IMG/VR virus record: IMGVR_UViG_3300042549_000288
Location: 1 to 25,119 of that record
Origin: a virus
Length of the DNA stretch: 25,119 nt
Reading direction: 5' to 3' (one strand)
The notes beneath the pieces were generated by a model. It ran no database searches. It worked only from the letters and a program-made list of their open reading frames with translations, and was not told where the DNA came from. The stretch's first letter is position 1. Each line of letters begins with the position of its first letter. A program made the position numbers and the translations under genes. Of this stretch, positions 1-25,119 are shown piece after piece.

Positions 1-114
1 TAGTGACCACTAACTTGCCAGGCTGGCAACAGTTAGTTAGTGACCACTAACCTAGTTAGTTAGTGCTTACTAACTTGCCAGGCTGACAACCATGTAAGTG
101 AGTGCTTACTAACC
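1..114. repeat. Two-copy ~60-bp tandem repeat with nested palindromes
   Basis: Bases 1-30 and 61-90 are the same 30-mer apart from a 3-base core and one other base. Bases 38-52 and 100-114 repeat the first half of that unit, giving two tandem copies of about 60 bp. Each copy holds two TTAGT-N4-ACTAA inverted repeats (partial at 1-13; 37-50; 60-73; degenerate at 101-112). After the first of each pair comes a hairpin: TTGCCAG-G-CTGGCAA at 15-29 (perfect) and 75-89 (one mismatch). The central four bases are GACC in both elements of copy 1 and GCTT in both of copy 2. The array starts at the window edge and may continue upstream. Its place just before terminase fits a packaging-site or protein-binding array, but no function is proven. 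Confidence 0.8.
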
Positions 115-236
115 TGGGGGGTGGGGGGCCCGTGCCTGGCCGGTCGCGGCCACGGAGGTGTCAGAAGAAATTTTTTTTATTTTTTGTAGGTAGCCAACAT
201 TGCCAACATGACCCACAAATGCGCTAATATCCGACC
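115..236. other. G-rich and T-rich leader before terminase, non-coding
   Basis: No gene is seen here. Two G6 runs (115-128) are followed by a stem-loop in which TGGCC (137-141) pairs with GGCCA (148-152), with extra pairing of CCG (130-132) and CGG (153-155) across a bulge. A T-rich tract at 171-185 follows about 15 bases later, which is too far for a standard intrinsic terminator, though the order is terminator-like. A weak promoter-like pair (TTGCCA 200-205, TAATAT 225-230) has a 19-base spacer and is not convincing. Confidence 0.35.
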
Positions 237-701
237 ATGTTCAAGTCAATCCCATTTGTGCCACGTAAGGTTGAGGCGACTGAAGCGCGCCTCCAGGCGA
301 TCTATGACGCAGCCGCTTTAGGTTTGAAGGGCGACTCGCTGGCGTTGGCTGCCGGTATGCTGCCCACCGAGTTCAGGCAGCTGTGCGAGCTTGATCCTGT
401 AGCCGAGATGGCTGTCTTAAAGGGCCGCGCTGACTCCGAGATGGAAGCAAGCACTCACTTGCGGGAGGCGGCTCGTGCAGGCGACGCCAAGGCAGCGCTG
501 GCTATCCTGCAGCACAGCCACGGTTGGACAGCCCGGCAGGAAATTAGCGTGGACATCACGAACAAGATCAGCATCACGCAGGCGCTGCAACAGGCGCAGG
601 AACGCGTGATCGACGGGCGCACCATTGAAGGTCTGATAACTGAGCAACAACCCGAACGACTAACTACTAAAGTGACACATGGCACAACAGCCGATCTATG
701 A
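237..701 (+). CDS. terS: Terminase small subunit (putative)
   Basis: This 154-residue protein is the likely DNA-recognition subunit of the packaging motor, which binds the phage packaging site and presents DNA to the large subunit. The N-terminal third (about residues 18-50) looks like a helix-turn-helix of the small-terminase kind. The middle (about 75-100, motif GDAKAALAILQHSHGW) resembles the oligomerisation segment common in these subunits. It overlaps the large terminase gene by 23 bases, the usual terS-terL arrangement. There is no clear Shine-Dalgarno sequence before this ATG, so the exact start is less certain. Identity rests on the motif style and on adjacency to an unmistakable terL. 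Confidence 0.75.
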   Translation: MFKSIPFVPRKVEATEARLQAIYDAAALGLKGDSLALAAGMLPTEFRQLCELDPVAEMAVLKGRADSEMEASTHLREAARAGDAKAALAILQHSHGWTARQEISVDITNKISITQALQQAQERVIDGRTIEGLITEQQPERLTTKVTHGTTADL

Positions 702-2217
702 CGCCGAGGGCGAACAGCTACTGATGTCGCGCCTGTGGGCGCCGACTATCGCTGACGATCCCGAAGCGTTCGTGTTGTTTGCCTTCCCGTGGGGGCAAGC
801 CAACACACCGCTGGCCAAGTTTAAAGGCCCGCGCACCTGGCAGCGCAAGATCCTGCGACGCATTGCCGAACACATTAAGAACAACCGTGGCCAGATGGAC
901 ATGGACGCCCTGCGCACAGCGGTGGCCTCCGGTCGTGGTATCGGTAAGTCGGCCCTAGTGAGCTGGCTAGTGCTGTGGATGCTGACCACCCGCATCGGAT
1001 CGAGCGTGATCGTCTCAGCCAACTCAGAAGCGCAGCTGCGCTCAGTTACATGGGGTGAACTGACTAAGTGGCAGGCGATGGTGATTAACAACCACTGGTG
1101 GGAGATCAGCGCAACGAAGCTGACGCCAGCCAAGTGGCTAACCGAGTTGGTTGAGCGGGACTTAAAGAAAGGTACGCGCTACTGGGCGGCGGAAGGCAAG
1201 CTCTGGTCGGAGGAGAACCCCGACAGCTACGCCGGTGTCCACAACCACGACGGCATGATGCTGATCTTTGACGAGGCAAGCGGTATACCGGACGCCATCT
1301 GGTCAGTCGGTGCGGGCTTCTTCACCGAACCCATCCTAGACCGGTACTGGTTTGCGTTCAGTAACCCCCGGCGCAACCAAGGCTACTTCTACGAGTGCTT
1401 TCACGCCAAGCGCAATTTCTGGCAGACAGAGAACATCGACTCCAGAACGGTCGAGGATACGGACAAGCAGATATATGAGCAGATCATTGCGGAATATGGC
1501 GAGGATTCGCCGCAGGCTAGGGTTGAGGTCTACGGAGAGTTTCCATCAGCTGGCGAAGATCAGTTTATTGGTGCGAGTGCTGTCGACGACGCCGCCAATC
1601 GGCCAAAATACAAGGACACGACGGCGCCAATTGTTATCGGCGTTGACCCAGCTAGAGGCGGCGCGGACGCAACCGTCATCGTCGTCCGGCAAGGACGGGA
1701 TTTAGTGGCCATCAAACGCTACCACGGCGAGGACACCATGATGACCGTAGGGCGCGTGATCGACGCGATCGAGGAGTACCGGCCAGCGCTGACCATCATC
1801 GACGAGGGTGGCTTGGGCTACGGGATACTTGACAGATTAAAAGAACAGCGCTACAAGGTGCGGGGAGTGAACTTCGGCTGGAAGTCAAGCAAACCGGTCA
1901 TGTATGGCAACAAGCGGGCCGAGATGTGGGGTGCGATGAAGGATTGGTTAAAGACCGCCAGCATCCCCAACGATAGGCAGCTAAAAGCGGACTTGACTGG
2001 CCCCATGAAGAAGCCCGACTCGTCGGGGACGATCTACTTGGAAGGCAAGAAAGAGATGAAGTCCAGAGGCTTGGCCTCACCGGATGCAGCAGACGCACTA
2101 GCGGTGACGTTCGCGTTCCCGGTGGCCAGCCGGGAGTCGAGTTTTGAGCGTGCAACGCGTCGCAGCGACGGCTACACGCAGCGGCCAGTCGCTGCAACTG
2201 GATGGATGGGGGCGTGA
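679..2217 (+). CDS. terL: Terminase large subunit (ATPase and nuclease)
   Basis: This is the motor that pumps DNA into the prohead through the portal and cuts it. The ATPase half shows a Walker A motif GRGIGKS at residues 85-91 and a Walker B motif LIFDEA at 195-200. The C-terminal RNase H-like nuclease shows its acidic residues: Asp323 in GVDPARGG, Asp375 in IIDEGG, and Asp469/Asp472 in SPDAADALA. The length of 512 residues is normal for the family, and the motifs match terminases of P22-like and related podoviruses. It starts inside the end of terS and its stop overlaps the next gene (TGATG). The reading frame is intact with all catalytic motifs present. Confidence 0.97.
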   Translation: MAQQPIYDAEGEQLLMSRLWAPTIADDPEAFVLFAFPWGQANTPLAKFKGPRTWQRKILRRIAEHIKNNRGQMDMDALRTAVASGRGIGKSALVSWLVLWMLTTRIGSSVIVSANSEAQLRSVTWGELTKWQAMVINNHWWEISATKLTPAKWLTELVERDLKKGTRYWAAEGKLWSEENPDSYAGVHNHDGMMLIFDEASGIPDAIWSVGAGFFTEPILDRYWFAFSNPRRNQGYFYECFHAKRNFWQTENIDSRTVEDTDKQIYEQIIAEYGEDSPQARVEVYGEFPSAGEDQFIGASAVDDAANRPKYKDTTAPIVIGVDPARGGADATVIVVRQGRDLVAIKRYHGEDTMMTVGRVIDAIEEYRPALTIIDEGGLGYGILDRLKEQRYKVRGVNFGWKSSKPVMYGNKRAEMWGAMKDWLKTASIPNDRQLKADLTGPMKKPDSSGTIYLEGKKEMKSRGLASPDAADALAVTFAFPVASRESSFERATRRSDGYTQRPVAATGWMGA

Positions 2218-2474
2218 TGGCTAAAAAAGGTGTGTCACTGAGTGTCGGACGGGGTGAGAAGCTGCCGGTTAGTAAGGGCGCAGGCTTGACTGCCAAGGGG
2301 CGGGAGAAGTACAACCGCGAGACAGGCAGCAACTTGAAGGCACCCGCGCCGCATCCGAAGACGAAAGCGGACGAAGGCAGGAAAAAGTCCTTCTGTGCCC
2401 GCATGGGTGCGGTAGCGGCGAAGGCAAAAGATGGCGAGCGCGCCAAAGCGTCATTGAAAAGGTGGAAATGCTAA
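2217..2474 (+). CDS. Small basic phage protein, DUF6321-like
   Basis: An 85-residue Lys/Arg-rich protein with the motifs LTAKGREKYNRETGSNLKAP (about residues 25-44), KSFCARMGAVAAKAK (about 57-71) and RAKASLKRWKC at the end. From memory this is the pattern of a phage family called DUF6321, which has no assigned function. The chosen ATG (2217) overlaps the terL stop as TGATG. An in-frame ATG five codons upstream lies inside terL and seems less likely. High positive charge and its place beside packaging genes suggest DNA binding or a packaged internal protein; that is inference. Confidence 0.8.
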   Translation: MAKKGVSLSVGRGEKLPVSKGAGLTAKGREKYNRETGSNLKAPAPHPKTKADEGRKKSFCARMGAVAAKAKDGERAKASLKRWKC

Positions 2475-2635
2475 TGAAAAAACCCGGCGACCCAGGACTC
2501 TACGCTGCAATTCACGCAAAACGCGAGCGCATTAAGGCCGGAAGCGGCGAAAAGATGCGTAAACCCGGCTCGCCTGGCGCACCGACGAACAAGGACTTCA
2601 AGCAGTCGGCTAAAACGGCGAAAAAGGGGAAGTAA
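2474..2635 (+). CDS. 53-aa basic phage protein
   Basis: A short ORF whose ATG overlaps the previous stop codon (TAATG). It encodes 53 residues, including LYAAIHAKRERIKAGSGEKM (9-28), then RKPGSPGAP, and ends in AKTAKKGK. The SGEKMRKPGS-GAPT motif is one I recognise from tiny conserved phage proteins found between terminase and portal genes. No function is known to me. About a quarter of its residues are Lys or Arg. The seamless overlap with its neighbour and the recognisable motif support a real gene. Confidence 0.7.
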   Translation: MKKPGDPGLYAAIHAKRERIKAGSGEKMRKPGSPGAPTNKDFKQSAKTAKKGK

Positions 2636-2636
2636 C

Positions 2637-2783
2637 ATGCCACTGGTTAAGTCGAAATCGGAAAAAGCGTTTAAAGAAAACATACGCGCCGAGGTAAAAT
2701 CGGGCAAACCGGTCAAACAGGCCGTGGCAATCGCGTATGCAACCAAGCGCGCGGCGTCAAAACCCACCAAAAAGATGAAATAA
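2637..2783 (+). CDS. 48-aa basic phage protein
   Basis: Starts one base after the previous stop and encodes 48 residues: a MPLVKSKSEKAFKENIRAEV start, then KSGKPVKQAVAIAYATKRAA, and a Lys-rich tail. The pattern (MPL-K-S-KAF--NI--E--SGKP-KQAVAIAY) is that of a very common tiny phage protein of unknown function. The next gene begins immediately after its stop (TAAATG). It belongs to a run of three Lys-rich proteins that sit between terminase and portal in the same operon. Confidence 0.7.
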   Translation: MPLVKSKSEKAFKENIRAEVKSGKPVKQAVAIAYATKRAASKPTKKMK

Positions 2784-3113
2784 ATGGATCTTTCGCCCGA
2801 CGAACAAGCGGTCATCGACTATCACAGGTCGAACCTCTACCAAAACAAGGGGCTTCGCAACCCCGATGGGTCGGTAACGACGTTCAAAGGGTCGGTAGTG
2901 GGCGCTGACGGCGGGCACATGATTTTGCCCACTTATTGGCACGGTCAAGTGCGAGATATTCCGCAAGCCATGCGTTTTGCCATAAAATCGGGCATCAAGT
3001 TTCCAATTTATCCAACAGTTGATGAAGCATTGGCCGCTGAACAACGCCTGCACGGTATCATGGAGCAGGATTTGCGCGATTATCAAGCGCGCCCGAAACC
3101 GAAAATGAAATAA
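2784..3113 (+). CDS. Conserved phage protein of unknown function (109 aa)
   Basis: A soluble 109-residue protein without membrane segments. Its features are MDLSPDEQAVIDYHR at the start, a GSVTTFKGSVVGADGG region (about 28-43), MILPTYWHGQ (about 45-54) and a helical C-terminal half ending in KPKMK. I have seen related sequences in podovirus genomes between terminase and portal, but I know of no assigned role. It lies between two identical 14-base junction sequences (2775-2788 and 3105-3118), each holding the end of one gene and the start of the next. Confidence 0.75.
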   Translation: MDLSPDEQAVIDYHRSNLYQNKGLRNPDGSVTTFKGSVVGADGGHMILPTYWHGQVRDIPQAMRFAIKSGIKFPIYPTVDEALAAEQRLHGIMEQDLRDYQARPKPKMK

Positions 3114-5381
3114 ATGGACTATACCGGCATAAATAAGGCAGCAAAAGTCGCCGATATCGGTGGAAATCCACCGCCGGACGACATCAAGAAAGACACGCAA
3201 GACGTGCTTTCAACCATGCGAAAGCGCCTGCAAATGGCGATTTCGGCGCTGTCTGAGAGCCGGGAAGACGAGCTAGACGACCTGCGCTTCTACGCAGGCT
3301 CGCCAGACAACCACTGGCAATGGCCAGCCGACGTCTTGGCCACACGCGGTGCGGTACAAGGGCAGACGATCAACGCCCGCCCGACGCTCACCATCAACAA
3401 GTTGCCCCAGCATGTACGGCAGGTCACCAATGACCAAAGACAAAACCGTCCGAGCGGCAAAGTTATACCTGCTGACGACAACGCCGACCCAGAAGTCGCC
3501 GAAATCTACAACGGCATGGTCAGGCACATCGAGTACATCTCGGACGCCGACGTCGCCTACGACACCGCCTGCGAGAACCAGGTCAGCTACGGCGAAGGCT
3601 ACATCCGAATCCTGACCGAATACTGCGACGACGACACGTTCGACCAAGACATCAAGATCGCCCGCATCCGTAACAGCTTTTCGGTCTACATGGACCCGAC
3701 AATCCAAGACCCATGCGGCGCGGACGCCAAGTGGTGCTTTGTCACCGAAGACTTGCAGCGCGCGGACTACGAGCGCATGTTCCCTGATGCAAGCCCGATC
3801 TCGACCTTGCAGGCGCAAGGCGTGGGCGACCAGTCGATCTCGGTCTGGATCAACCAAGATACGGTCAGAATCGCTGAGTATTACTACATCGAGTACGACC
3901 GCGCAACGCTGCACCTGTACCCCGGCAATGTGACGGCTTTCGAAGGTTCGCCCGAGGCCAAGCAGATGAAGCAGATGGGCATCAAGCCTATCCGCAGCCG
4001 TGAGGTCAACGCCAAGCGGGTCAAGTGGTGCAAGACCAACGGCTACGAGATGCTTGAGTCGAACGACTGGGCAGGCCGCTGGATTCCGATCGTGCGCGTC
4101 ATCGGTAACGAGTTCGAGGTTGACGGTAAGCTGTACGTCTCAGGTCTGGTGCGTAACGCCAAGGACGCTCAGCGCATGTACAACTACTGGACGAGCCAAG
4201 AGGCCGAGATGTTGGCCTTGGCGCCCAAGGCGCCGTTCATCGGTTACGGTGGCCAGTTCGAAGGTTATGAGATGCAGTGGAAGACGGCCAACACGCAGAA
4301 CTGGCCGTATCTGGAGGTCAACCCCGACGTAACAGACGGCTCTGGCGCCGTGTTGCCGCTGCCACAACGTGCGGCACCGCCACTGCCGCAGACCGGGCTG
4401 ATTCAGGCCAAGATGGGTGCGTCAGACGACATCAAGTCGACCACTGGCCAGTACGACACTAGTCTTGGAGCGACATCTAATGAGCGTTCGGGTAAGGCGA
4501 TTATGGCGCGCGAGCGTCAGTCTGACACTGGCACTTATCATTACGTGGACAATCTGGCACGCGCTGTTCGGCATGTAACGCGCCAGCTGGTTGACCTGAT
4601 CCCCAAGATTTACGACACCCAGCGGGTTGCCCGCATTATTGGGGTGGACGGCGACACCGACATGGTCAAGCTAGACCCCATGCAGCAGGAAGCGGTGCGG
4701 GAGATCCGCGACCAGAACGACATCGTCATCGACAAAATTTACAACCCCGGCGTTGGCAAGTACGACGTCGTGGTGACCACCGGCCCGTCCTACCTGACCA
4801 AGCGTCAAGAGGCACTAGATGCGATGGGCATGATCCTGCAATCCAACCCGCAACTCTGGCAAGTCGCTGGCGACCTGTTCATCAAGAACATGGATTGGCC
4901 TGGCGCCCAAGAGATGGCGAAACGGTTCGAGAAGATTATCGATCCGAAGATCATGGCCGACAGCGACGAGTCGCCCGAAATGCAGCAGGCCAAACAGCAG
5001 ATGGAGGCGATGGCCCAAGAGCTGGATCAGCTGCATCAGATGCTCCAAGGCGTCAATCAGTCGGTCGAAGTCCAAGATATGCAGCGCAAGAATTTCGAGG
5101 CCGAGATCAAGGCGTACCAAGCCGAGACGCAACGCCTTACCGCCGTCTCAGGCGCCATGACGCCCGACCAAGTGCAAGACGTCGTCATGCAGACCCTGCG
5201 CGACGTCATGTCGACAGGCGACTTGGCCATGAGCGAGGGTGGGCTAGAGTTGCCGGGCGAGATGCCTGAGATGGGCGAGGACATGGGCATGATGCCCCCA
5301 GAAATGGGCGTGGTGCCGCCAAGCGGAGCTGAAATGCCGCCTGAATTGATGAATATGCCGCCCGAGGAGCCACTGGCATGA
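3114..5381 (+). CDS. Portal protein, P22 gp1-like
   Basis: The dodecameric ring at one vertex of the head through which DNA is packaged and ejected, and to which tail-hub proteins bind. The 755-residue length is close to P22 gp1 (725). Family-typical stretches include LDDLRFYAGSPDNHW (about 54-68), LTINKLPQHVRQVTNDQRQN (about 92-111), ENQVSYGEGYIRI (about 154-166) and NERSGKAIMARE (about 459-470). A long helical, Gln-rich segment near residues 620-690 fits the C-terminal barrel. The tail after about 700 is unusually rich in Met, Pro and Glu. It follows its neighbour directly (TAAATG) and overlaps the next gene by four bases (ATGA). Confidence 0.95.
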   Translation: MDYTGINKAAKVADIGGNPPPDDIKKDTQDVLSTMRKRLQMAISALSESREDELDDLRFYAGSPDNHWQWPADVLATRGAVQGQTINARPTLTINKLPQHVRQVTNDQRQNRPSGKVIPADDNADPEVAEIYNGMVRHIEYISDADVAYDTACENQVSYGEGYIRILTEYCDDDTFDQDIKIARIRNSFSVYMDPTIQDPCGADAKWCFVTEDLQRADYERMFPDASPISTLQAQGVGDQSISVWINQDTVRIAEYYYIEYDRATLHLYPGNVTAFEGSPEAKQMKQMGIKPIRSREVNAKRVKWCKTNGYEMLESNDWAGRWIPIVRVIGNEFEVDGKLYVSGLVRNAKDAQRMYNYWTSQEAEMLALAPKAPFIGYGGQFEGYEMQWKTANTQNWPYLEVNPDVTDGSGAVLPLPQRAAPPLPQTGLIQAKMGASDDIKSTTGQYDTSLGATSNERSGKAIMARERQSDTGTYHYVDNLARAVRHVTRQLVDLIPKIYDTQRVARIIGVDGDTDMVKLDPMQQEAVREIRDQNDIVIDKIYNPGVGKYDVVVTTGPSYLTKRQEALDAMGMILQSNPQLWQVAGDLFIKNMDWPGAQEMAKRFEKIIDPKIMADSDESPEMQQAKQQMEAMAQELDQLHQMLQGVNQSVEVQDMQRKNFEAEIKAYQAETQRLTAVSGAMTPDQVQDVVMQTLRDVMSTGDLAMSEGGLELPGEMPEMGEDMGMMPPEMGVVPPSGAEMPPELMNMPPEEPLA

Positions 5382-5740
5382 ACTGCGCAAACTTTGTAGG
5401 CATCCTGTTTTTGGGCCGCGATGTGGCTCATTCGGTGCATCTGAACACCCGTAGCTACGCCAAACACGTTGCGCTGAACACGTTTTACGACGAGATTGTT
5501 GATCTGGCGGACAAGTTTGCGGAAGCCTACCAAGGCCGTCACGGGTTGATCGGCGCTATTTCGCTGCAGTCAACCAAAAAGCCAGGCAACATTGTGGAAT
5601 TCTTGCAAGACCAGCTTGAAGAAATTGAAGAGATGCGGTACAAGGTGGTCGATAAGTCGGACAGCCCGCTGCAAAACATCATCGATGAAATTGTTGGGCT
5701 GTACCTGTCCACGCTGTACAAACTAAGGTTCTTGGCATGA
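5378..5740 (+). CDS. DUF5856-like phage protein
   Basis: A 120-residue, mostly helical protein whose start overlaps the portal stop (ATGA). Motifs such as GRDVAHSVHLNTRSYAKHVA (13-32), FYDEIVDLADKFAEAYQGRHG (36-56) and a closing IVGLYLSTLYKLRFL are, from memory, those of the phage family DUF5856. The spaced His and Glu residues in helices recall Dps/ferritin-like small proteins, but I cannot confirm that fold. Its function is unknown. Its position between portal and head genes suggests a virion or assembly role. Confidence 0.7.
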   Translation: MNCANFVGILFLGRDVAHSVHLNTRSYAKHVALNTFYDEIVDLADKFAEAYQGRHGLIGAISLQSTKKPGNIVEFLQDQLEEIEEMRYKVVDKSDSPLQNIIDEIVGLYLSTLYKLRFLA

Positions 5741-6516
5741 CCGCACCGGTTTCTCAAACAAAATTTGGTAAGAACGAGCCGTTTGAGCTACAAGTCTCAC
5801 GCAGCGAGATTCCTGACCACCGTATTGTCACCGTGTTTGGTTACAACGCGGATGTTGACACGACTGAAGTAACCGTCTGGCCGCTGCCGTCCATTATTGC
5901 GCACCCAAACGCTGCGTTGCAGATGAAGGTAAGTTCGACCAACGCTAACGACACTTCAGCAGGCACTGGCGCAAGAACGATCGTCATTCAAGGGCTTGAC
6001 GCCAACTACGCCGAGATAACGGACACGGTGACGCTAAACGGGTTAACCGAAGTGTTGACGTCGAAGTCGTTTTTGCGGGTCAATTACGCTTATGTAGCGA
6101 CCGCAGGCAGCACAGAGTCAGCCGCAGGTGACATCTATATTGGCACCGGCACGGTAACTTCCGGTGTACCGGCAACCGTCTACAACCTTATCAAGTACGA
6201 CTTTAATAACACCGTTACCGGCCACTACACGATTCCGGCAGGCTACACCGGCTATCTGTCGCAAGGGCTGTTTTCTGCGGGCCAAGTTACCGGCTCAACC
6301 CAAGTTCGCGGGCGGCTGTTAACTGCAGGCACCGACGGTATTCGTCGCACCGCAGCCGTCACCACGGTCAACAACGGTGTAGCAGACTATGTGTTTGAGT
6401 ACCCGTTGCGGATAGAAGAAAAAACCGATATTGAAGCTACCGGTGTAGGCAGCGCCAATAACAACGGCGTCTCTTGCATGTTCATTATTCTTTTGGTTAA
6501 AAACACCACAAACTAA
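5737..6516 (+). CDS. Putative virion structural protein, capsid fibre or decoration
   Basis: A 259-residue protein rich in Thr, Gly, Val and Ala with predicted beta structure. The N-terminal region VFGYNADVDTTEVTVWPLPS (33-52), the AND-SAGTGARTIVIQGLD region and the VTLNGLTEVLTSKSFLRVN segment (about 97-115) belong to a widespread phage virion protein family often placed near the portal and scaffold genes. Its ATG overlaps the previous stop (ATGA). The likely place is the capsid surface or head, but I cannot tell fibre from decoration. There is no transmembrane segment or signal peptide. Confidence 0.7.
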   Translation: MTAPVSQTKFGKNEPFELQVSRSEIPDHRIVTVFGYNADVDTTEVTVWPLPSIIAHPNAALQMKVSSTNANDTSAGTGARTIVIQGLDANYAEITDTVTLNGLTEVLTSKSFLRVNYAYVATAGSTESAAGDIYIGTGTVTSGVPATVYNLIKYDFNNTVTGHYTIPAGYTGYLSQGLFSAGQVTGSTQVRGRLLTAGTDGIRRTAAVTTVNNGVADYVFEYPLRIEEKTDIEATGVGSANNNGVSCMFIILLVKNTTN

Positions 6517-6518
6517 TT

Positions 6519-6785
6519 ATGGCTAATTACACCTACATCACCGCATCAACCAACATCAAGCCGATGGCCGGAAAGCTTAAAGGCATCTTTGTCAGCGCTG
6601 CGTCCAGCACGCCGACCATCACGGTTTATGATTCGGCAGCGGCCACTACGACGACCACCATCCTGGGAACCTTCACCCCGGCGGCGGCCACATCGTACCT
6701 GCTGCCTTTGGATGGCGCGTATGCCAAAAACGGAATTTATGTGGTAATTAGTGGAACAGTTGCTGCAACAGTAATTTACGAGTAA
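6519..6785 (+). CDS. Small beta-rich protein, candidate head decoration
   Basis: An 88-residue protein made almost entirely of short hydrophobic beta-like strands separated by Thr/Ala turns (KLKGIFVSAASSTPTITVYD, TTILGTFTPAAATSYLLP, GIYVVISGTVAATVIYE). It starts three bases after the preceding structural gene and is the last gene before the scaffold leader hairpins. Small single-domain beta proteins at this place in head modules are often capsid decoration or stabilising proteins; that role is inferred from position and composition only. Confidence 0.65.
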   Translation: MANYTYITASTNIKPMAGKLKGIFVSAASSTPTITVYDSAAATTTTTILGTFTPAAATSYLLPLDGAYAKNGIYVVISGTVAATVIYE

Positions 6786-6802
6786 TCTTGCTGTAAACCG
6801 AA

Positions 6803-6835
6803 CTGACGCGGTACGTCAGGGATTCTTTAGGAATC
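6803..6835 (+). promoter_or_regulatory. Tandem hairpins over the scaffold ribosome binding site
   Basis: Two perfect small stem-loops lie back to back in the only sizeable gap before the scaffold gene: CTGACG/CGTCAG with a 5-base loop (6803-6819) and GATTC/GAATC with a 5-base loop (6821-6835). The only Shine-Dalgarno-like sequence for the ATG at 6840 is AGGA at 6829-6832, which lies partly in the loop and partly in the 3' arm of the second hairpin. Folding would therefore limit ribosome access. This is a candidate translational control site; neither hairpin is followed by a T-run, so it is not a terminator. Confidence 0.5.
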
Positions 6836-6839
6836 GACA

Positions 6840-7625
6840 ATGTCTGAAGAGATGCAAAACCAGTTAGCGGATTCACCCGCGCCAGAACAGGCACCGACGG
6901 CAGAGCCTGTAGCTGAAGAAACATTAGCGCCGGAGAATGAACAGCCGACCGAGCAGCAGACCAAGACCTTCACACAAGAAGAGTTGGATGCGATCGTAGG
7001 CAAAAGGCTTGCAAGAGAGCAAAGGAAGTGGGAACGTGAGCAGAGTCGCAAAGCGCAGACCGCGCCTGCACCTGCAGAGTTACCGCCTGTCGAAAATTTT
7101 GAGTCCGTTGATGCGTATGCCGATGCACTGGCGACGCGCAAGGCTGAAGAATTGTTGGCGCAGCGGGAGCTTGAACGGCAGAAAATGGATCTGCTTGAGG
7201 CGTATCACGATAGGGAAGAGGAAGCGCGGAACAAGTATGACGATTTTGAACAAGTCGCCTACAACCCCAAGCTGCCAATCTCTAACGCGATGGCTGAGAC
7301 GATCCAAGCGTCGGATATTGGCCCTGATATTGCGTATTACCTTGGGTCTAATCCGAAAGAAGCCGCACGTATAGCCGCACTGAATTCGCCCATACTACAA
7401 GCCAAAGAGATTGGCAAAATTGAAGCAAAAATTGCTTCTGAGCCGGTTTTGAAGAAAACGACAAGCGCCCCACCACCTATCGCGCCCATATCGGGTAGAG
7501 GCTCTGGAGCGCCGTCTTATGACACGACTGACCCACGTTCTATCAAGAACATGACTACGTCAGAGTGGATTGAGGCGGATCGCCAGCGTCAGATAAAGAA
7601 GTGGGAAGCTCAACGTAACCGCTAA
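6840..7625 (+). CDS. Scaffolding protein
   Basis: A 261-residue internal scaffold that guides coat protein assembly into a prohead and then leaves. It has a long acidic, Glu/Gln/Pro/Ala-rich N terminus (1-40), then KTFTQEELDAIVGKRLAREQ (about 41-60), a segment typical of scaffolds of P22-like podoviruses. A charged helical middle (about 55-130) is probably coiled coil. A basic C terminus ends in EADRQRQIKKWEAQRNR; in P22 the positively charged C-terminal helix-loop-helix binds the coat protein, and the basic tail here fits that. It lies directly before the coat gene, as in P22. Confidence 0.88.
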   Translation: MSEEMQNQLADSPAPEQAPTAEPVAEETLAPENEQPTEQQTKTFTQEELDAIVGKRLAREQRKWEREQSRKAQTAPAPAELPPVENFESVDAYADALATRKAEELLAQRELERQKMDLLEAYHDREEEARNKYDDFEQVAYNPKLPISNAMAETIQASDIGPDIAYYLGSNPKEAARIAALNSPILQAKEIGKIEAKIASEPVLKKTTSAPPPIAPISGRGSGAPSYDTTDPRSIKNMTTSEWIEADRQRQIKKWEAQRNR

Positions 7626-7643
7626 TTTTTTAGGATATCAATC

Positions 7644-8846
7644 ATGGCAAACTCGATTCTTACCATCGACATGATTACCCGTAAGGCTCTCGAAATCCTT
7701 GAGAACAACCTGGTAATCACTCGTAACGTCAACCGTCAGTACGACGATTCTTTCGCCGTTGAAGGCGCAAAAATTGGCTCAACTCTGCGTATTCGTTTAC
7801 CAGACCGCGCTCTGGTGACCGACGGCGCCGCTCTGCAAGTGCAGGACGACAACGAACAGTTCACCACCCTGACCGTGGCTTCGCAGAAGCACATCGGCGT
7901 GAACTTCACCTCCGCTGAACTCACCATGCAGTTGGATGACTTCGCAGAGCGTGTGTTGAAGCCTCGTATTTCGCAGCTGGCCTCCAGCATCGATGCTGAC
8001 GTTGCTAACGCATACAAAAACATCGGTAACTCGGTTGGTACACCTGGCACCACCCCATCGACTTCGCTCGTTCTGCTGCAAGCTCAGCAGAAGCTGAACG
8101 AAAACGCTGCTGTGATGTCGCCACGCTACGCAACGGTTAACCCAGCGGCTAACGCTGGTCTGGTTGAAGGCATGAAAGGTCTGTTCAACCCAACCGACAC
8201 CATCAGCCGCCAGTTCAAGAACGGCATGATGGGCACCGGCGTTCTGGGCTACGACGAAGTCAACATGTCTCAGTCGATCAAACAGCACACCAACGGCGAT
8301 TGGGGCACCACCATCACTGTGACTTCGACTGTCACAACTGAAGGTCAGTCCACACTGCCAATCAGCTTTACTGGCTCGTCTAAGACATGGAATGTCGGCG
8401 ACGTGTTCACTATCGCTAACGTGTTCGCTGTCAACCCACAGACCCGTGAGTCGACTGGTTCGCTGCAACAGTTCGTTGTGACTGCCGCTGCTACTGGCTC
8501 GTCAACTGCTACGCTGTCGATCTCCCCAGCACTGTATTCGGCAAGCCAAGCACTGGCTACCGTCTCGTCGCTGCCTGCTTCGGGCGCTGCGGTGACTATG
8601 CTGGGTAACGCAACTGGTCAGTACGCTCAGAACCTGGTCTACCACAAAGACGCGATCACGTTTGCGACCGCTGACTTGCTGATGCCACAAGGCGTGGACA
8701 TGGCTTCTCGCCAAGTCCATAACGGTATCTCGATGCGTATTGTTCGACAGTACGACATCAACAACGACCGTCTGCCTTGCCGTATCGACGTTCTGTACGG
8801 CTACAGCACGATCCGTCCGCAAATGGCCTGCCGCGTTTGGGGCTAA
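7644..8846 (+). CDS. Major capsid protein, P22 coat-like
   Basis: The main shell protein, 400 residues, of the P22 coat family (HK97 fold). The N-terminal arm ANSILTIDMITRKALEILEN (2-21), NRQYDDSFAVEGAKIGSTLRI (30-50) and the FTTLTVASQKHIGVNFTSAELTM segment are typical of the family. A beta-rich segment at about 222-322 (TTITVTSTVTTEGQ onward) sits where P22 gp5 carries its inserted immunoglobulin-like I-domain. The gene follows the scaffold with a Shine-Dalgarno-like AGGATAT before its ATG. Its codons are strongly biased to a few C-ending and T-ending forms, as expected for the most abundant phage protein. Confidence 0.95.
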   Translation: MANSILTIDMITRKALEILENNLVITRNVNRQYDDSFAVEGAKIGSTLRIRLPDRALVTDGAALQVQDDNEQFTTLTVASQKHIGVNFTSAELTMQLDDFAERVLKPRISQLASSIDADVANAYKNIGNSVGTPGTTPSTSLVLLQAQQKLNENAAVMSPRYATVNPAANAGLVEGMKGLFNPTDTISRQFKNGMMGTGVLGYDEVNMSQSIKQHTNGDWGTTITVTSTVTTEGQSTLPISFTGSSKTWNVGDVFTIANVFAVNPQTRESTGSLQQFVVTAAATGSSTATLSISPALYSASQALATVSSLPASGAAVTMLGNATGQYAQNLVYHKDAITFATADLLMPQGVDMASRQVHNGISMRIVRQYDINNDRLPCRIDVLYGYSTIRPQMACRVWG

Positions 8847-8848
8847 TG

Positions 8849-8870
8849 GGTGGGGGCTTCGGCCCCCATT
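8849..8870 (+). terminator. UUCG-tetraloop hairpin after the coat gene
   Basis: Three bases after the coat stop codon, GGGGGC-TTCG-GCCCCC (8852-8867) forms a six-pair GC stem closed by the very stable C(UUCG)G tetraloop, extended by an A-U and two G-U pairs. No T-run follows, so it may slow or partly stop transcription, or protect the 3' end of the coat mRNA, rather than act as a full terminator. It is the first of three such hairpins. Confidence 0.6.
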
Positions 8871-8897
8871 AACGACTTCTTGTAAAGGATATTTATC

Positions 8898-9311
8898 ATG
8901 GCACTCCCTAATGGCGCAGGTGGCTATCAGATTGGTGATGGCAACCTTAACGAAACAATTTTTCAAGTTATTCCGGCACCTGCCACTGCAACCGCAACTG
9001 CAACACTGACTGCAGATCAGATTCTTAACGGCATTTTGCTGGGTAGCCCCGGCGCATCAGCTGCCAGCTACACGCTGCCAACTGTAGCGGCTCTTGAAGC
9101 TGCGCTGCCTAACTCCGACAAAGCGGGCGTTGCGTTCGATTTTTCGGTGATTAACGTCGACGGCAATACTTCCGGGGTAATCACGCTGGTTACTAACACC
9201 GGCTGGACGCTCGTTGGTTTGATGACAATTGTAGCGACTGCAGGTACTGCACAAGCATTCCGCGCCCGTAAAACCGGCACAGGATCTTGGACACTGTATC
9301 GCATCGGCTAA
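8898..9311 (+). CDS. Putative virion protein downstream of the coat gene
   Basis: A 137-residue beta-rich protein beginning MALPNGAGGYQIGDGNLNET, followed by an Ala/Thr-rich stretch (ATATATLTADQ), a SYTLPTVAALEAALP segment (about 57-71) and a C-terminal domain ending in GTGSWTLYRIG. Similar proteins occur just after coat genes in environmental podoviruses. Decoration or head-stabilising function is likely but inferred. It has a good ribosome site (TAAAGGAT) and UUCG hairpins on both sides, so it is expressed from its own mRNA segment at high level. Confidence 0.7.
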   Translation: MALPNGAGGYQIGDGNLNETIFQVIPAPATATATATLTADQILNGILLGSPGASAASYTLPTVAALEAALPNSDKAGVAFDFSVINVDGNTSGVITLVTNTGWTLVGLMTIVATAGTAQAFRARKTGTGSWTLYRIG

Positions 9312-9341
9312 AAACTTTGGGGGGCTTCGGCCCCCGTTTTT
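9311..9341 (+). terminator. Intrinsic terminator with UUCG tetraloop
   Basis: GGGGGC-TTCG-GCCCCC (9320-9335) followed by G and five Ts. An A-tract (AAAAC, 9311-9315) upstream can pair with GTTTT (9336-9340). This is the most terminator-like of the three UUCG hairpins. Because tail genes follow on the same strand, it is probably leaky and serves to lower downstream expression. Confidence 0.75.
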
Positions 9342-9353
9342 AAAGGATTTATC

Positions 9354-9713
9354 ATGCCAAACAATAAAGCTGTCGGCGTGGCGTATTCTGACCCCGCGCT
9401 TACTGCGTTTTACCTCAACGCGCCGGTTACTAAGACCGCAAGTTTTACTCTGGGCGACGAGGAAAACTACGTTGTATGTAACGGCTCTGCTGCCAACGTC
9501 TCCGTGACGTTGCCCAGCGGTTCTGCGTACATCGGACGTACAGTAACCATTAAAAACCTTTCTGGCACATACACAGTTATTTCTGCGTCGTCTAACGTAC
9601 GACCAGTGACTTCCGCTACCTTGGGCACCGCAATTCTTGCGGCTACTGCAGGTAAGTGGGCGACTCTGGTTTGCGAAGACGGCACAAATTGGACTGTTAT
9701 GGCCGCAGGTTAA
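9354..9713 (+). CDS. Small virion protein, candidate decoration
   Basis: A 119-residue protein of repeated short beta strands: KTASFTLGDEENYVVCNGSA (about 27-46), VSVTLPSGSAYIGRTVTIKN (about 49-68) and a C-terminal ATLVCEDGTNWTVMAAG. The TLPSGSAYIGRTVTIKNLSG pattern is like the beta-domain of many phage fibre-tip and decoration proteins. It has the same ribosome-binding leader as the preceding gene and lies between two UUCG hairpins. The function is inferred from context, and I do not recognise a named family. Confidence 0.65.
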   Translation: MPNNKAVGVAYSDPALTAFYLNAPVTKTASFTLGDEENYVVCNGSAANVSVTLPSGSAYIGRTVTIKNLSGTYTVISASSNVRPVTSATLGTAILAATAGKWATLVCEDGTNWTVMAAG

Positions 9714-9720
9714 TTAACCA

Positions 9721-9736
9721 CGGGGCTTCGGCCCCG
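9721..9736 (+). terminator. Third UUCG-tetraloop hairpin
   Basis: CGGGGC-TTCG-GCCCCG, a perfect six-pair stem with the same tetraloop as the two upstream. It ends only eight bases before the ATG at 9745 and no T-run follows. It can act as an attenuator and would also crowd the ribosome site of the next gene, which lacks a clear Shine-Dalgarno sequence. Confidence 0.6.
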
Positions 9737-9744
9737 TCTACTCT

Positions 9745-9942
9745 ATGCCTATTATTCACTTACAGCACCCTGTTCACGGAACCAAAATCGCCAATATGGA
9801 GATGGAGGCAGAATTTGATGAACAAAACGGCTGGGAACGCTATAATCCCGACACGCCTTCAGCTCCTGAAGCGGCGGCACCAGCCAATGAACTGGAAGTT
9901 AAACGTCGTCGTAGCCGCACCACTGTAGAGGCGGCAGCTTAA
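9745..9942 (+). CDS. Small conserved phage protein (65 aa)
   Basis: A 65-residue protein starting MPIIHLQHPVHGTKIANMEM, with a DEQNGWERYNP segment at about 25-35, an Ala/Pro-rich middle and a basic RRRSR stretch near the C terminus. The HPVHGTKIA--E-E-DEQNGW-RY pattern is common in small proteins encoded between coat and head-completion genes of environmental phages. No function is known to me. It is followed by a strong AAAGGAG site for the next gene. Codon use matches its neighbours. Confidence 0.7.
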   Translation: MPIIHLQHPVHGTKIANMEMEAEFDEQNGWERYNPDTPSAPEAAAPANELEVKRRRSRTTVEAAA

Positions 9943-9952
9943 AGGAGTGTAA

Positions 9953-10663
9953 ATGGCAACCGCCTTCGACCAGATCAAAGCGTCGCTCCGGCTCATAGGC
10001 CAGCTGGCTGAAGGTGAAGAGCCATCCCCGCAGGCAGCGCAAGACGCATTGACCGCCATGAATCAGATGATTGATTCGTGGAATACTGAGCGCCTAGCCG
10101 TGTTTTGCACGGAAGACCAAGTGTTTAACTGGCCGCCTGGCGAGATTACTCGCACTCTAGGGCCGACAGGTAACTTCGTGGGCAACCGCCCCGTTCTGAT
10201 TGACGACGCAACGTACTTTCGTGACGCTAGCACCAACGTGTCCTACGGCATCAAGCTGATTAACCAGCAGCAGTACAACGGCATTGCGGTCAAGACGGTC
10301 ACCAGCACCTACCCGCAGGTCATGTTTGTGAACAATACGTTCCCAGACATTACCATGACGATCTACCCCCAACCCACAAGGGTTCTGGAGTGGCACTTTG
10401 TGTCGGTGCAGGAGCTGACTAAGCCTGCAACCTTGAACACCGTGCTGTCGTTCCCGCCGGGTTATTTGCGTGCGTTCAAGTACAACTTGGCGATGGAAAT
10501 TGCCAACGAGTTTGGTGTCGAGCCTATGCCGCAAGTGCAGCGTATTGCCATGACGTCTAAGCGTAACCTCAAGCGCATCAACAATCCTGATGACGTGATG
10601 TCCATGCCGTACTCGCTGGTCGCCACCCGTCAGCGCTTTAACATCTACGCTGGCAATTATTGA
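9953..10663 (+). CDS. Head completion / tail accessory protein, P22 gp4-like
   Basis: A 236-residue protein of the gp4-type packaged-DNA stabilisation family, which binds the portal ring after packaging and starts the tail. The helical N-terminal half (DQIKASLRLIGQLAEGEEPS, then AQDALTAMNQMIDSWNTERLAVF, about 6-51) is the hallmark. It is longer than P22 gp4 (166), as are relatives in many environmental podoviruses. The order coat, small genes, gp4, gp10 matches P22. A strong AAAGGAG ribosome site precedes the ATG, and its stop overlaps the next small ORF (TGATG). Confidence 0.85.
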   Translation: MATAFDQIKASLRLIGQLAEGEEPSPQAAQDALTAMNQMIDSWNTERLAVFCTEDQVFNWPPGEITRTLGPTGNFVGNRPVLIDDATYFRDASTNVSYGIKLINQQQYNGIAVKTVTSTYPQVMFVNNTFPDITMTIYPQPTRVLEWHFVSVQELTKPATLNTVLSFPPGYLRAFKYNLAMEIANEFGVEPMPQVQRIAMTSKRNLKRINNPDDVMSMPYSLVATRQRFNIYAGNY

Positions 10664-10824
10664 TGGAATTTACTTTTCGTTCTCGTTGGGTTGAAGTTAA
10701 CGTGCGCACTAAGCGCATGTATTCGCCCGCGCACGACAAGTTTTTCCCCCCTCAGTTAGCTGCTCGGCTAGGTGATTGGCTGTGGTCTACGGGCAAAGGC
10801 TTCCGTAAGTTAGGGGCAACATGA
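10663..10824 (+). CDS. 53-aa ORF between gp4-like and gp10-like genes
   Basis: A short gene linked to both neighbours: its ATG overlaps the gp4-like stop (TGATG) and its TGA overlaps the next start (ATGA). It encodes 53 residues with seven aromatic residues besides Trp, three Trp and many Arg/Lys (MEFTFRSRWVEVNVRTKRMY to start, then PPQLAARLGDWLWSTGKGFR). The exact fit between two overlapping junctions, with no stop in the 161-base gap, makes it a likely gene. I do not recognise a family. It could be a small head-tail joining factor, but that is a guess from position. Confidence 0.65.
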   Translation: MEFTFRSRWVEVNVRTKRMYSPAHDKFFPPQLAARLGDWLWSTGKGFRKLGAT

Positions 10825-12254
10825 AAACGCCTATCCTTGGCCAATCATATGTGGCTCGCAGCGTTAACGCTGCGGATAGCCGCATGGTGAATTTGTACCC
10901 TGAAGCCACACCGGCGCCAGAAGGTATGGAGCCTGCGTTTTTGAACCGGGCGCCAGGCTTGCGTAAGCTAGCTACCGTCGGTACCGGCCCCATCCGTGGG
11001 CTGTGGCAGTACGGCAATTACGGCTACGCTGTGTCTGGCAGCAAGCTCTACCGCATCTCAAGCAACTGGACGTCGGTACCGATCGGAAACGTCAGCGGTA
11101 CTGGCCCCGTGTCGATGGTGGATAACGGCACACAGCTCTTTATTGCAGCCAATCCGGATGGTTACATCTACGACGCGTCGACTGAAGAGTACGCCGAAAT
11201 CACCGATGTAGATTTCCCCGGTGCGGTAACAGTCGGCTATTTGGACGGCTATTTTGTCTTCCAAGAGCCGAATTCGCAGCGATTCTGGACGTCTGAACTG
11301 CTTGATGGCACCCAGCTCGACCCACTGTCGTTTGCCAGTGCTGAAGGTATGCCAGACAACTTGGTGTCGCTGTTTGTCGACCACCGCGAGGTATGGCTGT
11401 TTGGAACCCAGTCGGTTGAAGTCTGGTACAACGCGGGCGACACACCGTTCCCGTTGGCTCGTATCCAAGGTGCGGTCAACGAGCTGGGCTGCGCAGCGAC
11501 CTTCTCAGTAGCCAAAATGGACAACTCGCTGTTCTGGCTAGGGTCAGACGCCCGTGGCCAAGGCGTGGTGTTTCGTGCCAACGGCTACACTGGCCAGCGC
11601 ATCTCTACCCACGCGGTTGAATTTGCCATCCAGAGCTACGGCACCATCTCAGACGCAATCGCTTTTACTTACCAGCAAGACGGCCATGCTTTCTACGTGT
11701 TGACCTTCCCGACTGCCCAGAAGACTTGGGTGTTCGATGTGGCCACGCAAGCCTGGCATGAGCGTGCTGGATTTGCCAACGGGCAGTTTATCCGTCACCG
11801 TGCGAACTGCCAGATGTTCTTTAACAACGAAGTGGTTGTCGGCGACTTCCAGAACGGCAAGATTTACGCTTACGATCTCGACGTGTTTGCTGACGATACG
11901 CTGCCACAAAAGTGGCTGCGGTCGTGGCGAGCGCTGCCTACCGGCCAGAACAATTTAAAGCGTACCGCCCAGCATGCCTTGCAACTTGAGTGCGAGACAG
12001 GTGTGGGCTTGGTTCTTGGCCAAGGCAACGACCCTCAGGTCATGCTGCGCTTCTCAGACGACGGTGGCCACACATGGTCGAACGAGAAGTGGGCGGGTAT
12101 GGGCAAGATGGGCAATTACGGATTTAGAGCGTTCTGGCGTCGGTTGGGCATGACTGACAAGCTGCGTGACCGCGTGTACGAGGTATCAGGCACCGACCCC
12201 GTCAAGATCGCCATTATGGGTGCCGAACTCGCTTTGTCCGGCACCAATGCCTAA
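10821..12254 (+). CDS. Tail hub protein, P22 gp10-like packaged DNA stabilisation protein
   Basis: A 477-residue homologue of P22 gp10 (472 residues), which forms a hexameric ring under the portal/gp4 assembly and carries the tailspikes and needle. The N-terminal PILGQSYVARSVNAADSRMV with NLYPEATP (4-31) and FLNRAPGLRKLATVGTGPIR (40-59) are signature-like for this family, as is the repeated beta-propeller-like pattern with LWQYGNYGYAVSG, WLFGTQSVEVWYNAGD and FWLGSDARGQGVVFRANGYT. It overlaps both neighbours by a few bases. No truncation is seen. Confidence 0.92.
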   Translation: MKTPILGQSYVARSVNAADSRMVNLYPEATPAPEGMEPAFLNRAPGLRKLATVGTGPIRGLWQYGNYGYAVSGSKLYRISSNWTSVPIGNVSGTGPVSMVDNGTQLFIAANPDGYIYDASTEEYAEITDVDFPGAVTVGYLDGYFVFQEPNSQRFWTSELLDGTQLDPLSFASAEGMPDNLVSLFVDHREVWLFGTQSVEVWYNAGDTPFPLARIQGAVNELGCAATFSVAKMDNSLFWLGSDARGQGVVFRANGYTGQRISTHAVEFAIQSYGTISDAIAFTYQQDGHAFYVLTFPTAQKTWVFDVATQAWHERAGFANGQFIRHRANCQMFFNNEVVVGDFQNGKIYAYDLDVFADDTLPQKWLRSWRALPTGQNNLKRTAQHALQLECETGVGLVLGQGNDPQVMLRFSDDGGHTWSNEKWAGMGKMGNYGFRAFWRRLGMTDKLRDRVYEVSGTDPVKIAIMGAELALSGTNA

Positions 12255-13710
12255 CGCCGATAACGAACCGCAGATACCCAAGAACCAGTCGTCTATTACT
12301 GACGACCGGACGGGTCTTGTCTCGCGTGACTGGTATCGGTTCTTCCTAAACCTATTAAATAAGGCCAATACCGGCGGCGGGTCAGGCACGGTCACATCGG
12401 TCAACGTATCAGGCGGCACGACGGGTTTAACGACCTCTGGCGGCCCTGTTACGACGTCCGGCACGATTACCTTGGCTGGCACCCTAGACGTCGATAACGG
12501 CGGCACAGGCGCCACTACAGCAGCGAATGCCCGCACTAACTTGAGCGTGCCCAGCACAACAGGTTCTGGCGCGTCTGGTACGTGGGCTATCGACATCACC
12601 GGCAATGCGGCCAATGTCACAGGCACAGTAGCGATTGCCAACGGGGGTACAGGCCAGACGACTGCCGCTGCGGCCATTACGGCTTTAACAGGCACGCAGA
12701 CGTCAGGCTATTACCTGCGCTCAGATGGCACAAACGCGGCTTTGAGCGCTATTCAGATTGCGGACGTACCAACGCTTAATCAAAACACGACAGGCCAAGC
12801 AGGCAGCGTAGCCAATGCCTTGACCGCAGGCACGGGTATCTCGTACAGCGCCGGCACGACTTACAACGGCTCAACAGCTATTACGATTAACAATTCGGCG
12901 CCAGACCAGACGGTGGTATTGACCGGCGGCACAGGCATCAGCACGTCGGGCACGTACCCTAGCTTTACGATCACCAATACCCTGCCTGACCAAGTAGTGG
13001 CGCTAACGGGCGCGGGCACAACTAGCATCTCGGGCACGTACCCTAATTTCACCATTACATCGAACGACCAGTACGTGGGTACCGTCACCAGCGTGTCCGG
13101 CACCGGTACGGTTAACGGCATTAGCTTGTCCGGCACGGTCACATCTAGCGGCAGCCTGACACTGGGCGGCACACTGTCAAACGTCAGCTTGACCACGCAG
13201 GTGACCGGCACGCTGCCGATCGCTAATGGCGGCACAGGCCAGACGACTGCCAGCGCAGCCTTTAACGCCCTGTCGCCCATCACCAGCACGGGTGACTTGA
13301 TCCTTGGCAACGGCGTCAACAGCGCTACTCGCCTGCCGATTGGCGCGAATACTTACGTGCTGACATCGAACGGCACAACGGCAACCTGGGCGCTGCCAAC
13401 CGGTTCGGGCGCAACGATTACGAACGACACGACAACGGCCACGAACGTCTATCCGACGTTCGCGGCTGCCACGTCCGGTTCGCTGTCAACCATCTATACT
13501 AGCAATGCAAAATTACTGTACAAACCCAGTACCGGTGAATTAACATCCACAGCAGTAGCGGCGTCTAACGGCATATTTGTCAATAGTTTAACTATTGGCA
13601 CCAGCTACACGATTCCCGCAGGCTATTCGGGCATGTCTGCCGGTACGGTGACGGTGTCCGGCGGCGTGACGGTGACTGTGCCTAGTGGCTCACGATGGGT
13701 GGTGGTGTGA
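12247..13710 (+). CDS. Repeat-rich tail fibre at the P22 needle position
   Basis: A 487-residue Gly/Thr/Ser-rich fibre. The ATG at 12247 is chosen because the protein then starts MPNADNEPQIPKNQSSITDD and includes the RTGLVSRDWYRFFLNLLN motif, a common fibre N terminus; an upstream in-frame ATG at 12166 lies inside the gp10-like gene. NGGTG-TT repeats occur near residues 84, 132 and 327, GTVTSV repeats near 45 and 277, and two SGTYP-FTIT repeats near 235 and 260. The C terminus has YTIPAGYSG and ends VTVPSGSRWVVV, a trimeric fibre-tip motif shared with the gene at 18385. P22 has its needle gene gp26 here, so this fibre may plug the tail. Confidence 0.8.
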   Translation: MPNADNEPQIPKNQSSITDDRTGLVSRDWYRFFLNLLNKANTGGGSGTVTSVNVSGGTTGLTTSGGPVTTSGTITLAGTLDVDNGGTGATTAANARTNLSVPSTTGSGASGTWAIDITGNAANVTGTVAIANGGTGQTTAAAAITALTGTQTSGYYLRSDGTNAALSAIQIADVPTLNQNTTGQAGSVANALTAGTGISYSAGTTYNGSTAITINNSAPDQTVVLTGGTGISTSGTYPSFTITNTLPDQVVALTGAGTTSISGTYPNFTITSNDQYVGTVTSVSGTGTVNGISLSGTVTSSGSLTLGGTLSNVSLTTQVTGTLPIANGGTGQTTASAAFNALSPITSTGDLILGNGVNSATRLPIGANTYVLTSNGTTATWALPTGSGATITNDTTTATNVYPTFAAATSGSLSTIYTSNAKLLYKPSTGELTSTAVAASNGIFVNSLTIGTSYTIPAGYSGMSAGTVTVSGGVTVTVPSGSRWVVV

Positions 13711-14051
13711 TCAATCATTATTTTAGTTCTGGCGTGTACGCCAAAGAAACTCGCATTCCCGCAGGGCAAGTGCTAGTGCAACACGCGCATAAATACGACC
13801 ACATGTCTATTTTGGCCGAAGGTCAAGTTGAAATCTTGGTAGACGGCAAAAAAGAAGTTTTGTACGCGCCAGCTTTACTAACCATAGAAGCCAACAAGCA
13901 TCACGGCGTAAAAGCATTAACTGACGTAGTTTGGTATTGCATTCACGCCACAAGCTGTATAGACGAAGATGAAATTGATGAAGTTTTAATTGCGCCCGGC
14001 AACATGGCTGCCGCGCAACATATCGCAAGCGAATTGCAAAAGGAGTACTGA
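13707..14051 (+). CDS. Cupin-fold protein
   Basis: A 114-residue single-domain cupin. The first cupin motif is visible as PAGQVLVQHAHKYDHMSILA (about 18-37) with His26, His28 and His32 as likely metal ligands, and GQVEILVDG follows. The second motif region has His65/His66 in EANKHHGVKAL. Metal binding is predicted; any enzyme activity is unknown. Related cupins occur in podovirus genomes between hub and ejection genes. A GTG start overlapping the fibre stop (GTGA) gives a protein starting with INHYFSSGVYAKE; the in-frame ATG at 13695 is an alternative. It may be a virion or assembly protein at the P22 gp14 position. Confidence 0.75.
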   Translation: MINHYFSSGVYAKETRIPAGQVLVQHAHKYDHMSILAEGQVEILVDGKKEVLYAPALLTIEANKHHGVKALTDVVWYCIHATSCIDEDEIDEVLIAPGNMAAAQHIASELQKEY

Positions 14052-14052
14052 T

Positions 14053-14757
14053 ATGCCTTGGATTATTGGTGGGGCGATGCTTGGTAGCGCGCTGATTGGC
14101 GGCGCTAGTTCTGGTGCGGCTTCTAGGGCGCAAGAGCGCGCACAACGCGAAGCTAGTGCGGCTGAAGAGCGCATGTTTAACCGTCAGGTTGAGTTGCAAG
14201 AGCCTTTCCGTCAGGCTGGCGTCAACGCGCTGCCCGAACTAGTTGAGGCATCTCGCTACACGCCGTTTGGCATGGAGCAGTTTCAGCAAGACCCCGGCTA
14301 TGGGTTTCGTTTGAAAGAGGGCTTACGCGCGTTGGAAAGTTCAGCAGCTGCGCGAGGCGGCCTGCTGTCAGGCAACGCTATGCGCGGCATAACGCGTTTT
14401 GGCCAAGAATTAGGATCGCAAGAATTTGGCAACGCGTTTAACCGCTATCAAGCAGAGCGTGCTGCTCGTTTGAATCCACTGCAAAGTTTGGCCGGCATGG
14501 GGCAAAGTACGGCAGCAACTTTAGGTGGGCAAGCCGGGCAGTACGGTCAAAGCATGGCGCAAGGCGCGGCGGCTATGGGCAACATCCGCGCATCTGGCTA
14601 CATGAATCAAGCGAACGCATTAACGAACGCGTTGGGTCAGGGGGTGAATTACTACCAGAACCAGCAGATGATGGATCGGTATTTTCCCCGGCCAACGGCT
14701 GGTGGAACGTCGCCGCTAGGCATGCCGGGTAATCCGTTTGCATTCGACGTTACTTAA
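14053..14757 (+). CDS. DNA ejection protein, P22 gp7-like position
   Basis: A 234-residue protein likely carried in the head and released into the cell envelope to help DNA entry. The ATG at 14053 has a strong AAAGGAG seven bases upstream, and it encodes WIIGGAMLGSALIGGASSGA (3-22), a glycine-zipper-like membrane segment. It is followed by a helical Arg/Glu region, then QDPGYGFRLKEGLRALESSA (about 79-98), a GGLLSG motif and NAFNRYQAERAARLNPLQSLA (about 127-147). The QDPGY-FRL-EGL-ALE-SAAARGGLLSG signature is typical of podovirus DNA-transfer proteins. It is the first of three ejection-type genes and a longer in-frame ATG (13990) lies within the cupin gene. Confidence 0.85.
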   Translation: MPWIIGGAMLGSALIGGASSGAASRAQERAQREASAAEERMFNRQVELQEPFRQAGVNALPELVEASRYTPFGMEQFQQDPGYGFRLKEGLRALESSAAARGGLLSGNAMRGITRFGQELGSQEFGNAFNRYQAERAARLNPLQSLAGMGQSTAATLGGQAGQYGQSMAQGAAAMGNIRASGYMNQANALTNALGQGVNYYQNQQMMDRYFPRPTAGGTSPLGMPGNPFAFDVT

Positions 14758-14766
14758 AGGTAAATC

Positions 14767-16776
14767 ATGGCCGGTATTGATTACAGCATCCCAGGGCAGT
14801 TTAAAGGCGTTCAAGTTGAATCGCCGATAAATGCTATGTCGCAAGCGTTGCAATTGCGCGGGCTGTACGACACCTCGCAAATGAATGCGTTGAAACTTGA
14901 AGAAGCACGACGCGACGTGCAAGAGCGCAACGAGCTGGCAAAACTAGATCCATCTAGTCCACAATATCTTACGCAATTAAAACGTGTAAACCCTAAACTA
15001 GCGCTTGACTACCAAAAAGCAGGGCTTGAAGCTGACTCAGCAAGAATAAAAAAACAAAGAGATGAAGCAGAGTTATTTCAAGCTGAACTAAAAAAATCGC
15101 GGTATTTTTTAGAGGGGTTCGATGCTAACTCGCCTACTGCGGCAAACGATTACGTAACGTGGGCAAAAAGCAATATTGATAACCCCGTATTGGGGCCGGT
15201 GCTAGCTCAACGCGGCGTGACTTTGGATTCAGTACGCCAACGCGTAGCTCGCGCGGTTGAAACTGGCACATTAGATAATTTAGTAAACGAGTCTAAATTA
15301 GGCATAGACAATTTTTATCAGTATATGCCCGCGTTTAACAAAGCTGAAAAAGAACAGATAGATCAAGAGTTTTCAGATTATCTAAACACACCAGGCAACC
15401 CCCCGTTAACCAGATTGCAGTTTATAGAGCTGCGAAAGCGTCAACGCCCTGCTGCTGCCGCGCCTGCGCCAGATGCCGCCACACCTGCCCCTGCGCCTGC
15501 GCCTGCCGCCACCCCTACGCCTGCTGCTGCGGTTGATTTAACAAACGTGCCGCTTGCTAATCGTAGTGCCATGTTTAACCAGCAGCCGGTTAATCAACTT
15601 GGCGGCTTTCAAACTGCCGCAGCGGTTAACAATCTTGGAGTTGTGCCAACGGCTACTACAGCAGCAAATAGAGCTGCGCCTGTAGCTACAGAACGACCAG
15701 CAATAGCGCCCGCCGCCGCTAGATTGATGAAAAGTAATCTAAAAAGTGACCAAGACGCGGCAGCGATCATACAGCGGGCTTGGGAAAATGACGCCAAGCT
15801 AACCGACAAAGAGCGTGATTTTGCCGCTGCGGTAGACGCTGGTTTTAAAGGTAATTACGTTCAGTACCAAGATCAACTGCGCGAAACAGAAGCTGAACGT
15901 GAATATAGAAGAGCTAAAGACGACGGATCGTTTAAAGGCACGTTTTTGGAATGGAAACGTGAGATGGCGAAAGCCACTAAAATTGTTGTGCAACCGGCGC
16001 CCGGCGCAAAACCGACAGATACTGCGTTGGATATGCTAGCGTATCAGTATATTAAAGATAGCGGCACAATTACTCAAATGCCTAAACAATTACGCACCGC
16101 AATTGTGAATCGGGCAGCTGAGTTAATGGGTGGTTCAGCTGAAAATATGGCGGGCGATATAACTACTAACCGTCAAGATACGGCAGCAGCAAAAGCAGCA
16201 GTAAAAGATTTTACATCGGGTAAATCTGCGGTTGCAACACGGTCGTTTAATACCGCTATTGATCACTTAGAGACGATGGAAAAGTTAGCCGCCGCGTTAC
16301 AAAATAACGATACGCGGGTGTTTAACAGTGTTGGCAATTTCTTTGCTAAACAAACAGGTACTGCCGCTCCAGCTAATTTTGAAGCTGCTAAAGCTATTGT
16401 TGGTGGTGAGGTAGCTAAAGCGTTGACGGGCGCTAACATGGCGCTTAAAGATCGAGAAGAAATTCGAGATGCAATTATTGCGTCAAGCAGCCCGCAACAG
16501 TTAATGGGCGTATTAAAAACCTTTAAGCAGTTGTTGGGCGGCCAGTTAAATTCTTTGAACATCCAATACCAAACAAGTACTGGCCGCGACGATTTTAGAA
16601 ATAAATTATCGCCAGCGTCTAAACGTGAATTGGATGCATTGAATTCTCAAGCGCCCGCGCGCAGCTCTAACGCAAAACAAACGCCTGCACCGCCCGCGGT
16701 TGGTGAAATTAGGGATGGGCATAAATTTAAGGGCGGCAACCCCGCCGATGCAAAAAATTGGGAAAAGGTGAAATAA
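14767..16776 (+). CDS. Internal virion / ejection protein (669 aa)
   Basis: A large, mostly helical protein likely packed with the DNA and ejected. It opens with a short MAGIDYSIPGQFKGVQVESP motif, has a helical charged region to about residue 215, an Ala/Pro-rich linker (about 226-257), a mid-region with KLTDKERDFAAAVDAGFKGN, and a C-terminal helical domain (about 480-640) containing FNTAIDHLETMEKLAAALQN, PANFEAAKAIVGGEVAKALT and QYQTSTGRDDFRNKLS. The last domain is a recurrent module in podovirus internal proteins. It stands where P22 has gp20/gp16. Its base composition is visibly more AT-rich than the head genes. Confidence 0.75.
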   Translation: MAGIDYSIPGQFKGVQVESPINAMSQALQLRGLYDTSQMNALKLEEARRDVQERNELAKLDPSSPQYLTQLKRVNPKLALDYQKAGLEADSARIKKQRDEAELFQAELKKSRYFLEGFDANSPTAANDYVTWAKSNIDNPVLGPVLAQRGVTLDSVRQRVARAVETGTLDNLVNESKLGIDNFYQYMPAFNKAEKEQIDQEFSDYLNTPGNPPLTRLQFIELRKRQRPAAAAPAPDAATPAPAPAPAATPTPAAAVDLTNVPLANRSAMFNQQPVNQLGGFQTAAAVNNLGVVPTATTAANRAAPVATERPAIAPAAARLMKSNLKSDQDAAAIIQRAWENDAKLTDKERDFAAAVDAGFKGNYVQYQDQLRETEAEREYRRAKDDGSFKGTFLEWKREMAKATKIVVQPAPGAKPTDTALDMLAYQYIKDSGTITQMPKQLRTAIVNRAAELMGGSAENMAGDITTNRQDTAAAKAAVKDFTSGKSAVATRSFNTAIDHLETMEKLAAALQNNDTRVFNSVGNFFAKQTGTAAPANFEAAKAIVGGEVAKALTGANMALKDREEIRDAIIASSSPQQLMGVLKTFKQLLGGQLNSLNIQYQTSTGRDDFRNKLSPASKRELDALNSQAPARSSNAKQTPAPPAVGEIRDGHKFKGGNPADAKNWEKVK

Positions 16777-18384
16777 ATGGCCGGCCCTTGGGAACAATAT
16801 CAAACGCCTGCTGCTGCGCCCGCAGGCCCGTGGGATCAATACCGCGAAGGCGGCACTTTACCTGAAGTAGAAGTTGTAGAAGATAGATCCATACCAGAAG
16901 ATTTTTTTATGGCGGCTGAACGATTAGACCGCTTGCCCGGCCCACGCCGGTCTTTTACTGACATAGGCCAAGGCATTACTGAAATACCTGGCGTATTGGC
17001 AACCGGGTTGTTTGGTACTTTAGCAGGTAACGTAGTCGGCCCAATTACCAGTATGTATGAGGGGTCATTCGGCACACCTCAAGGCGTACGTCGGGCTGAA
17101 AATGTCGCGCGAGAGGTGCAACAAGCACTTACCTATCAACCGCGCACGCAAACTGGCCGCGACATCTTAGGTGGTTTTTCCAGCTTTATGGATGCCACTA
17201 AACTGGCTGGGCTAAACCCTGCAACCGCTACAGAGTTAGCGGTATTAGGCTCGCCCGTATTTCAGCAAGGCAAGCTGGCGGGCAGCGCAAAATTGGCAGA
17301 GCGTAATGCGCTTATCCAAGAGCAAAACATTGCCAAAAGTTTTGAGAATGCGGCAAAAATTGACGCGTCTAAACTAGCGGTAAAACACCGCATTATTCTT
17401 GACCCCTCTGAGTCTAACCCTACGGTAGTAAATCGTTTAACTGCGGGTGCAGCTAAATCGGCAACAGACTTTTCAAAAAACGCAGCAAAATCAAATGACG
17501 CGCGGTTTACTCAGTTGGCTATAGAAGATATGGGTTTGCCGCCCAATACAGTGTTAGACGCCAAAGCTATTGAAAAAGCATTGGCTATGCACAACGCGCC
17601 TTACGAAGAAATAGGTAAATTATCGCGCCTGACACCAAATGAAGATGTGCTTGCTAAAATAGAATCTTTGCGCGTTACCCGCCCGTCAATAGGTGGTGAA
17701 AAAAATGCCGCAGCGGTTAATGAATTAGTAGATGAAACACTAGCTAAAGTAAATGAAGGCCGTTCAGGTAAAGAAATTAACCTAGACATACGCAATCTTC
17801 GCCGCGAAGCGAATGACATTTACAACGCGCAGCAAAAAAGCGGTGTACCTGACGCCACAAAGCTGGCTAGAGCAGACGCCAACAAAAAGATAGCGGACGC
17901 TTTAGAAGCATTAATTGACGCTAATGCGCCAAACGCAGAAGTGTTAAAAAACTTGCGCGCCGCGCGTACGGCAAAAGCTAAAGTGTATGACTACGAACGG
18001 GCGCTTAATAATCAAACAAACCGCATTGACCCACAAATTTTGGCTAAAATGGCTAGAGATGAAAAGCCGTTGTCGGGTGTTGCGGCGGACATAGCCAAGA
18101 TTGCTAGTGTATTCCCCGACATAGCGCAAACTGGGCAGACTGGCATGTCACCACTGGCAAAAGGTTTTACTCGTACGGGTGTAGGTGGTACGGCAGGTTT
18201 TCTTGTAGGTGGTGTGCCAGGCGCTGCAATAGGCGGGTTGACAGGATACCTTGGCGGCGGTTTAGCTGCAAAGCGTATGGCTTCGCCGGGGTATCAAGCA
18301 AAACGCGCGGTGCCGCAAGACTTTCGGTCATTGGAATCGGTTAATAACCTAGCGCCAGAACCACGAAACAATTTGAGGGACTAA
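16777..18384 (+). CDS. Internal virion / ejection protein with Gly-rich membrane segments (535 aa)
   Basis: A 535-residue protein starting immediately after the previous stop (TAAATG). The N terminus has two copies of a GPW-QY motif (GPWEQYQ at 3-9, GPWDQYR at 17-23). A hydrophobic Gly-rich stretch follows (about 66-95, GVLATGLFGTLAGNVVGPIT), then a long charged helical middle with RRANDIYNAQQKSGVPDA-like content, and a C-terminal Gly-rich membrane-like segment (about 466-505, GGTAGFLVGGVPGAAIGGLT). This layout fits membrane-active ejection proteins that form a trans-envelope channel, as P22 gp16 and gp20 do. Assignment is by position and architecture. Confidence 0.72.
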   Translation: MAGPWEQYQTPAAAPAGPWDQYREGGTLPEVEVVEDRSIPEDFFMAAERLDRLPGPRRSFTDIGQGITEIPGVLATGLFGTLAGNVVGPITSMYEGSFGTPQGVRRAENVAREVQQALTYQPRTQTGRDILGGFSSFMDATKLAGLNPATATELAVLGSPVFQQGKLAGSAKLAERNALIQEQNIAKSFENAAKIDASKLAVKHRIILDPSESNPTVVNRLTAGAAKSATDFSKNAAKSNDARFTQLAIEDMGLPPNTVLDAKAIEKALAMHNAPYEEIGKLSRLTPNEDVLAKIESLRVTRPSIGGEKNAAAVNELVDETLAKVNEGRSGKEINLDIRNLRREANDIYNAQQKSGVPDATKLARADANKKIADALEALIDANAPNAEVLKNLRAARTAKAKVYDYERALNNQTNRIDPQILAKMARDEKPLSGVAADIAKIASVFPDIAQTGQTGMSPLAKGFTRTGVGGTAGFLVGGVPGAAIGGLTGYLGGGLAAKRMASPGYQAKRAVPQDFRSLESVNNLAPEPRNNLRD

Positions 18385-19275
18385 ATGGCATCACTAACTC
18401 CAACACCCAAGCAGCAGTTCTTCGATGCCAACGGCAACCCGCTGGTAGCTGGCAAGGTCTACACCTACGCCGGGGGCACGACGACCCCGATTGCGACGTA
18501 CACCGACCAGGCAGGCGGCACTGAGAACACCAACCCGATCATCCTTGACTCGCGGGGCATGGCCAACATCTGGTTGCAGCCAACCGTTGCGTACAAGTTC
18601 GTCATCACCGACAGCAACGATGTCACCCAATACACCACGGACAACATCCTGGTGCCTGTGGACAACCTGTCGTTCGGCTCACCGCCTCCAATCGGTGACG
18701 TGTCGCCTAACACTGGCGCGTTCACCACCTTGTCAGCCACACAAGATGTGACCTTCTCCGGCTTTGGCTACGTGCAGATGCCTGTGGGTGCCACGACTGA
18801 CCGGCCTAGCGCGCCAGCTGAAGGCATGTTCCGCTACAACAGCACGCTGGATCTGTTTGAGGGTTTTAGCAATAACCAGTGGGGTCAGGTGGGCGGTGCT
18901 GCGGGTGCAACCGGCGGCGGTAACGACGAAGTCTTTATTGAGAACGACCAGACGGTCACGATCAGTTATACAATTCCGGCTACCAAGAACGCCATGACCA
19001 CCGGCCCGATCACGCTGGGTGCTGGCTTTGTGGGCGATGGCAGTATTGCAGCCACAACGCTAACCATTGATACCGTCACATCAGGCGCCTTGGGTGTGGG
19101 TTCGGTGATTGCCGGTTCAGGCATTACAGCAGGCACAGTCATTACAGCGTTGCTTACGGGCACCGGTGGTGAAGGCACTTACGAGGTGTCGCCCTCGCAG
19201 TCGGCGTCGTTAACCGCGATCACTGCGGCGGTGATTGTCACCGTTTCATCCGGCAGTCGCTGGGTAGTTTTGTAA
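18385..19275 (+). CDS. Tail fibre with P22-tailspike-like head-binding domain
   Basis: A 296-residue fibre/adaptor. Residues about 8-95 ([20 protein letters not shown], then a repeated-turn beta region [20 protein letters not shown]) resemble the head-binding domain of P22 gp9 tailspike, which docks onto the gp4/gp10 hub. The middle (about 130-175) has [20 protein letters not shown], a common fibre module. The C terminus has the [17 protein letters not shown] and [12 protein letters not shown] tip motif, but split by about 60 inserted residues ([20 protein letters not shown] to QSASLTAIT). No depolymerase domain is present, so it is probably a docking or short fibre. Confidence 0.82.
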
Positions 19276-19285
19276 AGGATAAATC

Positions 19286-19879
19286 ATGGCTTCAGTAGTT
19301 CTCTCAGGCGATACCAGCGGATCGATTACGGTATCAGCCCCTGCGGTAGCTGGCAGCACGACACAGACCTTGGTGAATGTCACAGGTACGTTAGCGCCTA
19401 TTGTGTCGGGTACTGCTGTTACTTGTGCTGGTCAAACATCAATTGACTTTACCGGAATTCCATCGTGGGCTAAGCGGATCACGGTGATGTTTAGCGGTGT
19501 GAGTACGAATGGCACATCTAATATTCTTGTCCAAATAGGTTCAGGTTCTTTCACTACCAGCGGGTATGCATCAGGCGCTTGGTCAGCAAATACTTCAAAC
19601 GCAGGAAGTACAGCAGGTTTTATTTTGACTGGGGACACAACTGCTGCAGAAAGTCATTCCGGTGCGGCCACCATAGTTTTAGTAACAGGATTTCAGTATA
19701 TTTCGTCAGGCTCTATTGGTCAAAGTGTTACGCCGAGCAGTAACGGAGGTGCTAGCGCGTCAGGCGGAACAGTTACTCTCTCCGGCGCACTCGACCGAGT
19801 TCGCATTACAACCGTCAACGGTACAGATACTTTTGACACAACGCCATCCGCTGGCACTATTAATCTGCTTTGGGAGTAA
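19286..19879 (+). CDS. Fibre-tip-like protein, paralogue 1
   Basis: A 197-residue beta-rich protein (MASVVLSGDTSGSITVSAPA start) of the fibre-tip type. From GTAVTCAGQTSIDFTGIPSW (42-61) it closely matches the product at 20802-21341, and both end in the same LDRVRITTVNGTDTFDTTPS motif. The middle third differs. It is preceded by a TAAAGGATAAATC leader and follows the head-binding fibre gene. It probably forms part of a trimeric receptor-binding structure; the receptor is unknown. The paralogue pair is discussed under findings. Confidence 0.72.
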   Translation: MASVVLSGDTSGSITVSAPAVAGSTTQTLVNVTGTLAPIVSGTAVTCAGQTSIDFTGIPSWAKRITVMFSGVSTNGTSNILVQIGSGSFTTSGYASGAWSANTSNAGSTAGFILTGDTTAAESHSGAATIVLVTGFQYISSGSIGQSVTPSSNGGASASGGTVTLSGALDRVRITTVNGTDTFDTTPSAGTINLLWE

Positions 19880-19882
19880 ATC

Positions 19883-20305
19883 ATGGCTGGAACTGTTGTA
19901 GCAGATACACTGCAAGCCGATAGCACTAGCACACTGGTGCTTAAAAACGGTGTTGCGAACACGCCACCGACGATTCAGGATAGTGCTGGTACGCAGATTG
20001 GTACGTTCTGTCGTGCGTGGGTGAACTTTAATGGTACAGGCACAGTCGCTATCCGCGCATCGTTTAATGTATCGAGTATCACGGATAATAGTACCGGTAA
20101 TTACACTGTGAATTTTACTAATGCTTTACCTGATGCAAATTATTCTATAGCAGGCACAGTTAGTAACAACTCATCAACGGGGTCTATGATATTTTGCCCG
20201 GCAGGTAACACAACCGCTCCGACAACTAGTGCTTGTAGAATTGAAACCGTAACTGCAAGTTTGCATTACGATTCTCCATATGTTTATGTCGCCATTTTCC
20301 GCTAA
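19883..20305 (+). CDS. Tail fibre domain protein
   Basis: A 140-residue protein beginning MAGTVVADTLQADSTSTLVL and having a C-terminal domain with FCRAWVNFNGTGTVAIRASF (42-61) and NYTVNFTNALPDANYSIAGT (72-91). The AWVNFNGTGTVAIR-SFNVSSITDN-TG-YTVNFT pattern is a well-known fibre-tip domain in tailed phages. It starts four bases after the preceding stop (GGGAGTAAATC leader). It is short for a full fibre, so it probably attaches to another fibre protein or is one of several exchangeable tips. Confidence 0.78.
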   Translation: MAGTVVADTLQADSTSTLVLKNGVANTPPTIQDSAGTQIGTFCRAWVNFNGTGTVAIRASFNVSSITDNSTGNYTVNFTNALPDANYSIAGTVSNNSSTGSMIFCPAGNTTAPTTSACRIETVTASLHYDSPYVYVAIFR

Positions 20306-20314
20306 AGGACAGCC

Positions 20315-20509
20315 ATGAAAAGAATCCTATTTCCTAACGACGATGGCGGCGTATCGATCATTATCCCGACTGAATCGGTTGAAGGTGCGATGAAAGACAT
20401 TCCATCCGGCAAGCCCTACCATATCGTTGACGCTGCTGACATTCCGACAGACCGCAGTTTCCGTAATGCTTGGACTGCTGACTTTACTGATGCAAAGGTA
20501 GCCCCATGA
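20315..20509 (+). CDS. Small fibre-associated protein (64 aa)
   Basis: A 64-residue protein with KPYHIVDAADIPTDRSFRNA and WTADF (about 33-57), a motif seen in small proteins encoded beside phage tail fibre genes and often annotated as fibre assembly or chaperone-like. AAAGGA lies ahead of its ATG, and its stop overlaps the next gene (ATGA). Whether it is a chaperone or a virion part cannot be told from sequence. Confidence 0.65.
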   Translation: MKRILFPNDDGGVSIIIPTESVEGAMKDIPSGKPYHIVDAADIPTDRSFRNAWTADFTDAKVAP

Positions 20510-20802
20510 TTTCAATCGACATTGACAAGGCGAAAGCCTTAACCAAAGATCGGCTTCGTGCTGAACGCACACCACTCCTAGCTGCTCAGGATGTGCTATT
20601 CCAACGAGCCTTAGAGTCGGGTAGCGACACGGCTGCGATTGTGGCTGAGAAGCAGCGTCTGCGTGATGTAACAAGTCAGGTAGATGCTTGCACGACAACG
20701 GACGAATTGCGCGCGCTGTCCTGCGCTGCACCAGTGGTTGAAGAAGTCGTTGAGCCAACACCAGAGCCTGCGCCAGAGCCTGCACCTGAAGGAGAAGCAT
20801 AA
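20506..20802 (+). CDS. Small helical fibre-associated protein with Pro-Glu tail (98 aa)
   Basis: A 98-residue protein, helical from about 4 to 70 (KAKALTKDRLRAERTPLLAA, then FQRALESGSDTAAIVAEKQRLRD), followed by an acidic, Pro-rich C terminus (EPTPEPAPEPAPEGEA). The first half is like a small protein often paired with the preceding gene in podoviruses, similar to fibre assembly proteins. The genes overlap by four bases, and the next fibre gene starts in the stop codon (TAATG). The acidic Pro-Glu repeats probably form an extended, disordered tail. Confidence 0.68.
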   Translation: MISIDIDKAKALTKDRLRAERTPLLAAQDVLFQRALESGSDTAAIVAEKQRLRDVTSQVDACTTTDELRALSCAAPVVEEVVEPTPEPAPEPAPEGEA

Positions 20803-21341
20803 TGCCAGTAACTATCAATGGTAGCGCAGGGGTTACCACGAACAGCGGTGCGGTGTATGACAGCTTGCAGAGAGGCACTGCGGTTACTTGCGCTGGTCAA
20901 ACATCGATTGACTTTACATCGATTCCGAGTTGGGTGCGCCGGATTACGGTGATGTTTAATGGGGTGAGTACTAGTGGCACTTCTGTCATGCAGATTCAAA
21001 TTGGCTCTGGTTCAGTAACAACTTCAGGGTATGCAGTTTCTGGAAGTGCAGTCGGGGCAAGTTCTGTACAAACAATTTCATATACCTCTGGGTTTGCGAT
21101 AGGCGATTCAAACGCGGCAACTCGGACAAAAAATGGCGCTGTCACTTTATCCCTTCTTACAGGAAATACTTGGGCGGGCGGCGGCGCTTGCGCGGATTCA
21201 TCAAGCGCTAGAACTGATTTCACTTACGGTTCAATTACCCTCGGCGGCACGCTCGACCGTGTCCGTATCACTACAGTCAACGGCACAGATACTTTTGACA
21301 CAACCCCGTCCGCTGGCACAATTAATATCATTTATGAGTGA
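20802..21341 (+). CDS. Fibre-tip-like protein, paralogue 2
   Basis: A 179-residue paralogue of the product at 19286-19879. The N terminus differs (MPVTINGSAGVTTNSGAVYD), but from GTAVTCAGQTSIDFTSIPSW (25-44) onward it shares TVMF-GVST-GTS---QIGSGS-TTSGY and the closing LDRVRITTVNGTDTFDTTPS motif. The middle differs (AGGGACADSSSARTDFTYGS). It lies at the end of the fibre block, after the two small assembly-like genes. A role in host binding is likely by position and fold-type; no catalytic motif is seen. Confidence 0.72.
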   Translation: MPVTINGSAGVTTNSGAVYDSLQRGTAVTCAGQTSIDFTSIPSWVRRITVMFNGVSTSGTSVMQIQIGSGSVTTSGYAVSGSAVGASSVQTISYTSGFAIGDSNAATRTKNGAVTLSLLTGNTWAGGGACADSSSARTDFTYGSITLGGTLDRVRITTVNGTDTFDTTPSAGTINIIYE

Positions 21342-21344
21342 CGC

Positions 21345-21566
21345 ATGGATTCGCAAGTTCTTTTCAATATCGCGGTGGCGATTGCGGGTTTTTTCGGCGG
21401 CTGGGTGTTGAACAACATCCACCGCTCGATTGACCGGTTGGACACCGACGTGCGTGCCATGCCGCACGTCTACGTCACCCGTGAGGACTACAAGGACGAC
21501 ATCCGCGACATCCGCGACATGTTGGGCAAGATCTTTGACAAGCTGGAGGCCAAGCAAGACAAATGA
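21345..21566 (+). CDS. Small membrane-anchored protein with coiled coil (73 aa)
   Basis: One N-terminal transmembrane segment (LFNIAVAIAGFFGGWVLNNI, residues 6-25) followed by a charged helical region with IRDIRDMLGKIFDKLEAK near the end. The layout is like XhlA-type or other small proteins of phage lysis cassettes, and I have seen the VAGFFGGWVLNNI--SI--L pattern next to holin genes. It sits first in the lysis block, and its stop overlaps the next start (ATGA). The role is unproven: it may be an accessory holin or a membrane adaptor. Confidence 0.65.
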   Translation: MDSQVLFNIAVAIAGFFGGWVLNNIHRSIDRLDTDVRAMPHVYVTREDYKDDIRDIRDMLGKIFDKLEAKQDK

Positions 21567-22180
21567 TCGATCCGGTGACAATCGGTCTGGCTATAGCAGG
21601 CGTCAAGGCCGTTGTCACTGGCGTCAAGGAAGCCGCTACCCTAGCCCGCGAAGCTTTCGACGAGATCAACGGGGCGGTTGAGTCCGGCAAGACACTGGCC
21701 GACTCCATGTCGGGGGTGACCAAGTTCTTTTCTGCCGCTGGCAAGTACGAAACGAAGCGCAGTCAGCTGGAAGAGGCCAAGGTAGCGCAGGAAGCGGCGG
21801 TTGCCAAGGGTGAGCCCGTGCCTGACTACGTGTCTGATGCCGAGTACGTCATGGAGCTGATGATTATCGATCGTCAGATCAAGCAGTATTACGACGACAT
21901 CAAGCACATCTTCATCTACCACTTCCAGGAAGCTGGCATGTGGGACGAGTTCTGGGCGCGGATGCACAAGCTGCGAGCTGAGCGCGAGGCCAAGGCCGAG
22001 GCGCTGCGCCAGGCGGAGACAGAGAAGCGCCTGCAGGCCAAGGCCGCCGAGATGAAAAAACGTCGCGCCAAGCGCCAGATGCTCGACCAGATTGAGTTAG
22101 CGGCGACGGTTGTCGTCATTGTAGGGGTCGTCTTCGCGTTCTGCTGGGCGATGTGGTGGATGATTCAACAAGGGGGTTGA
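21563..22180 (+). CDS. Membrane-associated phage protein (205 aa)
   Basis: A 205-residue protein with a moderately hydrophobic N terminus (DPVTIGLAIAGVKAVVTGVK, 3-22), a long charged helical middle with many Lys, Glu and Ala (about 60-170, with IYHFQEAGMWDEFWARMHKL), and one strong C-terminal transmembrane segment (about 178-200, AATVVVIVGVVFAFCWAMWW). Similar architecture is found in podovirus genes just upstream of holins. The function is not known; a lysis-regulating or envelope-associated role is inferred from position. Confidence 0.65.
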   Translation: MIDPVTIGLAIAGVKAVVTGVKEAATLAREAFDEINGAVESGKTLADSMSGVTKFFSAAGKYETKRSQLEEAKVAQEAAVAKGEPVPDYVSDAEYVMELMIIDRQIKQYYDDIKHIFIYHFQEAGMWDEFWARMHKLRAEREAKAEALRQAETEKRLQAKAAEMKKRRAKRQMLDQIELAATVVVIVGVVFAFCWAMWWMIQQGG

Positions 22181-22181
22181 T

Positions 22182-22463
22182 ATGGACACAACGGATTGGA
22201 TGACGACCAAGTGGCGCCCGATGATGGCGATTACTTACATGATTATCTGCTTGTGCGATTTCGTGCTGTTTCCTACCCTTTGGACTGTCGTGCAGTTCTG
22301 GGAGACGGAGGCGGCTAATGACGCGTTTCGGCCTTGGGTGTCGTTGACGCTCCAGTCAGGCGGCTTCATCCACATCACGTTCATGGCCATCCTTGGCATC
22401 TCGGCTTGGACACGCGGGCAAGAGAAAATCGAATCCATCAAGGCAGGAAAAGAAGATGACTAA
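22182..22463 (+). CDS. Holin, 3TM gene-transfer-release type
   Basis: A 93-residue inner-membrane protein that would make the lethal pores for endolysin escape. KWRPMMAITYMIICLCDFVL (10-29) and a second hydrophobic region with FIHITFMAILGISAW (62-76) match the phage holin family related to gene-transfer-agent 3TM holins. Two or three membrane passes can be drawn, with a charged C terminus (RGQEKIESIKAGKEDD). It is directly followed by Rz, whose start overlaps its end. Its start is one base after the previous stop. Confidence 0.82.
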   Translation: MDTTDWMTTKWRPMMAITYMIICLCDFVLFPTLWTVVQFWETEAANDAFRPWVSLTLQSGGFIHITFMAILGISAWTRGQEKIESIKAGKEDD

Positions 22464-22947
22464 CCCGTGGGCGATTGTCGGTGTGTTCGTACTCGTTATT
22501 GGGGCGTACTTCTACGGGCATCGCACGGGGGTGCAGGTCACCAAGGCCGAGTGGGAGGCTGAGAAGGCCACGGCTGCCGTAGAGGCGGCCAAGGTGCTGA
22601 AGGCCGAGCAGGACAAGGTGCGTGAGTATGAGCATCTGCTGGCCAATACGCAAACCAAAGTGGAGAAAGTGTATGTTGAGAAGATCAGGACTGTCGAAGT
22701 GGAGAAAAAGCAGCTTGTTGATATTGCTCGTAGTGACGGGCTGTTCATCGACGCCGCGTGTCCAGACAGTAGTAACCCCGTGCCCGGTGCTGCCGCCAGT
22801 CCCGGCGGCGATCATGGAGGAACGAAAGCCCGACTTTCAGGAGAGGCTGCGGAAGCTCTTATCGCCATCGCAGCAGACGCCGACGAAATTACCCACCAAC
22901 TAACTGCCTGTCAGGAGATACTGAGGTTGGAACGGGAGCTTAAGTAG
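22456..22947 (+). CDS. Rz: i-spanin, Rz-like
   Basis: Inner-membrane spanin subunit of 163 residues. The ATG at 22456 (GGAAAAGAAG upstream) gives a short N terminus, one transmembrane segment (NPWAIVGVFVLVIGAYFYGH, 3-22) and a long charged periplasmic coiled coil (about 30-100, with EAEKATAAVEAAKVLKAEQD). Rz disrupts the outer membrane together with the lipoprotein Rz1, nested here in another frame. A longer in-frame ATG at 22393 lies inside the holin gene. Its 3' end overlaps the antisense HNH gene by eight bases. Confidence 0.85.
   Translation: MTNPWAIVGVFVLVIGAYFYGHRTGVQVTKAEWEAEKATAAVEAAKVLKAEQDKVREYEHLLANTQTKVEKVYVEKIRTVEVEKKQLVDIARSDGLFIDAACPDSSNPVPGAAASPGGDHGGTKARLSGEAAEALIAIAADADEITHQLTACQEILRLERELK
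22673..22903 (+). CDS. Rz1: o-spanin lipoprotein, Rz1-like, nested in Rz
   Basis: A 76-residue ORF lying wholly inside Rz in the +1 frame. From the ATG at 22673 it encodes a basic N-region (MLRRSGLSKWRK), a hydrophobic core SSLLILLVVTG and a lipobox Cys at residue 24 (VVTGC), followed by a Pro-rich mature part (CPVLPPVPAA, PSQQTPTKLPTN). This is the classical o-spanin layout: an outer-membrane lipoprotein whose mature part reaches Rz. GGAG at 22662-22665 is seven bases before this start. The mature length of 53 residues is normal for Rz1. Earlier in-frame ATGs at 22622 and 22628 give a poorer signal peptide. Confidence 0.85.
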   Translation: MLRRSGLSKWRKSSLLILLVVTGCSSTPRVQTVVTPCPVLPPVPAAIMEERKPDFQERLRKLLSPSQQTPTKLPTN

Positions 22948-23482
22948 CGTTGGCGGTTGGTTTTTTACGGGTTAAGTTCAGCACAATCTGACGCGCATGA
23001 CACCCAGTAAGGCCGAATAAAACGCCAAGCTCTTCGTATGTTGGGTTGTACGCAGCGTAAACATTACGTACTGCGGATATAAATTGGTCGCTGTGCTTTG
23101 AAAGATTGGTGCGTTCGCCGTGTTGATTGTTTAACCCAGACGCCCGAGCGTGGTCGTTATTTTGTTTGTATGTGGCCCACTCAAGATTGTCTACTCGGTT
23201 GTCGGTTTTAACGCCGTTTTTATGGTTAACTGTTTGTTTATACTCGGATGCCCCTAAAAAAGTTTCGGCAACCACTTGATGCGCAAGCCGTCGTGTTTTT
23301 GAGTCAAAGGACACAACTATGTATCCTACGTTTATTGTAGAGCCTTTAATCATGCGTTCTTTTAGCGCACCCTGTCGTCCGTCTTTATACTGGATAGTGC
23401 GGGACAGCGCCTTGAACCTACCCAATGAGGATACTTCGTAGCGCCCTTCAAACCCGGCAACTGGCTTCCATATTTCCTGCAT
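22940..23482 (-). CDS. HNH homing-type endonuclease (NUMOD4 + HNH)
   Basis: A free-standing endonuclease of 180 residues on the strand opposite the lysis genes. It starts with the NUMOD4 motif EIWKPVAGFEGRYEVSSLGR (3-22), followed by an HNH core: His68 in LAHQVVAETFLG, the NHKNG motif at 86-90 and DNRVDNLEWAT at 94-104. The last 35 residues contain a helix-turn-helix-like segment (TYEELGVLFGLTGCHARQIV) that may help DNA recognition. AAGGAG precedes its ATG on the minus strand. It fits between Rz, which it overlaps by eight bases tail to tail, and the divergent endolysin start. A selfish homing element is the most likely explanation. Confidence 0.92.
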   Translation of the reverse strand: MQEIWKPVAGFEGRYEVSSLGRFKALSRTIQYKDGRQGALKERMIKGSTINVGYIVVSFDSKTRRLAHQVVAETFLGASEYKQTVNHKNGVKTDNRVDNLEWATYKQNNDHARASGLNNQHGERTNLSKHSDQFISAVRNVYAAYNPTYEELGVLFGLTGCHARQIVLNLTRKKPTANAT

Positions 23483-23518
23483 GTTTATGCTCCTTTATAT
23501 CGTTTGGATGATTATACC

Positions 23519-24031
23519 ATGAAAGAAAACTTTGACTCCGCATTAAAAATGATCCTCAAGTCAGAAGGGGGTTTCGTAAATCACAAACTCGATCCAGGTG
23601 GCATGACCAACCTCGGTGTGACGAAGAAAGTGTGGGAAGCATGGGTCGGCAAAGCTGTTGGCGAAAAAGAGATGCGCGCGTTGACCCCGGCTACAGTGGC
23701 GCCTCTGTACCGGAAACAGTACTGGGATGCGGTCAAGGCCGACGAGCTGCCAGCGGGCTTGGATTACCTGATGTTCGACTTCGCGATCAACGCGGGGCCG
23801 GGCCGGGCGATCCGCACCATGCAGAAGGCCATCGGCACGACACCGGACGGCGCGATCGGGCCGAAAACGATGGCTGCTTTGAAGGCTGCCGACCCGACCG
23901 ACCTAATCGCCAAGTTTAGCCAAGAGAAGGAACTCTTCTACAAGGCACTGCCCACGTTTGCGACCTTCGGCAGAGGCTGGCTGCGCCGAGTAGACGAGGC
24001 CAAGTCACATGCGGTGACGATGCTGGCGTAA
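23519..24031 (+). CDS. Endolysin, GH108-type N-acetylmuramidase
   Basis: A 170-residue endolysin that cuts the peptidoglycan glycan strands once the holin opens the inner membrane. It begins MKENFDSALKMILKSEGGFV, with the likely catalytic Glu at residue 16 (EGGFVNHKLDPGGMTNLGVT), typical of glycosyl hydrolase family 108. The C-terminal part (about 105-165, TPDGAIGPKTMAALKAADPT) fits the predicted peptidoglycan-binding domain often fused to it. No signal peptide is present, so release needs the holin. An in-frame ATG at 23504 would add five residues; the chosen start matches the usual N terminus. The tail overlaps a minus-strand gene by 27 bases. Confidence 0.92.
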   Translation: MKENFDSALKMILKSEGGFVNHKLDPGGMTNLGVTKKVWEAWVGKAVGEKEMRALTPATVAPLYRKQYWDAVKADELPAGLDYLMFDFAINAGPGRAIRTMQKAIGTTPDGAIGPKTMAALKAADPTDLIAKFSQEKELFYKALPTFATFGRGWLRRVDEAKSHAVTMLA

Positions 24032-24193
24032 CTGCCTGCAGACCTCACGGTCGCGCGTTGACATGTCGGGCGATATCTCGGCCACACCGCACTCAGCGGC
24101 TGTGGGCCGAGTTTGCGGTTCGGCGAAGAACAACAAAAACGCCGGAACCGCAAGCGCAACCGCCACATAGTAAGCGTAGACGATATTCTTCAT
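24005..24193 (-). CDS. Small single-pass membrane protein (62 aa)
   Basis: A 62-residue protein with one N-terminal membrane segment (IVYAYYVAVALAVPAFLLFF, 4-23) followed by a short polar tail with two Cys (in AAECGVAE and DREVCRQL). Its ATG overlaps the stop of the upstream minus-strand gene (ATGA). I recognise the general pattern from small phage proteins, but have no function for it. It converges on the endolysin gene and overlaps its end. A signal-anchor or exported segment would leave the two Cys outside the inner membrane. Confidence 0.6.
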   Translation of the reverse strand: MKNIVYAYYVAVALAVPAFLLFFAEPQTRPTAAECGVAEISPDMSTRDREVCRQLRQHRHRM

Positions 24194-24405
24194 ACGCCTA
24201 AGAGCTTCTCAAGAAACTTCGCTACAGGCGACGGGCGGTGCGGCTTGGCACCCAGCACGATGTCCTGCATAAAGCGCTCTTCTGGCGTTGACGGTGTAGC
24301 GTACAGCTGCGGCGTGTAAAACGCGCCGATCTTGACCTTGCCGGTGTCGTAAGGTGCAGCCTTGACAACCGCGTTGTCACGGATAAATTTTCCCTTATGC
24401 AGCAT
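24190..24405 (-). CDS. Conserved small phage protein (71 aa)
   Basis: Start chosen at 24405, where the minus strand reads AGGAGG nine bases before the ATG; a longer in-frame version begins at 24447 inside the neighbouring gene. It encodes MLHKGKFIRDNAVVKAAPYD and then TGKVKIGAFYTPQL, with an EERFMQDIVLGAKPHRPSPV segment (42-61). Similar MLHKGKFIRDNAVV-AAPYDTGKV-IG proteins occur in environmental phages, but no function is known. It is translationally linked to the next gene by an ATGA overlap. Confidence 0.65.
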   Translation of the reverse strand: MLHKGKFIRDNAVVKAAPYDTGKVKIGAFYTPQLYATPSTPEERFMQDIVLGAKPHRPSPVAKFLEKLLGV

Positions 24406-24640
24406 CTTTCTTCCTCCTGTCTTCATTTGCGCGGCGGGCGTCAACACCTTTCTTTTTTATCAACGCCACTTCATCCTTAGTATAAATCGATTTCCCCACC
24501 ATAACGTTACCAACGACCCACACCTCTGCTGTGTAGGCATTAATCTTGCATGAGTTGCACTTGCGTTGGCGCCGGATGCCGCCTGGTTGCTGGGTGGTGT
24601 TGACCACATGGGTCTTGGTGCCACAATGCTGACACTTCAT
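24395..24640 (-). CDS. Zinc-ribbon protein
   Basis: An 81-residue basic protein with two CxxC pairs (Cys3/Cys6 and Cys28/Cys31) in MKCQHCGTKTHVV and QRKCNSCKIN, forming a zinc ribbon like that at the N terminus of NrdR-type and small phage nucleic-acid binding proteins. The C-terminal half is Lys/Arg-rich (ALIKKKGVDARRANEDRRKK) and could bind DNA or RNA. Its ATG overlaps the stop of the HTH gene (ATGA), and its last 11 bases overlap the next gene. Regulatory function is inferred. Confidence 0.75.
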   Translation of the reverse strand: MKCQHCGTKTHVVNTTQQPGGIRRQRKCNSCKINAYTAEVWVVGNVMVGKSIYTKDEVALIKKKGVDARRANEDRRKKDAA

Positions 24641-24858
24641 TCTGGCCCTCTCAGATAGCTGCGGATCTTCTCAATGCTCCAGCCGGTCTTGTCGTACACC
24701 CGCAGGACAATGTCGCCTGATATCACGTAACGACCGTGGCGCAAGCGAGAGACGTGAGGCGGCGCCAAGTCCAAAAAGCGCGCCAGCCCGGCATCGCTCT
24801 TTAACTGAAACTCGCCAATGATGGCGTCAAACAGTGGGTGGCTACTCTTTGGAATCAT
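24637..24858 (-). CDS. HTH transcriptional regulator, Cro/XRE-like
   Basis: A 73-residue single-domain DNA-binding protein. The region SDAGLARFLDLAPPHVSRLR (21-40) is a clear helix-turn-helix of Cro/C1 type, continuing HGRYVISGDIVLRVYDKTGW and SIEKIRSYL. The style (LK-DA-LAR-L--APP-VSRLRHGR) is common in betaproteobacterial phages and plasmids. AGGAG lies about ten bases before the ATG. It probably controls nearby promoters, but no operator could be assigned. It sits in the middle of an overlapping six-gene minus-strand operon. Confidence 0.82.
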   Translation of the reverse strand: MIPKSSHPLFDAIIGEFQLKSDAGLARFLDLAPPHVSRLRHGRYVISGDIVLRVYDKTGWSIEKIRSYLRGPE

Positions 24859-25049
24859 GGCTTGGTCGCTCCTGACATGATCTCGATACGCTCACGGGCG
24901 TCCCGCAGGGCGCAGTAGCGCTGGTGCAGGCGTTGCAAGTGCGAGGCGCGGCGCTCGGTTAGCTGCTCTTCGGTCAGCATGGCAAACACCTCATCCTCGG
25001 TCATCGATGGCAGTTGGTCATTTAGTCTTCGCCAGCTTATCTTTTTCAT
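24855..25049 (-). CDS. Small helical protein of unknown function (64 aa)
   Basis: A 64-residue charged helical protein: MKKISWRRLNDQLPSMTEDE, then VFAMLTEEQLTERRASHLQR (21-40), ending in LRDARERIEIMSGATKP. GAGGA lies seven bases before its ATG. It overlaps the HTH gene (ATGA) and the upstream tiny ORF. I have seen similar MKKISWRRLNDQLP proteins beside phage regulatory genes, but no function is assigned. Its linkage to the HTH gene suggests a related control or early function. Confidence 0.65.
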   Translation of the reverse strand: MKKISWRRLNDQLPSMTEDEVFAMLTEEQLTERRASHLQRLHQRYCALRDARERIEIMSGATKP

Positions 25050-25110
25050 CTTCTATCCTCTGTTCAATTTCCGCGACCTTCTCGACCGCTCTTTCAAATG
25101 CTCTGGCCAT
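25018..25110 (-). CDS. Tiny coiled-coil ORF at the window edge (30 aa or partial)
   Basis: From the ATG at 25110 the minus strand encodes 30 residues, MARAFERAVEKVAEIEQRIE then DEKDKLAKTK, a charged heptad-like helix. The frame stays open to the window edge, so the true start may lie beyond it. It overlaps the next gene by 32 bases. The tiny size and lack of a visible upstream signal make it uncertain, though the tight packing of the operon supports it. Confidence 0.45.
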   Translation of the reverse strand: MARAFERAVEKVAEIEQRIEDEKDKLAKTK

Positions 25111-25119
25111 CTGGTTTAG

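What the first reader, a model, noticed from the sequence alone, without database searches (positions are those of the whole stretch)
13707..14051. Cupin metal-binding protein within the tail/ejection gene block
A single-domain cupin with a His cluster (HxH, later His, HH) sits between a fibre gene and the ejection genes, at the P22 gp14 position. Cupins are mostly enzymes or sugar/metal-binding proteins. Here it may stabilise the tail tip, bind host polysaccharide, or modify a substrate. The genuine role of such phage cupins is not settled as far as I know.
Basis: partly seen in the sequence, partly recalled or inferred. Interest (0 to 1): 0.5.

Follow-up and report, generated by a model that had tools for sequence, protein, structure and literature searches.

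The report
Metal-site cupin in P22 gp14 slot
A short-tailed phage carries a small barrel-shaped (cupin) protein with an intact four-histidine metal site in a gene slot where relatives carry other enzyme-like proteins instead, which suggests an accessory enzyme acting while the virus is built rather than a host-gripping tail part.

Summary
Observation confirmed. ORF 13707-14051 (114 aa, GTG start) is a single-domain cupin: Pfam Cupin_2 above cut-off, AF2 pLDDT 94.8, VIA Z 11.4 to cupin enzymes. It lies between a fibre gene and a gp7-type DNA-ejection gene in a P22-like structural block. H26, H28, H32 and H66 are kept in 80 of 80 close relatives. In the wider family (PHROG 12032, labelled 'short tail fiber protein') H26 is usually lost and H66 is Arg: of 185 distinct cores 90 are HHHH and 87 have Arg66.

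The slot is more interesting than the gene. In 80 contigs fetched by the ejection protein it holds a cupin in 42 (4 with SET), a GNAT-type protein in 23 (4 with AspH upstream, 4 with a sulfotransferase-like domain, 6 P22 gp14-like), neither in 13, undecided 2. P22 gp14 itself models as a GNAT. Cupin and GNAT did not co-occur in the records searched; BPP-1 has both.

Best reading: an accessory, probably metal-dependent protein made with the ejection proteins, acting at assembly, not an adhesin. Substrate, activity and virion presence are untested.

The parts
13707..14051 (+). 4-His cupin, 114 aa, GTG start (the ORF list begins it at ATG 13695)
13782..13790 (+). codons of H26 and H28 (HxH of motif 1)
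   Evidence: sequence; alignments
13800..13802 (+). codon of H32, at the usual Glu/Gln position of cupin motif 1
   Evidence: sequence; alignments
13902..13904 (+). codon of H66 (motif 2 His); Arg in the degenerate part of the family
   Evidence: sequence; alignments
12166..13710 (+). fibre-like gene at the gp26 position (true start probably inside the overlap with Hc3); no Pfam or PHROG hit; body highly variable among relatives
14053..14757 (+). gp7-type DNA-ejection protein, 234 aa; phrog_598 2.5e-38; AAGGAG at 14040-14045 inside the cupin gene
10821..12254 (+). P22 gp10-like tail stabilisation / head closure Hc3
9953..10663 (+). gp4-like head-tail adaptor Ad3 (phrog_637 1.4e-8)
7644..8846 (+). 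P22-type coat protein
3114..5381 (+). P22-type portal

Best explanation
A small metallo-cupin, made in the same translational cluster as the tail fibre and the first DNA-ejection protein, that occupies the P22 gp14 slot. SHOWN: cupin fold (model), conserved 4-His site of the TM1459 type, synteny, purifying selection, exchange of this slot with GNAT-type proteins (some of them P22 gp14-like), cupin+SET, sulfotransferase-like+GNAT and AspH+GNAT arrangements. INFERRED: that it binds a metal; that it acts during assembly, most likely as an enzyme (or enzyme-derived morphogenesis factor) on a neighbouring virion protein (ejection protein or fibre) or on a small molecule needed for it; that it is accessory rather than obligatory, since close relatives of the same ejection gene have no such gene in the slot.
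For: Fold. Metal site: 80 of 80 close relatives HHHH; 90 of 185 distinct cores HHHH; the ungapped phmmer match to TM1459 chain 8awo (query 18-73 to chain 44-99) puts H26/H28/H32/H66 on 52/54/58/92, and PDB titles of TM1459 H52A and H58E/Q mutants in copper form mark 52 and 58. Synteny: ejection gene next to the cupin in 75 of 78 window-clade loci, 63 of 71 and 69 of 74 in two further scans, edge loci excluded (sets overlap in contigs). Slot exchange: 80 contigs fetched by the ejection protein: 42 cupin, 23 GNAT-type, 3 L189-type, 8 small protein, 2 fibre directly, 2 undecided. GNAT: PF00583 in 14 of 35 non-cupin records. P22 gp14 as GNAT: homology of slot proteins to gp14, hhalign E 1.8e-4 but probability 48%, AF2 plus Foldseek 7.5e-7 and Z 14.5 to SpeG. 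SET, AspH. Coupling: 4-nt overlap upstream, 1-nt gap downstream. dN/dS 0.03-0.11. In T7-like phiPsa17 the gp13-slot protein is absent from the virion protein table (11 proteins) while gp14-16 are present (PMC4517105, passages).
Against: Half of the wider family keeps the slot without the four His (87 of 185 cores have Arg66), so metal is not needed for whatever all members share. Exceptions to the slot: Xanthomonas phage Elanor (4-His, replication region), Alteromonas phage H4/4 (before the portal), BPP-1 (beside a GNAT, one gene before the head-tail adaptor). In loci fetched by the ejection protein the cupin is more divergent than the ejection protein (median identical fraction 0.26 against 0.51). 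No substrate, metal or activity was measured. GNAT, AspH-type and sulfotransferase folds also act on sugars, lipids or metabolites, so a protein target is not implied. 13 of 80 slots hold neither a cupin nor a GNAT-type protein.
Confidence: 0.42

Rival explanations
1. It is a virion tail component (short tail fibre or adhesin), as PHROG 12032/24280 and several phage records say; the cupin binds a surface glycan or stabilises the fibre.
For: Family labels; adjacency to a fibre gene; the X14 record notes an unknown-function structural gene; PMC8703784 (passage) cites a short tail fibre with an RmlC-like cupin domain in phage phiAP1 and says no experimental validation was performed.
Against: The VvAW1 paper itself lists this gene as 'hypothetical phage protein' PHA00672 (PMC3558961, passage), so the name in the record is later. 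The gene is conserved while the fibre body is not (biased set), and the gene is exchanged with GNAT-type proteins or absent next to similar ejection proteins.
Confidence: 0.2
2. It is a non-catalytic morphogenesis factor: the slot protein, whatever its fold, helps load or fold the ejection proteins, as P22 gp14 (PHROG 'head morphogenesis') may do.
For: P22 gp14 is called head morphogenesis / head assembly protein (PMC4837284 passage); strict adjacency to the ejection gene; degenerate members have lost H26 and replaced H66 by Arg.
Against: Different folds serve similar ejection proteins (about 77% identical with GNAT in L188 and cupin in L191; about 86% with cupin in L191 and no such gene in L206); the 4-His site is invariant in the window clade.
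Confidence: 0.2
3. It is a late-expressed metabolic or host-modifying enzyme (sugar or small molecule; KdgF, DddK or cellulose-oxidase-like) that happens to be inserted at a hot spot.
For: Best structural neighbours include metal cupin enzymes DddK, KdgF and the cellulose oxidative enzyme; 4-His members also occur outside structural blocks (Elanor).
Against: Adjacency to the ejection gene holds in most relatives, in P22-like phages and in VPMS1, and a cupin precedes the internal virion genes of a phiKMV-like phage; a random hot spot should gather unrelated cargo, but here mostly cupin and GNAT-type folds.
Confidence: 0.18

Closest known systems
PHROG 12032 / 24280 / 34170 (PHA00672) phage cupins labelled 'short tail fiber protein' / 'tail fiber adhesin'
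   Same: Clear sequence homology (2e-20, 2e-17, 2.6e-13), same slot before the ejection gene
   Different: The window protein lacks the roughly 45-residue N-terminal extension and keeps all four His; most labelled members have lost H26 and carry Arg66
P22 gp14 (DUF2824, phrog_651 'head morphogenesis')
   Same: Same gene position between the gp26-position gene and the gp7-type ejection gene
   Different: Different fold: gp14 models as GNAT; not homologous to the cupin
TM1459-type 4-His manganese cupin; KdgF; DddK; cellulose oxidative enzyme 9bwf
   Same: Cupin fold (Z about 10-11.4); HxHxxxH...H spacing aligned to TM1459 52/54/58/92
   Different: About 13-23% identity; no evidence of a shared substrate; 9bwf has Gln where H32 is
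T7 gp13 (PF11090)
   Same: Slot before the first internal virion protein; a cupin takes this place in Sphaerotilus phage SnaP-R1
   Different: No detectable homology; only weak phmmer hits to spermidine acetyltransferases (E 0.39)

Membership tests
Cupin superfamily (Cupin_2) | Profile match above the curated cut-off | tested here: met
   30.9 bits against 27.2, E 2.2e-7
Cupin superfamily (Cupin_2) | Double-stranded beta-helix barrel | tested here: met
   AF2 pLDDT 94.8, nine strands; Foldseek and VIA top matches are cupins
Cupin superfamily (Cupin_2) | Metal-binding motif residues HxH...(E/Q/H)...H | tested here: met
   H26, H28, H32, H66 in 80 of 80 close relatives and invariant in A9
Cupin superfamily (Cupin_2) | Bound metal or catalytic activity | not testable with these tools
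   needs purified protein
PHROG 12032 'short tail fiber protein' | Sequence homology to the family | tested here: met
   2e-20 over residues 2-98
PHROG 12032 'short tail fiber protein' | Being a tail fibre or adhesin in the virion | not testable with these tools
   no virion evidence found in the paper searches; the label rests on annotation
P22 gp14 / DUF2824 | Gene position between the gp26-position gene and the gp7-type ejection gene | tested here: met
P22 gp14 / DUF2824 | Sequence or fold relationship | tested here: not met
   no DUF2824 hit in the window protein; gp14 model is GNAT, window model is cupin
2-oxoglutarate oxygenases of the cupin fold (JmjC, AspH) | HxD/E...H iron triad (recalled motif) | tested here: not met
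   window motif is HxHxxxH...H; no Asp_Arg_Hydrox or JmjC Pfam hit

The most novel reading that the evidence does not exclude
Short-tailed phages keep a 'modification slot' directly before their first DNA-ejection gene. It is loaded interchangeably with enzyme folds (4-His cupin, GNAT including P22 gp14 itself, SET lysine-methyltransferase-like domain fused to a cupin, AspH-type hydroxylase, sulfotransferase-like domain) that chemically modify ejection or fibre proteins before packaging. P22 gp14 would then be an acyltransferase-derived virion-protein modifier.
Probability: 0.25. Interest if true: 0.8.

Novelty: new variant of a known kind. Interest (0 to 1): 0.5.

Why it matters
The gene belongs to a widespread phage family named 'short tail fiber' without, as far as my searches went, experiments. 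That its slot alternates with GNATs, that P22 gp14 models as a GNAT, and that cupins in the slot are fused to SET domains turns an unexplained gene of a model phage into a testable question: does the slot protein modify a virion protein? Mass spectrometry of ejection proteins from wild type and slot mutants could answer it.

Tried and rejected
Adhesin reading: tested by divergence; in cupin-fetched loci the cupin is conserved and the fibre is not, but in ejection-fetched loci the cupin itself diverges, so this test is not decisive. NCBIfam gave only a sub-threshold encapsulin match (0.047), dismissed as chance. The top phmmer row 7udk, a designed repeat protein, dismissed: no stretch passed on its own. 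A MazG PHROG match (6.4e-4, residues 61-106) was not followed up. Paper searches for a phage cupin structure or virion evidence gave no experiment; a search for the cellulose-oxidase cupin paper returned none, so its chemistry is not used. P22 gp14 function was sought in PMC10883804, PMC5850374, PMC4755594 and PMC8954989 (passages only): the gp14 in the passages shown was T7's. PMC4925675 (passages) gave only gene tables. T7 gp13 as GNAT is only hinted. The tree was built with the metal columns included and has only 97 columns; it shows one split between 4-His and other cupins but is not rooted. hhalign of the gp14 family with slot GNATs has a good E-value but 48% probability. Nothing was concluded from families that VIA did not list.

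Full report
1. What is there. ORF 13707-14051 encodes 114 aa. Its start codon is homologous to ATG, GTG or TTG starts in relatives. It overlaps the upstream fibre ORF by 4 nt and the ejection ORF begins 1 nt after its stop. Neighbours are P22-type portal and coat, an Ad3-like adaptor, P22_stabilise/Hc3, a variable fibre-like gene, the cupin, and a phrog_598 DNA-ejection protein. The window is a 25,119-base virus record with one cupin and no PF00583 GNAT.

2. Fold and metal site. Cupin_2 is met above the cut-off. AF2 on 51 aligned relatives gives pLDDT 94.8. Foldseek best is 3fjs, 4.2e-7; VIA best are DddK (Z 11.4, 1.8 A over 93 residues) and HP0902, then KdgF (10.6), the cellulose oxidative enzyme 9bwf (10.1) and TM1459 (about 10). 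A shared fold shows no function. The profile of the wider family matches 9bwf best among PDB sequences (1.9e-6), as does the 4-His profile (1e-6), but 9bwf has Gln at the H32 position. Ungapped phmmer alignment to TM1459 puts the four His on 52, 54, 58 and 92; that these are TM1459's metal ligands is partly from PDB titles and partly recalled.

3. Two kinds of one family. In phages the relatives are 54 of 50,697 records, all under 60% identity. 110 stretches matched in viral contigs, 109 were relatives and 80 were kept. Across 185 distinct cores 90 are HHHH; 87 have Arg at 66 and only one of those keeps both H26 and H28 (VPMS1, pattern HHQR); the other 8 are mixed or unaligned. A tree of 54 rows splits 4-His from other cupins with 100/99 support and one change (metal columns included, 97 columns, unrooted). 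The degenerate kind has an N-terminal extension that the window clade lacks. 18 held cupin ORFs carry a C-terminal SET-like domain (NHS/NHA and EITxxY-type motifs), and in L240 it is a separate ORF; Pfam SET is above its cut-off in ct1fd225 (6.4e-6) and below it in P26218 (0.015).

4. Where it sits. The ejection gene follows directly in 75 of 78, 63 of 71 and 69 of 74 non-edge cupins of three scans (the first two share contigs). Named phages agree by annotation for P22-like BA3, VvAW1 and P26218 and for VPMS1; in SnaP-R1 the cupin follows tail tubular B and precedes a small gene and internal virion proteins. Exceptions: Elanor in a replication region, H4/4 upstream of the portal, BPP-1 beside a GNAT.

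5. What else sits there. The gene directly upstream is a cupin in 42 (32 degenerate, 4 degenerate with SET of which 3 fused and L240 as a separate ORF, 6 four-His), a GNAT-type protein in 23 (9 plain, 4 with an AspH gene upstream, 4 with a sulfotransferase-like N-terminal domain, 6 P22 gp14-like), an unassigned L189-type protein in 3, a small beta-rich protein in 8, a fibre directly in 2, undecided 2. Labels rest on Pfam/PHROG for representatives and PF00583 in 14 of 35 records. The sulfotransferase-like call is weak (Pfam 0.0019, below cut-off). The AspH label rests on L413 (Asp_Arg_Hydrox 5.5e-8) and phmmer hits 1.3e-28 to 5e-27 in L215, L217, L219, L238.

6. P22 gp14. Slot proteins of the L212/L250 type match phrog_651 (P22 gp14; 3.5e-3 and 2.3e-5) and phrog_1249 (acetyltransferase; about 6e-4) and align with gp14 at 20-24% identity. 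AF2 of gp14 (pLDDT 73, pTM 0.70, 12 sequences) has a GNAT-like order of elements; nearly all of the 50 listed Foldseek rows are N-acetyltransferases (best 7.5e-7) and VIA gives Z 14.5 to SpeG. The model is of middling confidence. I recall, untested, that Pfam places DUF2824 in the acetyltransferase clan, so this may be known to curators.

7. Exclusivity. PF00583 was found in 0 of 22 records (21 with a cupin, L249 with neither); the cupin profile in 0 of 35 non-cupin-slot records and in 21 of 21 cupin records as control. Many records are fragments. BPP-1 breaks the rule.

8. Bacteria. In 84,980 species genomes the 4-His profile found one relative out of 28 pattern matches, in Variovorax sp. KBW07, inside a P22-like block, with an AspH gene next to it. 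The 4-His clade is thus a phage family in these collections.

9. Mechanism. Selection (dN/dS 0.03-0.11), an invariant 4-His site and an exchangeable slot point to an accessory metalloprotein made with the ejection proteins. The T7-like phage phiPsa17 shows no gp13-slot protein among 11 virion proteins (PMC4517105, table passage), which weakly favours an assembly-stage role; gp13 is not a cupin. Catalysis and target are inference.

10. Verdict. Real, correctly described, a new variant of a known phage cupin family. The slot exchange and the GNAT-fold gp14 are the interesting part.

Noticed in passing
L092:8911-9366 (P22 gp14), L333:2501-2956: P22 gp14 (DUF2824) models as a GNAT fold; best VIA matches are spermidine N-acetyltransferases.
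   Followed up: yes
L284-L287, L295, L297, L301-L305, L310, L321, L179, L204, L202, L088, L098: Degenerate cupins fused to a SET methyltransferase-like domain.
   Followed up: partly
L215:2954-3496, L217:2954-3496, L219:2921-3463, L238:2954-3496, L413:4336-4875: AspH-like (Asp_Arg_Hydrox) gene directly upstream of a slot GNAT, and directly downstream of the 4-His cupin in a Variovorax prophage-like block.
   Followed up: partly
L211:1767-2834 and L222, L229, L252: About 355-aa slot protein: sulfotransferase-like N-terminus with a GNAT-like C-terminus.
   Followed up: partly
L095:23173-24092 (BPP-1 bbp23, bbp24): A degenerate cupin and a GNAT lie side by side, overlapping by 4 nt, near the head-tail adaptor gene.
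   Followed up: no
window 12166-13710 and 18385-19275: Both fibre-like proteins end in a near-identical SGSRWVV tail, though their bodies differ.
   Followed up: no
L085:5950-6900 (Xanthomonas phage Elanor): 4-His cupin in a phage replication region, next to a nucleotide pyrophosphohydrolase gene.
   Followed up: no
L197, L206, L209, L213, L220, L237: 110-113 aa beta-rich small protein between fibre and slot/ejection gene in many contigs; its role is unknown.
   Followed up: no
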